Assembly: GCF_001025175.1 (NCBI RefSeq) | Contig: NZ_AP012324.1 | Location: 992,001 to 1,056,000, forward strand | Direction: 5' to 3' | Length of the DNA stretch: 64,000 nucleotides | From: Bifidobacterium breve DSM 20213 = JCM 1192 | GTDB taxonomy: Bacteria > Actinomycetota > Actinomycetes > Actinomycetales > Bifidobacteriaceae | Shown: positions 1 through 64,000 of the stretch, in pieces | Numbering within the stretch: position 1 is the first letter of the stretch | How the letters are laid out: every line of letters starts with the position of its first letter | The notes under the pieces: model-generated | Told to the model about the DNA's origin: nothing | Databases searched by the model: none | Seen by the model: the letters and a program-made list of their open reading frames with translations, nothing else | Translations under genes and position numbers: made by a program

Positions 1-2
1 AT

Positions 3-332
3 TTCTGGGATCGGAACTACCCGCGCATCAAGCCCTGGTACCAGCCCGAACCGAATGACGTGATCCTCACCGCGTCCTTCGACCTGACGGTGGGGGAGGC
101 ATGCCGCAGGCTCGGCGTGCGGAACCTCGTGGCCAGCAAGGTCGATATGGAGACGATGAAGGTCACGTATCTCAACTTCAACACCAACAAGGCCAGACGA
201 TTCCGCGAGCTGTACGGTCCGGACGCCGTCGTCGACGAGTTCTACACCGACTCGAGGTTCGACCAGCCGATGATCGATATGGCCCGTCGTGCGTTCATGG
301 TCAAAGGGAATACCATAACGCGGGTGAAATAG
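3..332 (+). CDS. HAD-superfamily phosphatase, C-terminal part (runs in from before the window)
   Basis: The frame is open from base 3, so the start lies upstream of the window. The visible 109 residues include VILTASFDLTVGEACRRLGV, the second-motif segment (hydrophobic strand ending in a conserved Ser followed by a helix) of HAD-IB phosphoserine-phosphatase-like enzymes, and a later KARRF...FYTDSRFDQPM stretch in which the Lys and the Asp-Ser-Asp-like acidic segment fit motifs III and IV. The nucleophile DxD motif must lie outside the window. It ends about 50 bases before the next gene and is co-directional with it. The substrate cannot be inferred. The family call is fairly sure and the exact function unknown. 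Confidence 0.7.
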   Translation, partial: FWDRNYPRIKPWYQPEPNDVILTASFDLTVGEACRRLGVRNLVASKVDMETMKVTYLNFNTNKARRFRELYGPDAVVDEFYTDSRFDQPMIDMARRAFMVKGNTITRVK

Positions 333-382
333 CGGACGGCGCGGAACAACGAAGCGTCACCGACAACGAAGGAGGAGCACAG

Positions 383-1213
383 ATGAGCATGCCGCTCGAT
401 CTTTACGTAATCCGACATGGCGAATCCGAAGCGAACGTCATCGTCGAAGCAGGCGAACAAGGCGACAACTCCCTGTACACGCAGGACAACGTCACCGTGC
501 CCGACCGCTCATGGCGGCTCACCGCCACCGGCCGCAAGCAGGCCGACTGCATTGGCCGTTGGCTTGTCAGCCAGCAGCAGCTGTTCGACCGCTACATGGT
601 CTCGCCGTATGTGCGCACCCGCGAGACCGCGGCCACCATGGCCTTGCCCAAAGCCAAGTGGGAGGAGAACCGTGTGCTGCGCGAACGCTCCTGGGGCGAG
701 ATCAACACCATCACCAAGGACGAGTTCAAAACCAACTACGCCCGCAACTGGAACTTCAAGAACACCGACCCGTTGTACTGGCGGCCGCCGGCGGGCGAAT
801 CCATCGCCGACGTGGCCGAGGACCGCGTGCATAACATCCTGACCTCGTTGAGCCGCAAATCCGACTCGGAGTCCGTGGTCATGGTCACGCACGGCGACTT
901 CATGCTCGCTCTGATGCTCACCATCGAGGATCTGGCCGACGAGGAGTTCCTGCATCGCGCCGATTCGGACGACTGGAAGATCACCAACTGCACGTGCCTG
1001 CATTACACGCGCCGAGACCCCGAAACCGGTCGCACGTCCAAGCGTGTGCGTTGGGAGCAGACCGCCCGGCCCGTGCTTGACGAGGCGAGCGGACGTTGGG
1101 AGGTCAAGGTGGAGCCGTGGCGCGAATTCAAACGCCCATATCTGTCCAATGGCGATTTGGTGGACGTGGTGCAGGCCGTCGACCCGCACCTGCTGGAGTA
1201 TTACGGCAAATAG
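383..1213 (+). CDS. histidine phosphatase family protein (phosphoglycerate-mutase-like)
   Basis: A 276-residue protein. The ATG at 383 is chosen because AAGGAGGAGC lies just upstream, while the open frame extends further without a ribosome site. The catalytic signature YVIRHGESEAN is at residues 8-18, a conserved Arg pair occurs in SPYVRTRETAATM, and the second catalytic His is in VVMVTHGDFMLAL. This is a phosphohistidine-intermediate phosphatase or mutase fold. At 276 residues with an extended C-terminal tail it is larger than the usual 200-230, so a simple GpmA role is unlikely. It follows the HAD phosphatase fragment in the same direction, and the two may be co-transcribed. Substrate unknown. 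Confidence 0.85.
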   Translation: MSMPLDLYVIRHGESEANVIVEAGEQGDNSLYTQDNVTVPDRSWRLTATGRKQADCIGRWLVSQQQLFDRYMVSPYVRTRETAATMALPKAKWEENRVLRERSWGEINTITKDEFKTNYARNWNFKNTDPLYWRPPAGESIADVAEDRVHNILTSLSRKSDSESVVMVTHGDFMLALMLTIEDLADEEFLHRADSDDWKITNCTCLHYTRRDPETGRTSKRVRWEQTARPVLDEASGRWEVKVEPWREFKRPYLSNGDLVDVVQAVDPHLLEYYGK

Positions 1214-1318
1214 CTTGCGCAAAGTGCGTCTTCGCAAAATCTCTATGAGATACAATGTCGCACAGCGCGGTCGGATGTGTGTATGCCGTGCCTGACGCCG
1301 AGAGCGAGGAGAGTAGTA

Positions 1319-2608
1319 ATGTCCAATATCTTCCAGTGGCAATTGCATGGCGACGGCAAGACGTTGCAGCCCGGCGAGGTGGTCGAGCCTGATGAACGTC
1401 TGACTTGGACGCGTACCGCCGGCATCGGCGCGCAGCACGTCATCGCCATGTTCGGCGCCACCTTCCTGGTGCCGATTCTCACGGGCTTTGATCCGTCCGC
1501 CACCCTGTTCTTCACGGCCATGTCCACCGCACTGTTTTTGCTCATCAACAAGAACGTGCTGCCAAGCTATTTGGGCTCGTCCTTCGGCTTCATCGCCCCG
1601 ATCACCGCAGTCACCACCGCCAACAAGGGCATCGCGGTCGCCAGCTTCGGCATCATGTGCACCGGTATCCTGCTGGCTTTGGTCGGTGTGCTCGTGCATT
1701 ACGCCGGTGCCAAGTGGATCGACATCATCATGCCGCCGGTGGTCAACGGTGCGATCGTGGCCATTATCGGCTTCAATCTGGCGCCCTCCGTATGGACCAA
1801 TTTCAAGGCCGCGCCTGATACCGCAGTCGTGACTTTGCTGGCCGTGCTGCTTATCGCCGTGCTGTTCAAGGGACTGCTTGGTCGACTCAATATTCTGGTT
1901 GGCGTGATCATCGGCTACGTTTATGCCTGCTTCCGCGGCCAGGTCGACTTCTCCGCCATTAATGACGCCGCATGGATCGGCTTCCCGAAGTTCCACCTGC
2001 CGCAGGCCGACTTCTCCATCCTGCCTATGTTCCTGCCCGTCGTGCTCGTGCTTGTGGCCGAGAATGTCGGCCACGTCAAGTCCGTGGCCCAGATGACCGG
2101 CCGTGACTACGACAACCAGATCGGCACCGCCCTGATGGCCGACGGTCTTGGCACCACGCTCGCCGGCTTCGGCGGCGGCTCCGGCACCACTACCTACGGC
2201 GAGAACATCGGCGTTATGGCCGCCACCAAGGTCTACTCCACCGCCGCCTACTGGTGCGCTGCCGCCTTCGCCCTGATTCTGAGCCTGTGCCCGAAGTTCG
2301 GCGCCGTTATCAACACGATTCCCGCCGGCGTGCTCGGTGGTGTGACCACACTGCTCTACGGCATGATCGGCATGATTGGTATTCGCATCTGGGTGGAGAA
2401 CAAGGTCAACTTCGACAAGCCGGTCAACATCATGGTGGCCGCTATCACCATGATCATCGCCATCGGCCAGTTCGCGTTCACCATCGGCGGCACGTCCTTC
2501 AACGGCATCGCCATCGGTACGATCGTGATTCTCGTGGCCTACCACGGCCTCAAGGCTATCGGCAAGGCCACCGGCACCATCGCCAAGGACGATCCGGACG
2601 TGCTGTAG
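1319..2608 (+). CDS. NCS2-family nucleobase permease (uracil permease type)
   Basis: A 429-residue polytopic membrane protein. The ATG at 1319 follows AGCGAGGAGAG and is preferred over an in-frame ATG at 1277 that lacks such a site. Hydrophobic segments run through the whole length. Family marks include QHVIAMFGATFLVPILTGF near the N-terminus and GGGSGTTTYGENIGVMAATK, the NCS2 signature region whose Glu contacts substrate in UraA. It would import uracil or a related base by proton symport. It stands alone between a phosphatase and a hairpin-rich gap. A second NCS2 permease of the xanthine branch occurs at 22804-24168, so the window holds one of each branch. Uracil specificity is inferred from resemblance to UraA. 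Confidence 0.85.
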   Translation: MSNIFQWQLHGDGKTLQPGEVVEPDERLTWTRTAGIGAQHVIAMFGATFLVPILTGFDPSATLFFTAMSTALFLLINKNVLPSYLGSSFGFIAPITAVTTANKGIAVASFGIMCTGILLALVGVLVHYAGAKWIDIIMPPVVNGAIVAIIGFNLAPSVWTNFKAAPDTAVVTLLAVLLIAVLFKGLLGRLNILVGVIIGYVYACFRGQVDFSAINDAAWIGFPKFHLPQADFSILPMFLPVVLVLVAENVGHVKSVAQMTGRDYDNQIGTALMADGLGTTLAGFGGGSGTTTYGENIGVMAATKVYSTAAYWCAAAFALILSLCPKFGAVINTIPAGVLGGVTTLLYGMIGMIGIRIWVENKVNFDKPVNIMVAAITMIIAIGQFAFTIGGTSFNGIAIGTIVILVAYHGLKAIGKATGTIAKDDPDVL

Positions 2609-2634
2609 GTGCCCGTTTGACCGTCTTATCTTTA

Positions 2635-2688
2635 TCAGCGACAGAAATTCAGGAAAAGAGTGGCTTCGTCCTGAATTTCTGTCGCTGA
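2635..2688. repeat. hairpin repeat 1 of 3 (perfect 20-bp arms); possible terminator
   Basis: Arms at 2635-2654 and 2669-2688 are perfect reverse complements (TCAGCGACAGAAATTCAGGA and its complement) around a 14-base loop. It lies 27 bases after the permease stop codon, where it could end transcription, but no T-run follows. It is the most intact of three related hairpins in tandem. Confidence 0.85.
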
Positions 2689-2693
2689 GTCAT

Positions 2694-2749
2694 AGTGAGC
2701 GACAGAATTTTAGGAAATCACACCCATGCTCCTGAATTTCTGTCACTGA
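2694..2749. repeat. hairpin repeat 2 of 3
   Basis: A degenerate copy of the first hairpin. The left arm is near 2694-2715 (GCGACAGAATTTTAGGA core) and the right arm at 2730-2749 (TCCTGAATTTCTGTCACTGA). The arms pair with a few mismatches. Confidence 0.75.
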
Positions 2750-2760
2750 GGGTGTCTCAA

Positions 2761-2808
2761 TGACAGGATTTTAGGATGAGTGGGGTCATTTCCTGATTTC
2801 CTGACGCT
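2761..2808. repeat. hairpin repeat 3 of 3
   Basis: The third related inverted repeat: left arm 2761-2776 (TGACAGGATTTTAGGA), right arm 2791-2808 (TCCTGATTTCCTGACGCT). It is the most diverged. The rest of this gap, 2809-2980, shows no gene and no further repeat that I can see. Confidence 0.65.
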
Positions 2809-2980
2809 AAAGAACACATATGACGCGGGCTAAAAAGTGATTCATGAAACGTTGAAAGCAAGATGTGCGAGTAACGTCGTGAAATAGCAAGATCCGTGGT
2901 ATTCACAAGCAAAGTAGGGGCCTTACGCTAGGTTTGGAAAGCTTGCGTAATTTGCGCAACCTTTGACATGAAAGGCCATT

Positions 2981-5008
2981 GTGCCCCGTAACGATTTTGA
3001 TGATTTCGAGGATTCCGCCGATTTCCCGATGAATGACGGCGAGGAATTCAAACCCATTACCTTTGGTGAACTTGGCGTACCCGGACTGTTGGTACGCGTG
3101 CTCGCGGCGGACGGGAAAAAGACCGCGTTCCCCATTCAGGCCGATACTTTGCCCGACTCGTTGGCCGGGCGCGACGTTCTCGGCCGAGGCCGTACCGGTT
3201 CCGGCAAGACCCTCGCCTTTTCGATTCCTCTGGTCACTCGTCTTGGATCCTATGATTCGCTTGGCCAAACCGCGATGAAGGAATTCCGCGATGAAATTAA
3301 GCGTCGCAAGAAGGCAAGTCTTGAGGAGCGCCGCTCCGATGATTTCCTGCCCCATCCGCGCGGACTCGTGCTGGCCCCCACCCGTGAGCTGGCCAACCAG
3401 ATCAATGACGTGCTGATGCCGTTGGCCCATGCGTTTGGGATGAATACCACCACGATTTACGGCGGTGTCAAGTACATCCATCAGGTGCGTGATTTGAAGG
3501 CCGGCGCCGATATCGTGGTCGCCTGCCCGGGCCGTCTTGAGGATTTGCTGCGTCAGAAAGCGCTCACGCTTTCGTCCGTCGAAGTCGTGGTAATCGACGA
3601 GGCCGACGAAATGGCCGACATGGGCTTCCTGCCGCCGGTCAAGCGACTGCTTGAGCAGATTTCTCCCAACGCCCAGCATATGCTGTTCTCCGCCACGCTC
3701 GATCATGGCGTGGATGAAGTGGTGAACACCTTCCTGCATGATCCCAAGGTGCACGAGGTCGATTCGGCCACCGCCGAACCGGATTTGATGACCCACCATG
3801 TGTTTGAAACCACGCGCGGCGACAAGCATGAGCTTGTACGTACGTTGGCCTCCGGTACTGGCCGTCGTATCCTGTTTACCCGCACCAAGTTCCAGGCCAA
3901 GAAGCTCGCCAAGAACCTGACTCAGAACGGCATTCCGGCCGCCGAACTGCACGGCAATTTGAGCCAGAACCAGCGCGACCGCAATCTCGCTGCCTTCGAC
4001 TCCGGTGATGTGCGCGTCATGGTGGCCACCGACGTGGCCGCCCGTGGTATCGACGTCGGCGGCGTGGAGCTTGTGGTGCAGGTCGAGCCGCCGGCCGACC
4101 CGAAGTCGTTCGTGCACCGCTCCGGTCGTACCGCCCGCGCCGGCAAGGCCGGCGACGTGGTCACCCTGGTGCTGCCAGAACAGCGTCGTGAAACGCGCCG
4201 ACTGCTGAATCAGGCCGGTATCAAAACCAAGATGATTGAGGTCACTCACGATTCGCCCGAAGTGCTTGAGCTGGTGGGCGACCGAGCCGAGCGCGTGGAC
4301 GGCTGGAGTCTCGACAAGTCGCAGCCCGTCGGCAACCCGCGCAAGGGCAAGAACAAGGGCGCCAAAAATATGGCTGGCGATGAGTCTGGCCGCGGCAGCA
4401 AGCGTAAGCATAGCCGCAATCGCAACCGTGGCGAGCAGAACGTTGCCGAGACCGAAACTCGCTACGAGAACGTCGGCGGCGAGTCCTACGATGATCAGCC
4501 GCAGCACCAGCCCGGCGGCAAAGCTAACAAGAAGGCCATGAAGAAGAACCGCAACCGTGCGGAACGTCGCGCCGGCATGAGCAATCCCGAGGCCGAGCGT
4601 CGCGATTATCTGTTCGAGCATGGCGATGAGCGTCGTGGCAATCGACGCGAGGATCGTGCCGACACTCGATATGAAGATCGCCGTGATCGCCGTCGCGGTA
4701 AGAAATCTGATGACCGTTATGATGACCGTCGCGGCGATAAGTACTCCAAGAACGGCAAGTCCGATCGGCGAGACAGATTCGATTACGATCGAAGCGATGA
4801 GTTCGGCTCGCGTAAGCATGAAGGCAGCAAGCGTATCCACCGCAAGAACGAGAACCGCATCGTGCGTGATGAGCGTTCCGAGGGAGCCAAGCGTCACGAG
4901 CGCCGTATGATCGCCAAATACGGCAATACACAAGGCCCGAAGCGTCACCATTCCAAGAAGAACAGCTCGCCATTCCGCTCGTCCGGTACCCGCAACGGAC
5001 GTCGATGA
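2981..5008 (+). CDS. DEAD-box ATP-dependent RNA helicase with long charged C-terminal tail
   Basis: A 675-residue protein starting at GTG, with AAAGG upstream. The helicase core carries the Q motif (FPIQADTLP), motif I GRTGSGKT, Ia PTRELA, DEAD in VVIDEADEMADMGF, SAT in LFSATL, then VATDVAARGIDV and HRSGRTARAGKAGD in the second RecA domain. About 220 residues after the core (from roughly 450) are highly basic and acidic, rich in Arg, Asp, Lys and Asn, with repeated DDRYDDRRGDKY-like blocks typical of disordered RNA-binding tails. It likely unwinds structured RNA in ribosome assembly or cold adaptation, as CsdA/DeaD proteins do. It is a single gene, with a terminator-like hairpin just after it. 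Confidence 0.93.
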   Translation: MPRNDFDDFEDSADFPMNDGEEFKPITFGELGVPGLLVRVLAADGKKTAFPIQADTLPDSLAGRDVLGRGRTGSGKTLAFSIPLVTRLGSYDSLGQTAMKEFRDEIKRRKKASLEERRSDDFLPHPRGLVLAPTRELANQINDVLMPLAHAFGMNTTTIYGGVKYIHQVRDLKAGADIVVACPGRLEDLLRQKALTLSSVEVVVIDEADEMADMGFLPPVKRLLEQISPNAQHMLFSATLDHGVDEVVNTFLHDPKVHEVDSATAEPDLMTHHVFETTRGDKHELVRTLASGTGRRILFTRTKFQAKKLAKNLTQNGIPAAELHGNLSQNQRDRNLAAFDSGDVRVMVATDVAARGIDVGGVELVVQVEPPADPKSFVHRSGRTARAGKAGDVVTLVLPEQRRETRRLLNQAGIKTKMIEVTHDSPEVLELVGDRAERVDGWSLDKSQPVGNPRKGKNKGAKNMAGDESGRGSKRKHSRNRNRGEQNVAETETRYENVGGESYDDQPQHQPGGKANKKAMKKNRNRAERRAGMSNPEAERRDYLFEHGDERRGNRREDRADTRYEDRRDRRRGKKSDDRYDDRRGDKYSKNGKSDRRDRFDYDRSDEFGSRKHEGSKRIHRKNENRIVRDERSEGAKRHERRMIAKYGNTQGPKRHHSKKNSSPFRSSGTRNGRR

Positions 5009-5013
5009 CGTTC

Positions 5014-5041
5014 CTTGGCTCCCTTCAGGGAGGGGGCCAAG
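5014..5041. terminator. hairpin between convergent helicase and amylase genes
   Basis: CTTGGCTCCCT (5014-5024) pairs with AGGGAGGGGGCCAAG (5027-5041), with a small bulge. It sits in the 39-base gap between two convergent genes, so it probably serves both. The core resembles the window's dispersed CTCCCTCAGGGAG-type repeat family. Confidence 0.5.
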
Positions 5042-5047
5042 CGCTGG

Positions 5048-6343
5048 TTAATATTGGTACGCTACGGAGCCGTCGGCGTTGTGGATGGTGAAGGTGGGGG
5101 ATTGCTCGATGTTGAGGTCCACGGTTAGGGAGTGTTGGGCGTCGGCGCTCACTGAGCGATAGACGAAATGCTTGTTTTCCAGTTCGAGTGCCTCGGTACG
5201 CGCGTCAATCAGCCATGGATTGCGGCGGCGCAGCGCGATCAGTGCCTGATGCAACCGGTATATTGGCTCACCCAATGTGGAGAGATTGGAGGGGGAGTCG
5301 GGGAACTTCGGGCGAATATCATCGTCGCCACCGAACCGCTCCTGCTTGACGCCCACATAGCCCTGTTCGTCACCGTAATAGATGCTCGGCACGCCGCCAA
5401 CCGTCAGCAACACCGCCACCGCCAACGCCGCTTTGGCCGAGCCTATCTGCGAGACGATGCGCGTCACATCATGATTGCCGATGAACGTCTGTGGCACGAA
5501 GGAATCCAGGAACGCATTATGCCGCTTGAGATTCCAATCCAACTCAAAGAAGTTCTCCGTCTCCAGCGCATGCTGAATCGACTTCCACAGCTCATACTGC
5601 GTGACTGAATCCATCGTGGATTCCTCGACGATGCGCGGGTAATCGCCATGAATCACCTCGCCGAAAACCCACGAATCCGGATGCGTGGCCTTGACCTGTG
5701 GCAACACTCGCGCCCAGAACACGCTCGGCACCGCATACGCGGCGTCAAGTCGCCAACCGGCAGCCCCACGATCCAGCCAGTAGTTCATCACACGGGCCAC
5801 ATAGTCAACGGTCTTATCGGACGAATGGTCCAGCGCTACCAGATCGTCGTGCCCCTCGAACACATCCAAAGTGGGTTCGCCATTATCGCCGACATGCGTG
5901 CGGACCAGACCGTGCCACGGGTTATCGGCCGGATCCAAGCGGCCGGCGGCTTCGTCAAGCGACGCCTGAACGGCAGGATGATTGCGGCTTACATGGTTGA
6001 ACACGCCATCCAATATCACTTGCAAACCCATATCCCGGCAGGCAGTGATCAGCCGGTCGAATGCAGCATCTCCTCCCAGCCGCACATCGATGTGCATATG
6101 GTCAAGCGTGTCATACCCGTGCGTCGCCGATTCGAATATCGGACCGAGCAGCAGACCGGAAGCGCCCAAGTCACGGGCATATTCCAGCCAAGGAATCAGC
6201 GCGTCAAGGCCACGGCCATGGAATTCGCGCGGGCCGGCGGGACGGATATCGGCGCCGCAGAATCCCAACGGGTACACGTGCCAGAACATCCCGTACTTCA
6301 CCCATTCGTGTAGCTCGTGAGCCGAATCTGCGCTTACCGCCAC
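5048..6343 (-). CDS. GH13 alpha-amylase family glycosidase (cytoplasmic)
   Basis: 431 residues on the GTG start at 6343. This start has AGGAGG six bases upstream, whereas an ATG ten codons further up (6373) has no ribosome site. The (beta/alpha)8 barrel motifs are complete: DGVFNH (region I), GWRLDAAY with the nucleophile Asp (II), WVFGEVIHGDYP with the acid/base Glu (III) and FIGNHDVTRI (IV). There is no signal peptide, so it acts on internalised oligosaccharides or glycogen-derived dextrins. It is short for the family, with only a brief C-terminal beta domain, and the neopullulanase or oligosaccharide-hydrolase branch is most plausible. Exact linkage preference is not readable. Confidence 0.85.
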   Translation of the reverse strand: MAVSADSAHELHEWVKYGMFWHVYPLGFCGADIRPAGPREFHGRGLDALIPWLEYARDLGASGLLLGPIFESATHGYDTLDHMHIDVRLGGDAAFDRLITACRDMGLQVILDGVFNHVSRNHPAVQASLDEAAGRLDPADNPWHGLVRTHVGDNGEPTLDVFEGHDDLVALDHSSDKTVDYVARVMNYWLDRGAAGWRLDAAYAVPSVFWARVLPQVKATHPDSWVFGEVIHGDYPRIVEESTMDSVTQYELWKSIQHALETENFFELDWNLKRHNAFLDSFVPQTFIGNHDVTRIVSQIGSAKAALAVAVLLTVGGVPSIYYGDEQGYVGVKQERFGGDDDIRPKFPDSPSNLSTLGEPIYRLHQALIALRRRNPWLIDARTEALELENKHFVYRSVSADAQHSLTVDLNIEQSPTFTIHNADGSVAYQY

Positions 6344-6594
6344 CGTGCACCTCCTGATTGACGCCGCGTCCATTTTCGCACACGCATGACCGAATCCTCG
6401 GTAGATGACGAGCGTTGTCGATGCAGGCGCCGAATCGAAGCATACGACTGTCCCTCTCTGTTTTCACGAAAGGATGCGCGGCGCGCAACATAACAACACC
6501 ATATAATCCGCGCGCCACGGGAACTACGTAGCCATTCTTCCGTTACAATCAGTGTGACGGCTTCCGCCCCCGAAGAAGAAGGTGTTGATTCCCC

Positions 6595-7647
6595 TTGGAC
6601 GTCTCACTGGCGCATTTCCTCCAACAAGTGCTTTCCAACCCGGCTCTGACCGTCACAACGTTGCTGACGCTGGGAGTCATCTTCGTCAACGGCTGGACCG
6701 ACGCACCCAACGCCATCGCCACCTGCGTGACCACGCGATGCATGCGCGTACGCTCCGCCGTCATCATGGCGGCCATCTTCAACTTCCTCGGCGTCTTCAT
6801 CATGACGCAGCTCAACGCTTCCGTGGCCTCCACCATCAGCAACATGGTCGATTTCGGCGGCGACACGAACGCGGCGCTCATCGCCCTATGCGCGGCGCTG
6901 TTCTCCATCGTCGTATACAGCGTGGGCGCCTCGCTGCTCGGCATACCCACCTCCGAAAGCCACAGCCTGATCGCCGGCCTGTCCGGAGCGGCCATCGCCA
7001 TCCAAGGCGGCATCGGCGGCATCAACATGGGCGAATGGGTCAAGGTGCTCTACGGTCTGGTCGCAAGCCTCCTGTTCGGCTTCGCCGTCGGCTGGTTGGT
7101 ATGCAAGGCCGTGACCCTGATTTGCGCTGGCATGGACCGCCGCCGCACCAACGGGTTCTTCACCTACGCGCAGATCGTGGGCGCGGCGGCCATGAGCTTC
7201 ATGCATGGCGCGCAGGACGGCCAGAAGTTCATCGGCGTGCTGTTCCTCGGCATGGCGTTCTGCAACGGCCAACCCAGCGTGACCGGTGTGATGATTCCGG
7301 TCTGGCTCATGATTCTGTGCAGCACCATCATGGGCGTAGGTACGTCCGTCGGCGGTGAACGCATCATCAAATCCGTGGGCCAGGACATGGTGAAACTCGA
7401 GAAATACCAAGGCTTCTCGGCCGATCTGTCAAGTGCGCTGTGCCTGCTCGTCATGACCGTGCTCGGCATCCCCGTCTCCACAACGCACACCAAGACCAGC
7501 GCCATCATGGGCGTGGGCGCGGTACGCCGCCTCTCCGCCATCAACTTCGGCGTGGTGCGCGACATGATGCTCACCTGGGTGTTCACCTTCCCCGGTTGCG
7601 GTCTCATCAGCTTCGTAATGGCCAAACTGTTCATGGTCGTGTTCTAG
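6595..7647 (+). CDS. PiT-family low-affinity inorganic phosphate transporter
   Basis: A 350-residue membrane protein starting at TTG, with GAAGAAGAAGGTG as ribosome site. The duplicated PiT/PHO-4 signatures are visible: GWTDAPNAIATCVTTRCM near the N-terminus, and in the second half MSFMHGAQDGQKFIGV followed by VSTTHTKTSAIMGVGAV. About ten hydrophobic segments are present. It takes up metal-phosphate or phosphate by proton or sodium symport. The next gene, 17 bases on, encodes a DUF47 PhoU-like protein, the standard regulatory partner of PiT transporters, so the two form an operon. Confidence 0.9.
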   Translation: MDVSLAHFLQQVLSNPALTVTTLLTLGVIFVNGWTDAPNAIATCVTTRCMRVRSAVIMAAIFNFLGVFIMTQLNASVASTISNMVDFGGDTNAALIALCAALFSIVVYSVGASLLGIPTSESHSLIAGLSGAAIAIQGGIGGINMGEWVKVLYGLVASLLFGFAVGWLVCKAVTLICAGMDRRRTNGFFTYAQIVGAAAMSFMHGAQDGQKFIGVLFLGMAFCNGQPSVTGVMIPVWLMILCSTIMGVGTSVGGERIIKSVGQDMVKLEKYQGFSADLSSALCLLVMTVLGIPVSTTHTKTSAIMGVGAVRRLSAINFGVVRDMMLTWVFTFPGCGLISFVMAKLFMVVF

Positions 7648-7664
7648 AAAGGATTCCACCCATC

Positions 7665-8288
7665 ATGGCGAGACAAAAAGACGTGTTCTACTTCGACGGA
7701 TTCCGCCGCAGCGCGGACTACGCATGCCAGGCCGCGAAGCTGCTGTCCGAGGTCATGCACGACTTCAATCCGGACCAGCTGCGCGAACGCATGGACAGCA
7801 TGCACGCGATTGAGAAGTCGGCGGACGAGGTGCGCCACGACATGATGGACGAACTGGTGACCGCGTTCATCACGCCGTTCGACCGCGAGGACATCGACGG
7901 GCTTGGCCACGTGCTCGACGATGTGACCGACAGCATCGAAGGCGTACTCAACCGCATGTACTACGACAATGTGACCGACATGCGCGACGATGCGGTCCAG
8001 ATGTCGGATATGGTGGTGCGCGCCACGGAAAGCATCTGCGAGCTGGTCAACGAACTGCCGCGATTCCGGCATTCCAAGACGTTGCGCGAACTGGTGTTCG
8101 CCATCAACACGATCGAAACGGACGCCGACCACCTGTTCATCGAGTCGATGCGCACGCTGCACACCACCTGCACCGATCCGCTGCAGGTGTTCGCCTGGCA
8201 TGACGTGTACCGTCACCTCGAACAGTGCTCCGACGACTGCGAGCGCGTGGCCAACACCATCGACAGTATCGTCATGAAAAACAGCTGA
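7665..8288 (+). CDS. DUF47 (PhoU-like) partner of the phosphate transporter
   Basis: A 207-residue all-helical protein. The ATG at 7665 follows AGAAAGGATTC, and an apparent longer frame upstream is not supported. It has the TIGR00153/DUF47 pattern of paired helical bundles, with acidic metal-binding positions in HAIEKSADEVRHDMMDELV and, in the second repeat, INTIETDADHLFIE. Such proteins modulate PiT transporters. Gene order and the short spacing support co-transcription. Confidence 0.88.
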   Translation: MARQKDVFYFDGFRRSADYACQAAKLLSEVMHDFNPDQLRERMDSMHAIEKSADEVRHDMMDELVTAFITPFDREDIDGLGHVLDDVTDSIEGVLNRMYYDNVTDMRDDAVQMSDMVVRATESICELVNELPRFRHSKTLRELVFAINTIETDADHLFIESMRTLHTTCTDPLQVFAWHDVYRHLEQCSDDCERVANTIDSIVMKNS

Positions 8289-8301
8289 GGTTGGTTTTTC
8301 A

Positions 8302-8451
8302 TAACCTCCCTCTGATGAGCCGAGCCGTGAAGAAAACGCCGGAGGTGTTTTTAGGCAAGGGTGAGTGACAACGAGCGAATAAGAGGTCAGCTGCAAGCTG
8401 TCCTGAATCGCGTTCGAGGTGGCATCGCGAAGCGATGACGGAGGGAGAGAC
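8302..8451. repeat. degenerate copy of the dispersed GC-rich intergenic repeat
   Basis: Begins with CCTCCCTCTGATGAG and ends with GCGAAGCGATGACGGAGGGA, matching the ends of the copy at 41396-41437 with about 100 bases of unrelated sequence between. It fills most of the gap between convergent genes. Confidence 0.4.
8333..8352 (+). terminator. intrinsic terminator after the pit-DUF47 operon
   Basis: AAAACGCC (8333-8340), loop GGA, GGTGTTTTT (8344-8352): a stem of eight pairs (one G-T) followed by a T-run on the plus strand, 45 bases after the DUF47 stop. Confidence 0.7.
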
Positions 8452-8470
8452 CTACTTGACCAAAGGCCCC

Positions 8471-9124
8471 TCACCGATGGGCGTTGAGCCAGAGGATGGC
8501 GAGTTGGGTGCGATTGGTCAGGCCGAGCTTGTCCAGTATCGCGCTGATGCGATTGCGGACCGTGCCTTCGCTCAGGAACAGTCTGGCGGCGATGTCGCGG
8601 TTATCGAGGCCCTCGGCGACCAGCGCGGTGATCTCACGTTCGCGCTCGCCAAGCAGGCCCTCGATGGAATCGGCGGTATCTCTGGAATCGTCGGAATCGG
8701 CAGGATTCGGAGTCCGTTCGGTGAGCTTGCCGAGCACTTCCGCGCCGAGCACCACCTGACCGGCCATCACCGCCTGCAGCGCAGGCCCGACCGTCGCCAC
8801 ATCCTGTTTGATGAGATAGCCCTTGGCACCAAGCCCCATCGCCTGCGCGATATACGACTGGTCCGCAAACGTGGTCAGGAACAGTATGCGCGCGGCCGGG
8901 TCCGTGGCCAGAATCTCGCGCGCGGCATCCAAACCGCTGGTGCCGGGCATCTGAATATCGATCAGCAGTACGTCCGGTCGGCTCGCCGGCGTCTCGAAAT
9001 AACGGCGCACGGCGGTATCGCCGTCATTTGCCGTCCATAGCACCTCGGCCGTGCCGGTGGCCGTCAGAATCGTCTCCAACGACTGGCAGACGATCGGATC
9101 ATCATCCACGATTGCGATTCTCAT
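8471..9124 (-). CDS. NarL/LuxR-type two-component response regulator
   Basis: 217 residues on the ATG at 9124, whose first base overlaps the TGA of the kinase gene (ATGA overlap), showing translational coupling. The receiver domain begins MRIAIVDDDP with the acidic pair, the phosphoacceptor Asp56 is in LLIDIQMPG, the Thr is in LFLTTFAD and the conserved Lys in GYLIKQD. The C-terminal GerE/LuxR helix-turn-helix reads LGEREREITALVAEGLDNRD...FLSEGTVRNRISAILDKLG. It is a DNA-binding regulator paired with the upstream kinase. Its likely target is the divergently transcribed ABC-2 exporter at 10862-14626, by analogy with Gram-positive kinase-regulator-ABC modules (inference). Confidence 0.93.
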   Translation of the reverse strand: MRIAIVDDDPIVCQSLETILTATGTAEVLWTANDGDTAVRRYFETPASRPDVLLIDIQMPGTSGLDAAREILATDPAARILFLTTFADQSYIAQAMGLGAKGYLIKQDVATVGPALQAVMAGQVVLGAEVLGKLTERTPNPADSDDSRDTADSIEGLLGEREREITALVAEGLDNRDIAARLFLSEGTVRNRISAILDKLGLTNRTQLAILWLNAHR

Positions 9125-10476
9125 CAATCCCTCGATTCCATGGTCCAACGCTTCTTCGGCACGGATACGAACACACGCCAGCCGTCCTCATACGGCCCGC
9201 AGACCGCGGTGCCGCCAAGGGCGCGCACGCGCGATTCGATATCCGCCAAACCCATGCCGCGCATCAGCTCATCGGCCGAACCACGCATATCGGCAACGCC
9301 GTCGGCGGCGAGTCGCGAGCCGACGTGCGTGGCGCGCATCGCACGCGGGCGGGCAGCGGCCGTCCGGGACCCATCGGACTCGGACACGGCCGGCCCCGGA
9401 TCCTGAATGACCAACTGCCAGAACGCGGGGAAGTCACGCAACGTCACGCTCGCCTCGCGCGCCGCGCTGTGATGCACCACGTTCGACAATGCCTCGCGAA
9501 TCACGGTCGCGAAACAGCGCGAGACCGGCGCAGGCGCCTTGGCGATATCGTTGGCCAGCGTCACGGCGAAACCGGGGGAGATGCCGTCGAACGACGTGAC
9601 GGCATCATCGATCTGCGCGGCGAAATCAGTGCCGTCATCCTCAAGATCATGCACCGAACGGCGCACCATCGTCATCGCATCATCCAACGTCGCACCCAAC
9701 GTGGCGAACCCTTGCGCGGCGACCGTATCGTTCGTCGCCTTGGCCACCGTTTTGCCGGCCTGCGCCTGCATGATCGCGCGGGTCAGCAGATGGCCCACAT
9801 TGTCGTGGATCTCCCGGGCGATACGCGTGCGCTCGCCGAGGGTCGCCATGCGAATCGACTGGGCGCGTTCCTCATCGATGTCGGCGATGCGCGAACGAGT
9901 GGCCCGCGAGGATTCGCGCGCCCTGTCCTGCGCGTGCAGCAACGCGCGCCGCGCCTCGTCCGAGGAGGCGCGGGCCCGGCCCAGAACGAATCCAAGCAGG
10001 GCGACCAGCGTCATCACCAGCGTCTGGAGACGGTCGGTGCCACGGGCGAACCAGAGCGCGATCAGCGGCAACACCCATATCCAGCGCGCGGCGGCCGAAA
10101 GCCACGGGGCCGAACGCATTGCATCGGCAAGGGAACGGCGAGAGGCCGCGGTCCGCGAGACACTGGGGGAGCGGCCACTTGCCGCAGTCCGTGCCCCAGC
10201 CCGGGCTCCGGTCGAGGCGAGGGCCGGCAGCCGTGCAGTATCGTAGGCGATGAGCGGCATGAACGCGCACCATGAAGGCACCGCCACGGCGATGACGAGA
10301 TACGCCGTACACAAGACCCAAGACCATTGCGCGGGACGCAGCCATTCCACCAATCCGGCGACGGAAACGGCCAACAGCAGGCCGGCGATGAACACGCCAT
10401 CGGACCGTAGCCCGACAAGCCAGGCCAAAGCCAGGCCCAACACGAGTAGCAAGCCCATCTCGGCCAACACGCGCAT
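9124..10476 (-). CDS. NarL-family sensor histidine kinase
   Basis: 450 residues. Hydrophobic helices occupy roughly residues 5-80 and 125-166, with a poorly conserved Ala/Arg/Ser-rich loop (about 88-120) between. A short coiled coil leads to the HisKA_3 box GERTRIAREIHDNVGHLL with His224 as phosphorylation site. The ATPase domain shows REALSNVVHHS (N box) and GMGLADIESRVRALGG (G box), with a low-complexity insert between them. No extracellular sensor domain is present, so it probably senses a signal in the membrane or through a partner. It is coupled to the response regulator by a one-base overlap. Confidence 0.92.
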   Translation of the reverse strand: MRVLAEMGLLLVLGLALAWLVGLRSDGVFIAGLLLAVSVAGLVEWLRPAQWSWVLCTAYLVIAVAVPSWCAFMPLIAYDTARLPALASTGARAGARTAASGRSPSVSRTAASRRSLADAMRSAPWLSAAARWIWVLPLIALWFARGTDRLQTLVMTLVALLGFVLGRARASSDEARRALLHAQDRARESSRATRSRIADIDEERAQSIRMATLGERTRIAREIHDNVGHLLTRAIMQAQAGKTVAKATNDTVAAQGFATLGATLDDAMTMVRRSVHDLEDDGTDFAAQIDDAVTSFDGISPGFAVTLANDIAKAPAPVSRCFATVIREALSNVVHHSAAREASVTLRDFPAFWQLVIQDPGPAVSESDGSRTAAARPRAMRATHVGSRLAADGVADMRGSADELMRGMGLADIESRVRALGGTAVCGPYEDGWRVFVSVPKKRWTMESRD

Positions 10477-10654
10477 GGCACCTCCCCGGCTCGACGCTCT
10501 TCCACCACCAGTCTAGCGGTGTGCGGAACACGACGAACTTGACGGGCGTGCGGAATTACCCGCATGACGGTCCAAGACAACGGGCTTACACTTCCCGAAT
10601 AGATGAGGCACAAGCGTCGGATGTCGTCGACACAACCGTAAAGGGATGATACCG

Positions 10655-10762
10655 ATGATTACGCAAAGCCACAGGGCGTCCAACTATTCGATGGACGAGA
10701 TCAGCCTGATGCCGGTCGATAAGGTGTACAAGGCCATGCAGACCGACGCCGAAGGACTGTAA
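10655..10762 (+). pseudogene. 35-residue ORF resembling the N-terminus of a P-type cation ATPase
   Basis: ATG at 10655 with AAAGGGATGAT upstream, stopping at TAA 10760-10762. The second half, MPVDKVYKAMQTDAEGL, has the spacing and composition of the cation-transporter ATPase N-terminal domain (x-V-x-x-V-x-x-x-L-x-T-D-x-x-x-G-L). The usual continuation (LSxxEAxxRLxxYGxN) is absent, and the frame runs into two stop codons and then unrelated sequence. I read it as the stub of a deleted P-type ATPase gene that still has its ribosome site. A functional micropeptide expressed ahead of the exporter is the alternative. Confidence 0.5.
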
Positions 10763-10861
10763 TGACAAATGTCACGCCTGTACGGCCAAGTCGTGACGTT
10801 TGCCTGTGGCGGCGTCCGGCCCCTTCTTGGGATGATGGAATCGCCAAGGAAGGGAGTGACT

Positions 10862-11845
10862 ATGACAACCGACAACAGAGCTTCCGAACACGACTCGACA
10901 ACCAACCCGGCTCTGGCCGTGCACGTCAGCCAACTGGTCAAACGCTACGGCGACATGGTGGCGCTCGACTATTTTGACCTTGACGTGAACCAGGGCGAGA
11001 TTTTCGGGCTGCTTGGACCGAACGGGTCCGGCAAAACCACCGCGATCAACTGCATCCTCGCGCTGCTCACCTACGATTCGGGCACGATTCGCGTGTTCGG
11101 CCAGCCGATGACGCCGACCTCCTACGCGCTGAAACGTCGTATCGGCATCGTGCCGCAGAACGTGGCCGTGTTCAACGAACTGACCGTCACCGAAAACATC
11201 GACTACTTCTGCTCGCTGTACGTGCCGAAGAAAACCGACCGCGCGCCGCTGGTCGAGGAGTCCATCGAATTCGTCGGACTCCAGGACTTCCGCAAGTTCC
11301 GGCCCGGCAAACTGTCCGGCGGTCTGCTGCGACGCCTGAACATCGCCTGCGGCATCGCGCACAAGCCTGACCTGATCTTCTTCGACGAACCCACGGTCGC
11401 CGTCGACCCGCAAAGCCGCAATTCGATTCTGGAAGGCATCCAGCGGCTCAACCAGGCCGGCGCCACGGTGATCTACACCAGCCACTACATGGAGGAGGTC
11501 GAACAGATCTGCGACCGCATCCTCATCATGGACCACGGCCGGCACCTGGCGCTCGGAACCGCCGACGAGCTCAAGAACATGATCGACACGGGCGAGCGCA
11601 TCACCATCGAAACGCTCGATCTGGCGGATTCGGCGATGGCCGAGGTCCGTGCGCTGCCGTGCGTGATCGAAGCCACCTACGACGGCAAGGAACTCGACGT
11701 GCGATGCCGTCGCGGCGAACACAACCTGACCGACGTGCTCGACGCGGTGAAACGCTCCGGCGCCAACATCGGCCACCTGACCAGTCGCCCGCCCACCCTC
11801 AATGACGTATTCCTGGAACTCACCGGCAAGGCGCTAAGGGACTAA
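10862..11845 (+). CDS. ABC-2 type exporter, ATP-binding subunit
   Basis: 327 residues. The ATG at 10862 follows GGAAGGGAGTGACT. Walker A GPNGSGKTT, Q-loop IVPQNVAVFNELTVTEN, signature LSGGLLRRLNIACGIAHKP (SGGLLRR instead of the usual SGGMKRR), Walker B LIFFDEPTVAVDP and H-loop TSHYMEEVE are all present. The roughly 100-residue C-terminal extension is typical of DrrA/NatA-type exporters. It heads an operon with two ABC-2 permease genes, divergent from the NarL-type two-component pair. Substrates of such modules are drugs, peptides or lipids and cannot be read here. Confidence 0.92.
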   Translation: MTTDNRASEHDSTTNPALAVHVSQLVKRYGDMVALDYFDLDVNQGEIFGLLGPNGSGKTTAINCILALLTYDSGTIRVFGQPMTPTSYALKRRIGIVPQNVAVFNELTVTENIDYFCSLYVPKKTDRAPLVEESIEFVGLQDFRKFRPGKLSGGLLRRLNIACGIAHKPDLIFFDEPTVAVDPQSRNSILEGIQRLNQAGATVIYTSHYMEEVEQICDRILIMDHGRHLALGTADELKNMIDTGERITIETLDLADSAMAEVRALPCVIEATYDGKELDVRCRRGEHNLTDVLDAVKRSGANIGHLTSRPPTLNDVFLELTGKALRD

Positions 11846-11851
11846 CAATCT

Positions 11852-11952
11852 TGCCCCCGCTAGCGGGGCTCCCGCGAAGCGAGTGGGGGTGGCCTTGCAA
11901 CAACCACCCTCAGTCGGCTTCGCCGACAGCTCCCGTCAGCGGGAGCAGGTAA
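11852..11952. repeat. dispersed GC-rich repeat, two-hairpin copy inside the ABC operon
   Basis: The first module, CCCCCGCTAGCGGGGCTCC through GCGAAGCGAGTGGGGG, and the second, CCACCCTCAGTCGGCTTCG through GCTCCCGTCAGCGGGAGC, each fold on themselves. The element fills the gap between ATPase and permease genes and ends just before the permease ribosome site. It could attenuate or stabilise the transcript (inference). Confidence 0.75.
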
Positions 11953-11961
11953 GGAGACATC

Positions 11962-13200
11962 ATGTGGACCACATTTCTGGTCGCATTGAAAGCGAACTTG
12001 CGCAACCGGTCGGCGTTGTTCTGGATGACCGTGTTCCCGATTGTGCTGGCGACCATGTTCAACGGACTGTTCGGCGGGCTGGCCGAAGCATACGAACTCA
12101 AGCCGGTGCCGATGGCCGTCATCGAAGACACCCGTTGGCAGCAGGCGGACGGTGCCCGCACCTTCGTAGACGCGCTGGCCGGGGAAACGGAATCGGCCTC
12201 AGACGACACGACCTACGCCGGAATCGACCAAAAGCTGCTGACCATCACCACAGTCGACACCGTGAAGGAGGCCGAACAACGGCTCGCCGACGGCACTGCC
12301 AACGGCTATCTGACCGCCGACAATAACGGCCGATTGGCGATGACCGTGAGCCGGGAAACCGCCGTCACAGCCAAGGACTCCACGCAAAACAGCGGACTGG
12401 ACATTAGCCTCGCGGCCCTGCGCGGCGTCATCGACCTGTACAACCGCACCGACGCCGTTACCCGGCAGACCATCGCCGACAATCCACAGGCCGCGCTCAG
12501 CCGGAACTTCTGGAACAGCGTCGGGCAGAACGTCGACATGACCCATGAGACGACGCTCACGCATTTCCAGCCTGACGAGATCGCCCGATACTATTACGCG
12601 CTGCTGGCCATGTCCTGCATGATGGCCATGGGATACTCCATCAGCACAGTCGCCGCCGCACAGGCGAACCTGTCCGCGCTGGGCATACGGCGGACCGTAG
12701 CGCCGCTGAGCCGGGCCAAACAGCTCGTCGCGGGCTTCCTCTCCTGCTGGCTGTGCTCGTCGGTCGCCCTGTCCATCGCATTGGCCTATATCCGGCTCGC
12801 CTGCAACGTCTCGCTCGGCGGACGCGAACCGGCGGCGATCCTCGCGGTCATCATCGCCTCGTTCATGACCAGCTCAGCAGGCACCCTGCTCGGCGCGGTA
12901 CCGAAGCTTTCCTACGACACGAAATACGGTTTGTCGAGCGGAATCGCCTGCATATTGTCGCTGTTCACCGGACTGTACGGCGGCTTCGCCATGCAGATCA
13001 GTGACTGGATAGCACGCAACGCGCCCATCCTCGGCACCATCAACCCCGCGCAACAGGTGACGAACCTGTTTTACGACATTTTGTACTACGACAGCTACCA
13101 GCCGTTCATCACCACTTGTGCCATTTTGCTGGCGATGAGCGCGGTATTCCTCTTGGCTGGCATCGCAATGCTGAGGAGGCAACGCTATGAACACCTGTAA
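11962..13200 (+). CDS. ABC-2 type exporter permease 1
   Basis: 412 residues; ATG with GTAAGGAGACATC upstream. The topology is that of the ABC-2 family: one N-terminal membrane helix (SALFWMTVFPIVLATMFNGLF), a large extracytoplasmic domain of about 180 residues, then about five C-terminal helices starting near YYYALLAMSCMMAMGYSIS. The last codons overlap the start of the second permease by 14 bases, so the two are translationally coupled and probably form a heterodimeric channel. Partner ATPase is at 10862-11845. Confidence 0.88.
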   Translation: MWTTFLVALKANLRNRSALFWMTVFPIVLATMFNGLFGGLAEAYELKPVPMAVIEDTRWQQADGARTFVDALAGETESASDDTTYAGIDQKLLTITTVDTVKEAEQRLADGTANGYLTADNNGRLAMTVSRETAVTAKDSTQNSGLDISLAALRGVIDLYNRTDAVTRQTIADNPQAALSRNFWNSVGQNVDMTHETTLTHFQPDEIARYYYALLAMSCMMAMGYSISTVAAAQANLSALGIRRTVAPLSRAKQLVAGFLSCWLCSSVALSIALAYIRLACNVSLGGREPAAILAVIIASFMTSSAGTLLGAVPKLSYDTKYGLSSGIACILSLFTGLYGGFAMQISDWIARNAPILGTINPAQQVTNLFYDILYYDSYQPFITTCAILLAMSAVFLLAGIAMLRRQRYEHL

Positions 13201-14626
13201 AGCCACATTGCGTGTACTGTTCTCGCACAGGGCCTACCTGTTGATTTACCTCGTGTTCGTGGGCATCATGATGCTGTCTATCAGCTGGTCGATGCTGTCT
13301 GGCACATCCGATTCCGCAGCCGCGGCATTCGAGCCGGCCAAAATGCGTGTCGCCGTCATCGATCGAGACTCGGACAGGGGCGGCATCGCGTCATCGATGC
13401 GCACATACCTGTCGGATTCCAGCGAACTGGTGAACGTTGACGATGCTAGTGAAACTCTGCAACAAGCCGTCGCCTCGAACTGGGTGGATCTGATCGTCAT
13501 CATCCCCGATGGTTTCGCCGACGATTTCATTGATGCCGCGGCGACAGGCGAGAATCCACCAAGCGTGGACACGGTCACCAGCTATACGTCCGGCGCAGGC
13601 TCGATGGCCCGGATGAACGTCATCGGGTTCCTTTCACTCACGCGTACGGCACTGATTGGCTCGCATACGACGGTCGATAGTGCGGCGCTCGCAGCTATGG
13701 CCGGCATCGACATTGGAGACACTGCGGGTGATTCGTCTGAAGATGGCATGGGCGGGTTTGGTGAATTCTCGAATCAGGACATGCTTGATATGCTGCCGGC
13801 CGGTCAGATTGAGAAACCCAGCGTCGGCGATCTGTTCGAGGCATCGAAAGCGGCTGCCGCATCGGCGAGTGACATGGACGCGAACCATAAGGTCGCTGTG
13901 ATCGACACGGCAAGCGCGGACGCGGAAAGTGCTTCGGACATGGCGGCCAGCGGATTCGGCAACACCATGAAAACCGCGCTGCATCCGCTGTTTTTGGCGA
14001 TGACCGTCTGCGGATCAATGATTCTGGGCACATTCACCACCGGGGAGGTTCGCCGTCGTCTCACCGCATCCCCGCAACGTATGTCGTCGATGGGACTCCA
14101 GCGGTTGCTGACGTTGGGCGGATTCGCGCTCGTCGTATGCGTCGGCTATCTGGTGCTCTCGATCGGTCTGATGATGGCGGCGGGACTCGATCCGTTGCAC
14201 CTGAGCGTCGGGGGAGTGCTGATGACGTTCTGCGCAACCTGCGTATATGCGCTGATGACCGTCGCCTGTGGATTCATGCTCAGCGAATTCGGGTTTTCGG
14301 AGGCGGCTGCCAATGGATTCGCCAATATCTTCGGCCTGCTCATCATGTTCACGTCGGGAGTTGCGTTGCCGATCGACATGATGCCTGCCGTGATGGTGAC
14401 TATGGCCAAGTTCCTGCCTGGCTGGTGGTATTGCCGAGCAATCGACAATGCGCTCGGCTTCGGCACGGCGGAGGAAACCGGCATAAGCGTCGCCGGCTGG
14501 GCCGGCTCGCTGGGATTGGTCGCACTGTTCGGCGTGATGTTCATCTGCATCGGCCTGGCCGCCGGCCGGTTCCGCCGCTCCCGCCCCGCCCTGGCCGCGC
14601 CTGCCACCACGCAGCTGGCCGAGTGA
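13187..14626 (+). CDS. ABC-2 type exporter permease 2
   Basis: 479 residues; the ATG lies inside the end of permease 1, preceded by GAGGAGGCAACGCT. It has an N-terminal helix (AYLLIYLVFVGIMMLSI), an extracytoplasmic region of about 250 residues that contains a Ser/Ala/Asp-rich stretch around residues 220-250, and five to six C-terminal helices including GLLIMFTSGVALPIDMMPAV. It pairs with permease 1. The Ala/Ser/Asp-rich part of the extracytoplasmic domain looks poorly constrained. Confidence 0.86.
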   Translation: MNTCKATLRVLFSHRAYLLIYLVFVGIMMLSISWSMLSGTSDSAAAAFEPAKMRVAVIDRDSDRGGIASSMRTYLSDSSELVNVDDASETLQQAVASNWVDLIVIIPDGFADDFIDAAATGENPPSVDTVTSYTSGAGSMARMNVIGFLSLTRTALIGSHTTVDSAALAAMAGIDIGDTAGDSSEDGMGGFGEFSNQDMLDMLPAGQIEKPSVGDLFEASKAAAASASDMDANHKVAVIDTASADAESASDMAASGFGNTMKTALHPLFLAMTVCGSMILGTFTTGEVRRRLTASPQRMSSMGLQRLLTLGGFALVVCVGYLVLSIGLMMAAGLDPLHLSVGGVLMTFCATCVYALMTVACGFMLSEFGFSEAAANGFANIFGLLIMFTSGVALPIDMMPAVMVTMAKFLPGWWYCRAIDNALGFGTAEETGISVAGWAGSLGLVALFGVMFICIGLAAGRFRRSRPALAAPATTQLAE

Positions 14627-14630
14627 GAAA

Positions 14631-16109
14631 TCAGCCTTTCAACCGATACCGCTGTACCGAGTCGTCGGCGAACTTGACTCGGGCGACCCGCCCTTCCTTC
14701 ATCAGCTCGCGCATACCGGATGTGGCGGCCAGCGGCGTCAACTGCAGTTCGCGCATGATCTCCTTGACGCTCATCGCCGAATGCCGCTCCAGTACGGTCA
14801 TAATCGCCTTGACCACGTCGCCCGGCGAACTGTTCTCCATCGTGCGTTGCTTGGTGATGGTCATCGTGAACGTGTTGATGTCGTTGCGCGTGGTCGCCGG
14901 CTCGATGCCGGCCTCACGCAACGCGGCGGCGATGCGCTGGTAGCCGTCGCCGCCTTCTGGGTTCACAAACCCGCCGCCCGGATACGGCGTGGACTCCAGC
15001 AGCGTGAACAGGAACTGGTTTCGGGTGGAGACGAACGGCGCGCCCGTCACCGGATGCGGGCTCGCCAGCACGTCATGTGTCACCATGCCGTACAGGCCAC
15101 CCGGATTGGTGATCTCGATGCGATCGGTGAACACGCTGATATGCACCTGCGTGCCGCGCGCATCGGGCGAATAATCACGGTGGGTGAGCGCGTTCGCAAT
15201 CGCCTCGCGCAACACGAGCGGCGGATAATCGGGCTTCTTCGCGCCAATCCAACGCATCAACGAGTCGACCGCATCGTCGATCATCACCGGAATCGAACCG
15301 ACCACCGACTTCGAGGCGACCAATCGCTCGTCGCCCCGGAACACATCGTCCCGGCTCGTCCCCGGAAACACGGCTATCGAAATGCCGAGCCGCGGATAGA
15401 ACTTCTGCGGATAGCGGCCCAACGCCAGCAGTCCGGCCAAGGTGGGACGCAGTATTCCGCCGACCTCCGACTCGTCGGAATCATCATGGCGCAACACCTG
15501 CAGATCCAGCAGCACATCGATGCCATCTCGGTCGGCGAACACGCGCGGATGCTGTTCGCGCACGCGCGCCAACAATCCGGCAACAAGCTGCGGGTCGAGG
15601 TCATCGGTCGTGGCGCCGGGCACGATATCCAGATCGTATGTGGGCTGCAGATGCTCCTCGATGAGCCGGTCGACCTCATAGGAGGTCATGCGCCGGTCGC
15701 CGTCGCCGGTGCGGATGAACGAGCCGCCGTGCGGTCCGAGCGCGGTGGTGAAGCAGGGCTTATCGCGCGGCAGCATTTCGTCGATGCGCGCGAACACCAG
15801 ATTCGCGCCTTCGAACGGGCAGGTGACGATCACGGGCCGCACCACCGGCGTCATCTTCTCGCACGCCTGGCTCAGCGCCTCCTGCATGGCGCGCGCGTCG
15901 AATCCCTCGACCGGCGTGAACCCGTTCTTTTCGGACAGGCCAAGGATGATCCAGCCGCCGGAGCCGTTGGAGAACGCGGACAGCGTATCGGTGATGGTCG
16001 AGGAGATCTTGCGCTTGCATTCCTTGACCTCGCACTGCTGCGTATCGTTGCCGATCAGACGCATGAGTTCGATCAGCTCAGTCATTTTGGCAGTATAGTC
16101 ATCGACCAT
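14631..16109 (-). CDS. AlbA_2 (Schlafen-like) domain transcriptional regulator / RecG-like ATP-binding protein
   Basis: 492 residues on the ATG at 16109, which has AAGGAGG upstream. A longer open frame to 16388 has no ribosome site and overlaps a decayed gene. The N-terminal domain reads EVKECKRKISSTITDTLSAFSNGSGGWIILGL, the AlbA_2/divergent AAA-4 signature. The middle has VLREAIANALTHRDYS, an HATPase-like motif of the 'ATP-dependent helicase RecG C-terminal' family, and the C-terminus is a winged helix (MSVKEIMRELQLTPLAATSGMRELMKEGRVARVKF). These proteins are thought to bind DNA, and cellular targets are mostly unknown. It is convergent with the exporter operon, with only four bases between. 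Confidence 0.85.
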   Translation of the reverse strand: MVDDYTAKMTELIELMRLIGNDTQQCEVKECKRKISSTITDTLSAFSNGSGGWIILGLSEKNGFTPVEGFDARAMQEALSQACEKMTPVVRPVIVTCPFEGANLVFARIDEMLPRDKPCFTTALGPHGGSFIRTGDGDRRMTSYEVDRLIEEHLQPTYDLDIVPGATTDDLDPQLVAGLLARVREQHPRVFADRDGIDVLLDLQVLRHDDSDESEVGGILRPTLAGLLALGRYPQKFYPRLGISIAVFPGTSRDDVFRGDERLVASKSVVGSIPVMIDDAVDSLMRWIGAKKPDYPPLVLREAIANALTHRDYSPDARGTQVHISVFTDRIEITNPGGLYGMVTHDVLASPHPVTGAPFVSTRNQFLFTLLESTPYPGGGFVNPEGGDGYQRIAAALREAGIEPATTRNDINTFTMTITKQRTMENSSPGDVVKAIMTVLERHSAMSVKEIMRELQLTPLAATSGMRELMKEGRVARVKFADDSVQRYRLKG

Positions 16110-16286
16110 GGCGGCCTCCTTGACACCATTGTGCCCCATAATCCGCCGCCCGCTCGCCTCCAGCCCCGCCGGTTCACCCCAATTCATCCAGAATTCATGG
16201 GCCAAACCAGACGAAACGAACGTCGATGTAGGGTTCGATTCCGCGTGTTCACTGACGAGATCGGCCGGTCGAGGCGGGCGGACTAT

Positions 16287-16571
16287 GTTGGGTGGCGTGG
16301 ACGGCCAGTCGAAAGGCATTATGCCGCTGCTTGCCGCGCGCGTCGCCAAGCGTACCGGTCGGCCGGTGGCCTGGCGTACGGTCGGCAAGCTCGGCGCGAC
16401 CGCCCGGCGCGTGCGCTACCGGATGATTGGCGATATCAACGACCGGCCGGACGTGCTGATCGTGTGCGTGGGCAGCAACGACATGCTCGCCGGATGTTCG
16501 GTGCGTGAAAATGGGCCGCTGACATCACCCCGGTGCTAGACGCGGCCAAGAACAAGGCCGGCAAGGTGGTG
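16287..16571 (+). pseudogene. SGNH/GDSL hydrolase remnant (truncated both ends, frameshifted)
   Basis: The frame from about 16287 reads VDGQSKGIMPLLAARVAKRT, then a Trp-Arg-Thr-Val-Gly-Lys-Leu-Gly-Ala block and DVLIVCVGSNDMLAG. The GSND is block III of SGNH hydrolases. After SVRE (about 16510) the frame is lost. Two bases later the protein resumes in another frame as WAADITPVLDAAKNKAGKVV, so GAAAATGG holds two extra A residues. The block I GDS serine and the C-terminal DxxH block are both missing. The remnant ends abruptly at about 16571, where reversed unrelated coding sequence begins. Confidence 0.75.
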
Positions 16572-16575
16572 CACT

Positions 16576-16710
16576 CTTTTGCTGGTCACTCCATCCACCA
16601 CTGCCGCGAAACCATCGGTGATGATCAGCCCGTCCTCATTGAGCGACTGGTCAGACCTCTTGCCTTGGCAGTGCTGTTCTGTGATGTGCATAGCGATTTT
16701 CGATTCCATG
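16576..16710 (-). pseudogene. N-terminal fragment of a PP2C-like or unknown protein, reversed
   Basis: On the minus strand an ATG at 16710 opens 45 codons including SLNEDGLIITDGFAAVVDGV followed by TSK. The NEDG...DGFAAVVDG pattern resembles the first Asp-containing strands of PP2C-type phosphatases (residues binding metal), although the family call is tentative. The reading frame stops being coherent where the SGNH hydrolase remnant on the opposite strand begins. It is the first part of a gene cut off by a deletion or inversion. Confidence 0.55.
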
Positions 16711-16780
16711 GTTGTCAGAACGCTTAAAGGCGTCTACTGGCTCATTATGATAGCAGCAGTGACATGCGGATATGGGGGGC

Positions 16781-16866
16781 GCTGTCTAAATGAAAGTGCA
16801 ACACCCTTTAGATTGGAGATTGTCCAGATAACCAGTGAAAGGGTGTTGCACTTTCATTTAGACAGC
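16781..16866. mobile_element. miniature element made of IS30-type ends (29-bp perfect terminal inverted repeats)
   Basis: Arms 16781-16809 and 16838-16866 are perfect reverse complements (GCTGTCTAAATGAAAGTGCA continuing ACACCCTTT). The first 49 bases, including TAGATTGGAGATTGTCCAG, match, in reverse complement, the right end of the IS30-type remnant at 35162-35469. The element has no coding capacity and is flanked by G-rich runs. It lies between the gene remnants and the MFS gene. The 86-nt RNA would fold into one long hairpin. Confidence 0.8.
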
Positions 16867-16924
16867 GGGGGGACGATTGAGAAGTCATAATTCCGTTACA
16901 CTAGCAAGGACGAGGAATTAGGGT

Positions 16925-18145
16925 ATGCGCGGATTATCGGTATTGAGCAGGGCGTTGCGATGGGCGTTGGTGGGTATGACGTTTTCGATGCTGTCCAACG
17001 CGATTTTCGAGGGGTCGGTGATTCCTTCGATTCTGATCGTCGGACTGCCGGCATGGGTGATCGCGTTCCGCAAGACGTTCAATCTGGTCATCGACTTCGC
17101 TTCTCCGGTATCCGCATGGATCGTGCAGCGGTTCGGCTCGTTCCGTTCGCTTGCGACCACGGAGGGCGTGGAAGGCGTACTGTGCTTGGCGGTCGCGCTG
17201 GTGCCCAACGGTTGGACGTATTGGAAGTGGCTGCTGCTGGCCCTGTCATGTCTGCTGCTGATGACCGGGCAGGTCATCGACGTGGCCTCCGAAGTGTTCG
17301 AGGTGGATGCGGCCGGCGACGACGATGACATGCTCGTCAAGTACAGCGGCTACGTCGCCGTGATTGCCAGCGTGGCCGGTACGTTGCTGGGCCAGGTTGC
17401 CGGATCGGCCTTGGCCAACGCCTCCATCATGGCCATGCTGCTCACCTCGTCGGCACTGTCATTTGCCTGCGCGCTGACGCGATTCCGCACCCGCAAGTTC
17501 ATGCCGGGATTCGGCAACGATGGTGCGGGCGGCGATGACGGCGACGGCTCCGCCGACGAATCCACGGCGGCCGACACGTCACACGCGCCGCAGCGCACTC
17601 CGGTCACCCGCTTGACCCGGATCAGACTGCTGATCGCATCGCTGCTGCTTGCGCTGATTCCGTCGCTGTGGGCAAGCTATGCGTTGCTGGGCATCGGCTC
17701 CCGGTACGGCAGCGATATGCTGACCGTGGTCTACGCATTCGGCGGCGTGGGCAGCATCATCGGATCGTTTGTCTACATGCGGCTCTCCGCAAAACTCGGC
17801 ATGCACGCCGTGTCCGCCATCGGGGCAATCGCCACGGCGATTTCCCTTGCCGCCGTACTGGTTCCCGAGTTTGCCGCGGTGTGCGTCGGATGGCTCATCA
17901 ACAACCTCGGCTATGGCCTGCTGGCGCATGGCGTGATCGTATCGCGACAACTGCTGCTGAGCGGTGGTGACCTGGCCAAATTCAGCGGCCGTGCCAGGTT
18001 CGCGTATGCGATCGGCGGTGCCGTCGGCACGTGGGGCGGTTGGCTCGGCTCCGCCCACTGGCAGATACTCGCCGTCGTGGCCCTGGTACTGTGCGCCGGA
18101 TTCATCCCGTTGCTCAAGGCCATGCCTGGCCCGGTACGGCACTGA
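16925..18145 (+). CDS. major-facilitator-type membrane transporter
   Basis: 406 residues, ATG at 16925 with CGAGGAATTAGG upstream. Ten to twelve hydrophobic helices are visible, split by a central acidic, Gly/Asp/Ser/Thr-rich cytoplasmic loop (about residues 195-220). The arrangement fits the MFS fold, but I see no clear subfamily motif. The short N-terminus and the motif DVASEVFEVDAAGDDDDM after helix 4 are distinctive. It sits just after a miniature element and decayed genes, so its original neighbours may have been lost. Substrate unknown. The gap 18146-18340 after it holds nothing I recognise. Confidence 0.7.
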   Translation: MRGLSVLSRALRWALVGMTFSMLSNAIFEGSVIPSILIVGLPAWVIAFRKTFNLVIDFASPVSAWIVQRFGSFRSLATTEGVEGVLCLAVALVPNGWTYWKWLLLALSCLLLMTGQVIDVASEVFEVDAAGDDDDMLVKYSGYVAVIASVAGTLLGQVAGSALANASIMAMLLTSSALSFACALTRFRTRKFMPGFGNDGAGGDDGDGSADESTAADTSHAPQRTPVTRLTRIRLLIASLLLALIPSLWASYALLGIGSRYGSDMLTVVYAFGGVGSIIGSFVYMRLSAKLGMHAVSAIGAIATAISLAAVLVPEFAAVCVGWLINNLGYGLLAHGVIVSRQLLLSGGDLAKFSGRARFAYAIGGAVGTWGGWLGSAHWQILAVVALVLCAGFIPLLKAMPGPVRH

Positions 18146-18340
18146 GGTGACGGATGGGGCCGGCTGGCATCTCGTGCGCCGGGCGATTTCGGCAGATTTT
18201 GCCGTGCTGATGTACGCAGGTGTTGACGTTCGGCGAGGTTCCCAGCCACATTGCTGTGTGATTGATGCCGCTCGATAGGCATATCAGGCCGGACACACCA
18301 CGGCGATGCCGAATGGGCGACGGGCCGACGATCCGCATCA

Positions 18341-18961
18341 TCACAGCAACCGGGTTCTGCCATCCTTGACGAGCAGGGCCTGCCGGTTGGTAAGAGGCTT
18401 GAGACTGAGATCGGCACCATACCGGTCGAGAATGCGTTGTGCGGCGTGACCCATGGCCGCTGCATGATGGTGGGGGACCACGTGGAAATCAGCCAGGCCC
18501 AATCCTGTGTAATCGGTGAGATCGGGGGCTTTGTCCGTGCGGTCCATGAGCTTGATGTAGCCGATGTCGAGTGCCGTGATGACCGAGCCTGCGGACTCGC
18601 CGATATACGGCGTGCCGGCGCGCACCTGATTGATGATGGCCCGGTCGGCACCGGTGCGGCGCAACTCCTGCAGGAGAAAGAACGTGTTGCCGCCGCCCAC
18701 ATAGATGCAATCAGCCTCGGTGATTTTGTGGGTGATGTCCTCGGCGGAGTCGCTCGGCATGTTTTCCACATCCAGTTGTTCGACCTCGAAGCCGAGCCGT
18801 TGTAGCGCGTGTTTGCTCAATGCCGTACGAGCCGGTCCCCACGGTTCCACAGCGCTCGCCGTTGGAATGAAGACGACCCGTTTGCCCTGTGGCCGCGGCT
18901 CGATTTCATGCACGGTGGGCGAGACGTTATGGAACATCGAAGTCAGCAGCATCGTAACCAT
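18341..18961 (-). CDS. peptidase E-like (family S51) serine peptidase
   Basis: 206 residues on the ATG at 18961, which has TAAGGAAGG upstream. The class I glutamine-amidotransferase-like fold is suggested by VVFIPTAS, ADCIYVGGGNTFFLLQEL and the nucleophile elbow TPYIGESAGSVIT, with Ser in GESAGS as in S51 peptidases. A His-rich HVVPHHHAAAMGH follows, where the catalytic His is expected. Family members cleave Asp-X dipeptides or cyanophycin-derived peptides, and the substrate here is unproven. It is followed downstream by the MFS gene in the opposite direction. Confidence 0.85.
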   Translation of the reverse strand: MVTMLLTSMFHNVSPTVHEIEPRPQGKRVVFIPTASAVEPWGPARTALSKHALQRLGFEVEQLDVENMPSDSAEDITHKITEADCIYVGGGNTFFLLQELRRTGADRAIINQVRAGTPYIGESAGSVITALDIGYIKLMDRTDKAPDLTDYTGLGLADFHVVPHHHAAAMGHAAQRILDRYGADLSLKPLTNRQALLVKDGRTRLL

Positions 18962-19052
18962 AATCGCCTTCCTTACACATCGACTATGCGGCAGTGTAAG
19001 TCCTGAATATGTGGAAACAGCTATGCGTTCGCTGCGGGTATATCCGAATCGA

Positions 19053-19667
19053 TCAGCGCGACTCGACCAGCGCGATGCCGGCTGCCGCCATCTGTTTGCG
19101 GGCCGCGACACCGAGCTCCTCGCTGACCGGTACGGTCAGGTCCTCGAACACGGTGACCTCGAAACCGAGCTTCCTGGCATCGAGCGCGGTGTCCTTGACG
19201 CAATGCGATTCGGCGATGCCCACCACATCCACGCGGCTCACGCCGGCCGTCTTCAGCGCGTCGGCTAGTGTCTTGCCGGCGGCCTGTTCAGCCGAGACCT
19301 CCTCACGGGTCTGGATGCGGTCAGTATTGTCCTCGATACCCTCAAACCCGGAATATGCCGCCGAATACTGGCCCTTCTTGAAATGATGCTCGACGCCCAG
19401 CGCCTTGATCGCCGGATGCAGTTCGGCGTTCGACGTACCGGCCGCGCCATGCTTCGGCCATGTATCCACGAAATCTGGCTCAGCCGACCAGTGAGCGCCT
19501 GGCTCGATATGCCAATCCTGCGTGGTGGCGATATACGCGTATTCGCCACGATGCGCATTCACATAATCGGCGATGCGCTCGGCGACTGCGTTGCCACCTT
19601 CAACACCCAGTTCACCGCCCTCGCAAAATGTCGGCTGCACATCCACCACAATCAACGCCTTGCTCAT
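19053..19667 (-). CDS. pncA: nicotinamidase / isochorismatase-family amidohydrolase
   Basis: 204 residues. The catalytic Asp is in ALIVVDVQPTFCEGG, the metal-binding Asp/His in TTQDWHIEPGAHW, the Lys in HHFKKGQYSAAYSGF, and the nucleophile Cys in DVVGIAESHCVKDTALDA. These match PncA (nicotinamide to nicotinate plus ammonia, NAD salvage) better than pure isochorismatases. It stands alone, oriented with the S51 peptidase gene, 91 bases before it. Confidence 0.88.
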   Translation of the reverse strand: MSKALIVVDVQPTFCEGGELGVEGGNAVAERIADYVNAHRGEYAYIATTQDWHIEPGAHWSAEPDFVDTWPKHGAAGTSNAELHPAIKALGVEHHFKKGQYSAAYSGFEGIEDNTDRIQTREEVSAEQAAGKTLADALKTAGVSRVDVVGIAESHCVKDTALDARKLGFEVTVFEDLTVPVSEELGVAARKQMAAAGIALVESR

Positions 19668-19776
19668 AGATTCCCCATTTCTTTTGAATAGGCCTGTAAT
19701 GTGCTTTTATCTTAATGGTTTATTGCTGAATAGGGGAGTGCCGGATTCGTCAAAAGTTAGACGTTTGATTGCCTGA

Positions 19777-20709
19777 TTAGACCAATGTGACGGTGATGGT
19801 CTGCTCGACGGTTTCGTTTCCTGTCCAGACACCGTCTTTGCGATTCCAGTCCATGCCGTTCGCGTGCAATGCGTCGATGCCGTATTGACGTGCGTGCGTG
19901 ACCAGCCAGCCCATAACTTGCCAGCACAGGCGATTGTGGTCGTCTGCGGACAGGCCGTCGGGCAGAGCTACGGTGATTGTCGTACCGTTTGATGAATTAT
20001 TACCGTTTCCCTCGGCAGTTGCAGGCGCAGTAGCGGCGGTAACACTCGGATAGGCAACAGGAAGCGCAGCGATAAGCCCATCGGCATCCGACGATGTTGC
20101 CGGCTCCAGCGCGCATGAAATAGTCGCTCCGAATTCACCGGTCAGTCCCGCAGCCCAAGCGTGCGCCATGGCGTCCCATGTGGCGTACAGATCCGGGTAT
20201 CCTGAACGCTGCACTTCCTGGGCCGCGTCCTCGATGGGAATCGTCTCCCAGTCCGGCACCTGCATCAGATGGTCGTAGAAGATGTTCGTGGCATACGTCA
20301 TGTCGGACACCTGTTCCACGGTTCCCCAACCTTGGCTCGGCCGCTGTTGGAAGAGTCCGATGGAATCCAGATCACCATAGGAAAGGTTCGTGATTCGCGA
20401 TTCCTGCATGGCCGTGGCGATGGCCACCGTCACCGCATGATCCGGCAGTCCGCGATTGATGGCGATGTTGGCGATGAGCTCCGCGTTCTGGGCCTGTTCC
20501 GGCATGAGGGAATAGCTTGGGCCGTCGGCTGGTTTCGCCGAACAATAGGCGTCGTCGGAGGCGCGGGAAGGGGTGCCGGAGGAAAAGAAAATGCGTGGCA
20601 GATAGATGAGCGCGGCCAGAATCGCGACGATGACGCAAGCGACGATAAACACCAGCACCCATCTGCCGCCCGAGCGGCGACGAGCCCGGTATCGCGTTCG
20701 CCGAACCAT
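19777..20709 (-). CDS. membrane-anchored lysozyme-like / lytic transglycosylase-like protein
   Basis: 310 residues. A very basic N-terminus (RRTRYRARRRSGGR) is followed by one membrane helix (WVLVFIVACVIVAILAALIYL) and an extracellular part. The lysozyme-like fold is suggested by AVTVAIATAMQESRITNLSYG with the putative catalytic Glu, then DSIGLFQQRPSQGWGT. That is the pattern of actinobacterial cell-wall hydrolases with a GLFQQRP motif. A Thr/Ala/Asn-rich linker leads to a C-terminal domain of about 70 residues (ITVALPDGLSADD...). It probably cleaves peptidoglycan at the outer membrane face. It is monocistronic. Confidence 0.8.
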   Translation of the reverse strand: MVRRTRYRARRRSGGRWVLVFIVACVIVAILAALIYLPRIFFSSGTPSRASDDAYCSAKPADGPSYSLMPEQAQNAELIANIAINRGLPDHAVTVAIATAMQESRITNLSYGDLDSIGLFQQRPSQGWGTVEQVSDMTYATNIFYDHLMQVPDWETIPIEDAAQEVQRSGYPDLYATWDAMAHAWAAGLTGEFGATISCALEPATSSDADGLIAALPVAYPSVTAATAPATAEGNGNNSSNGTTITVALPDGLSADDHNRLCWQVMGWLVTHARQYGIDALHANGMDWNRKDGVWTGNETVEQTITVTLV

Positions 20710-20949
20710 CTCGCCTCCTTCCTGGCCTTATCGGTCTTCGCCTGATTGCGCGTCTATGTCATATCGTCACGTCAATCTGATCACCACCAGTCAGAGTGTC
20801 ATATCTGCCTGATGAATGCTCATAGCACCGATGACTTTGCCATAATTCTCCACGCCCTTTGACTCTCGCACAAGCCGAACCGAGAAGAATGTTCCAATGT
20901 CCGTGTTTCAGCGTGGCCAAGATCGATAATCTGGGTTGCAATCGTCTAT

Positions 20950-21145
20950 TTCCGCTTCGAGGGGCTGATTCGCCATTTCCAGAACATCTACTTCCGTTCC
21001 AAGGGGCGGATGGTTAAGTAGACAGATCATAAAAATGGCGGGATGGCGTTGTCGTTACGCCGTTTCTACTTTTGGTTTGAGCTTCGACCAGCCCCTCGAA
21101 GTGGAAGTAGATGTTCCCGGATAACAGAATCAGCCCCTTGAAACC
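20950..21145. repeat. long inverted repeat whose arms each hold two 42-bp units
   Basis: TTCGAGGGGCTGATTC (20956-20971) pairs with GAATCAGCCCCTTGAA (21127-21142), and AACATCTACTTCC (20983-20995) with GGAAGTAGATGTT (21103-21115). Inside each arm a GRGGGGC-containing unit recurs after 42 bases. The arms are separated by about 100 bases. The gap 20710-20949 before it holds no gene that I can support. Confidence 0.7.
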
Positions 21146-21235
21146 GAGAATGCCGTTCGAAACTGTTTCGGCGGCGAAGGAACCGTAGACGCTATTGTGT
21201 GAAATACACCCAGTCCCGGTTTGAGAGAGGAACGT

Positions 21236-22057
21236 ATGGCACAGCCGCAGCCGTATTACGCCATCGAGGGCAATGATAATGGATTGTCCGTCGTGTTTGT
21301 GCATGGCATGGGTGTGGACCATCGTTCGCTGATGATGCTCGATGAAGCATTCGACGGCAATGATTCGATTCGCCGCATATATCTGGACCTGCCCGGCTTT
21401 GGGCGTACGCCGGCACTGCCCGAGAATGCCTGTGGACTGCCGGAAATGGCTGATTGGCTGCAAACGGTCATTGACGGCCTTGTCGGCAAAGCAACCCCAT
21501 TCGCCATGGTCGGCAACTCGATGGGCGGTGCGCTTGTCCGCGAAGTATTGGCGCGCGAACCTCGCCGAGTGGCCGGCATGGCGCTGATCGCGCCGGTTGT
21601 GGACCCGCAGCATGCCGGCCGGCATGTGGCCGAACACGTGGTTGCGAATCCCAATCCCAGACTGACGCACTCCCTGCCACAGGAACAGGTGTTCGACTTC
21701 ATCACCATGGGCGTCAACCAGTCATTCGATGCATGGCGGCGCTACCAGCGGTTCATCTTGCCTGGTGTGGCGTTGTGTGACCGTTCGGCGTGCGAACGAC
21801 TGGATCAACGCTATTGGCTGGATGACGACCCCGAGAAAACACTCGGCACATATGCAGGTCCGGTGCTCATCGTCACCGGCAAACAAGACCAGATCGTCGG
21901 ATACGAAGACCAGCAAGCCCTGTTGCCGCACTATCCCAACGCCACCTTCGTGACGCTAGACAATGCCGGTCACAACGCGCACATCGACCAACCCGAAGCC
22001 GTCATCACGCTTGTACGCGAATGGGTGGCTCATATGGCGTTCGCTCCGTTGAGATGA
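21236..22057 (+). CDS. alpha/beta-fold hydrolase
   Basis: 273 residues; ATG at 21236 with GAGAGAGGAACGT upstream. An in-frame TTG five codons earlier is possible but would put the ribosome site inside the gene. The oxyanion strand VVFVHGMG, the nucleophile elbow AMVGNSMGGALV (Ser), the acid in LIVTGKQDQIVG and the His in LDNAGHNAHIDQP make a complete catalytic triad. The closest look is to C-C-bond hydrolases and small esterases. No operon partner; substrate unknown. Confidence 0.85.
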   Translation: MAQPQPYYAIEGNDNGLSVVFVHGMGVDHRSLMMLDEAFDGNDSIRRIYLDLPGFGRTPALPENACGLPEMADWLQTVIDGLVGKATPFAMVGNSMGGALVREVLAREPRRVAGMALIAPVVDPQHAGRHVAEHVVANPNPRLTHSLPQEQVFDFITMGVNQSFDAWRRYQRFILPGVALCDRSACERLDQRYWLDDDPEKTLGTYAGPVLIVTGKQDQIVGYEDQQALLPHYPNATFVTLDNAGHNAHIDQPEAVITLVREWVAHMAFAPLR

Positions 22058-22099
22058 CGGTCTGCCGAAGCCTATATGTATACGAGCGACCAATGCCAG

Positions 22100-22150
22100 T
22101 TGACGCAATACACCTTGCATGGTATATCGTTTTTCGATATAGTCATATCG
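22100..22150 (+). promoter_or_regulatory. promoter with CGATAT operator half-sites ahead of the DUF2975/HTH pair
   Basis: TTGACG (22100-22105), 17 bases, TATATC (22123-22128) gives a plausible -35/-10 pair. The -10 lies within TATATCG-TTTTT-CGATATA (22123-22141, perfect 7-bp arms), and a third half-site ATATCG follows at 22145-22150. This layout suits autoregulation, perhaps by the HTH protein encoded downstream (inference). Confidence 0.5.
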
Positions 22151-22197
22151 ATGTTCGCGGTGTCGTCAAAAACGTCGGCACCTGAAAGGACCGGGCT

Positions 22198-22458
22198 ATG
22201 AAAAACTACATGAACCGATGGGTGTTGCTCGCGTTGAAAGCCATCGTGATTCTGGTCTGGCTGGCCTGCCTATGGGGCCAACTACTCGCTGTACCGGGAT
22301 TGAGCGGCGCGCTGGCCGGCCTCTACCCGAGCCAGACGTCGATGCACTGGCCATATCTCATTATGGGCGTGCTGTTCCTGCTCTGCATCGAAGCGGCGTT
22401 CGTGGCCGTATGGAAACTGTTCTCCTTGTCCGGCTCAGGAGCGAACTCGAGCAGGTGA
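22198..22458 (+). pseudogene. DUF2975-like membrane protein, apparently internally deleted
   Basis: 86 residues after GAAAGGACCGGGCT. Two membrane helices (WVLLALKAIVILVWLACL and YLIMGVLFLLCIEAAFVAVW) match the first half of DUF2975 proteins, which are normally about 150-200 residues with four helices and lie directly upstream of a small HTH gene, as here. The frame ends in SGSGANSSR. In another frame the same bases read LRSELEQVI-stop, which looks like the usual DUF2975 C-terminus. I infer a deletion of the second half that also shifted the frame. It may still be translated as a two-helix protein. Confidence 0.6.
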
Positions 22459-22464
22459 TTTGAG

Positions 22465-22674
22465 ATGACGATTCGCATCAATCTCGACGTCATGATGGCC
22501 AAACGCAAGATTGGCGTCGGCGAGCTCGCCGAACAAATTGGCATCACGCCCGCCAACGTGTCCATTCTGAAGAACGGACGTGCCAAAGCCGTCCGCTTCA
22601 CCACATTGGACGCCATCTGCAAGGCGCTCGACTGTCAACCCGGAGACATCCTCGAATGGGAAGATGACGATTGA
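22465..22674 (+). CDS. small Cro/CI-type (YozG-like) transcriptional regulator
   Basis: 69 residues consisting of a single helix-turn-helix domain: DVMMAKRKIGVGELAEQIGI, then TPANVSILKNGRAKAVRFTT, ending CQPGDILEWEDDD. This matches the small XRE regulators found next to DUF2975 genes. It starts six bases after the stop of the membrane-protein frame, so the two are co-transcribed. It may bind the CGATAT palindrome upstream of the pair. Confidence 0.88.
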   Translation: MTIRINLDVMMAKRKIGVGELAEQIGITPANVSILKNGRAKAVRFTTLDAICKALDCQPGDILEWEDDD

Positions 22675-22731
22675 TCGACACGCCACCGGCTCGAACTCAT
22701 GGTTCAACTTGTAGTCTCTCCCAAAATCAAT

Positions 22732-22765
22732 GATGCCCTATCATCCTGCAAGACGATAGGGCATC
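22732..22765. terminator. hairpin between convergent HTH and permease genes
   Basis: GATGCCCTATC (22732-22742) and GATAGGGCATC (22755-22765) are perfect 11-bp arms around a 12-base loop. No strong T-run on either side. The position between convergent genes suggests a bidirectional terminator. Confidence 0.6.
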
Positions 22766-22803
22766 ATCATGTGATTATGCGCAGCTGATATGTCGCGTTG
22801 TTA

Positions 22804-24168
22804 TCACTCGGCGTCCGCGACCGACGCCTCCTTGGGCGCGGAGAGGAAATGCTCCTCACTGGGCAGCACGGCGTTCAGGATCACGGCCACCACGAACGCC
22901 ACGGCGATGCAGTTCGAGGCGAAGATCTGCTGGAACAGGGCCGGGAACTGCGCGAAGATGTCGCTCACCTGGGTGAAGCCGATGCCGATGGTCAGCGAGA
23001 GCGCCGCAATCGTGATGTTGCGCTGCGTGAAGCCCGCTTCGGCGATCATCTGGAAGCCGGAAAGAATGATATTGCCGAACATCATGATGGTGCAGCCGCC
23101 GAGCACAGCCTGCGGCAGCGAGTTGAACACCTCGGCGATGGCCGGCACGAAGCTCGCCAAAATCAGGATTACGCCACCGGAAAGAATGACCTTACGATTG
23201 ACGACCTTGGTCATGGCCACAAGTCCGATGTTCTGCGCGAAGGAGGTCAGCGGCAGGCAGCCGAACAGGCCGGAGACGGTGGAGATAAGGCCGTCACCGG
23301 CGATGGCGCCAGCAGTCTCGCGTTCGGTCGGCGTACGGTTCAGACCCACTTTGGTCAGCGCGGCGGTGTCGCCCAGCACCTCAACAGAGGAGACGACATA
23401 GAGCAGGCCGATGGAGATGATCGAACCCCAGTCGAACTCGGGCTTGAATGGCATGATCTGCGGCACAGACACAATGGCAAGGTTCTGGAAACCGGAGAAA
23501 TCGACCTTGCCCATGCAGATGGCCACCACGTAACCGACCACCAGACCGAATAGCACGGACAGCTGCTTGGCCGTGCCCTTCATCAACAGCTGGAATGCCA
23601 AGCAGGCGACCAATGATATAAGCCCGAGCGTCAGATTTTGCCAGTTGCCGAAGTCCTTGGCGCCGCTGCCGCCGCCGAAGCTCGTGGCGCCCACGTTGAG
23701 CAGGGAGAAACCGATGGAGGTGACCACGATGGCGGAGACGATTGGCGGCACGAACCGACGCCAATATTTGGCCGTTAAGCCCAGCACGAGTTCCAGCAGG
23801 CCGCCGACCATCACCGCGCCGACCACCGCGCCATAACCCTTGTCCGCGCAAATCGCCACGGCGGCCGCCACGTAGGTGAAGGAGATGCCGGTGACCATCG
23901 GTAGCCGGGAGCCGATGAGCCACGCGCCATACAGTTGCAGACAGGTACCGAGACCTGCCACCAGCAGACCGGCCTGAATGATTGTGGCCGACTGGGCCGG
24001 CGTCATCTTCGCGGCGGATGCGACGATGAAGATCGGGGCAAGGTTGGCCACAAACATGGCCATCACATGCTGCAGGCCGAACGGAATGCCCTTCCAGAAG
24101 GATACGGGCGCGTCCAGCGAGGACAATGCCTCAAATGATATGGAATTCTTGGTTTTCTTCTCTGACAT
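22804..24168 (-). CDS. NCS2-family xanthine/uric acid permease
   Basis: 454 residues on the ATG at 24168 (MSEKKTKNSISFE). An open extension to 24255 lies in repeat sequence and has no ribosome site. About 12-14 membrane helices are visible. QHVMAMFVANLAPIFIVASA, SVEVLGDTAALTKVG and the signature region LFGCLPLTSFAQNIGLVAMT (TSFAQNIGL replaces the TTYGENIGV of the uracil branch) place it in the xanthine/urate branch. It lies downstream of xpt, so xanthine uptake and phosphoribosylation are coupled, as in xpt-pbuX operons. No purine riboswitch was found upstream of the pair. Confidence 0.9.
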   Translation of the reverse strand: MSEKKTKNSISFEALSSLDAPVSFWKGIPFGLQHVMAMFVANLAPIFIVASAAKMTPAQSATIIQAGLLVAGLGTCLQLYGAWLIGSRLPMVTGISFTYVAAAVAICADKGYGAVVGAVMVGGLLELVLGLTAKYWRRFVPPIVSAIVVTSIGFSLLNVGATSFGGGSGAKDFGNWQNLTLGLISLVACLAFQLLMKGTAKQLSVLFGLVVGYVVAICMGKVDFSGFQNLAIVSVPQIMPFKPEFDWGSIISIGLLYVVSSVEVLGDTAALTKVGLNRTPTERETAGAIAGDGLISTVSGLFGCLPLTSFAQNIGLVAMTKVVNRKVILSGGVILILASFVPAIAEVFNSLPQAVLGGCTIMMFGNIILSGFQMIAEAGFTQRNITIAALSLTIGIGFTQVSDIFAQFPALFQQIFASNCIAVAFVVAVILNAVLPSEEHFLSAPKEASVADAE

Positions 24169-24201
24169 GATTCTCTTTCTCTCTGTTCCCTTTTTGTGTT
24201 T

Positions 24202-24303
24202 GCTCCCGCTGGCGGGAGCTGGCGGCGTAGCCGACTGAGGGTGGTCTGCGGTCAAGATGAACCACCCTCAGTCACTGTCGTGACAGCTCCCGCCAGCGGG
24301 AGC
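24202..24303. repeat. dispersed GC-rich repeat, symmetrical copy between permease and xpt
   Basis: Starts with GCTCCCGCTGGCGGGAGC and ends with GCTCCCGCCAGCGGGAGC. In between, ACTGAGGGTGGT and ACCACCCTCAGT face each other. It is a head-to-head pair of the module seen at 11910-11952 and can fold into nested hairpins. It separates xpt from the permease on the minus strand. Confidence 0.8.
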
Positions 24304-24315
24304 GGGCAATAGTCC

Positions 24316-24897
24316 TCAGTGCCTAAAGGTGATCTCGCCGGTTCCGGGATCCATGGATTCGACAATGGCCAACGAATCTACGTCGTAACCATCGGCGCGC
24401 AGCGCGTCGCCGCCGCCCTGGAAGCCCTTCTCCACGGCGATACCAATGCCCTCGACCGTGGCGCCGGCCGCCTTGCACAGATCAATCAGGCCGCGCAGCG
24501 CCTTGCCGTTGGCCAGGAAATCGTCGATCAGCAGCACATGGTCGCCCGCATTCAGATACTTCTTGGACACGATCACCGGAAATTCCTTCTGCTTGGTGAA
24601 GGAGTACACGGTGGTGGTGTACTGGTCGCCGTCCAGATTGATGGACTGCGCTTTCTTGGCGAACACCACCGGCACATTGCCGAAATGCTGGGCGGCCACG
24701 CATGCGATGCCAATGCCGGACGCTTCGATGGTCAGAATTTTGGTGATGTGCTTGCCGGCGAAATGCTTGGCCCACGCGGCTCCCATACGGTCGAACAGAC
24801 GTACGTCGCACTGGTGGTTCAGGAACGCGTCCACCTTGAGCACGTCACCTGCCTTTACCGTTCCCTCGCTCTGGATTCGTTCCTCAAGTTCCTGCAT
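24316..24897 (-). CDS. xpt: xanthine phosphoribosyltransferase
   Basis: 193 residues, the usual length, starting at the ATG at 24897 with CAGGAGG upstream. The PRPP-binding motif is [19 protein letters not shown]. The N-terminus [26 protein letters not shown] and the segment [12 protein letters not shown] with [20 protein letters not shown] are characteristic of Xpt. It converts xanthine plus PRPP to XMP. The xanthine permease gene follows in the same direction after a hairpin-rich repeat. Confidence 0.95.
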
Positions 24898-25141
24898 CGG
24901 ACCTCCTGCCATCGTGTGCCACAACCGATATGGATGATATGGATATCTGCAAGTGTACGTTGTCCGATGCGAGGGGCGGCATGTCGGCGGTTCTTCGCCG
25001 AGTGATACCGTCGGCCGTCGGAACGTCATTCGCTTGTAACGGAACCGTCCGCCGGCCGCCCAGCCCCGGGCCGGTTCGTCACACCGACGCTGACCCGTGC
25101 ATGTGGTAAACATGAATGTCGCGATTCAAAGGGAGGCAACA

Positions 25142-27817
25142 GTGTACGACGAGCCGGAAGTCATCGCCCGCAGCGCGCAGGAACTCGTAGGCGACCTGAA
25201 CCCGCAGCAGGCCGAAGCCGTGCAATACCGCGGCCAGGCGCTGCTGATCGGAGCCGGCGCCGGTTCCGGCAAAACCCGAGTCCTCACCCGACGCATCGCA
25301 TGGATCCTGAGCCAGTTCGGCGCATGGCCCAGCCAGATCCTGGCCATCACCTTCACCAACAAGGCCGCCGTCGAGATGCGCGAACGACTCGGCTCGCTGA
25401 TTGGCCCGGTGGCCCAGCGTATGTGGGTCTCCACCTTCCACTCCGCCTGCGTGCGCATCCTGCGCCGCGACGGCAAATCCATCGGCCTCAAATCCGGCTT
25501 CTCCATCTACGATTCCGCCGACTCCGAGCGACTCGTCAAAATCATCGCCACCGAATTCAACCTCGATATCAAGCGCTACACCCCGCGTTCGATCCTCGGC
25601 CACATCTCCGACCTGAAAAACAACCTGACCGGCTGGAAGGAAAACCTCGCCGTCCATGCGCCCGACTTCACGCCCGGCCAGCGCGGCTACCAGTTCGGCA
25701 CGGTGGGCGACCTTGAAGCCATCTACGCGGTGATATACGCCGAATACGAGCACAGGCTCGCTCTGGCCAACGCCGTCGACTTCGATGATCTGATTGGGCG
25801 CACGGTCGAACTGCTGCGCACCGACCCGGCCGTCGCCGAGTACTACCATCACCGTTTCCGCTACATTCTGGTCGACGAGTATCAGGACACCAACCACGCC
25901 CAGTATGTGCTCGTACGCGAGCTGGCCGGCGTGGACACAGGGGAGAAGGCTATTCCGGGCTCGCCGAACGCAGGCAAATCCGGCCCTGCTTGGATCACCG
26001 TCGTGGGCGATTCTGACCAGTCCATCTATGCCTTCCGCGGCGCCGACATCCGCAACATCCAGGATTTCGAACAGGACTTCCCGAACGCCAAGACCATCAT
26101 GCTCGAACAGAACTATCGTTCGACGCAGACCATTTTGGACGCGGCCAACGCGGTGATCAGCAACAACGAGGGACGCAAGCCCAAGAAACTGTGGACAGCA
26201 CTCGGCAAAGGCGAGCCAATCGTCGGCTACGCGGCGGATAACGCCCAGCAGGAGGCCCAGTGGGTGGCCACCGAAATCGCCCGACTGCACGCCGAAGAAG
26301 ATATCGCCTACTCTGACATGGCGATTATGTATCGCGCCAACGCGCAGTCCCGCTCGCTCGAAGAGGCGTTAATCAACGCAGGGCTGCCGTACCAGCTCGT
26401 CGGCGGCACCAAGTTCTACGAACGCCGTGAAATCAAGGACGCGCTGGCCTACCTGCAGGCGCTGGTCAACCCGGATGATGACGTGAACCTGCGTCGAATT
26501 TTGAACGTGCCCAAGCGCGGGCTCGGCAATCGTGCCGAGGGCATCCTGCTCGCCTATGCGCGCGAACGTGGCACCAGCTTCTTCTATGCACTCATGCATT
26601 TGGATGAAATTCAGGACGTGCCCACGCGTACCGCCACGCAGCTCAAGGCCTTCCGTGATTTGATGGGTGAGCTCTCGCAATTCACGCGAGCACATGACGC
26701 CAAGCCCAGCGAGATTGTGGCCGAAGTGCTGGAGAAGTCCGGCTTGCGTGCAGAGCTGGAAAAGTCCGTGGACCCGCAGGACGCCTCCCGTTTGGAAAAC
26801 CTCTCCCAGCTGCAGTCCACCGCAGCCGAGTTCGAGCAGAACACGCCCGACGCCACGCTATCCGCATTCCTGGAGACCACCGCGCTCGTGGCCGATTCCG
26901 ACCAGCTGCCCGGCGAGGCGGAGGATTCCGGCAAAGTGACGCTGATGACCCTGCACACGGCCAAGGGCCTCGAATACCCGGTGGTGTTCCTGACCGGCAT
27001 GGAACAGGGCACATTCCCGCATTCGCGTTCGATGGAGGACACCACCGAACTGCAGGAGGAACGCCGACTTGCCTATGTGGGTATTACCCGCGCCAAGCAG
27101 CGCCTGTATGTCACGCGCGCAGCCGTACGCTCCCAGTGGGGGCAGGCCGCCGATATGATGCCCAGCCAGTTCCTCGACGAGATCCCCGATTCGCTCATCG
27201 ATTGGAAACGCCGCGAGGCCGGCGTGGAACGCATGCGCGCCAACTGGGAATCCGATGGATTCGCCGACGATTACGGCGGCTGGGATGATGACGATTTTGG
27301 CGGTACGACGTTCGGTGGGTCCTCGACATTCGGCTCTCGCGGTTCGGGTTCGTCGTATGGCTCGAGATCTCATTACGGCTCGTCAAGCTATGGGTCTGGC
27401 TCGTCCTATGGCTCCCGTTCGGGCGGTTCATCGTATGGCTCACGTTCCGGCTCCTCCTACGGTTCCCGCTCGCGCTCGGGTTCGTCCTATGGTTCGGGTT
27501 CCGGCTCTTCATATGGTTCTCGTTCCCGTTCCGGTCCGGCGTCCGGCGGCACTCGTGCCGGCAAGGTCACTACGCGCCACACCACGCCGAAGTCCGGTTC
27601 CGCCGGATCTTCCATGCCAAGTTCCAAGCTCGCTAAAGATAATGGACTGAATATCTCTGACTTTGCCGTGGGCGACATGATCAGCCACGACCAGTACGGT
27701 CTCGGCAAGGTCACCGACGCGCAGGACAAGGGCCGCAATTCGGTCATCACCGTGGACTTCGGCTCCGCTGGAGTCAAACGCCTTATGCTCCGCGTGGCAC
27801 CGATCGAAAAGCTGTGA
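25142..27817 (+). CDS. pcrA: PcrA/UvrD superfamily I DNA helicase with Ser-Gly-Tyr-rich linker
   Basis: 891 residues on the GTG at 25142, which has AAAGGGAGG upstream. A GTG at 25097 in frame has no site. Helicase motifs: Q (LNPQQAEAV), I GAGAGSGKT, Ia FTNKAA, II VDEYQDTN, III VVGDSDQSIYAFRGA, IV LEQNYRST, V LMTLHTAKGLEYPVVFLTG and VI RRLAYVGITRAKQRLY. Residues about 715-805 form a low-complexity stretch of repeated GSSYGSRSG-type blocks. The last 55 residues (VGDMISHDQYGLGKV...) are the Tudor-like domain that binds RNA polymerase in PcrA. It acts in nucleotide excision repair, replication and transcription conflict resolution. Confidence 0.95.
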   Translation: MYDEPEVIARSAQELVGDLNPQQAEAVQYRGQALLIGAGAGSGKTRVLTRRIAWILSQFGAWPSQILAITFTNKAAVEMRERLGSLIGPVAQRMWVSTFHSACVRILRRDGKSIGLKSGFSIYDSADSERLVKIIATEFNLDIKRYTPRSILGHISDLKNNLTGWKENLAVHAPDFTPGQRGYQFGTVGDLEAIYAVIYAEYEHRLALANAVDFDDLIGRTVELLRTDPAVAEYYHHRFRYILVDEYQDTNHAQYVLVRELAGVDTGEKAIPGSPNAGKSGPAWITVVGDSDQSIYAFRGADIRNIQDFEQDFPNAKTIMLEQNYRSTQTILDAANAVISNNEGRKPKKLWTALGKGEPIVGYAADNAQQEAQWVATEIARLHAEEDIAYSDMAIMYRANAQSRSLEEALINAGLPYQLVGGTKFYERREIKDALAYLQALVNPDDDVNLRRILNVPKRGLGNRAEGILLAYARERGTSFFYALMHLDEIQDVPTRTATQLKAFRDLMGELSQFTRAHDAKPSEIVAEVLEKSGLRAELEKSVDPQDASRLENLSQLQSTAAEFEQNTPDATLSAFLETTALVADSDQLPGEAEDSGKVTLMTLHTAKGLEYPVVFLTGMEQGTFPHSRSMEDTTELQEERRLAYVGITRAKQRLYVTRAAVRSQWGQAADMMPSQFLDEIPDSLIDWKRREAGVERMRANWESDGFADDYGGWDDDDFGGTTFGGSSTFGSRGSGSSYGSRSHYGSSSYGSGSSYGSRSGGSSYGSRSGSSYGSRSRSGSSYGSGSGSSYGSRSRSGPASGGTRAGKVTTRHTTPKSGSAGSSMPSSKLAKDNGLNISDFAVGDMISHDQYGLGKVTDAQDKGRNSVITVDFGSAGVKRLMLRVAPIEKL

Positions 27818-27857
27818 GCTGAAAGCGCATACCAGATAATTTCATAAAAAACAAGAC

Positions 27858-27887
27858 TTGTGTTCCTCATCACACTGTGGTCATAAT
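27858..27887 (+). promoter_or_regulatory. possible promoter of the DUF4418-ABC operon
   Basis: TTGTGT (27858-27863), 18 bases, CATAAT (27882-27887) resembles a housekeeping promoter. A CCCCTG-gtag-CAGGGG hairpin (27908-27923) lies between it and the ribosome site of the first gene. Read by eye only. Confidence 0.35.
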
Positions 27888-27937
27888 GCGGAGGTTGTGC
27901 TCACGAACCCCTGGTAGCAGGGGAGAGGAAGGAAGTT

Positions 27938-28333
27938 ATGAAGAACAAGCTGTTCGCATCCGTGCCCAATATTCTGTTCGGTGCGCTTATTGCCATCGCA
28001 CCCCAGACCTTTGCTCACGCTTGCACCGGCCATGACATGCCGGGTGCCTGCCATTACTCGCAGCAGGCCGCCACCGGTATCGGCGTTGTGATTCTGGTGC
28101 TCGGCGTCGTGGCCCTGTTCGGCAACGCCCAGGTCCGTATTGGTCTGAACATCGCCGCCATCGCTAACGCGTTGCTGCTGCTTGCTGTGCCCACCTTCCT
28201 GATCGGCATCTGCAAGGGCGCCATGATGCACTGCCGCATGGTCATGCTGCCCACGCTTATCGTGCTCGGCGTACTCACTCTCGTATTCGCCGCTGTCGCC
28301 ATCTGGCTCGATTCCCGAGCGGCCAAGCACTGA
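27938..28333 (+). CDS. DUF4418 family membrane protein
   Basis: 131 residues; ATG with GAGGAAGGAAG upstream. Four hydrophobic helices; cysteines lie between helices 1 and 2 (HACTGHDMPGACHYSQQA) and between 3 and 4 (IGICKGAMMHCRMVMLP). The paired Cys/His/Met segments on one membrane face are typical of DUF4418 and suggest redox or metal chemistry, which is not established. It is the first gene of an operon with an FtsX-type permease and an ABC ATPase. Confidence 0.85.
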   Translation: MKNKLFASVPNILFGALIAIAPQTFAHACTGHDMPGACHYSQQAATGIGVVILVLGVVALFGNAQVRIGLNIAAIANALLLLAVPTFLIGICKGAMMHCRMVMLPTLIVLGVLTLVFAAVAIWLDSRAAKH

Positions 28334-28429
28334 ACTTGACCTTGTGTGACTGGGGTCCGATTTCATTCCAGGAGTCGGGTTCCGGTCTCGCTTATTGCAA
28401 CCGCACCATAATCGATAAGGACCCCCATC

Positions 28430-29647
28430 GTGCCATCGCATATCGCATTGCGCGGCCTGCCGCTTGAAAATCTCAAGCGTAAGCCATTCCGCACCGGCGC
28501 CCTGCTCGCCGTCGTCACCATTCTTGCGCTGACATTCTTCGGCGGCACCATGCTGACCATGAACCTCAACACCGGTATGACCAGCATGGAGAAGCGCCTC
28601 GGCGCCGACCTGATGGTTGTGCCTCAGGACACCGCGCAGAAAGCCGAAGCGCTGTTGACCAACGGCAACCCCAGCACGTTCTATTTCACCAGAGACATCG
28701 CCACTGAGGTCAAGCAAGCGGATGGCATCGAACAAGCCAGCGAACAAACCTACATATCGTCACTGGCCGCCGCCTGCTGCGACGAAAAACTGCAGATCAT
28801 CGGCTACGACCCGTCCACCGACTTCGTTATCGAGCCATGGGTTGCGTCCCAATTCAAAGGCACCCTCGAAGACGGCAAGATGATCGCCGGCGCGAACGTC
28901 AATGTGTCCACCGATGGCACCATTGAGCTATACGGCCGTAAATGGCCGGTGATCGCTCAGCTGGCCAATACCGGCACCAGCCTCGACAATTCGGTGTTCA
29001 TCAACCAGGCCACTGTGCCCGACATGGTCGCCGCATCGTCCAAGGTCTCCAAGCAGGTCATGCCCATGGAATATGCGGGCAAGGCCGTCTCCACCGTGAT
29101 GATCAAGGTCAAGCAGGGGTATGAGGCGCAAACCGTGGCCGAGAACATCAAACGCATTGACTCCCGATTCGCCGATCTGGGCTACGTGTATCCTGGCGGC
29201 ATCACCGCCAATACCAAGACCTCGCTGACCGCATTGGTCACCTACCTCAAGGTGTTCGTGGCCGTGATCTGGGTGATGGGTGTGATCGTGCTGCTCGCCG
29301 TATTCGCCTCTTCGGCGAACGAACGCAAGCGCGAGTTCGCGTCCCTGCGCATTATGGGAGCCACGCGTGGCATGTTGAACGTCATCATTCTCAAGGAATC
29401 GGCCATTATCGGACTGATTGGCGGTGTAATCGGCGTAGGCGTGGCGAGCCTCGTGATCTTCCCATTCAGTTCGCTAATCGGCAAACAATTGCAATTGCCA
29501 TATCTGCAAGCCGGACCGGCCGTCGTTATCGGATTCATTGCCATAACTATTGTGTGCTCAACCGCCATCGGCATTGTCGGCTCGTTGCTGACCATGTGGC
29601 GACTTGGCCGCCCCGAAGCCTATCTGACCCTGCGAGAAGGGGAGTGA
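28430..29647 (+). CDS. MacB/FtsX-type ABC transporter permease
   Basis: 405 residues starting at GTG (28430), with ATAAGGACCCCCATC upstream. It has an N-terminal helix (GALLAVVTILALTFFGGTML), a large periplasmic-side MacB-PCD-like domain (about residues 40-255) with a CC pair in LAAACCDEKLQIIG, and three C-terminal helices with the FtsX signature FASSANERKREFASLRIMGA. Such permeases act mechanically on envelope substrates rather than as simple channels. One base separates its stop from the ATG of the ATPase gene. Confidence 0.88.
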   Translation: MPSHIALRGLPLENLKRKPFRTGALLAVVTILALTFFGGTMLTMNLNTGMTSMEKRLGADLMVVPQDTAQKAEALLTNGNPSTFYFTRDIATEVKQADGIEQASEQTYISSLAAACCDEKLQIIGYDPSTDFVIEPWVASQFKGTLEDGKMIAGANVNVSTDGTIELYGRKWPVIAQLANTGTSLDNSVFINQATVPDMVAASSKVSKQVMPMEYAGKAVSTVMIKVKQGYEAQTVAENIKRIDSRFADLGYVYPGGITANTKTSLTALVTYLKVFVAVIWVMGVIVLLAVFASSANERKREFASLRIMGATRGMLNVIILKESAIIGLIGGVIGVGVASLVIFPFSSLIGKQLQLPYLQAGPAVVIGFIAITIVCSTAIGIVGSLLTMWRLGRPEAYLTLREGE

Positions 29648-29648
29648 C

Positions 29649-30560
29649 ATGACCGAAACTGCATCTCATCTGCTGGAATTGGTGGATTTGACCCGCCAGT
29701 TCGTCCGTCGCGGCACGCCGTTTGACGCGGTCAGTCACGTCGATCTCACGATTGACGCTGGGGAATTCGTCGCCATCGTCGGTCGCTCAGGCAACGGTAA
29801 AAGCACCCTGATTAATATGGTCGCCGGATTGGTGCGCCCAAGTTCGGGAACCGTGCATGTGGATGGGCGCGAAGTGACTGAGCTGAGCGATAAGGAACTG
29901 TCCCTACTGCGCAACCGAACCATCGGTTTCGTGACCCAAAGCCAGACCCTGCTCGGCAATCTCACGGTGCTCGACAATGTGATTCTGCCCGCGACGATGT
30001 TCCCGGATGCTCTGCCGTTCATGGAGGCTGAGAATAAGGACGATGCAGCCGTGCAAAAACAGAACAATATGGCCGAGACCGAGCCTTGCATCGAATCTGA
30101 GGCCGATAACGGTTCCGCATCCGATGAGAACAGTACCGAGTCTTCCACCGAGCCGGATCCGTTTATGCCGGATGTCATCGCGCCGATTGCAGATGCTGAC
30201 GGTAAACCGTCAAACTCAGCTGCAAGCCAGCCCGACTTATTTACCGAGCGCGCCAAGCATCTGCTCACCCAGCTCGGTGCCGCCGATTTGGCGGACAGCT
30301 ATCCGCGCGAACTATCCGGTGGTGAGATGCGGCGTGTCTCCATCGCCCGCGCCCTGATGAATCAGCCCAAATTGCTTATCGCGGACGAACCGACCGGCGA
30401 TCTCGACCAAGAGAGCACTGACATCGTGATGCAACTGCTGAGAAGCCAAGCCGATAACGGTACGGCGATCCTCATGGTCACGCATGATCCGGATGCGCTG
30501 GAGTATGCGGACAAGGTATACCGCATGGATGCCGGAGTGCTGTCCATGGCTGCGGTGTAA
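29649..30560 (+). CDS. ABC transporter ATPase (LolD/MacB type) with acidic insertion
   Basis: 303 residues. Walker A GRSGNGKST (residues 45-53), Q-loop FVTQSQTLLGNLTV, signature LSGGEMRRVSIARAL, Walker B LLIADEPTGDLD and H-loop MVTHDPD are intact. Between Q-loop and signature, about 80 extra residues (roughly 119-198) are rich in Glu, Asp, Ser, Asn and Thr with no predicted fold, so the protein is longer than the usual 220-230. It partners the FtsX-type permease just upstream. The insert falls in the helical subdomain that contacts the membrane partner. Confidence 0.9.
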   Translation: MTETASHLLELVDLTRQFVRRGTPFDAVSHVDLTIDAGEFVAIVGRSGNGKSTLINMVAGLVRPSSGTVHVDGREVTELSDKELSLLRNRTIGFVTQSQTLLGNLTVLDNVILPATMFPDALPFMEAENKDDAAVQKQNNMAETEPCIESEADNGSASDENSTESSTEPDPFMPDVIAPIADADGKPSNSAASQPDLFTERAKHLLTQLGAADLADSYPRELSGGEMRRVSIARALMNQPKLLIADEPTGDLDQESTDIVMQLLRSQADNGTAILMVTHDPDALEYADKVYRMDAGVLSMAAV

Positions 30561-30756
30561 TATTGTTCGCTGGTGTCTGCCGACTGGTAGATGCCGTCTG
30601 GAGTCATAGCCCGTCAACGGGTCGGCGGTAGGCGATCGCAAGAACGCCAACCCGCTCGTGAGCAATCACGACGAAGCGTTGGAGAGGCCCGACTCAGCGT
30701 TTGGAATCATACGAAACCAAACGTTCCGTTCAGATAACGACAGAAGGAATAATCCA

Positions 30757-31383
30757 ATGACGAACGTTCAGCGTTCTCGCCGTCAGGTGCGCCTGTCCCG
30801 CGCCCTCGGCATCGCACTGACCCCCAAGGCTCAGCGCATTTTCGAAAAGCGTCCGTACGCTCCTGGCGAGCACGGCCGCGACCGTCGCCGCACCGAATCC
30901 GATTACGCGGTGCGTATGCGCGAGAAGCAGCGTCTGCGCGCTCAGTACGGCATCTCCGAGAAGCAGCTCCGCGCCGCTTACGAGAAGGCTACCCGTACCG
31001 CCGGCCAGACCGGTAACGCCATGCTGACCGACCTCGAGACCCGTCTCGACAACCTGGTTCTGCGTGCCGGCATCGCCCGCACCACCGCCCAGGCCCGTCA
31101 GTTCGTGGTGCACCGTCACATCCTCGTTGACGGCAACGTGGTGGACCGTCCGTCCTACCGCGTCAAGCCCGGCCAGACCATCCAGGTGAAGGCCAAGAGC
31201 CAGACCATGGTTCCGTTCCAGATCGCCGCCGAAGGCGTGCACCGTGATGTGCTGCCCGCGGTTCCCGGTTACCTCGACGTGAACCTTGCCTCCCTGAAGG
31301 CCACCCTGACCCGCAAGCCCGAGGTCGAAGAGATTCCGGTGCAGGTCAACATCCAGTACGTGGTCGAATTCTACGCCCGCTGA
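30757..31383 (+). CDS. rpsD: 30S ribosomal protein S4
   Basis: 208 residues on the ATG at 30757 with GAAGGAATAAT upstream. An open frame from 30658 is not supported. The N-terminal region has RSRRQVRLSRALGIALTPKA and the conserved YAPGEHGRDRRR. The S4 RNA-binding domain is RLDNLVLRAGIARTTAQARQ, then FVVHRHILVDGNVVDRPSYRVKPG. The zinc-binding cysteines of some S4 proteins are absent (C-minus form). It is a primary 16S rRNA binder. It is isolated from other ribosomal genes, as in many actinobacteria. The 196-base leader contains GC-rich complementary segments that could fold and autoregulate. Confidence 0.96.
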   Translation: MTNVQRSRRQVRLSRALGIALTPKAQRIFEKRPYAPGEHGRDRRRTESDYAVRMREKQRLRAQYGISEKQLRAAYEKATRTAGQTGNAMLTDLETRLDNLVLRAGIARTTAQARQFVVHRHILVDGNVVDRPSYRVKPGQTIQVKAKSQTMVPFQIAAEGVHRDVLPAVPGYLDVNLASLKATLTRKPEVEEIPVQVNIQYVVEFYAR

Positions 31384-31431
31384 TTCGGGCCCCCTTATCT
31401 GAAACATCAGAATCAAGGACATACCGCTTGG

Positions 31432-31458
31432 ACCCCGCTCCCGCAAGGGACGCGGGGT
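31432..31458. terminator. GC-rich hairpin after rpsD
   Basis: ACCCCGCTCCC-gcaa-GGGACGCGGGGT, with one bulge, followed by TCTCGCGTT. Probable rpsD terminator. Confidence 0.65.
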
Positions 31459-31719
31459 TCTCGCGTTCCGGGGCGCGGGCGTTTTCCCGGAGACTGGATG
31501 AACGGAATCAGGCCGTTCTGCGCAGGAGGAATGGGGCGGACTTTGGGCTTGAGCTGCGGCGCTGGGCGCTCATGCAGTCTTGTCATCTGCATTGTGGGTG
31601 ATCTGGATGTTGTTGTTGCGATGAGTCCGTTCGGCACATTGATCGAATATCTTCTGGTCTACGGATGCGGGCAAGCCATTTCTTGGAAGGCGTTTCGTCG
31701 AGATTGGCGGGAGCTTGCG
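31459..31719. other. intergenic stretch with no supported gene
   Basis: The 336-base gap between rpsD and the amidotransferase gene holds the terminator above, and otherwise only short unsupported frames. I see no repeat, RNA gene or ribosome site of note. Confidence 0.6.
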
Positions 31720-32502
31720 TCAGCAGGCGTCGATGAAGGCGCTGAGGATGCGACGTTGGTTGCTATCGGCGCGGTGGGAGAACTCAGGATGCCATTGGAC
31801 GGCCCAGACGAAACGCTTGGCCGGCATCCAGACCGCCTCCACGATGCCGTCCGGCGCGGTGGCCATCGGTTCCAGTCCCTGGCCCAGCGTGCGAATCGCC
31901 TGATGGTGATAACTGTTGACGCCCAGCGTATAGGCGCGCGGATGATACGGCTTGCCGAAGGAATCGACCTCATCGGCCTCCGCCTCACTTGGGCCGTTGT
32001 CTCCCAGCGGCCACAACGCGCGGGCCAACGGCGAATCGGGCGCGATCGACACTTCGTGGACCACCGGGTCATACGGCGGCTTGTCGCCATGATGCACGAC
32101 CGGGCTGGGATGTTCGTCCGGCAGATCCTGCCACAACGTGCCACCCAAGGCGACGTTGAGGCTCTGGATGCCGCGGCAGATGCCCAGCAATGGCTTGTCC
32201 GCCGCGATGACGGAGGGGATCAGGCGCTCCTCCATCCGGTCGCGGGCCTTGCATAGTTTGACCGTCTTGGGGCCGGCCGCCTCGCCATACCGTTCCGGAT
32301 CCACGTCGTGGCCGCCGGTGACCAGGAATCCGTCGCATTGGCCGACCAGCTGTTCGATTGCAGCTTCATCGTCGGTCAGCGGCAGCATCACCGGGATGCC
32401 GCCGGCTTCGATGATGCCGTCGAAATAGCCGGGCAGCATCCACAGGCTGTTCAGTGTGTCGTCCCACAACGGGACCACGCCGATAAGCGGACGGTGGGCC
32501 AT
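31720..32502 (-). CDS. class I glutamine amidotransferase-like hydrolase (peptidase C26, gamma-glutamyl-GABA hydrolase type)
   Basis: 260 residues on the ATG at 32502, which has GGAGGTAGCG upstream. PLIGVVPLWDD at the N-terminus, CDGFLVTGGHDVDPERYGE, nucleophile elbow PLLGICRGIQSLNVALGGTL (Cys) and VWAVQWHPEF (His) with a following acid match the PuuD/C26 family, which hydrolyses gamma-glutamyl amides. No polyamine genes are adjacent, so the natural substrate is unknown. It stands alone. Confidence 0.88.
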   Translation of the reverse strand: MAHRPLIGVVPLWDDTLNSLWMLPGYFDGIIEAGGIPVMLPLTDDEAAIEQLVGQCDGFLVTGGHDVDPERYGEAAGPKTVKLCKARDRMEERLIPSVIAADKPLLGICRGIQSLNVALGGTLWQDLPDEHPSPVVHHGDKPPYDPVVHEVSIAPDSPLARALWPLGDNGPSEAEADEVDSFGKPYHPRAYTLGVNSYHHQAIRTLGQGLEPMATAPDGIVEAVWMPAKRFVWAVQWHPEFSHRADSNQRRILSAFIDAC

Positions 32503-32642
32503 CGCTACCTCCAAACGTGTACTTACTGATAAAGCGACTCAACTTGCTACAGTCTCGAACCTGAAAAATTGTACCAGTGTGACTTGTGGGCGGAGTCTAC
32601 TGCATAGCTTAGGGGGGGGTAGGGATTTCAATCAAGGGCGGC

Positions 32643-33128
32643 TTATCGCTCGTAGTGTTCCAATTCGGCTGGTGGGTACACCTGGGTCCAATGGTGCGGC
32701 TGCAGGTCGCGCAGCGGCACGAACAACGGATGCTCTCCCTGATTGTTGTCGGACACGGCGCACATCACGTCGTCGCCCCAATAGCGCAGCCGTTCCTGAC
32801 AGATGCCGCATGGAGACAACACGGTGAACGGGGCGTGTTCGTCATCGCGTACGACGCAGATGGTGTGGGTGACACGGCGATCAAGCTTCATCGCCTCGCA
32901 CATCGCTCCGACCTCGATGCATAGCGAAGCGGCGGCATTGGGTGTCTCAATCGCCACGCTCGTGACGATAAGTGCATCCGAGCCGTTGCTTCCGTCATGT
33001 TTACCGTTGTCTTTGCCGGCGAGTCGCATCGCCGCCGCGCCTCCCCATCCTGTCGGATACCTTCGCTCGATCAGTTCCACGGCACTGCGATACAGCGTTT
33101 CCTCGATATGACGCTCCACTGGAGCCAT
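32643..33128 (-). CDS. cytidine deaminase-like zinc enzyme
   Basis: 161 residues on the ATG at 33128, with GAGGTGACC upstream. The cytidine deaminase fold has CIEVGAMCEAMKL (the catalytic Glu and first zinc ligand region is CxE-like here) and the second zinc motif PCGICQERLRYWG. A Lys/Asn/Gly/Asp-rich insert (KDNGKHDGSNGSD) is seen near residue 40. The C-terminal LFVPLRDLQPHHWTQVYP fits the family. It probably salvages cytidine or modified nucleosides. The non-standard first motif leaves blasticidin-deaminase-like relatives possible. Confidence 0.75.
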   Translation of the reverse strand: MAPVERHIEETLYRSAVELIERRYPTGWGGAAAMRLAGKDNGKHDGSNGSDALIVTSVAIETPNAAASLCIEVGAMCEAMKLDRRVTHTICVVRDDEHAPFTVLSPCGICQERLRYWGDDVMCAVSDNNQGEHPLFVPLRDLQPHHWTQVYPPAELEHYER

Positions 33129-33217
33129 ATGGTCACCTCGCGTAATCGACCTGCCATCGGTGGGCAGGCGGGATTCAAACCATTACTAGTCTAGGGGGGG
33201 GGAGATATCCTTGACGC

Positions 33218-33574
33218 ATGCTTATCGTCGAAGTAGTTGTGGCCGTGGTCGTCGGCGTGTTTTTGGTCGGGGCCTATCGTGATGCAAAGAACGGAACGTT
33301 GCCTTTGCAGAATTCGGTAGGCATCAAAACGCCGGCAACAATGTCATCCGAAGACACATGGAATCGGATTCACAAGCAGTACGCTCCGATATTCCTCGTT
33401 GATGCATGTGCCCTGTTCCTCATCGCCCTCGAAATCATCATTGGCGGGGCCATGGAGAAGAACTTCAATAACATGGCATCGGAGGCATTGATTGCGTTGG
33501 TGGCCACGCTTGTTGTCATGGTGCTGGCCAATCTGGTCGTCGTTGTTGTGGCAGATCGGTCTGCACGAAAATGA
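33218..33574 (+). CDS. SdpI-family membrane protein
   Basis: 118 residues, three hydrophobic helices. Between the first and second is NSVGIKTPATMSSEDTWNRI, closely matching the SdpI/YhfL consensus (GIRTPWTLSSEETWxKTH). SdpI in Bacillus gives immunity to the SdpC toxin, and most actinobacterial relatives have no known role. No sdp toxin gene is nearby. The G-run just before the gene (TAGGGGGGGGAG) is close to its start and might serve as ribosome site. Confidence 0.75.
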   Translation: MLIVEVVVAVVVGVFLVGAYRDAKNGTLPLQNSVGIKTPATMSSEDTWNRIHKQYAPIFLVDACALFLIALEIIIGGAMEKNFNNMASEALIALVATLVVMVLANLVVVVVADRSARK

Positions 33575-33678
33575 GATAGCTTGGCGAGAAGCCGCTATGT
33601 CGGACTTGCTGAAACAACCAACTTCGCAACGGGGTAAAAAGTAAGAGAGCGACGAATCGGGATTCTCGGAGGTGTTAT

Positions 33679-34281
33679 ATGTTGGATATTCAAGATGATA
33701 TCAGTAGCTACCTTGCCTTTTCGCACTATATCGATTGGAATGAACCGAGTGTACAAAGAAAAGCCAAGGAACTAAAAGACTCCACTGAAGGCGAAATCGA
33801 ACTGGCAAAAGCCGCCTACTATTTTGTTAGAGATGAAATCAAGCATTCATGGGATGTCCAAGACAAAAGAGTCACGGCAACAGCCTCAGACGCATTAAGG
33901 GAGGGCGTCGGTATTTGTTGGGCAAAATCTAATTTATTGGCCGCCCTATTAAGGGCAAATGGCATTCCTGCCGGAATATGCTATCAAAGGCTTACGTTAG
34001 GCAGTACGCCTGAAAGCGGATACTGCATCCATGCCTTGAATGCCATTTATCTGAGATCCATTGACCGATGGATTCGTGTAGATGCAAGAGGGAATAAAGA
34101 GGGTGTACAAGCAGACTTTTCTGTTGACGATGAACGTTTGGCTTTCCCCATTCGGAAAGAGTACGATGAGGTGGATTATAAAACTGTGTATGCCGAACCG
34201 TTGCCGCAGACAATGAGCATTCTTGAAAATAGTACAGATGCTCTATACATGTATCTGCATTCGCTGCCCGAAAGAATTTGA
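33679..34281 (+). CDS. transglutaminase-like cysteine protein, AT-rich
   Basis: 200 residues; ATG with GGAGGTGTTAT upstream. The transglutaminase-core triad is clear: Cys in GVGICWAKSNLLAALLRANG, His in SGYCIHALNAIYL and Asp in RWIRVDARGNKEG. There is no signal peptide or membrane helix, so it acts in the cytoplasm. Codon use is visibly AT-rich (TTA, AGA, AAA, ATA) against a GC-rich background, so it was probably acquired from a low-GC donor. It lies with a toxin-antitoxin pair and an IS remnant. Function unknown; such proteins can be proteases, peptidases or have lost catalysis. Confidence 0.8.
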   Translation: MLDIQDDISSYLAFSHYIDWNEPSVQRKAKELKDSTEGEIELAKAAYYFVRDEIKHSWDVQDKRVTATASDALREGVGICWAKSNLLAALLRANGIPAGICYQRLTLGSTPESGYCIHALNAIYLRSIDRWIRVDARGNKEGVQADFSVDDERLAFPIRKEYDEVDYKTVYAEPLPQTMSILENSTDALYMYLHSLPERI

Positions 34282-34457
34282 CGAATTCATTTTTATCGGG
34301 AGGCAGGAGGCAGCGGCTGGTTCGGACTGCATTAGCGGTTAGCGGGGAACGATCCGCCCGCGACAACAGCCCATCACGCCAAACTTGACAAGAGTGACGT
34401 CGGTGACCCGTGCTGCGGCAAGCACCTCGACAGGGATGGTGACGGTATCGGTTGCTC

Positions 34458-34814
34458 TCAGGCTAGTAGGCCCGGATAGAGTTCGTTGATCGCCCAGGTG
34501 ACGCGGCCGGCATCATATGCCGAAAGTCTTCCTGTCGGGCCGTCGTCGAGGAAAAGACTGCTTGGCAGCCGCAGCAGTTGCGAGCATCGCACGGCGCTGG
34601 GCTTGCTCAGTCCCGCGTCCTGCCAGTCACGCAGCACCACATAGCCCGGTTCGTCGCGCCAGGTGTTGCCGGTGACCTTGGTCACCAAGGCGATGCGGGT
34701 GCCGTCGTCCCATTGGAGGATCACGCTGGGACGGTTCTTCGCTTTGCCTGGCTTGTCGGGAAAAGTGAACGGCACCCACCATATCTCGAACTGGTGCGGA
34801 TCAGTCTTCATCAT
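34458..34814 (-). CDS. MazF/PemK-type toxin
   Basis: 118 residues on ATGATG at 34814-34809 (either Met possible). QFEIWWVPFTFPDKPGKAKN then RPSVILQWDDGTRIALVTKV is the MazF/PemK beta-barrel start, with the conserved R-P pair, and the later SKPSAVRCSQLLRLP fits the second half. These toxins are sequence-specific endoribonucleases. Its start overlaps the end of the antitoxin gene by 14 bases. It has the lower G+C-rich surroundings of a small mobile island. Confidence 0.75.
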   Translation of the reverse strand: MMKTDPHQFEIWWVPFTFPDKPGKAKNRPSVILQWDDGTRIALVTKVTGNTWRDEPGYVVLRDWQDAGLSKPSAVRCSQLLRLPSSLFLDDGPTGRLSAYDAGRVTWAINELYPGLLA

Positions 34815-35097
34815 CGTCCCAACCCTCCGGCAGGATCACGGCACCATCACGTATCTGGGGCGTCACGATGCGGGGATCATCCATGTTCGCTTTGAACAGG
34901 GGATATCCCTCGTTGTCTTTTTCGAATGAAGGGCGGACGCTTGGCGTGAATGGCAGACGCCCGTCGCGTACCAATTGTCTGAGAGACATTTCGGCAAACG
35001 TGCTCAGGTTCAACCCCATGGCGTCAAGTATGGCGATGCCGTCACGCTTGGTCTGCGCATCCAGACTGATCGTGGTCTTCTCCTTGATAGCCATCAT
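34801..35097 (-). CDS. RelB/DinJ-type antitoxin
   Basis: 98 residues. The start codon follows TAGGGAGTA. The N-terminus KEKTTISLDAQTKRDGIAIL, then DAMGLNLSTFAEMSLRQLVR is a ribbon-helix-helix RelB/DinJ fold. The acidic C-terminal tail (RDGAVILPEGWDDDED) is typical of the toxin-binding segment. It is upstream of and overlaps a MazF/PemK-type toxin, so the pairing mixes two families usually found with different partners. Confidence 0.8.
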   Translation of the reverse strand: MMAIKEKTTISLDAQTKRDGIAILDAMGLNLSTFAEMSLRQLVRDGRLPFTPSVRPSFEKDNEGYPLFKANMDDPRIVTPQIRDGAVILPEGWDDDED

Positions 35098-35161
35098 TAC
35101 TCCCTATAACAGTGGTGTGACATACGTATATCATACCTCAAATCAGTCATGTCAGCTGGGG

Positions 35162-35469
35162 CCCCGTTGTCTATTTGTAAGTGCAGCATCCTTGTTTTCG
35201 GCTGATTCTGGCGGTTCGTCGGCGAATGCCTTGGCAGGGGTGCGCTAGCCGAGCACTCGCATGGGCCTGTTGTCGGTTTCGTCGACGGTCTCCTGCGGTT
35301 CGCGTGCCATGGAGGGGGCGACGGGCGTGCGTTTGGGCGGGTGGCGGCGGATCATGCCGTTCCCGTTCTCGTTGCCGCCGCGCCGCCACGAGCTGTACGG
35401 GTCGGCGAAATTGGCTATCTGGACAATCTCCAATCTAACGGGTGTTGCACTTTCATTTAGACAACGGGG
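35162..35469 (-). mobile_element. IS30-family remnant with both ends and a broken transposase C-terminus
   Basis: Terminal inverted repeats CCCCGTTGTCTA (35162-35173) and TAGACAACGGGG (35458-35469). The right end continues TGAAAGTGCAACACCC inward. On the minus strand a frame reads FADPYSSWRRGGNENGNGMI, then a PKRTPVAPS segment and ETVDETDNRPMRVLG-stop-RTPAKAFADEP, matching the end of IS30 transposases (ANPYSxWxRGxNENxNGLIR...NNRPRKxLGWKTPAE). The first three quarters of the transposase are gone, and the Trp codon after LG is a stop. The element cannot move by itself. It sits next to a toxin-antitoxin pair. Confidence 0.8.
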
Positions 35470-35499
35470 GGTTCCTGCGTTTTAGCGGACTGCGGTAGC

Positions 35500-36183
35500 A
35501 TGGGAACCATGATTCTGCATTTGCATCTGGTTCGTCATGGGCAAACCACGTTCAATAAATACAACCGTCTTCAGGGATGGTGTAATGCGCCGCTCACCGC
35601 ATCCGGACTTGCCGATGCCGACAGGGCCGGGCGCAAACTTGAGGGCTATGATTTTGCGGCGGCATATTGTTCCGATACCTCTCGCGCCGAAATCACAGCG
35701 AAGCGAATTCTCGATATCAATGAGGCTGCCGGACATGCGCGGCCAGAACTCACGGCCGATATGCATTTCCGCGAACAATGCTACGGATACTTCGAGGGTC
35801 AGGACATGTCGCTGGCTTGGACCGCTGCGGGTGGGCCTCACGGCGCGAAGGACTACAACGACATCGTAGCCAAATTTGGTCTGGCCGCCTCCCGTGATTT
35901 CCTGAAAGAGGCCGACCCCTTCCATGACGCGGAATCCGATGAAGAATACTGGACGCGCGTCGAAGGAGCATTCCAGCTCATCGCCAGCAACCCCAATCTC
36001 AAGGATGGCGATGATGTGCTTCAGATTTCGCACGGTAACACGCTGCTCAGCCTCGGCCACCGTTTCGGAGGCCCCGATCTTGACCTTAGCGAACGACCGG
36101 CCAACGGCTCGGTAACTGTACTCGACTTCGACACAACCAAACCGTTTTCGCAGGCCGTGACCATCGTCTCATACGGCAAATAG
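35500..36183 (+). CDS. histidine phosphatase family protein
   Basis: 227 residues; start ATG at 35500 or the fourth codon ATG at 35509, the ribosome site being weak either way. It has the signature LHLVRHGQTTFNKYNRLQGW, the phosphate-binding Arg in YCSDTSRAEITAKRIL and the second His in VLQISHGNTLLSLG. Family length is normal. It is likely a broad-specificity small-molecule phosphatase. The IS30 remnant ends 31 bases upstream, so its native promoter may have been replaced. It is not closely similar to the histidine phosphatase at 383-1213, which is longer. Confidence 0.87.
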   Translation: MGTMILHLHLVRHGQTTFNKYNRLQGWCNAPLTASGLADADRAGRKLEGYDFAAAYCSDTSRAEITAKRILDINEAAGHARPELTADMHFREQCYGYFEGQDMSLAWTAAGGPHGAKDYNDIVAKFGLAASRDFLKEADPFHDAESDEEYWTRVEGAFQLIASNPNLKDGDDVLQISHGNTLLSLGHRFGGPDLDLSERPANGSVTVLDFDTTKPFSQAVTIVSYGK

Positions 36184-36265
36184 CGTATTTCATCGTCAGT
36201 TGCACGGGTAAATAGGGGAGGAGTGCTACCCTTATCCGAGTAAGTGTGACCTCAAGGAGGCAACA

Positions 36266-36670
36266 ATGGGAGTCGGAGAGATCGCAGGCCTGATTGCGGC
36301 CATCGCGTTCGCAGTATTGGCCGGATTCATGATCTATCCGCTAATTCGGTTGGGCAAGATGTTCGACCAGATTTCGCAGACCGTCAAGGAATCCGGTGAG
36401 CATGCCATCCCCGCATTGGATGAGGGCGTGACCACCGTCAAGCAGGTCAACAAGTCGCTTGAGGATGTCAACAAGATTTCCGCTGCGGCCTCCACCACCG
36501 CCAACAACGTGGGTGCCCTGACCGATTTGTATGGATCCTTCCTTGGCAAGCCGGTTATCAAGGTCGCTTCGGCCTTCTATGCCTTGAAGGCCACTGGCCA
36601 GTCGTTCCTGGCTCAGAACGCCAACAAGACCGCTCAGAAGGCCAACAAGACCGCTCAGAAGGGGGAGTGA
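36266..36670 (+). CDS. DUF948 membrane-anchored protein
   Basis: 134 residues; AAGGAGGCAACA upstream of the ATG. It has one N-terminal membrane helix (IAGLIAAIAFAVLAGFMIYPLI), then a helical, coiled-coil-like region (QISQTVKESGEHAIPALDEG, then VTTVKQVNKSLEDV) as in DUF948 proteins. The tail repeats NANKTAQKANKTAQKGE. In actinobacteria this gene precedes alaS with a second small protein. Its stop overlaps the next start (TGATG). Confidence 0.82.
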   Translation: MGVGEIAGLIAAIAFAVLAGFMIYPLIRLGKMFDQISQTVKESGEHAIPALDEGVTTVKQVNKSLEDVNKISAAASTTANNVGALTDLYGSFLGKPVIKVASAFYALKATGQSFLAQNANKTAQKANKTAQKGE

Positions 36671-36906
36671 TGTTCAAACGCATCTTTTGGGTGGGCGTCG
36701 GTGTGGCCATCGGCGTGATGGCCGTCACCAAGGCACAGGCCTATGTCAAGGCCAATACGCCTGACGCGGCCCGTCAGTTCCTGCTTGGTCCCGATCAAGA
36801 CAATGTGCCGATGAAGACGCTCGAAGGCCTGGTCAATGAATTCAATGCGACCCGTCGAGCCCGTGAGGCTGAGCTCAATCGTCAGTACACTGAGCGCGCC
36901 AACTGA
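36670..36906 (+). CDS. small conserved membrane protein upstream of alaS
   Basis: 78 residues starting at the ATG overlapping the DUF948 stop by one base. One N-terminal hydrophobic helix (IFWVGVGVAIGVMAVTKAQAY) is followed by a basic cytoplasmic tail ending in ARREAELNRQ-like sequence (FNATRRAREAELNRQYT). Genes of this type (DUF6167-like) sit between DUF948 and alaS in many actinobacteria. Role unknown; the two neighbours are translationally coupled. Confidence 0.75.
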   Translation: MFKRIFWVGVGVAIGVMAVTKAQAYVKANTPDAARQFLLGPDQDNVPMKTLEGLVNEFNATRRAREAELNRQYTERAN

Positions 36907-37001
36907 CACGCGCACGGCCTTACGCAATCCTTTAATCCATACTTTCCACTGATAGTGGCGCAATTGCGCCCGAAACAAACCTACAAGGAGTTCATCCGCT
37001 C

Positions 37002-39680
37002 ATGCGCACTGCGGACATCGCCAAGCGATACCTCGATTACTTCGCCAAGCACGACCATCTCGTCATGCCTTCGGCGTCCCTTATTTCCCCGAACCCCACC
37101 ACGCTGTTCACCATCGCCGGCATGGTGCCGTTCATTCCTTACCTGCTTGGTGAGCAGACCCCGCCGAAGCGCCGCATGACTTCGAACCAGAAGTGCGTGC
37201 GCACGCTCGACATCGACGAGGTCGGCAAGACCACCCGCCACGGCACCTTCTTCCAGATGCTTGGCAACTTCTCCATCGGCGACTACTTCAAAGAAGAGGC
37301 CATCCACTACGCCTGGGAGCTGCTGACCACCCCGCAGGACCAGGGCGGCTATGGCTTTGACCCGGAAAAGCTGTGGGTCACCACCTTTACCGACGACGAG
37401 GAAGCCCGTTCCATCTGGAAGAACGAGGGCTTTGATCCCGAGCACATGCAGATTTTCGGCATGGAAGACAACTTCTGGACCACCGGCGGCCCTGGCCCCG
37501 GCGGCCCCTGCTCCGAGATCTACGTGGATCGCGGCCCCGAATACGGCCGTGATGGCGGCCCTGCGGCCGACGAGACGCGCTTTATCGAAATTTGGGATCT
37601 CGTGTTCGAGAACTACGAGGTCGACAATGTCAAGTCCAAGACCGACCTGCACATCGTCGGCGAGCTGGCCCAGAAGAACATCGATACCGGCGCCGGTCTG
37701 GAACGTCTGGCCTACCTGATGCAGGGCAAACAGAACATCTATGAGACCGACGAGGTCTTCCCGGTCATCGAGGCCGCCGAGCGCCTGTCCGGCCGCAAGT
37801 ACGGCGAGGACGAGGCCGCGGATGTCAAGTTCCGTGTCGTGGCCGACCACGTGCGTTCCGCGCTGATGATTATGTCCGATGGCGTGCGCCCGTCCAACGT
37901 CGGCCGCGGCTACGTGCTGCGGCGTCTGCTGCGTCGTACTGTGCAGGCCATGCGCGTGCTTGGCGTGACCGATCCGGTGATTCCCGAGCTGCTGCCCGTC
38001 TCCAAGGAGGCCATGGTCGCCAGCTACCCGGAGCTTAACGACACCTTCCACGATGTCTCCGAAGCGGCCTACGGCGAGGAAGATGCGTTCCGTCGTACGC
38101 TGGAGAACGGCATCGAGATTCTCGACGTGGCCGTCAAGAAGGCCAAGAAGACCGCCGACCCGGTGGTCTCCGGCTCTGATGCGTTCACTCTGCACGACAC
38201 CTACGGCTTCCCGATCGAGTTGACTCTCGAAATGGCCGCCGACCAAGGAGTGAAAGTCGACGAGGCCAAGTTCCGCGAGCTTATGGCCGAGCAGAAGTCC
38301 CGTGCCCGCGCCGACGCCCTCAAGAAGCGTCACAACGTGGACCTGTCGGTCTATGACGACTTCAAGAAGACGCTCGCCAAGCCGATCGACTTCCTCGGCT
38401 ACACGGACATGTCCGCCCGTGCCAAGGTGATCGGCATCATGCAGGAAGGCAAGGGCTCCGTGCCCGCCGTGACCGGCCCGGCCAACGTCGAGGTCATCCT
38501 CGACCGTACCCCGTTCTATGCGGAGGCCGGCGGTCAGCTTGCCGATCAGGGTGAGATTCTCTCCGATGACGGCGCCGTGCTCGAAGTCGACGACGTGCAG
38601 AAGCCCATCAAGGACCTCATCGTTCACCAGTGCCGCCTGACTGAAGGCACGCTGGTCGTGGGCGCTGAAGTCAATGCGAACATCGATCTGGCCCGCCGTG
38701 GCGCCATTGCCCGTTCGCACACCGCCACGCACATGGTACACAAGGCGCTGCGCGAAGAGCTCGGCCCGCAGGCCACTCAGCGTGGTTCCGAAGACGCCCC
38801 GAACCGTCTGCGTTTCGATTTCCAGTGGTCCAAGGCTCCGGCCAAGTCCGTGATTTCCGCTGTTGAGGAGCGCGTCAACGACAAGCTGCGCGACAACCTC
38901 GCCGTGACCACCAAGGAAATGAAGTTCGACGATGCCATCGCCCTCGGTGCCATGCACCTGTTCGGCGAGAAATATGGCGACGTCGTGCGCGTGGTCTCCA
39001 TCGGCGAAGACGGCTGGAGCCGTGAGCTGTGCGGTGGTACCCACGTGGACCACGTCGGCAAGATCGGTATGGTCAACATCCTCTCCGAGGCATCCATCGG
39101 TTCCGGCGTACGCCGTGTCGATGCCGTCGTGGGCCAGGGCGCATACGATTTCAACGCTCGTGAGCACGCGCTGGTCTCCCAGCTGTCCGACAAGCTCAAC
39201 GCCCGTCCGGACGAGCTCGCCGAGCGTGTGAACACCCTGCTCGCCAAGCTCAAGGAATCCGACCGTCGACTTGCCTCCATGTACGAGGCCCAGCTCGCCG
39301 CCGCTGTTCCGGCTCTGGTCGAAGACGCCAAGAACTCTGCTGCTCCCGTCAAGGTGGCCATCAAGAACGTGGGCCACTTCGGTGCGGTTGATGCCCTGCG
39401 CAAGACCGTGCTCGACGTACGCGGCCAGCTCGGTGAGGACGCCCCCGCCGTGGTGGCTCTCGCCGGTGTGAACGAGGACGACAAGCCCATGGTCGCCGTG
39501 GCCACCAACGAAGCCGCCCGCAAGGCCGGCATCAAGGCCGGCGATCTGGTGCGCGGCGCATCCAAGATCCTCGGCGGCGGTGGCGGCGGCAAGCCGGACT
39601 TCGCCCAGGGCGGCGGCGCCGATGCCTCCAAGATCAACGAGGCACTTGAGGCGCTCAAGCACGAGGCGCAGAAGGCCTGA
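37002..39680 (+). CDS. alaS: alanyl-tRNA synthetase
   Basis: 892 residues, complete. The class II core begins [20 protein letters not shown] and contains motif 2 ([19 protein letters not shown]) and motif 3 ([13 protein letters not shown]). The editing domain shows [13 protein letters not shown] (HxxxH) and [13 protein letters not shown] (CxxxH zinc ligands), followed by a Gly-rich C-Ala domain ([20 protein letters not shown]). It charges tRNA-Ala and clears Ser/Gly mischarging. It starts a run of core genes: ruvX follows eight bases after. Confidence 0.97.
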
Positions 39681-39688
39681 TAACGCCC

Positions 39689-40141
39689 GTGGTGTGGTTA
39701 GGCGTTGATTTGGGTAACGCCCGGGTCGGACTCGCATTGTCCGACCCGGAGCTTACCTTTGCACACCCAGCCGGGAACATTCATGTTGCCGGTGACTATT
39801 TCTTTGCCATCGATGAAGTGCTGAATGTCGTTGAGGACGAGCACGTGACCCATATCATCGTGGGACTGCCGTTGCAGATGGACGGCACTGAAGGCAAAAG
39901 CGCCAAGAAGGCGCGCAGATGGGCCGTAAACCTTGAGAAGCGTTTGCGTTCCGAGAGAGAAGAATCCCAAGAACCCCAGATTCCGCAGGTAGTATTGGTA
40001 GATGAGAGATTGACAACGGTCAGCGCTCATCGTCAGCTGTTTGAGGCTCAGAAGGCTTCGACCAAGCATAGGCCAATGGTGGACCAGCAGTCGGCAGTGG
40101 TGATTTTGCAGACGGCACTTGACCGTGCGGGGGAACAGTGA
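39689..40141 (+). CDS. ruvX: putative Holliday junction resolvase / pre-16S rRNA nuclease YqgF
   Basis: 150 residues; starts GTG (39689), just after alaS. The RNase H-like fold has WLGVDLGNARVGLALSDPEL with the first catalytic Asp, HIIVGLPLQMDG, and VVLVDERLTTVSAHRQL with Glu and Asp positions. The final DQQSAVVILQTALD carries the last Asp. YqgF proteins process 16S rRNA 5' ends or resolve junctions. The alaS-ruvX-mltG order is standard. Confidence 0.93.
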   Translation: MVWLGVDLGNARVGLALSDPELTFAHPAGNIHVAGDYFFAIDEVLNVVEDEHVTHIIVGLPLQMDGTEGKSAKKARRWAVNLEKRLRSEREESQEPQIPQVVLVDERLTTVSAHRQLFEAQKASTKHRPMVDQQSAVVILQTALDRAGEQ

Positions 40142-40153
40142 GGGACCGGTTTT

Positions 40154-41341
40154 ATGGCAGACAATTTCAACGATTTCTTCGACGAGAACACGCATTGGGT
40201 CGAAGGGAACGCGAATCCGCCCGGCGGCTCGCTGGAACCTCCGCAGCCGCCGAAGTCCCGCAAGGAGATGCGCAAGCGCCGCGAGAAACGTAAGCAACGC
40301 CATACCATGGTCATCATTGCGGTTATCGTGGTTATCGCACTGATGGTGTGCGGCGGATATTTTGGTGTGAAGAAGCTCAAGTCTATTCGAGACAGCCAGA
40401 GCCAGACGACCGCTGTCATCGCTGATTATCCAGGTCCTGGCGATGGCGACGTCCAATTCACTGTGGAAGAGGGACAAGGTGCTGATGTCATTGCGAAGAA
40501 CCTCTTCAAGCAGAAGATCATCAAGTCTGCCGCCGCGTTCACCAGTGTGGTCATGGCCAATGATGCCAAGCTGTACCCCGGCACGTTCTCGCTGAAAAAG
40601 CACATGGCAGCCAGCGACGTGTTGGCCATTTTATCTGACTCATCCAACGCTTCCGGATTCCTGGATGTCAAGTCGGGCGAACGCGTCGCTGACGTTCTTG
40701 ATGCGGCCGCACGCCTGTCCGGCATTGATCGCAGCGAGTTCGATACCATCGTGAACGGTGGCGGATCCGGCATCCTACCGGCCGAGGCCGCTGGCAGCTT
40801 TGAAGGATGGTTTGAACCAGGCAGCTACAACGTGCAATCCATGACCAGCGCGTCGGACATCCTCAAGGCCATGGTCGACAAGCGCATCGCCAAACTCGAT
40901 GAACTGGGAGTCCCCAGTGGCAGCGATCGTGAACGGGTGATGATCATTGCATCCATCGCTGAGGCCGAGGTCAATAAATCCGACTACTACGCCAAGGTGA
41001 CACGTGTCATTGAGAATCGTCTCGATCAGGGCATGGCCTTGGGCATGGACTCTACGGTGGCCTATGGCAATAATGTGAAGTCGGCAGAAGTCACTACTGC
41101 TATGACGCAGGATGCCTCCAACCCGTATAACACATATCAGATTGCCGGATTGCCTCCCACTCCGATTAGCAATCCTGGCGACAACGCTATTTCGGCTGCG
41201 CTGAACCCCGAACCGGGTGACTGGCTGTACTTCTGCACAGTGAATCTCAACACCGGCGAAACCAAGTTTGCCGCCACTGCCGACGAACACAATCAGAACG
41301 TTGCAGAGCTGCGCCAGTGGCAGGCTGCAAACGGGCAGTAG
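40154..41341 (+). CDS. mltG: endolytic murein transglycosylase
   Basis: 395 residues. It has a basic, Pro-rich cytoplasmic start, one membrane helix (HTMVIIAVIVVIALMVCGGYFGV), a LysM-like segment, then the YceG domain with the catalytic Glu in IIASIAEAEVNKSDYYAKVT, then RVIENRLDQGMALGMDSTVA and the conserved YQIAGLPPTPISNPGDNAI. It cuts nascent peptidoglycan strands and sets glycan length. It follows ruvX by 12 bases with AGTGAGGGACC as ribosome site. Confidence 0.95.
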   Translation: MADNFNDFFDENTHWVEGNANPPGGSLEPPQPPKSRKEMRKRREKRKQRHTMVIIAVIVVIALMVCGGYFGVKKLKSIRDSQSQTTAVIADYPGPGDGDVQFTVEEGQGADVIAKNLFKQKIIKSAAAFTSVVMANDAKLYPGTFSLKKHMAASDVLAILSDSSNASGFLDVKSGERVADVLDAAARLSGIDRSEFDTIVNGGGSGILPAEAAGSFEGWFEPGSYNVQSMTSASDILKAMVDKRIAKLDELGVPSGSDRERVMIIASIAEAEVNKSDYYAKVTRVIENRLDQGMALGMDSTVAYGNNVKSAEVTTAMTQDASNPYNTYQIAGLPPTPISNPGDNAISAALNPEPGDWLYFCTVNLNTGETKFAATADEHNQNVAELRQWQAANGQ

Positions 41342-41395
41342 TCCATCCCTGCTAGTCCCTCTAGTGGAGAAAACGGCAGGTGGCCCGTTCTTGTA

Positions 41396-41437
41396 GCCCC
41401 CCCTCTGATGAGGGCTCCCGCGAAGCGGGTGGGGGAG
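41396..41437. repeat. dispersed GC-rich repeat (short copy)
   Basis: CCCCCCCTCTGATGAGGGCT followed by CCCGCGAAGCGGGTGGGGGAG, between the convergent mltG and A24 peptidase genes. It shares CCCGCGAAGCG-GTGGGGG with the copy at 11852-11890. It could act as a bidirectional terminator. Confidence 0.7.
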
Positions 41438-41442
41438 AGAAC

Positions 41443-41916
41443 TTACAAGACAACCCCAACAACAATCGCTACAGCGGCTCCCACCAATATCACCGGTGCA
41501 TACGGCACTTTGCCCGCATACGCCGGTGATTTGCGTTGCGGGTCGAACCTCGTCCACCACGCGATCCACGCGATACCGCACATACCCATGGCCAGCCACC
41601 ACACCACCACAGGCAGCAGTCCGAATAAGCCGACGGACAACCCCATAGGAACCAATGCGGTCACGTCACCGAATCCCAGTGATTTGGGCACAATGAGCGC
41701 CAATGCAAACTGAACCAAGCAGCACAACACGGTAAACAGCAGTGCCTGTAACAGCACGAACAAATCGTTTGCCACCACGCCATAGGCGAAATCCGCGGCC
41801 AGCTGCAGCAACGCACCTACCGCGACCCATGCAATCGGCACCCGCCTGCACCGCACATCTTCAATGGACAGTGCAAGCCCACATAGCAGACCGGGCAAGG
41901 TGAACAGGTATGGCAT
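41443..41916 (-). CDS. prepilin peptidase (A24 aspartic protease, short form)
   Basis: 157 residues, about six hydrophobic helices. The two catalytic Asp sites are present: LSIEDVRCRRVPIAWV after helix 1 and the GxGD motif SLGFGDVTALVPMG. The methylase domain of PilD is absent, so it matches the compact TadV/CpaA or actinobacterial type. It cleaves leaders of type IV pilin-like or Tad pilins. No pilus genes are nearby, and its position between mltG and aroC is shared with other actinobacteria. It is oriented against its neighbours, with no clear ribosome site. Confidence 0.85.
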   Translation of the reverse strand: MPYLFTLPGLLCGLALSIEDVRCRRVPIAWVAVGALLQLAADFAYGVVANDLFVLLQALLFTVLCCLVQFALALIVPKSLGFGDVTALVPMGLSVGLFGLLPVVVWWLAMGMCGIAWIAWWTRFDPQRKSPAYAGKVPYAPVILVGAAVAIVVGVVL

Positions 41917-41964
41917 GGCTTAACATTAACCCCTAGTTACTGAACATACGAAACGAGGGATGCT

Positions 41965-43152
41965 ATGTTGCGCTGGCAGACAGCAGGGGAGTCGCATGGA
42001 GAGGCCTTGGTGGCCATGATCGAGGGGCTGCCGGCCGGCATTCGCATCAGTACCAACGACATCGTCTCCGCGCTGGCCCGCCGTAGGCTCGGCTATGGTC
42101 GTGGCGCCCGTATGAAGTTCGAACAGGATCAGGTGCGACTGCTCACTGGCGTACGTCATGGGTTGACGCTCGGCTCTCCGGTGGCCATCGAAATCGCCAA
42201 CACCGAATGGCCCAAGTGGACCGAAGTAATGAGCGCCGATGCCCTCGACCACGATTTGCCGCGTGAAGGTCGCAATGCGCCGCTGAGCCGTCCGCGTCCG
42301 GGCCATGCCGATTTGACCGGCATGCGCAAGTATGGCTTCGACGACGCCCGTCCTGTGCTCGAGCGTTCCAGCGCCCGCGAGACCGCCTCCCGCGTGGCTC
42401 TGGGTGAAGTCGCCAAGCAGTTCCTTGAGCAGGCATTCGGCATTCGTACCGTGGCTCATGTGGTGGCGCTCGGCGGCGTGCAGACCAACCCCGACCTGCC
42501 GCTGCCCACTCCGGATGACTTGGAAGCCCTTGACGCTTCTCCCGTTCGTACCTTGGACAAGGGAGCCGAGTCTCGCATTATAGAGCGCATTGACGAGGCC
42601 AAGAAGGCTGCCGATACGTTGGGCGGTGTCATTGAAGTACTTGCCTATGGTGTGCCCGCAGGCATCGGCACCTACGTGGAATCCGACCGCCGTTTGGACG
42701 CGGCGCTGGCCTCGGCAATCATGGGAATCCAGGCATTCAAGGGCGTGGAAATTGGCGATGGCTTCCTTGAAGCGGCTCGCCCCGGTTCCCAGGCTCACGA
42801 TGAGATCGTGGTCAACGCGGACGGCCGCATCGACCGACTCTCCAACCGTGCAGGTGGCATCGAGGGCGGCATGTCCAACGGCCAGGTGATTCGCGTACGT
42901 GGCGCCATGAAGCCGATTCCCTCCATTCCGAAGGCTCTGCGTACCGTCGATGTGCTGACCGGTGAATCTGCCGCGGCCATCAACCAGCGTTCCGACAGCA
43001 CTGCAGTGCCCGCCGCCTCCGTGGTGGCCGAAGCCATGGTGCGCCTGACGCTCGCCAAGTATGCATTGGAGAAGTTCGGTGGCGACAGCGTGGAGGAGAC
43101 TCACCGCAACCTTGAGGCGTACCTCGCTTCATGGCCCGAGCACATGCGCTGA
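41965..43152 (+). CDS. aroC: chorismate synthase
   Basis: 395 residues. [20 protein letters not shown] at the start, [20 protein letters not shown] with [20 protein letters not shown] and the FMN-binding/phosphate-binding segments are all as in AroC, and [17 protein letters not shown] near the C-terminus is the third signature. It makes chorismate from EPSP using reduced FMN. It starts the aroC-aroKB-aroQ run; the next gene follows 34 bases after. Confidence 0.97.
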
Positions 43153-43186
43153 GTCGCCGGAACACGATCAAGAAGGTTCATACGCT

Positions 43187-44809
43187 ATGACAGCACGTCC
43201 CCACGCCGTAATCATCGGCATGATGGGTGCCGGCAAAACCCGTGTCGGCAAGGAAGTGGCGCACATGCTGCGGCTGCCATTCGCCGATGCCGATGTGGAA
43301 ATCGAGCACGAGGTGGGCATGAAAATTCCCGCCTATTTCGATAAGCATGGCGAGCCCGCCTTCCGCGAGGTTGAGGCCGATCTCATCGCTGATTTCCTTG
43401 AGGATTTTGACGGCATTTTCTCGCTTGGTGGGGGAGCGCCCATGACGCCTTCCACACAGGAAGCACTGGTGGACTATATCGCCCAGGGCGGTTGCGTGGT
43501 GTATCTCGATGCCGACCCGAAAGAGGCGATGGAACGCGCCAATCGTGGCGGCGGACGTCCCATGCTCAATGGTGACGCCAATGCCCGCTGGAAGAAGCTC
43601 TTCAAGGAACGCGATCCCGTGTTCCGCAACGTGGCCAATGTTCATGTGCATACCCGCGGACTTACCCCGCAGGGAGCAGCCAAGAAGGTGATAGATATGG
43701 TTTCCCAACGAACGGTGCATATCGATGGTGCCGCCATTGAACCTTATGACGTGGTCATCGGCGAAGGCGCGATGAACCGTCTGGTCGATGTTTTGGGTTC
43801 CAAGCCGGTCCGTATCGCATTGATTCACACTCAGCCGGTGCAGCGGCACTCCGACCGTGCTCGCGCACTGCTGCGGCAAGGCGGCTATGAGGTATCCGAC
43901 ATCGTGATTCCGGACGCCGAACCCGGTAAGACCATCACTGTGGCCAATCGCATTTGGGAACGCCTCGGCAACGAAGGTTTTACTCGCTCCGATGCCGTGG
44001 TGGGGTTGGGCGGCGGTGCCGCCACCGATCTGGCGGGCTTTGTGGCTGCTACGTGGATGCGTGGCGTACGCTATGTAAACTGCCCGACCTCCCTGCTGGC
44101 CATGGTCGACGCCTCCACCGGTGGTAAGACTGGTATCAACACCCCGCAAGGCAAGAACCTTGTCGGATCCTTCTATACGCCAGCCGGCGTGCTGGCCGAT
44201 ATGAACGTTCTGGCCACCTTGCCCAACGACATCTTCATCGAAGGTCTCGGAGAGGTCGCTAAGTCCGGTTTCATCCGCGACCCCGAAATCCTGACGGTTC
44301 TTGAACGACATGCCGCGCAACTGCGCGCTTTCGACGGCTCCACATTCCTTGGCTCGCCGATGGAAGATGTGGTCGCCGAACTTATCGAGCGCACAGTAAC
44401 GGTCAAGGCATACCATGTCTCCTCCGATCTCAAGGAGAAAGGCCTGCGTGAGTTCCTCAACTATGGTCACACACTGGCCCATGCCATTGAACAGCTGGAG
44501 CACTTCCGCTGGAGGCACGGCAATGCCGTGGCAGTCGGCATGGTGTATGCCGCTGAACTGGCGCATCTGACCGGTCACATCGATCAGGATCTGGTTGATT
44601 ACCATCGTTCGCTGCTCACTTCGCTGGGCCTGCCGACTTCATGGAACGGTGGCTTGTTCGATGACGTGCTCGCTTTGATGCACCGCGACAAGAAGGCCCG
44701 CGGCAACGAGCTGCGCTTCGTGGTACTCGACTCAATTGGCCACGTGGTTCATCTCGATAACCCGCCCGCCGATGCCGTGGAAGAAGCCTTCCGCCGTATC
44801 CAGCAATAA
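43187..44809 (+). CDS. aroKB: bifunctional shikimate kinase / 3-dehydroquinate synthase
   Basis: 540 residues on the ATG at 43187; an open frame runs back to 43061 inside aroC. Residues 1-~175 are shikimate kinase: [20 protein letters not shown] (P-loop), [20 protein letters not shown] and [10 protein letters not shown]. From about 185 on is dehydroquinate synthase: [71 protein letters not shown] with metal ligands. Steps 2 and 5 of the shikimate pathway are thus fused. Separate aroK and aroB are the usual state, although AroKB fusions are known in bifidobacteria. Confidence 0.96.
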
Positions 44810-44827
44810 ATCTGAGCAACCGTCCGC

Positions 44828-44943
44828 TCCTGGCTCCCCTCAGTCTCGCTACGCGAGCCAGCTCCCCTCAGGGAGGGGAACCAGAGAAGACCTTGGCTCC
44901 CCTCCCTGAGGGGAGCTGTTAGCGAAGCTGACTGAGGGGAACC
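44828..44943. repeat. dispersed GC-rich repeat, paired copy between aroKB and aroQ
   Basis: GGCTCCCCTCAGTCTCGCTA then CGCGAGCCAGCTCCCCTCAG then GGAGGGG, then a second half TTGGCTCCCCTCCCTGAGGG then GAGCTGTTAGCGAAGCTGAC then TGAGGGGA. Both halves share AGCTCCCCTC-AGGGAGGGG. It lies inside an operon, just before the aroQ ribosome site. Confidence 0.8.
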
Positions 44944-44960
44944 TGACGAAGGAGCAAAAC

Positions 44961-45407
44961 ATGATCAAAGTAATCGTCGTCAACGGCCCGAACCTCGGTC
45001 GTTTGGGCGTCCGTCAACCAGACGTCTACGGCCGTCAGGATCTCGACACTTTGCGTGAACTCTGCACCCAGTGGGGCAAGGAGCTTGGTCTCGAAGTCGA
45101 AGTGCGTCAAACTGACGACGAAGCCGAAATGGTGCATTGGATGCATCAGGCCGCCGACGAAAAGACCCCTGTGGTCATGAACCCTGCGGCCTTTACCCAC
45201 TACAGCTACGCTCTCGCCGACGCTGCCCACATGGTCATTGACGAAAATCTGCCGCTGATGGAGGTCCACATTTCCAACCCGTCCGCCCGCGACGAATTCC
45301 GCAAACGTTCGGTCATCAGCCCTGTCGCCACCGGCACCATCACCGGCATGGGCTTCTACGGCTACAAGCTCGCCCTCGACGCCGTAGCCCATCTGCTGTC
45401 CGAATAG
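44961..45407 (+). CDS. aroQ: type II 3-dehydroquinate dehydratase
   Basis: 148 residues, with GACGAAGGAGCAAAAC upstream of the ATG. The type II signature IKVIVVNGPNLGRLGVRQPD with the essential Arg/Tyr loop region, VMNPAAFTHYSYALADA, HISNPSARDEFRKRSVISPV and ATGTITGMGFYGYKLALDA are complete. It converts dehydroquinate to dehydroshikimate. It closes the visible aro run; aroE is not in the window. Confidence 0.95.
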   Translation: MIKVIVVNGPNLGRLGVRQPDVYGRQDLDTLRELCTQWGKELGLEVEVRQTDDEAEMVHWMHQAADEKTPVVMNPAAFTHYSYALADAAHMVIDENLPLMEVHISNPSARDEFRKRSVISPVATGTITGMGFYGYKLALDAVAHLLSE

Positions 45408-45432
45408 TCGCGATATATCCTTATGGAAAGGC

Positions 45433-45461
45433 TTTGCCGCCGCGGTGGATGCGGCGGCAAA
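45433..45461. terminator. hairpin after aroQ
   Basis: TTTGCCGCCGC (45433-45443) and GCGGCGGCAAA (45451-45461) are perfect 11-bp arms around a 7-base loop, 26 bases after the aroQ stop. There is no following T-run. Confidence 0.65.
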
Positions 45462-45526
45462 TGGATTCAACGAAACCGTATGTCGGTAACACGCCGGGTC
45501 ATACGCGGATGATAGAGTGAAATTCC

Positions 45527-47191
<1,665 letters not shown>

Positions 47192-47249
47192 ACCCAGACT
47201 ATTGACGGCAATATCAACGTGATGTAAATCGCGCCAGCCTATGACAAAC

Positions 47250-47283
47250 CATGGCCATGAATCACTTGGAATTCATGGCCATG
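47250..47283. repeat. perfect palindrome downstream of pyrG
   Basis: CATGGCCATGAAT (47250-47262) and ATTCATGGCCATG (47271-47283), loop of eight. TGCATAATGGCC (47285) and TGCATAATGCC (47302) follow as direct repeats. No T-run follows. It is either the end of pyrG transcription or an operator of the next gene. Confidence 0.65.
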
Positions 47284-47351
47284 ATGCATAATGGCCTCAA
47301 GTGCATAATGCCACATATAACCAGTAAACGAGAGAATGTGTAACAGTTCAT

Positions 47352-48980
47352 ATGACCGATAATTATGAACAGCCTGTGGGCGGATCGCAGCCGAACATTG
47401 CGGGGAGCTTCAGCGATGCTGAAGCAACAGCGGTATTCACCCCGTTCGATGTAGCTCAGCCTATGGATCAGTCGATTGATGATGGCGACGCCGTGAAGGT
47501 CAAGCACCGCAAGCGTCACGTATGGCCTTGGATTGTATTGGGTGTTGTCGTAGTGCTGGGTGCCGGCTTGGGCGGAGGCTTCTGGTTCTTCCAGTCCCAC
47601 GCCTTGCCGGGAACGACTCTGTGGGGCAACCCCATGATGGGGCGCAGCCAGTCCCAAATCGCTGCCACCATTGATGACACGGTGAACAACACCACTGTTC
47701 CGGTATCGTATGACGGCAAGACCGCCAAGATTTCATTCAAGGATCTGGGTCTCAGCGTCGACTCGGGTGCCCTTGCATCCGAAGTGGTGAACGCCAAGCG
47801 CGGCGACGCTTTCTGGCAGCGTTACGCATTCTGGGTGAAGAAGGACGTGACCACCGCTCCGGCCAATGCTGGTGCCGCAGTCTCCGATACGCTCAACCAG
47901 AAGCTCGGCGTCAACGAAGTCAAGCCGGTAGATGCAGCTGTGCAATTGAACGGTGACCAGACCGGTTTCGATGTTGTTGCCGGTGCCCAAGGTGAGGGTG
48001 CGGATGTCGCTCCCGTGGCTGATGCAGCAGTAAAGTCGGTGCAGTCTCTTGGTTCGTATGAGCCGAAGACCGTCAGCGTCAGCCTGAAAGCCACCGATCC
48101 GGTGGTGACGGACGATATCGCCACCCAGGCAAAGTCCACACTGGACACCTTGCTGCAGAACCCTGTGGCCATCAAGGTTCAAGATCATCAGATTGCCGCC
48201 ATCAACGCACCCGCACTTGCCGCGGCTATGAGCATAAACGCGAACGAGAACGCGAAGCTGACCGATGGCCAGACCCGAAACGGTTATGTGGTGTTCGACG
48301 CTGGCAAGCTGCAGCAGTATTACAACGACGCCATCAAGGCCAATCTGAAGACCGATCATGAGGACCGCGAAGTTATCGTCAACAATGACGGCGACGAATT
48401 GCAGGTCATCAAGGAAGGTCATGACGGAGTCACCCTTACCGATGGCACCGACTCGAACGTTGGACAGCAGGCCGTCGAAGCGCTGGCCAAGGGCAATGGG
48501 GCAGTCACTCTTGACGGTACGGTTGACCCGATGCAGACCAAGGCCACCAAGCGGCATGTGGTCGTAGACCTCTCTGATCGTTTGGTACACGTGTACGAGA
48601 ATGATCAGGAGATCAAGACTTTCCATGCTTCCGTGGGCCAGGACAACAACCGCACCACCGGTGTATGCCAGGGTGACCTGTGCACGCCGACCGGCGACTT
48701 CAAGGTCTGGCTCAAGTACCCCACACAGGACATGAGTGGCAACGTGACCCTGTCCGACGGCTCGGTCAGTCACTGGAGCGTCAAGGGTGTGGGTGACGTC
48801 AACTACTTCTCCAAGGATGGTTGCGCCATTCACCGTATCGCCAAGTCGAGCTTCACCAGCGACGCCACCATCGCCAACATGAACAACATCTCCCACGGTT
48901 GCGTGGGCATCGGTTGGGATGTGTCCGACTGGTTCTATGACTGGTGCCTGAACGGCACTACTGTGCACGTGCAGCTGTAG
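47352..48980 (+). CDS. L,D-transpeptidase (YkuD) with PG-binding domain
   Basis: 542 residues. An acidic cytoplasmic start leads to one membrane helix (HVWPWIVLGVVVVLGAGLGG). Two related domains of the 'putative PG-binding 4' type fill residues about 90-390. The YkuD catalytic domain follows: RHVVVDLSDRLVHVYENDQE near 395 and, at the end, GCAIHRIAKSSFTSDATIAN...ISHGCVGIGW with the catalytic His and Cys in SHGCVG. It makes 3-3 cross-links or attaches proteins to peptidoglycan. It stands alone with a terminator after it. Confidence 0.93.
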   Translation: MTDNYEQPVGGSQPNIAGSFSDAEATAVFTPFDVAQPMDQSIDDGDAVKVKHRKRHVWPWIVLGVVVVLGAGLGGGFWFFQSHALPGTTLWGNPMMGRSQSQIAATIDDTVNNTTVPVSYDGKTAKISFKDLGLSVDSGALASEVVNAKRGDAFWQRYAFWVKKDVTTAPANAGAAVSDTLNQKLGVNEVKPVDAAVQLNGDQTGFDVVAGAQGEGADVAPVADAAVKSVQSLGSYEPKTVSVSLKATDPVVTDDIATQAKSTLDTLLQNPVAIKVQDHQIAAINAPALAAAMSINANENAKLTDGQTRNGYVVFDAGKLQQYYNDAIKANLKTDHEDREVIVNNDGDELQVIKEGHDGVTLTDGTDSNVGQQAVEALAKGNGAVTLDGTVDPMQTKATKRHVVVDLSDRLVHVYENDQEIKTFHASVGQDNNRTTGVCQGDLCTPTGDFKVWLKYPTQDMSGNVTLSDGSVSHWSVKGVGDVNYFSKDGCAIHRIAKSSFTSDATIANMNNISHGCVGIGWDVSDWFYDWCLNGTTVHVQL

Positions 48981-49008
48981 CCGTACAATCGCATATGAAT
49001 CGACTTCG

Positions 49009-49030
49009 GAGCCCGTCTGCGGACGGGCTC
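49009..49030 (+). terminator. intrinsic terminator after the L,D-transpeptidase gene
   Basis: GAGCCCGTC (49009-49017), loop TGCG, GACGGGCTC (49022-49030), then TTGCC. Nine perfect pairs with a UNCG-like loop. Confidence 0.75.
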
Positions 49031-49158
49031 TTGCCATAGCTGTGCACGTGTGCGATACATCACGTATGCGCACAGCCAATATTCAGTCGGGTTGGTAGTG
49101 TTTCAGCTTGGGTTCTGTTAGGTTTACGTAGGACTATGTGTGAAACAAGGAAGGCAGG

Positions 49159-50658
49159 ATGGTGACCGAAAACACAGCACCAAACGCCGCCGCTGACGTG
49201 GAGATGAGCCAGTATGTGGCCGATCGCACCCGCGTCAACGAGGACAAGATCAAGCAGGATGACGAGATCATCAGCCAGTTCGGCGATTACAGCTACGGCT
49301 GGCATGATTCCGACGCCGCCGGCGAAGCCGCAAAACGAGGCATAGACGAAAACGTCGTGCGCGCCATCAGCGCCGACAAGGGCGAGCCGCAATGGATGCT
49401 CGACATGCGTCTGCGCGGTTTCAAGGCGTTCCTCGACAAGCCCATGCCCGATTGGGGTGTGGATTTGTCTGGTTTCAATGCCGATGATTTCAAGTATTAC
49501 GTCAAGCCGATTGAGAAGCAGGCTAAAAGCTGGGACGACCTGCCCGATGACATTCGTTCCACCTACGACCGACTCGGCATCCCCGAAGCCGAGAAGAACC
49601 GTCTGGTCTCCGGCGTCGCTGCCCAGTACGAATCCGAGGTGATTTACAACTCGATTCGCGAGGACCTGAAAAAGCAGGGCGTAATCTTCGTCGACACCGA
49701 TACCGCAGTGCGTGAATACCCCGAACTCGTCAAGAAGTATTTCGGCACCGTGGTACCTCCGGAAGACAACAAATTCGGTGCGTTGAACACTGCTGCATGG
49801 TCCGGTGGCTCGTTCGTGTATGTGCCGAAGGGCGTGCATGTGGACATCCCGCTGCAGGCCTACTTCCGCATCAACACCCCGGCCATGGGTCAGTTCGAAC
49901 GTACGCTGATCATTGCCGACGAAGGCTCCTACGTGCACTACGTGGAAGGCTGCACCGCTCCGATTTGGTCCGAGGATTCACTGCACGCCGCCATCGTGGA
50001 GATCATTGTCGAGAAGCACGCTCGCGTGCGCTACACCACCGTGCAGAACTGGTCGAACAACGTGTACAACCTGGTCACCCAGCGCGCCTACGTGCGCGAG
50101 GGCGGCACCATGGAATGGGTCGATGGCAACATCGGATCCAAGGCCACCATGAAGTACCCGGCTTGCATTCTCGCCGAGCCGTATGCCAAGGCATCCACTA
50201 TGTCCCTTGGCTTCGCCGGCAAGGGCCAGTATCAGGACACCGGTGCCAAGATGATTCATCTGGCTCCTCACACCAGCTCCACCATCGTGGCCAAGTCCAT
50301 CTCCCGTGGTGGCGGACGTTCCGCCTACCGCGGCCTCGTCAAAATCGTCAAGGGCGCCTATGGCTCCTCCAACTCGACCGTGTGCGATGCTCTTCTGGTC
50401 GATGACTTCTCCCGCTCCGACACCTACCCGCATGTCGACGTGCGTGAAGACGACGTCTCGATGGCCCACGAAGCCACCGTCTCCAAGATTTCCGAAGACC
50501 AGCTCTTCTACCTGATGAGCCGAGGACTCACCGAAGAGGAGGCGCGAGGCATGATTGTGCGCGGCTTCGTTGAGCCGATCAGCCGTGAGCTGCCTATGGA
50601 ATACGCGCTCGAACTCAACAGACTTGTGGAACTTCAGATGGAAGGATCGGTGGGCTGA
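49159..50658 (+). CDS. sufB: Fe-S cluster assembly scaffold component SufB
   Basis: 499 residues, with AAGGAAGGCAGG upstream. SufB_N then the beta-helix core: [74 protein letters not shown] and [20 protein letters not shown]. The catalytic region [20 protein letters not shown] is conserved. It receives sulfide on the SufBCD scaffold. Gene order sufB-D-C-S-U-T runs in one direction to 55306. No SufR gene is at the head of the operon. Confidence 0.96.
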
Positions 50659-50663
50659 TTCCA

Positions 50664-51899
50664 ATGACCGATAACACAGCACCCGTCAAGGAAATCCAGA
50701 TTCCGGTCGCCGACCCCAACGACCCGTACGCGGTTCCGGCCGCCATGCCGTCTTCCGTGGATCATGCCGTACGTTCCTTCAACGCCAGTGATTACCCCGA
50801 ACCGAACCGCAAACAGGACGAATGGCGTTACACGCCGATTGAGCGCATCAACGAATTCTTCACCGTGTTCAAACCCTCCGGCGAAACGCAGATCGAAGTC
50901 TCGATGATCGACGGCTCACCACTCGCCGAAGGTATCAAGCTTACCCAGGTCAAGATGGGCGAAGGCCTGTCCGGTACTGTCTCCAAGCCGAATGACCGCG
51001 TCTCTGCGGTCGAGTGGGAGTCCGGCGCCACCGCCACCATTCTTGAGCTCACCGGCGAGATTACTCAGCCTGTGCTGGTCAAGGTGCACGGCGCAGGAGC
51101 CGATCTCGATGCCTTCCATCTGGTGATCGCCGCTGCCGACAAAGCCCATGCGGACGTCGTCGTGGAACACGACGGCGACGCACGCCTGGCCGAAGGTGTG
51201 GAAATCACCACCGGCAAGGACTCGCATGTTTCCACCACGTTCATTCAGGAATGGGCCAAAACCGCCAAGCATGTGGGCAACCATCGTATCCACGTAGGCA
51301 AAGGCGCATCCCTGCGTCACTCGGTCGTGACCCTGGGCGGCGATATCGTGCGCATCCGTATGGATCAGGACTTCGGTGGCGAACAGGGCGACCTCAACAT
51401 GCTCGGCATCTACTTTGTCGATCCCGGCGAGCACATCGAGCACCGCACGATGGTGGTGCACAATCACCCCGACTGCAAGTCCCGCGTGGTCTACAAGGGC
51501 GCGCTTGACGGCAAGGGCGCACACTCCACCTGGGTGGGCAATGCGCTCATCCAGCCGACCGCACCCGGCACCGACTCGTACGAGCTCAACCGTAACCTGG
51601 TGCTGACTCCGGGTGCCATCGCCGATTCCGAACCGAACCTCGAAATCGAGAACGGCAACATCATCGGTGCCGGCCATGCCTCTTCGGTGGGACGCTTCGA
51701 CGACGAGGAGCTGTTCTACCTCGAATCCCGCGGCATTCCCGAAACCGATGCCCGCAAGCTTGTGGTGCGCGGCTTCTTTGGTGAACTTGTTGAAGAGATC
51801 GGCATCCCGGCCATCTCCGAACATCTGATGACCGTGATTGACCGACGACTGGCACGTGGCGAGAACGATGCCATGGCTCAGGTCCTCGAAGACAAGTAA
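50664..51899 (+). CDS. sufD: Fe-S cluster assembly protein SufD
   Basis: 411 residues, five bases after sufB. It shares the SufB fold: RKQDEWRYTPIERINEFF at the start, VDPGEHIEHRTMVVHNHPDC and KSRVVYKGALDGKGAHSTWV in the core, and SVGRFDDEELFYLESRGIPE near the end. It completes the SufBCD complex. Confidence 0.95.
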   Translation: MTDNTAPVKEIQIPVADPNDPYAVPAAMPSSVDHAVRSFNASDYPEPNRKQDEWRYTPIERINEFFTVFKPSGETQIEVSMIDGSPLAEGIKLTQVKMGEGLSGTVSKPNDRVSAVEWESGATATILELTGEITQPVLVKVHGAGADLDAFHLVIAAADKAHADVVVEHDGDARLAEGVEITTGKDSHVSTTFIQEWAKTAKHVGNHRIHVGKGASLRHSVVTLGGDIVRIRMDQDFGGEQGDLNMLGIYFVDPGEHIEHRTMVVHNHPDCKSRVVYKGALDGKGAHSTWVGNALIQPTAPGTDSYELNRNLVLTPGAIADSEPNLEIENGNIIGAGHASSVGRFDDEELFYLESRGIPETDARKLVVRGFFGELVEEIGIPAISEHLMTVIDRRLARGENDAMAQVLEDK

Positions 51900-51925
51900 G
51901 AACAGCATTTTTTAGGAGCACAACA

Positions 51926-52705
51926 ATGTCAACACTCGAAATCAAGGACCTGCACGTCCACGTCGAAACCAAGGAAGGCATCAAGCCGATCCTCAAGGGC
52001 GCCAACCTGACCGTTCACTCCGGCGAAACTCACGCCATCATGGGTCCCAACGGCTCCGGCAAGTCCACCCTCGCTTACACGCTGGCCGGTCACCCCAAGT
52101 ATGTGGTCGACTCCGGCGAGGCCCTCCTTGATGGCCAGGACATCCTCAAGATGACCCCCGATGAGCGCGCCAAGGCCGGTTTGTTCCTTGCCATGCAGTA
52201 CCCGGTCGAAGTGCCGGGTGTCTCCATGACCAACTTCCTGCGCACCGCCAAGACCGAAATCGACGGCGAAGCCCCCGGTATCCGCCAGTGGGCCAAGGAT
52301 TTGTCTGCGGCCATGAAGCGACTCAAGATGGACCCGAAGTTCGCCTCCCGTTCCGTGAACGAAGGCTTCTCCGGCGGTGAGAAGAAACGCGCCGAAGTCC
52401 TCCAGCTTGAACTCTTGAAGCCGAAGTTCGCCATCCTCGACGAAACCGACTCCGGTCTGGACGTGGATGCTCTGCGTATCGTCTCCGAAGGTGTGAACCG
52501 CGCCAAGGAAGCCAACCAGTTCGGCATCCTTATGGTCACGCACTACACCCGTATCCTGAAGTACATCAAGCCGGACATCGTGCACGTGTTCGCCGACGGC
52601 CACTTCGTCAAGACCGGCGGCCCCGAGCTGGCTGATGAGCTCGAAGAGAACGGCTACGACCAGTACCTGCCCGAAGGCGCCGACTCCGAGTCCGCACTGG
52701 CCTGA
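51926..52705 (+). CDS. sufC: Fe-S cluster assembly ATPase SufC
   Basis: 259 residues. Walker A GPNGSGKST, Q-loop LFLAMQYPVEVPGVSMTNFL, signature FSGGEKKRAEVLQLELLKP, Walker B FAILDETDSGLDVDAL (with a Thr before Asp, as usual in SufC) and VTHYTRIL. It drives the conformational change of SufBD. It ends 25 bases before a strong inverted repeat. Confidence 0.96.
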   Translation: MSTLEIKDLHVHVETKEGIKPILKGANLTVHSGETHAIMGPNGSGKSTLAYTLAGHPKYVVDSGEALLDGQDILKMTPDERAKAGLFLAMQYPVEVPGVSMTNFLRTAKTEIDGEAPGIRQWAKDLSAAMKRLKMDPKFASRSVNEGFSGGEKKRAEVLQLELLKPKFAILDETDSGLDVDALRIVSEGVNRAKEANQFGILMVTHYTRILKYIKPDIVHVFADGHFVKTGGPELADELEENGYDQYLPEGADSESALA

Positions 52706-52730
52706 TTTTGACCGATTCATGTAGCTGACG

Positions 52731-52818
52731 CGTTGGGCCGTGATGTTCTGTTCCCGGGACCGCTCCAGGCTGCTCGGGCCATGCTTTACGCCCGGGAACA
52801 GAACATCCCGGCCCAACG
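52731..52818. repeat. 28-bp inverted repeat between sufC and sufS
   Basis: Arms 52731-52758 and 52791-52818 pair over 28 bases with one mismatch (CGTTGGGCCGTGATGTTCTG against its complement, then TTCCCGGG), around a 32-base loop. No T-run follows. In RNA it would be a very stable hairpin inside the suf transcript, able to block exonucleases or act as a partial terminator. Confidence 0.85.
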
Positions 52819-52873
52819 TTACCTGTAGGAAAAGCTATATCTCGTAGGAATTGGAAACATCGGAGGGGAAAAA

Positions 52874-54148
52874 ATGGTTGATTTTAAGGAGATTCGGGCA
52901 CAGTTCCCGATTCTGGATCAGGAGATTCATGGGCATCCGTTGGTGTATTTGGATTCTGCGGCCACCTCGCAGAAGCCGAATGCGGTGATTGATGCCGAAG
53001 CGAATTTTTATCGTACGATTAACGCCGGCGTGCACCGCGGGGCTCATGAGCTTGCCGCACGCAGCACTGTGGCCTTTGAGGAGGCCCGCGCCAAGGTAGC
53101 CAAACTCGTTGGCGCGAATACGGCCGAAGGTGAGGAAGAGGTCGTCGTCACCGGAGGTGCCACGGCCGGCCTGAACCTGCTGGCCACTGCCTTCGGCAAC
53201 GCTTCGCTGGGCCGTGGGGGAGCAGCCGCCAAGCGTTTTGCCTTGCAGCCAGGCGACGAGATCGTCGTATCCAAGGCGGAACATCATTCGGTGCTGCTGC
53301 CATTCCAGGAGCTGGCCTACCGCACCGGTGCCACCTTCAAGTGGATTGACCTGACTGAGAATGGCCGTGTGCGCACGGACAATCTCGATGAGGTCATTAC
53401 CGAACGGACCAAGGTCGTGGCCGTCACCCATGTGGGTAACACCACGGGTGCCATCACCAATATCGCTCCGATTATCAAGCGTGCGCACGAGGTCGGCTCG
53501 ATCTTTATTCTGGATGCCTGCCAGTCAGTGCCGCATCTCAAGGTCGATTTCCATGCTCTTGATGTGGACTTCGCCGCTTGGAGCGCACACAAGATGTATG
53601 GCCCGACCGGCGTGGGCTTCCTGTACGGCAAGCGTGAGCTGCTTGAAGCGCTGCCTCCGGCCAACTTCGGTGGCTCCATGGTCGAGCTCGCCTACATGGA
53701 CCATGAGGCTCAGTACATGGCTCCTCCCGCCCGTTTCGAGGCCGGCACCCAGCCGGTCGCCCAGGTGGTGGCCGCAGGCGTCGCCGCTGAATGGATGATG
53801 AACATCGGGCTGGAGAACATCGAAGCCCATGAAAAGACCATCGCGGCCGAGCTGCTGAAGCTTGGTGACATCGAGGGCATCCGTATTCTTGGTCCGCGCG
53901 AGAACGTGGACCGCATCGGCACCGTGGCCTTTGACGTGGCAGGCGTGCATCCGCATGACGTGGGACAGTTCATTGACGCCCAGGGTATTGCGATTCGTGT
54001 TGGCCACCATTGTGCACAGCCAGTACATCGTCACTTTGGACTGTATGCTTCTAATCGTGCCTCGTCCGGTGTTTACGATTCGGTTGAGGACGCGCAAGCG
54101 TTGGTCGAAACGGCCAAGGGCATCCGCAAGTTCTTCGGAGTGGAGTAA
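52874..54148 (+). CDS. sufS: cysteine desulfurase SufS
   Basis: 424 residues, with CGGAGGGGAAAA upstream. Class II desulfurase: HPLVYLDSAATSQKPNAVID, KAEHHSVLLPFQELAYRTGA, VTHVGNTTGAITNIAPI, the PLP lysine in AAWSAHKMYGPTGVGFLYGK and the active-site Cys in RVGHHCAQPVHRHFGL. It supplies persulfide to SufU. The 168-base gap to sufC is the largest in the operon and contains the inverted repeat. Confidence 0.96.
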   Translation: MVDFKEIRAQFPILDQEIHGHPLVYLDSAATSQKPNAVIDAEANFYRTINAGVHRGAHELAARSTVAFEEARAKVAKLVGANTAEGEEEVVVTGGATAGLNLLATAFGNASLGRGGAAAKRFALQPGDEIVVSKAEHHSVLLPFQELAYRTGATFKWIDLTENGRVRTDNLDEVITERTKVVAVTHVGNTTGAITNIAPIIKRAHEVGSIFILDACQSVPHLKVDFHALDVDFAAWSAHKMYGPTGVGFLYGKRELLEALPPANFGGSMVELAYMDHEAQYMAPPARFEAGTQPVAQVVAAGVAAEWMMNIGLENIEAHEKTIAAELLKLGDIEGIRILGPRENVDRIGTVAFDVAGVHPHDVGQFIDAQGIAIRVGHHCAQPVHRHFGLYASNRASSGVYDSVEDAQALVETAKGIRKFFGVE

Positions 54149-54159
54149 AACGAGAGAAC

Positions 54160-54714
54160 ATGAATGATTTTGGCATGAGTGGCGACGACCTCGAGCAGAT
54201 GTACCAGGAGGTCATCCTCGAGGCATCCAAACATCCGCACGGCAGAGAGTCCTTTGCACCTGACGCCGCATCCGAGCAGTCCGGTGAGGCAGCGGCGAAT
54301 ATTACGGTTCGCGCCAGCCACGAGTACTGCACGCCCGGCGAATCGCACCAGTTCAACCCCACCTGCGGCGATGAGGCAACCATCCATGTTGAGGTTTCCG
54401 ACGACGAGCCGTACACCATCAAGCGATTGGTCTGGGACGGCCATGGCTGCTCCATCTCACAAGCCAGTCTGTCCGTGATGGTCGATTTGGTCGACGGTAA
54501 AACCGTGGACGAGGCCATGGATTTGGAACAGACCTTCCATAAGCTGATGGAATCACGTGGTGCCGGTCTGGACGATGATGCATTGGACGACAAGCTCGGC
54601 GATGCCGTGGTGTTCCAAGGTGTATCAAAATACCCTATGCGTATCAAATGTGCCCTGCTAGGCTGGGAAGGGCTCAAGGATTCCATTGCCAAGGCCCTAG
54701 CCGCCAAGAACTGA
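54160..54714 (+). CDS. sufU: SufU-type sulfurtransfer/scaffold protein
   Basis: 184 residues, 11 bases after sufS. Zinc/cluster ligands are in HQFNPTCGDEATIHVEV, WDGHGCSISQASLSVMVDLV and MRIKCALLGWEGLK. An insert before the first ligand holds ASHEYCTPGESHQ. Length is above the usual 145-155, with about 35 extra N-terminal residues. SufU accepts sulfur from SufS by zinc-ligand exchange. Confidence 0.93.
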   Translation: MNDFGMSGDDLEQMYQEVILEASKHPHGRESFAPDAASEQSGEAAANITVRASHEYCTPGESHQFNPTCGDEATIHVEVSDDEPYTIKRLVWDGHGCSISQASLSVMVDLVDGKTVDEAMDLEQTFHKLMESRGAGLDDDALDDKLGDAVVFQGVSKYPMRIKCALLGWEGLKDSIAKALAAKN

Positions 54715-54721
54715 GGAAACA

Positions 54722-55306
54722 ATGACCAACGATAATCTGGTTCCCGAACCGCAGCCTTCCGTCTTCGACGCTGTCAATGGCGTACTGCAAGACGAAGAGG
54801 CAGCGCGCCGCGTAATGGCTAATCCGGCTTTGGCTAAAGGCTTCCCCAATGGTCGCCCGGTTGAGCGCACATCAGATGACGATACCTGTGCCTGCGGCAA
54901 TCATCACGGCAAGTGCGGCTGCCAGGATGACGAGTCCGATGGCAGCGACATTCCGATTAAAGCGATTGATGACATCGGCCGCGCCACTGCCGAGGATGTG
55001 CGCGAGGCGCTGCATCAGGTCATCGACCCGGAACTGGGCATTGATGTAATCGATCTGGGCTTGGTCTACGGCATTGAAATCGACGAGCTTGGCCGTGCCA
55101 TCATCACGATGACGCTGACCACACCGGCTTGCCCGCTGACCGATCTCATCGAGGACGAATGCGCTTCCACGCTGGCTGGTCTGGTTGAGGAGTTCCGTAT
55201 CGACTGGACGTGGGATCCGCGTTGGACCATGGAGCGTATTACTCCCGAAGGCCGCGATCAGCTTGCCGCGCTCGGCTTCAACTTCGAAAACATGCCGAAG
55301 TACTGA
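54722..55306 (+). CDS. SufT-like DUF59 Fe-S assembly factor with Cys-rich N-terminal extension
   Basis: 194 residues. The DUF59/MIP18 domain occupies about residues 85-194: DVREALHQVIDPELGIDVID, then LGLVYGIEIDELGRAIITMT and LTTPACPLTDLIEDE with the conserved Cys. About 80 residues precede it, including CACGNHHGKCGC (residues about 57-68), which would bind a metal, followed by an acidic stretch. SufT proteins aid Fe-S target maturation. It is the last gene of the suf operon. Confidence 0.88.
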   Translation: MTNDNLVPEPQPSVFDAVNGVLQDEEAARRVMANPALAKGFPNGRPVERTSDDDTCACGNHHGKCGCQDDESDGSDIPIKAIDDIGRATAEDVREALHQVIDPELGIDVIDLGLVYGIEIDELGRAIITMTLTTPACPLTDLIEDECASTLAGLVEEFRIDWTWDPRWTMERITPEGRDQLAALGFNFENMPKY

Positions 55307-55320
55307 GTTTGATAGTTCTG

Positions 55321-55363
55321 CCCCCCCTTGAGGGGGGCTGTCAGCGAAGCTGACTGAGGGGAG
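55321..55363. repeat. dispersed GC-rich repeat (single copy)
   Basis: CCCCCCCTTGAGGGGGGCTG then TCAGCGAAGCTGACTGAGGG then GAG. It shares AGCGAAGCTGACTGAGGGGA with the second half of the copy at 44893-44941. Confidence 0.8.
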
Positions 55364-55379
55364 TCGACTACCAATACGA

Positions 55380-55408
55380 GAAAAGCCCCGCATTATGCGG
55401 GGCTTTTC
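55380..55408. terminator. bidirectional intrinsic terminator between suf operon and glgC
   Basis: GAAAAGCCCCGCA (55380-55392), loop TTA, TGCGGGGCTTTTC (55396-55408). A GC stem flanked by A and T runs on both sides; the genes converge here. Confidence 0.88.
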
Positions 55409-55425
55409 CATACCTAGACCGTCAA

Positions 55426-56670
55426 TCAGTCATCGACAATGGTGTTCTTCGGCACGACCGTGATGCCGTCCGGCGTGACCGTGAAACCACGGGCCAGATC
55501 GTGCTCGGTATCGATGCCGACGGTGGAGTTCTCGGTGAGCACCACGTTCTTGTCGAGAATCGCCTTGTATACGCGGGCACGACGGTTGATGACCACGCCG
55601 TCGAACAGCACGGAGTCAACAATCTGGGCCCAGGAATGAATGTGCACGTTGGGGGAGAGCACGGAGTGGTGCACTTCACCGCCGGAGACAATCACACCGG
55701 GGGAGACGATCGAGTCGGTGGCGTGGCCCAGGCGGTCACGACCGGCATGAACGAACTTGGCCGGCGGCAGGTTGCCGGACATCGTGTAAATCGGCCAATC
55801 CTGGTTGTACAGGTTGAACTCAGGCACATAGGCAATCAAATCCATGTGCGCATCGTAGAACTGCTTGATAGTACCCACATCGCGCCAGTAGGCGTGATCG
55901 GTGGCGGTGGAGCCCGGAATCTCGTTCGAGTTGAAGTCATAGACACCGGCTTCGTTACGGGAAGCGAAGTATGGCGCAATATCGCCGCCCATGTCGTGCT
56001 TGGTATCGGGAGCCTTCTCATCGAGCGCCAATGCCTCAAACAGGGCCTTGGTGTTGGCAACGTAGTTGCCCATGGAAGCCAGAATCTGGTTGGGGTTGTC
56101 CGGCAGTCCCGTGGTGGTGGCTGGCTTCTCCTGGAAGTTCTTGATCATGCTCGGGTGGTCCGGGTCGACCTCGATCACGCCGAACTGGTTCGATTCCTCG
56201 ATGGGCTGGCGGATACCGGCCACCGTGAACTCGGCACCGGACTCGATGTGCTGCTGCACCATCTGCTCGAAGTCCATGCGGTACACGTGATCGGCGCCCA
56301 CGATCACCACGATGTCCGGCTGGACATCCTCGATGATGTTGATGGTCTGGTAGATGGCATCGGCGGAGCCGAGATACCAATGCTTACCGAGACGCTGCTG
56401 AGCGGGCACAGGAGAGACGTAGGAGCCAAGCAACGGCGAGAAACGCCAAACCTGGGAGATATGGCGGTCAAGCGAATGAGACTTGTACTGGGTGAGCACC
56501 ACGACCTGACGGTATCCGGAATTAACCAGATTGCTCAACGGGAAGTCGATCAAACGATATACGCCGCCGAAAGGAACGGCGGGCTTCGCGCGATCGCGGG
56601 TTAACGGCATCAGACGGGTCCCCTCGCCGCCTGCAAGCACTATCGACAGAATCTTAGGATTCTTGGCCAT
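55426..56670 (-). CDS. glgC: glucose-1-phosphate adenylyltransferase
   Basis: 414 residues. The nucleotidyltransferase start is [20 protein letters not shown], then [20 protein letters not shown] with the allosteric/substrate region, [15 protein letters not shown] and [17 protein letters not shown]. The C-terminal left-handed helix includes [20 protein letters not shown]. It makes ADP-glucose for glycogen. It stands alone with an AGGACAGTTACG-type leader. Confidence 0.95.
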
Positions 56671-56873
56671 CGTAACTGTCCTCTCTGTTACCGAGCGTCT
56701 TTTGACACCGCACTGCTTGCCGGATGCTTCATTGCATTCGGTCTACATAGTTAATAATTGCAGAAAAAATCGAACACGCAAGGCTTTCGCTCCCGCGTGC
56801 CGTGAACTTGCGATGAACAGTTATGGGATTTGCTGGTGGTTTGGCGAATCGAGCCGATAAAAAATGAAGAAAG

Positions 56874-57752
56874 CTACCTCGTGGCATAGAATGCCACTGC
56901 GCTGGATGCGGCTACGTTGAGACTGTCGACTCCATGGCTCATGGGAATCTTAACGGTCAGGTCGGCGCGAGCGATGGTGTGGTGGGACAGCCCATCGCCT
57001 TCGGTGCCGAAAATCAATGCCAGTTTTTCGATATGCGTCGGATCTTCGGCCGGGGCGTGCAGGCGTCTGGTCAGTTCGTCCAGCGAGATCGAGCGATCCT
57101 CAAGTGCCATCGCCACAGTGGTGAAGCCCAGCGACTTCAATTCGTCGATGCCTTGGAATGGCCAGTAATGTTTGTTCTCGGTGCCGTCTTCATTGCGTCC
57201 GGTGATACGGGTCCAAGGAATCTGAAATACCGTGCCCATCGATACGCGGGCGGCGCGGCGGTAGAGCGGATCACCGCAAGAGGGCGTGACCAGCACGGCA
57301 TCCACATCGAGCGCGGCCGCGGAACGCATCAGCGCACCCACATTGGTGTGATCCACAATATTCTCCATCACAGCTACGCGACGAGCATCCTTACAGACCT
57401 CGGCCACGGAGGGTAGCGGCCAGCGGCGCATGGCGCACAGAGCTCCACGATGCAAACGGTAGCCGGTCAGTCGTTTGAGCTGTTCGGGAGAGGCCACATA
57501 GACGGGGATATCGGCACCCCAGCGGTCATCGATGAAGTCGAAAGTCTCCGTCATGCCTTCCAACCAAGGTTCTTCGACCAACAAAGAGAGCGGCTCACGG
57601 CCGGCTGCCAGAGCACGGTCAATGACCTTGGGGGATTCGGCGATGAACACGCCTTTGGCGGGCTCGAGCCGATTACGCAGCTGCATTTCGGTGAGGCTCA
57701 CATATGCCTCAACGCGCGGATCGTCAACGGTATCCAACGTGATGAACTGCAT
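56874..57752 (-). CDS. SpoU/TrmH-type RNA 2'-O-methyltransferase
   Basis: 292 residues on the ATG at 57752, with GAAAGGCCACC upstream; an open frame reaching 57863 crosses the tRNA gene and is rejected. N-terminal substrate-binding domain (GVFIAESPKVIDRALAAGRE), then the trefoil-knot methylase with VAVMENIVDHTNVGALMRSA, ALIFGTEGDGLSHHTIARAD and IPMSHGVDSLNVAASSAVAF. Probable target is rRNA or tRNA. It lies downstream of tRNA-Leu, separated by a terminator. Confidence 0.88.
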   Translation of the reverse strand: MQFITLDTVDDPRVEAYVSLTEMQLRNRLEPAKGVFIAESPKVIDRALAAGREPLSLLVEEPWLEGMTETFDFIDDRWGADIPVYVASPEQLKRLTGYRLHRGALCAMRRWPLPSVAEVCKDARRVAVMENIVDHTNVGALMRSAAALDVDAVLVTPSCGDPLYRRAARVSMGTVFQIPWTRITGRNEDGTENKHYWPFQGIDELKSLGFTTVAMALEDRSISLDELTRRLHAPAEDPTHIEKLALIFGTEGDGLSHHTIARADLTVKIPMSHGVDSLNVAASSAVAFYATR

Positions 57753-57781
57753 GGTGGCCTTTCGTGTGAGCAGATAACGAA

Positions 57782-57806
57782 AAACCCCTTGCAATGCAAG
57801 GGGTTT
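57782..57806 (-). terminator. intrinsic terminator after tRNA-Leu
   Basis: On the minus strand AAACCCCTTGCA-t-TGCAAGGGGTTT followed by TTCG; 12-bp arms and a T-run. Confidence 0.85.
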
Positions 57807-57811
57807 ATCTG

Positions 57812-57899
57812 TGCCCGAGACGGGACTTGAACCCGTACGCCCGTTAAAAATAGGCACTAGCACCTCAAGCTAGCGCGTCTACCATTCCGCCACCCGGGC
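57812..57899 (-). tRNA. tRNA-Leu (GAG anticodon)
   Basis: 88 nt on the minus strand. Acceptor GCCCGGG pairs with CTCGGGC; the D arm reads GGCGGAATGGTAGACGCG; the anticodon stem-loop CTAGCTTGAGGTGCTAG carries GAG, which reads CTC/CTT Leu codons. The long variable arm (class II) is TGCCTATTTTTAACGGGCGT, and the T arm GGGTTCAAGTCCC. The 3' CCA is not encoded. A terminator follows within six bases. Confidence 0.96.
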
Positions 57900-57994
57900 A
57901 GGTGTCGTTGAGACAACGAGAGATAAGCTTAGCATCAAATCACAGGTATGCAATTCGGGTGTGTGCCGCGCGTGTCGCGTGTAGCCTAGAAACC

Positions 57995-58792
57995 ATGACC
58001 GATGCCCTTTTTCTCTTCAACCCGCAGGTCGATGACGTACCGGTGAACAGTGACGAGCTGCATACCGGGTGGAAACTGACCCTCCCCGCCCATATCAAAC
58101 GCCATGCCGTGCAGGCCATGAGGCTTAAGGCGGGAGACAGCCTCCAGCTCTCCGATGGTAGGGGACTGCGTATCCACGCCGTGATGGCGGATCCTGAAGC
58201 GGGTCTTGCCGAAGTGGTCACCGTTGGCCGTGAGCCTGAACCGTTGACACGTCTTGCATTGATTCAGGCGTTGGCAAAGACCGGGCATGATGAACAGGCC
58301 GTTGATATGGCCACGCAAATCGGCGTCGACCAAGTGGTGCCATGGCAGGCGGATCGATCCATCGCCAAATGGAAGGCCGGGCGCACGGATAAGAAGTGGA
58401 ACGCGGTGCTGGACGCCGCTACCGAGCAGGCGAGGCGCGCGTACAAGCCGCAGCTGGAAGCATGTGCAAACAGCAAAGAGGTCGTAGCGATATGCCGCAG
58501 GGCATGCGTGCACGGTGACTTGGTCATCGTGCTGCATCAGGATGCCACCGATACCTGGACTGGTGTGGAGGCCAAAGTCGCACAGCTGGTGGAACGTACG
58601 TTGTCGGACGGCAAGCCGCGCACGGTAAGCGTGGTGGTCGGTCCGGAAGGTGGCATCAGCGAACAGGAAGTGGCTGACTTCACCAAGGCCGGGGCGGTGA
58701 GCTGCGTGTTGGGCAGCAATATTCTCAGGGCAGCCACTGCAGGGCCCGTGGCCCTTTCGCTGCTGTCACGCGCGCTTGGCCGGTATGAGTAG
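57995..58792 (+). CDS. rsmE: 16S rRNA (uracil-1498-N3)-methyltransferase
   Basis: 265 residues on the ATG at 57995; the start has only a weak ribosome site. N-terminal PUA-like part with HIKRHAVQAMRLKAGDSLQL, LIQALAKTGHDEQAVDMATQ, IGVDQVVPWQADRSIAKW, then the SPOUT knot VSVVVGPEGGISEQEVADF and LGSNILRAATAGPVALSLLS. It methylates U1498 of 16S rRNA. It starts the rsmE-hit-phoH-ybeY-corC-era block, all in the same direction. Confidence 0.93.
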   Translation: MTDALFLFNPQVDDVPVNSDELHTGWKLTLPAHIKRHAVQAMRLKAGDSLQLSDGRGLRIHAVMADPEAGLAEVVTVGREPEPLTRLALIQALAKTGHDEQAVDMATQIGVDQVVPWQADRSIAKWKAGRTDKKWNAVLDAATEQARRAYKPQLEACANSKEVVAICRRACVHGDLVIVLHQDATDTWTGVEAKVAQLVERTLSDGKPRTVSVVVGPEGGISEQEVADFTKAGAVSCVLGSNILRAATAGPVALSLLSRALGRYE

Positions 58793-58902
58793 CGGCGAAT
58801 GCCTCTGCGGACGCTGTATTGGCTGAAAGCCGATTCATGCAATGCAGAGTAACGTCCCCGCGCTAAGCTGGTGCATAGCAACACAGTAAACCAAGGAGCA
58901 TG

Positions 58903-59241
58903 ATGAGCGAATCCGACGATTGCCTGTTCTGCAAGATCATCGCAGGGCAGATTCCCAGCAGCAAGGTGTACGAGGACGAGACGACCTACGCATTCAACGA
59001 CATCGATCCCAAAGCCAAAGTGCATGTGCTGGTAGTGCCGAAGAAGCATTATGCCAACGTTGCTGAACTTGCTGCCGCAGATCCGGCCGAGCTGGCTCAT
59101 ATCGTTTCGGTCGCCCAAGGCATTGCCGATCATGAATTCCATGGCGCGTACCGTTTGGTATTCAACACAGGTCTTGATGCGGGTCAGACCGTGTTCCACG
59201 TGCATGCGCACGTGATGACTGGCGAAAAGCTCGACGAGTAG
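58903..59241 (+). CDS. HIT family nucleotide-binding protein
   Basis: 112 residues. Tandem ATG codons at 58900 and 58903; the second is spaced better from AAGGAG. Zinc-type CLFCKIIAGQIPSSKVYEDE, then YAFNDIDPKAKVHVLVVPKK and the His triad TVFHVHAHVMTGE. These proteins hydrolyse AMP-lysine or adenosine phosphoramidates. Position before phoH is typical. Confidence 0.93.
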   Translation: MSESDDCLFCKIIAGQIPSSKVYEDETTYAFNDIDPKAKVHVLVVPKKHYANVAELAAADPAELAHIVSVAQGIADHEFHGAYRLVFNTGLDAGQTVFHVHAHVMTGEKLDE

Positions 59242-59259
59242 TAGGAGAATTTCCGCTTC

Positions 59260-60444
59260 GTGGCAACGACTACACGCACCATCACCATTCCACCTCAGCT
59301 CGATCCCGTGGCCGTGCTTGGCCCGGTTGACGAGGTTCTTCGTGAGGTTGAGCGCGCTTTCCCTGAGCTGACGATTATCGTGCGAGGCAACCGCGTGGCA
59401 ATTGTCTCGCGGTCTAAGCAGACCGAGGCTCAGGCGGCACAAGCCGAGGATCTGGTTAACACCATTATCCAAGCCGCTTACACCGCTCCCATGGACGCCG
59501 ATACCGTGAGGCGTATGCTCGATCAGAATGTGCTGAAAAATCGCGTTCGACTTGAGCACCCCGGTCATGGACCGGCACATGACAAATTCGTGCAATCGGC
59601 CACTGCGGCCGATCGTGGCCATTCGCGTGGCTCGGGCACGCATGACCCGTTGTACCGCAAGCCTTCGGTTCCCGGTGTGATCACGTTTGCCGCAGGTGTG
59701 CCGGTTCGTGCCAAAACCGCTGGCCAAGTGGCCTACGTCAATGCGATTGAATCGCATACCATCACTTTTGGCATTGGCCCTGCAGGTACCGGTAAGACCT
59801 ATCTGGCCGTGGCGAAAGCAGTGCGTGCTTTTCAGGACAAGCAGATTCGTCGCATCATTCTCACCCGTCCGGCCGTGGAAGCCGGCGAAAACCTCGGTTT
59901 CCTGCCCGGCACGCTCAACGACAAGGTCGACCCATACCTGCGACCGCTCTATGATGCGCTCGGCGATATGCTTGGAGCCGACCAGCTCAAGCGGTATATG
60001 GATGACGGCACCATCGAAGTGGCTCCTCTGGCGTATATGCGTGGTCGTACCCTGAACGATGCGTTCGTGATTCTCGATGAGGCGCAAAATACCACCGAAC
60101 AGCAGATGAAGATGTTTCTGACCCGATTGGGCTTCAACACCACGATGGTCATCACCGGTGATATCTCCCAGGTTGATTTGGCGGTGCCTCGTTCGGGTCT
60201 GGCCACTATTGAGCGGATTCTGGAGGGCATCGGAGACATCGCATTTGTTCATCTGGGAACCGATGATGTGGTGCGTCACCAGCTTGTTGGACAGATCGTG
60301 GCCGCTTACGATCACTATGATGCCATCGCCGGCGATCATCGCGACATTGAGCGCAGGCTGCGTGGACGCAAACACCGTCAGGAAGCGGATAACGGCAACG
60401 ATAAGCAATCCATGAATCGAAGCGAGACAACCGATGAGCGTTGA
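59260..60444 (+). CDS. phoH: PhoH-like ATPase
   Basis: 394 residues, GTG start (59260). An N-terminal KH-like/PhoH extension ([20 protein letters not shown]) precedes the ATPase core: [60 protein letters not shown] and [17 protein letters not shown] variable Lys/Arg-rich tail ends the protein. It overlaps ybeY by 11 bases. It is thought to act in RNA processing with YbeY. Confidence 0.95.
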
Positions 60445-60985
60445 TGTCACTAATGAAACCCAGTGGGTCATCGATCCCAAGGTGTTCTCCGACCTGGGTA
60501 TTTGGGTGCTTGATCAGATGCGTGTCAGCACACAATCCGATCTGACCATCATGTTCGTGGACCCCGATCCCATCGCCGAACTGCATATGCGCTGGATGAG
60601 TCTTGAAGGGCCGACCGACGTGATGAGTTTTCCCATGGATGAGCTGCGCCCCGGCGACGGCAAAACCGTGATGGAAGGCGTGCTCGGCGACATTGTCATC
60701 TGCCCGTGGGTGGCCGCCCAACAGGCCGCCGCAGCCGGTCATAGCACCATGCAGGAAATGCTGCTGCTCACCATCCACGGTATTTTGCATCTGCTTGGCT
60801 ATGACCATGTGACTCCTGAACAGGAACGACAGATGTTCGGACTGCAGCGGCAGTTGCTATTGACTTTTTTTGCCCTGCGAGGCGATGCAAACATGCAGGC
60901 CACTCTTCCATCTGGCACTCCCGATGCGCTGGCTCTTTACGATGCCGCGCACGGCAAGGGCCGTGACCTCGATTCCAGGAAATAA
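60434..60985 (+). CDS. ybeY: rRNA maturation endoribonuclease YbeY
   Basis: 183 residues. The zinc motif [20 protein letters not shown] (HGxxHLxGYDH) is complete, and [16 protein letters not shown] fits the family. A C-terminal extension of about 40 residues beyond the usual 145-155 has no clear motif. It overlaps phoH by 11 bases, indicating translational coupling. Confidence 0.95.
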
Positions 60986-61009
60986 AACACAAGGACACCA
61001 GAAACCATT

Positions 61010-62443
61010 ATGGAGTATTCCAGTACCACCTTGATCGTTATTACCGTCATCCTCGTTGTGGTGGCGGCACTGTTCGTCTGGTTCTCGTTGACCATGGCCG
61101 CTGCGGAAGGTGCCGTGGCACGCGTGACACGAGCCAGCTTGAACAACCTCATTCTTGAGGTGCAGACTGACTCCGAGTCGAGCCAGTTCATCAAGATGAA
61201 GAAAATCGACAAGATTCATCGCGTTCAGCGTCTCATCGCCGACCGGTATGCCACGGCCGGCAGTTGCGCGTTCTTCCGCATCGCCTGCAATGTGCTCGAT
61301 GGTGTACTCGTCTCCTCGATTGCGGCTCTATGGGGCGCCGAGCTGTGGGTTGGCCTGCTCGCCGGTTTCCTGTTCGCGATTATCGTGGCCGTGGTCTCCG
61401 TACTGGTGCGCCCGCGTACCGCCGGCATGACCAAACCGGTCGACATCATGATTGCCCACTCGCGCATTGTGGACCTTGGCTGCAAGCTCACGCCGTTCGC
61501 TCGCATTGGCGGCGACAAGTCTTCAGTCAAAGGCCCTGGTCGTCGTTCCAAGGATTCCAGCTTGTCCGATGACGAGGAGCTGGAGAAGATTCAGCTTGAA
61601 CAGGGCAAGGCCGCGATTGATCGCTTGGTGGAATCCAACGATTTCGATCCGGAAGTCTCCGAGATGCTCCGCAATGTGCTCACTTTGTCGGATACCTTGA
61701 CCCGCGAAATCATGGTGCCTCGTACCGACATGATTTGCATGGAGCGGGATACCACGCTTGCTTCTGCTCTGAAACTGTTCTCCCGCTCCGGATTCTCCCG
61801 CGTTCCGGTGATCGGAGAGGACGTGGACGATCTGATTGGTGTGGCCTATTTGAAGGATGCGGTACGCGCCACGGCCTTCAACCCGGCCGCTATGGAACGT
61901 GATGTGGAGTCCATCGTTCGCCAGCCGATGCTGGTACCTGAATCCAAGCCGGTGGACGACTTGTTCCATGAGATGCAGCGTTCCCGTCAGCATGTGGCAG
62001 TGGTGGTCGACGAATATGGCGGCATCGCCGGCATGGTCACCATCGAGGATGCCATCGAACAGATTGTCGGTGAACTTGAGGATGAGCACGACCGTACGCA
62101 GCACACCGAACCGGAGAAAATCGGTGAGAACAAGTGGAAGATGCCTGCGCGAACGCCGATTGCCGATTTGGAAGAGATCTTTGAGATCGACATTGATGAG
62201 GACGACGTGGATACCGTGTACGGTTTGCTGACCAAGATTCTTGGTCGTGTGCCGATTGTGGGGGCTTCCGCTGTGACCCGCGGCCTGCGTCTGACTGCCG
62301 TGGATTCGGCCGGACGCCGTAAGAAGGTCTCCACCATTGTGGTTGAGCCGGCCCACGTCGAGGGCAGCAAGGAAGATGGCAAGACCAATGAAGAAGCCAG
62401 CGGTGAGACCGCTGAGAGCGATGAAACCGCCGACAAGGAGTGA
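61010..62443 (+). CDS. CNNM/CorC-type protein with CBS domains (magnesium efflux / HlyC family)
   Basis: 477 residues. N-terminal membrane part (about residues 8-150) with two to three helices, paired CBS domains around 220-355 (EIMVPRTDMICMERDTTLAS, then RVPVIGEDVDDLIGVAYLKD and VAVVVDEYGGIAGMVTIEDA), and the CorC_HlyC C-terminal domain (TPIADLEEIFEIDIDEDDVD). The acidic tail is Glu/Thr/Ser-rich. Family members affect Mg/Co transport. The era ATG follows one base after its stop. Confidence 0.9.
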   Translation: MEYSSTTLIVITVILVVVAALFVWFSLTMAAAEGAVARVTRASLNNLILEVQTDSESSQFIKMKKIDKIHRVQRLIADRYATAGSCAFFRIACNVLDGVLVSSIAALWGAELWVGLLAGFLFAIIVAVVSVLVRPRTAGMTKPVDIMIAHSRIVDLGCKLTPFARIGGDKSSVKGPGRRSKDSSLSDDEELEKIQLEQGKAAIDRLVESNDFDPEVSEMLRNVLTLSDTLTREIMVPRTDMICMERDTTLASALKLFSRSGFSRVPVIGEDVDDLIGVAYLKDAVRATAFNPAAMERDVESIVRQPMLVPESKPVDDLFHEMQRSRQHVAVVVDEYGGIAGMVTIEDAIEQIVGELEDEHDRTQHTEPEKIGENKWKMPARTPIADLEEIFEIDIDEDDVDTVYGLLTKILGRVPIVGASAVTRGLRLTAVDSAGRRKKVSTIVVEPAHVEGSKEDGKTNEEASGETAESDETADKE

Positions 62444-62444
62444 T

Positions 62445-63452
62445 ATGGACGACCGAAACATCTCAAACGATGGCGATGCCGCCGCTGCCAGCGAGTCAGT
62501 GAGGCAGGAAGTGCCGTACCGCTCTGGCTTTGTGGCTGTGGTCGGCCGACCGAACGTTGGCAAGTCTACGCTGATTAATGCTCTGATCGGCAAGCAGATT
62601 GCCATCGCCTCCTCCCGACCGGAGACCACGCGTAAAGCCATTCGCGGCATTCTGACCACTGATAATGCACAGCTTGTACTCGTGGATACGCCGGGCATTC
62701 ACCGTCCGCGCACGCTGCTCGGCCAGCGTCTGAACGATGTGGTGGAGGAGTCGCTGTCTGACGTGGACGTGGTGGCGTTCTTGTTGCCGGCTGATCAGGA
62801 AATTGGCCCTGGTGACAAGCGTATTTTGTCCCGTCTGCGTACCGACTTTGCCACCAAGCGAGAGGACGGCTCGTTCGCGTGGCGCATCCCGCTGATCGCC
62901 ATCGTCACCAAGATTGATGAACTCGGCCGTCAGCAGCTCATCAACAAGCTTATCGAGATCAACGAGTTCGCCGACTTTGCGGACATCGTGCCGGTGAGCG
63001 CCCTGAAGCATGACAATCTGGCCGAAGTGCGCAACGTGCTCATCGACCACACGCCCGAGGGACCGCAGATGTATCCGGACGACCAGATCAGCGAGGAGCG
63101 TCCCGAGGACACCATCGCCGAACTCGTGCGAGGCGCGTTCCTGGAGACGTTGGATGACGAGTTGCCGCATTCCCTGGCCGTGGTGGTCGATTCCATCGAC
63201 TATCCGGAAGACAACGAGACCGGTCAGGGCTACGATGGCAAGGCTCAGGTCAATGTGTCCATTTATGTGGAGCGCGACTCCCAGAAGCCGATCATCATCG
63301 GCAAGGGCGCCTCGAACCTCACCTACGTCAAAAAGAAGCTGCGCACCCCGGTCAACCGCATCGTCGGCCAAAAAGCCAAGCTCGACCTCCACGTCAAGGT
63401 CGCCAAAGGCTGGCAGTCCGACCCCAAGCAACTAGAACGCCTCGGCTTCTAG
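62445..63452 (+). CDS. era: GTPase Era
   Basis: 335 residues on the ATG at 62445, preceded by AAGGAGTGAT. GTP motifs: G1 VGRPNVGKSTLINALIGKQ, G2 RPETTRKAIRGIL, G3 LVDTPGIHRPRT, G4 TKID, G5 VSALKHD. The KH domain ends the protein: SQKPIIIGKGASNLTYVKKK. It assists 30S maturation. A longer N-terminus (about 20 residues) than E. coli Era. It is the last gene of the rsmE-era block. Confidence 0.95.
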   Translation: MDDRNISNDGDAAAASESVRQEVPYRSGFVAVVGRPNVGKSTLINALIGKQIAIASSRPETTRKAIRGILTTDNAQLVLVDTPGIHRPRTLLGQRLNDVVEESLSDVDVVAFLLPADQEIGPGDKRILSRLRTDFATKREDGSFAWRIPLIAIVTKIDELGRQQLINKLIEINEFADFADIVPVSALKHDNLAEVRNVLIDHTPEGPQMYPDDQISEERPEDTIAELVRGAFLETLDDELPHSLAVVVDSIDYPEDNETGQGYDGKAQVNVSIYVERDSQKPIIIGKGASNLTYVKKKLRTPVNRIVGQKAKLDLHVKVAKGWQSDPKQLERLGF

Positions 63453-63477
63453 GAATCGGCCTTCGGCCGGTTATAAC

Positions 63478-63507
63478 AAAGGGAGATTCCAATGGAATCT
63501 CCCTTTT
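63478..63507. terminator. bidirectional terminator after era
   Basis: AAAGGGAGATTCCA (63478-63491) and TGGAATCTCCCTTTT (63493-63507): 14-bp perfect stem with T-run on the plus strand and A-run at the other side, between convergent genes. Confidence 0.88.
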
Positions 63508-63525
63508 GCTGTACTCGAGCCCTGC

Positions 63526-64000
63526 TTACTTCTTCTTGGTGTACATCTGGGTGTTGAGGAGGGTGGAGTAGCGCTTGATGACCTTGGGGCGGATGACCTT
63601 CATGGAGGCGGTCATCAGGCCGTTCTCCTGTGTGAACTCCTCAGGCAGGATGATGAACTTACGCACGGATTCGGCGCGGGAAACGCCTTCGTTGGCCTGA
63701 TCGATCCACTTCTGGACCTCAGCGCGTACGGCGGCGTTCTGAGAGGCGTCCTCCAGAGACATGTTCTCGTCCAATCCCTTGGCGGCCAGCCAAGGACGCA
63801 AAGACTCCTCGTCCAGCGTAATCAGCGCGGAGATGAACGGACGCTTGTCGCCCAGCACCAGTGCCTGGGACACGAACTCGCAACGCTGAATGGCCTCTTC
63901 AATCGGACCCGGCGCCACATTCTTGCCACCTGCGGTGATGATGAGATCCTTCTTGCGGCCGGTAATGTACAGGAAGCCATCGTTGTCGATACGGCCCAAA
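63526..64000 (-). CDS. long-chain acyl-CoA synthetase (AMP-binding enzyme), C-terminal part
   Basis: 158 codons of the C-terminus lie in the window; the gene continues beyond base 64000. The frame opens GRIDNDGFLYITGRKKDLI, then ITAGGKNVAPGPIEEAI: the A8 motif of ANL enzymes with the hinge Asp/Lys, and the later NGLMTASMKVIRPKVIKRY carries the catalytic Lys region (often written LTxxxKxxR). It activates fatty acids with ATP and CoA. FadD15-like members are common in actinobacteria. Confidence 0.92.
   Translation of the reverse strand, partial: LGRIDNDGFLYITGRKKDLIITAGGKNVAPGPIEEAIQRCEFVSQALVLGDKRPFISALITLDEESLRPWLAAKGLDENMSLEDASQNAAVRAEVQKWIDQANEGVSRAESVRKFIILPEEFTQENGLMTASMKVIRPKVIKRYSTLLNTQMYTKKK

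Follow-up and report, generated by a model that had tools for sequence, protein, structure and literature searches.

How a short element without a gene came to carry two perfectly complementary arms is the question raised by an inverted repeat in the genome of Bifidobacterium breve DSM 20213. The sequence analysed, here called the window, is a 64,000-nt stretch of contig NZ_AP012324.1 (positions 992,001 to 1,056,000, forward strand); coordinates refer to the window unless a genome position is given. Taken alone, the element is an ordinary relic. Its interest lies in a small set of comparable elements that suggests an origin for like-armed miniature elements in general: its right end looks nearer to a mirrored left end than to the usual right end of its relatives, which is a hint at how minimal elements arise.

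Structure and boundaries of the window element

Inverted repeats with arms of at least 18 nt and spacing of at most 200 nt were listed across the 64-kb window, and the element ranked first of the 12 reported. Its arms are 30 nt long and 100% complementary (16780-16809 and 16838-16867), with a 28-nt spacer between them. The 29-bp perfect inverted ends described in the first-pass annotation (16781-16809 and 16838-16866) were recovered, and are extended to 30 nt by the pair C16780-G16867. Folded as RNA, the element gave -58.2 kcal/mol (z -14.2), and 0 of 200 shuffles were equally good. It has no coding capacity and holds no transposase within its 92 bp; the sole ORF of at least 60 aa that crosses it (16579-16890, 103 aa) extends into the flanks on both sides and has the look of a chance frame. 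Elsewhere in the window, a further near-perfect 28-nt inverted repeat (96%) was seen at 52731-52818, and inverted repeats of 18-20 nt, themselves repeated, form a cluster at 2635-2749.

The true ends were placed by comparing the flanks of related IS copies. The comparison covered 25 copies in which both ends were present, some of them internally deleted, and kept the seven miniature elements described below apart. In 8 of the 25 copies the trinucleotides 3 bp beyond the end motif were identical at left and right, against 0.73 expected (0 of 5000 shuffles as high). The offset was picked after a scan in which 5 offsets were combined with 4 lengths on 29 rows, among them the 7 miniature elements and a misplaced L018. 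Since these eight copies put the boundary 3 bp further out, the element probably spans 16778-16869 on the plus strand, 92 bp with its terminal triplets GGC...GGG. The flanks at the predicted offset read GGG on either side (16775-16777, low complexity, and 16870-16872), which fits a 3-bp target duplication weakly, because both triplets fall in a G run. No duplication was found at the chosen offset in the six other miniature elements. To the left, 16560-16690 resembles a minus-strand gene remnant, with longer open frames in other species (loci L091, L092 and L098), so the insertion appears to lie in a decayed stretch.

Descent from the left end of an IS30-type element

Related loci were gathered by searches of 112 genomes of the genus and fell into two groups of IS30-type elements. 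Type 1 ends are mostly GTTGTC or GCTGTC; type 2 elements mostly have GGGTTC or GAGTTC at the left end and GGATTC or GAATTC at the right. Full-length relatives of about 1.16-1.2 kb are present in the genus. The transposases of intact relatives are 350, 383 and 368 aa long, and these three full-length proteins scored 205-235 bits against an NCBIfam IS30 cut-off of 80. The window element shares its terminal inverted repeats with these autonomous relatives. Judged by sequence, it is, as had been proposed at first pass, a miniature derivative of an IS30-type element; having no transposase of its own, it is not itself a member of the IS30 family. IS30 is described as the commonest IS family of B. 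breve (PMC4007704).

The core of the element corresponds to the left, transposase-start end of the family. The closest match to it, identical at 71 of 74 nt and with the same variants GCTGTC and CCCTTT, is the left end of a type-1 element in another species (G108). Read along the plus strand, the left arm (16780-16809) is of IRL type and its outer 13 nt equal the G108 IRL; the spacer (16810-16837) is sub-terminal left-end IS sequence with 2 differences from G108; and AAAGGGTGTTGCAC (16838-16851) is an internal inverted copy of the terminal repeat that is found in the G108 left end too. Only then comes the outer right arm, TTTCATTTAGACAGC (16852-16866), which replaces the transposase start. It again equals the G108 IRL, and differs at 4 positions from the sole GCTGTC-type IRR seen.

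A search with the terminal sequence found more copies than the two known from the window. Related ends lie at 22.2, 497.9, 728.4 and 1027.4 kb of the same genome and were detected, at E <= 0.001, in 20 of the 189 genomes of the family, so that the element is not one of just two copies at fixed loci, the outcome that the first-pass annotation had named as counting against it.

One of these related ends belongs to a remnant of about 306 bp on the minus strand (35163-35468), an internally deleted type-1 IS30 of GTTGTC type with its left end at the high coordinate (35465), its IRR at the low one (35166) and the C-terminal part of the transposase between. The element and its adjoining sequence had been thought to equal, in reverse complement, the right end of this remnant. 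The match is real in that TAGATTGGAGATTGTCCAG (16809-16827) adjoins the remnant end at 35465 as its reverse complement; it is inexact, with 3 differences in the shared 54 nt, and the end concerned is the left one. Two of the three differences (GCTGTC and CCCTTT) agree with the G108 left end. A second remnant of about 300 bp, at genome position 497.7 kb, also has GTTGTC ends, and its deletion junction differs from that of the 35-kb remnant. The size series by successive internal deletions that had been suggested was rejected on the ground that the 35-kb remnant and the window element have different variants, each set being shared with different relatives; the remnant at 35163-35468 is related to the element and is not its parent.

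Miniature elements in the genus

Among the fetched loci of the genus, seven distinct miniature elements of 60-89 bp were recognized, found in part through their similarity to the window element and to M2 and with a limited number of places scored per genome. The window element (M1, 86 bp between end motifs) looks left-left. M2, in the same genome (G000:C1:728380-728468, 89 bp), and M3 (G062, 89 bp), which adjoins IS debris, belong to type 2, and both arms of each are left-type. G094 holds two elements of 87 bp, of which M4a matches a left end from a sister genus and M4b is too diverged to call. M5 (89 bp) has true left and right ends and occupies one locus in G068, G081 and G059 (L057, L058 and L059), whereas both arms of M6 (G085, 60 bp) are nearest to right ends. 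The outer arms are thus alike in five of the seven elements, one having true left and right ends and one being too diverged to call, and six of the seven are nearly equal in length (86-89 bp).

Arms differing at no more than one of the outer 13 positions were found in 5 of 7 miniature elements and in 2 of 26 IS copies (Fisher p 0.0016), several of the IS copies coming from one genome (G000, G016, G085) and the 13-nt comparison being entered by hand, with G082, misaligned by an indel, counted as different. Adding two further IS copies gave 3 of 28 (p 0.003), and restricting the miniature elements to those made of left ends gave 4 of 6 (p 0.0096).

Both outer arms of M1 show 0 differences in 13 from the G108 IRL. 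The sole GCTGTC-type right end seen, at 1810544 in the same genome (GCTGTCTATTTAG), has 4 differences from the M1 arms and reads TATTTAG where both of these read TAAATGA. Within type 1 the distinction between left and right ends is blurred, because a GCTGTC left end in G081 (GCTGTCTATTTGA) carries TATTT (as TATTTGA), which is otherwise typical of right ends. Two IS, those of G007 and G091, are themselves like-ended, their outer 13 nt being identical at left and right, and a single position separates the right end of G007 from the M1 arms. In type 2 the ends differed at 5-8 of 13 positions in all 14 IS compared. M4a has the same IRL as a sister-genus IS; between the two ends of that IS a single outer position differs, and the arm type of M4a accordingly depends on one base. 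A variant taken to be private to both M4a arms was dropped, the sister-genus IS having the same IRL.

The M5 locus is 96-97% identical over 1.1-1.7 kb in its three species, and its left flank resembles a repeat that is present more than once in several bifidobacterial genomes and ends beside M5. No empty sites were identified for M2 or M5, parts of the M5 flanks being themselves repeated. In principle, M2 could be mobilized by the intact type-2 IS located at 474-475 kb.

A hairpin at the left end of the parent IS

In the parent elements the core of the terminal repeat, AGTGCAACACC, recurs in inverted orientation after 35-44 nt, only a few nt from the start codon of the transposase. With this inverted partial copy placed before the start codon, the parent left end can fold back on itself. 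In an alignment of 35 left ends, 83.9% of the cells of the outer stem paired, and 14 cells were changed on both sides compared with 4.6 in shuffles (0 of 500 as high), a count in which related sequences contribute cells. In the same 35 ends there was no excess over shuffles in the number of pairs with changes on both sides (46 of 500) or in the number of additional pair types (442 of 500). In nine type-2 left ends AAGTGC is replaced by AAGCGC, and eight of the nine also show a change to G at the internal partner; AAGTGC is kept at the right ends of all seven such IS in which that end was seen. Folding z was below -2 in 6 of 9 IS left ends and not in the other 3.

If formed, the stem would include the sequence upstream of the start codon of the transposase. 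In IS10 and IS50, terminal sequence pairs with the transposase start region in hairpins that protect against readthrough, and the bifidobacterial left ends resemble them in this pairing. By analogy, the hairpin may block translation of transcripts entering from outside. For IS10 and IS50 readthrough protection is the function of the structure, whereas the bifidobacterial hairpin is a candidate, and no promoter-like match was found at the single IS left end scanned.

Origin of the second arm

The origin that we favour, by a modest degree, is that the right arm of the window element was templated by the left one. The left end of an IS30-family element with an inverted partial terminal repeat would fold back as a hairpin; the right arm would be copied from the left through this hairpin, by template switching or by later correction of a quasi-palindrome; and the product, with two left ends, would then be inserted at its present site in trans by an IS30 transposase with duplication of 3 bp. 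What is observed is the starting material, namely the IS30 ancestry and the left-end hairpin of the relatives, and the left-like sequence in both arms of the product. Quasi-palindrome correction by template switching turns imperfect arms into perfect ones, the same outcome as here; for the window element it is suggested by the types of the arms. Templating is favoured because like arms recur in the miniature elements and are rare in the IS copies.

Ordinary internal deletion in a like-ended IS30, with loss from the internal repeat (GTTGCAC) to the right terminal repeat by way of short direct repeats, is the nearest competitor and somewhat short of an even chance. It is possible because like-ended IS such as those of G007 and G091 would give the same product, and it has precedents in M5, which joins a left end to a true right end at one locus in three species, and in the 497-kb remnant, whose junction reads as a microhomology deletion. 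Most IS would not serve as parents, however: in 24 of 26 copies (the misaligned G082 among them) the two ends disagree at two or more of the 13 outer positions, and the single right end of GCTGTC type that was seen does not resemble a left end. For type 2 the difficulty is greater, in that M2 and M3 are left-type in both arms and none of the 14 IS is like-ended. Deletion between the internal repeat and the IRR as the source of all the miniature elements was therefore kept for M5 and set aside for M2 and M3, with their left-type right arms.

An improbable origin, but one that deserves some weight, is that strand switching at a resident IS produced the element at its present site, without any transposition in miniature form: no second whole copy was found, the other like-armed elements show no duplication and M3 lies against IS debris. 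Against it, arm complementarity ends 1-3 bp outside the end motif in 7 of 7 miniature elements, as random rejoining would not do. Still less credit, very little indeed, is due to a local hairpin that serves neighbouring genes as a terminator, RNA-stability element or protein-binding site and is no relic of a mobile element. The fold is very strong and lies upstream of a plus-strand ORF at 16925, yet IS30 left ends elsewhere match it over 74 nt, scans of 16660-16960 gave neither a terminator-like nor a promoter-like match, and both flanks were found together only in this genome (at most 5 candidate places scored in each).

Arm templating, as the favoured origin of the window element, invites a broader and more doubtful proposal, to which we give perhaps a minority chance: that the conserved hairpin repeatedly seeds two-left-end elements of 86-89 bp by arm copying, the form of the MITE being set by a regulatory hairpin and not by random deletion. 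If true, this would be a concrete and testable route from IS to MITE, snap-back copying at the left-end hairpin, and would explain the near-equal length of six of the seven elements in the genus.

Mobility and spread

No second whole copy of the window element was found in 189 family genomes, this one included, in collections with one genome per species; it is for this reason regarded as a MITE-like relic and not as an active MITE family. No empty site was found among the candidate places scored, which numbered at most 5 in each genome. The genome has no intact type-1 transposase, and its only intact relative (474251-475297) is of type 2, with 46% identity and ends that differ from those of the window element. 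Mobilization in trans had been suggested at first pass; with no intact transposase of its type in the genome, the element is probably immobile here and inert in this strain.

The 86-bp element had no match in plasmids or phages, nor its exact core pattern in viral contigs, in collections that may omit near relatives. Outside the genus, the exact core pattern was found in 5 genome-contig records, none of Bifidobacterium, in a set from which near relatives may likewise be left out. Two of the five (L084 and L087) have long perfect arms. IS30 transposase matches occur in four of the five genomes, and none in the acidobacterial one. The Nitrospira element is a left-plus-right product and shares its right end with an IS30 remnant in the same genome.

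Comparison with known systems

The IS30 elements of Bifidobacterium have terminal repeats, sub-terminal sequence and possibly the 3-bp duplication in common with the window element, which differs in having no transposase, a left-like right arm and a length of 92 bp instead of about 1.16-1.2 kb. MITEPsy1, as described in PMC3189936, is 100 nt long, multicopy and seen to transpose in vivo. The two are alike in size, in the absence of a gene and in IS-like terminal repeats, while the window element is single-copy. In the account given in PMC3072357, MITEs are deletion derivatives or share terminal repeats only, whereas the second arm of the window element looks copied from the first. Among the matches listed for the open-access literature, no paper was found that described MITEs derived from IS30 in bifidobacteria or the formation of MITEs through the copying of an arm.

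Two further arrangements of type-1 ends were observed. At genome position 22.1 kb (L002) and at G108:C6:62.5 kb (L109), a type-1 left end breaks off at about 105 bp and is joined, at the identical point in both, to an inward-facing type-2-like right end, forming either a shared chimera or a shared insertion site. In L013 (G007:C21), a type-1 right end adjoins repeats that resemble a CRISPR array.
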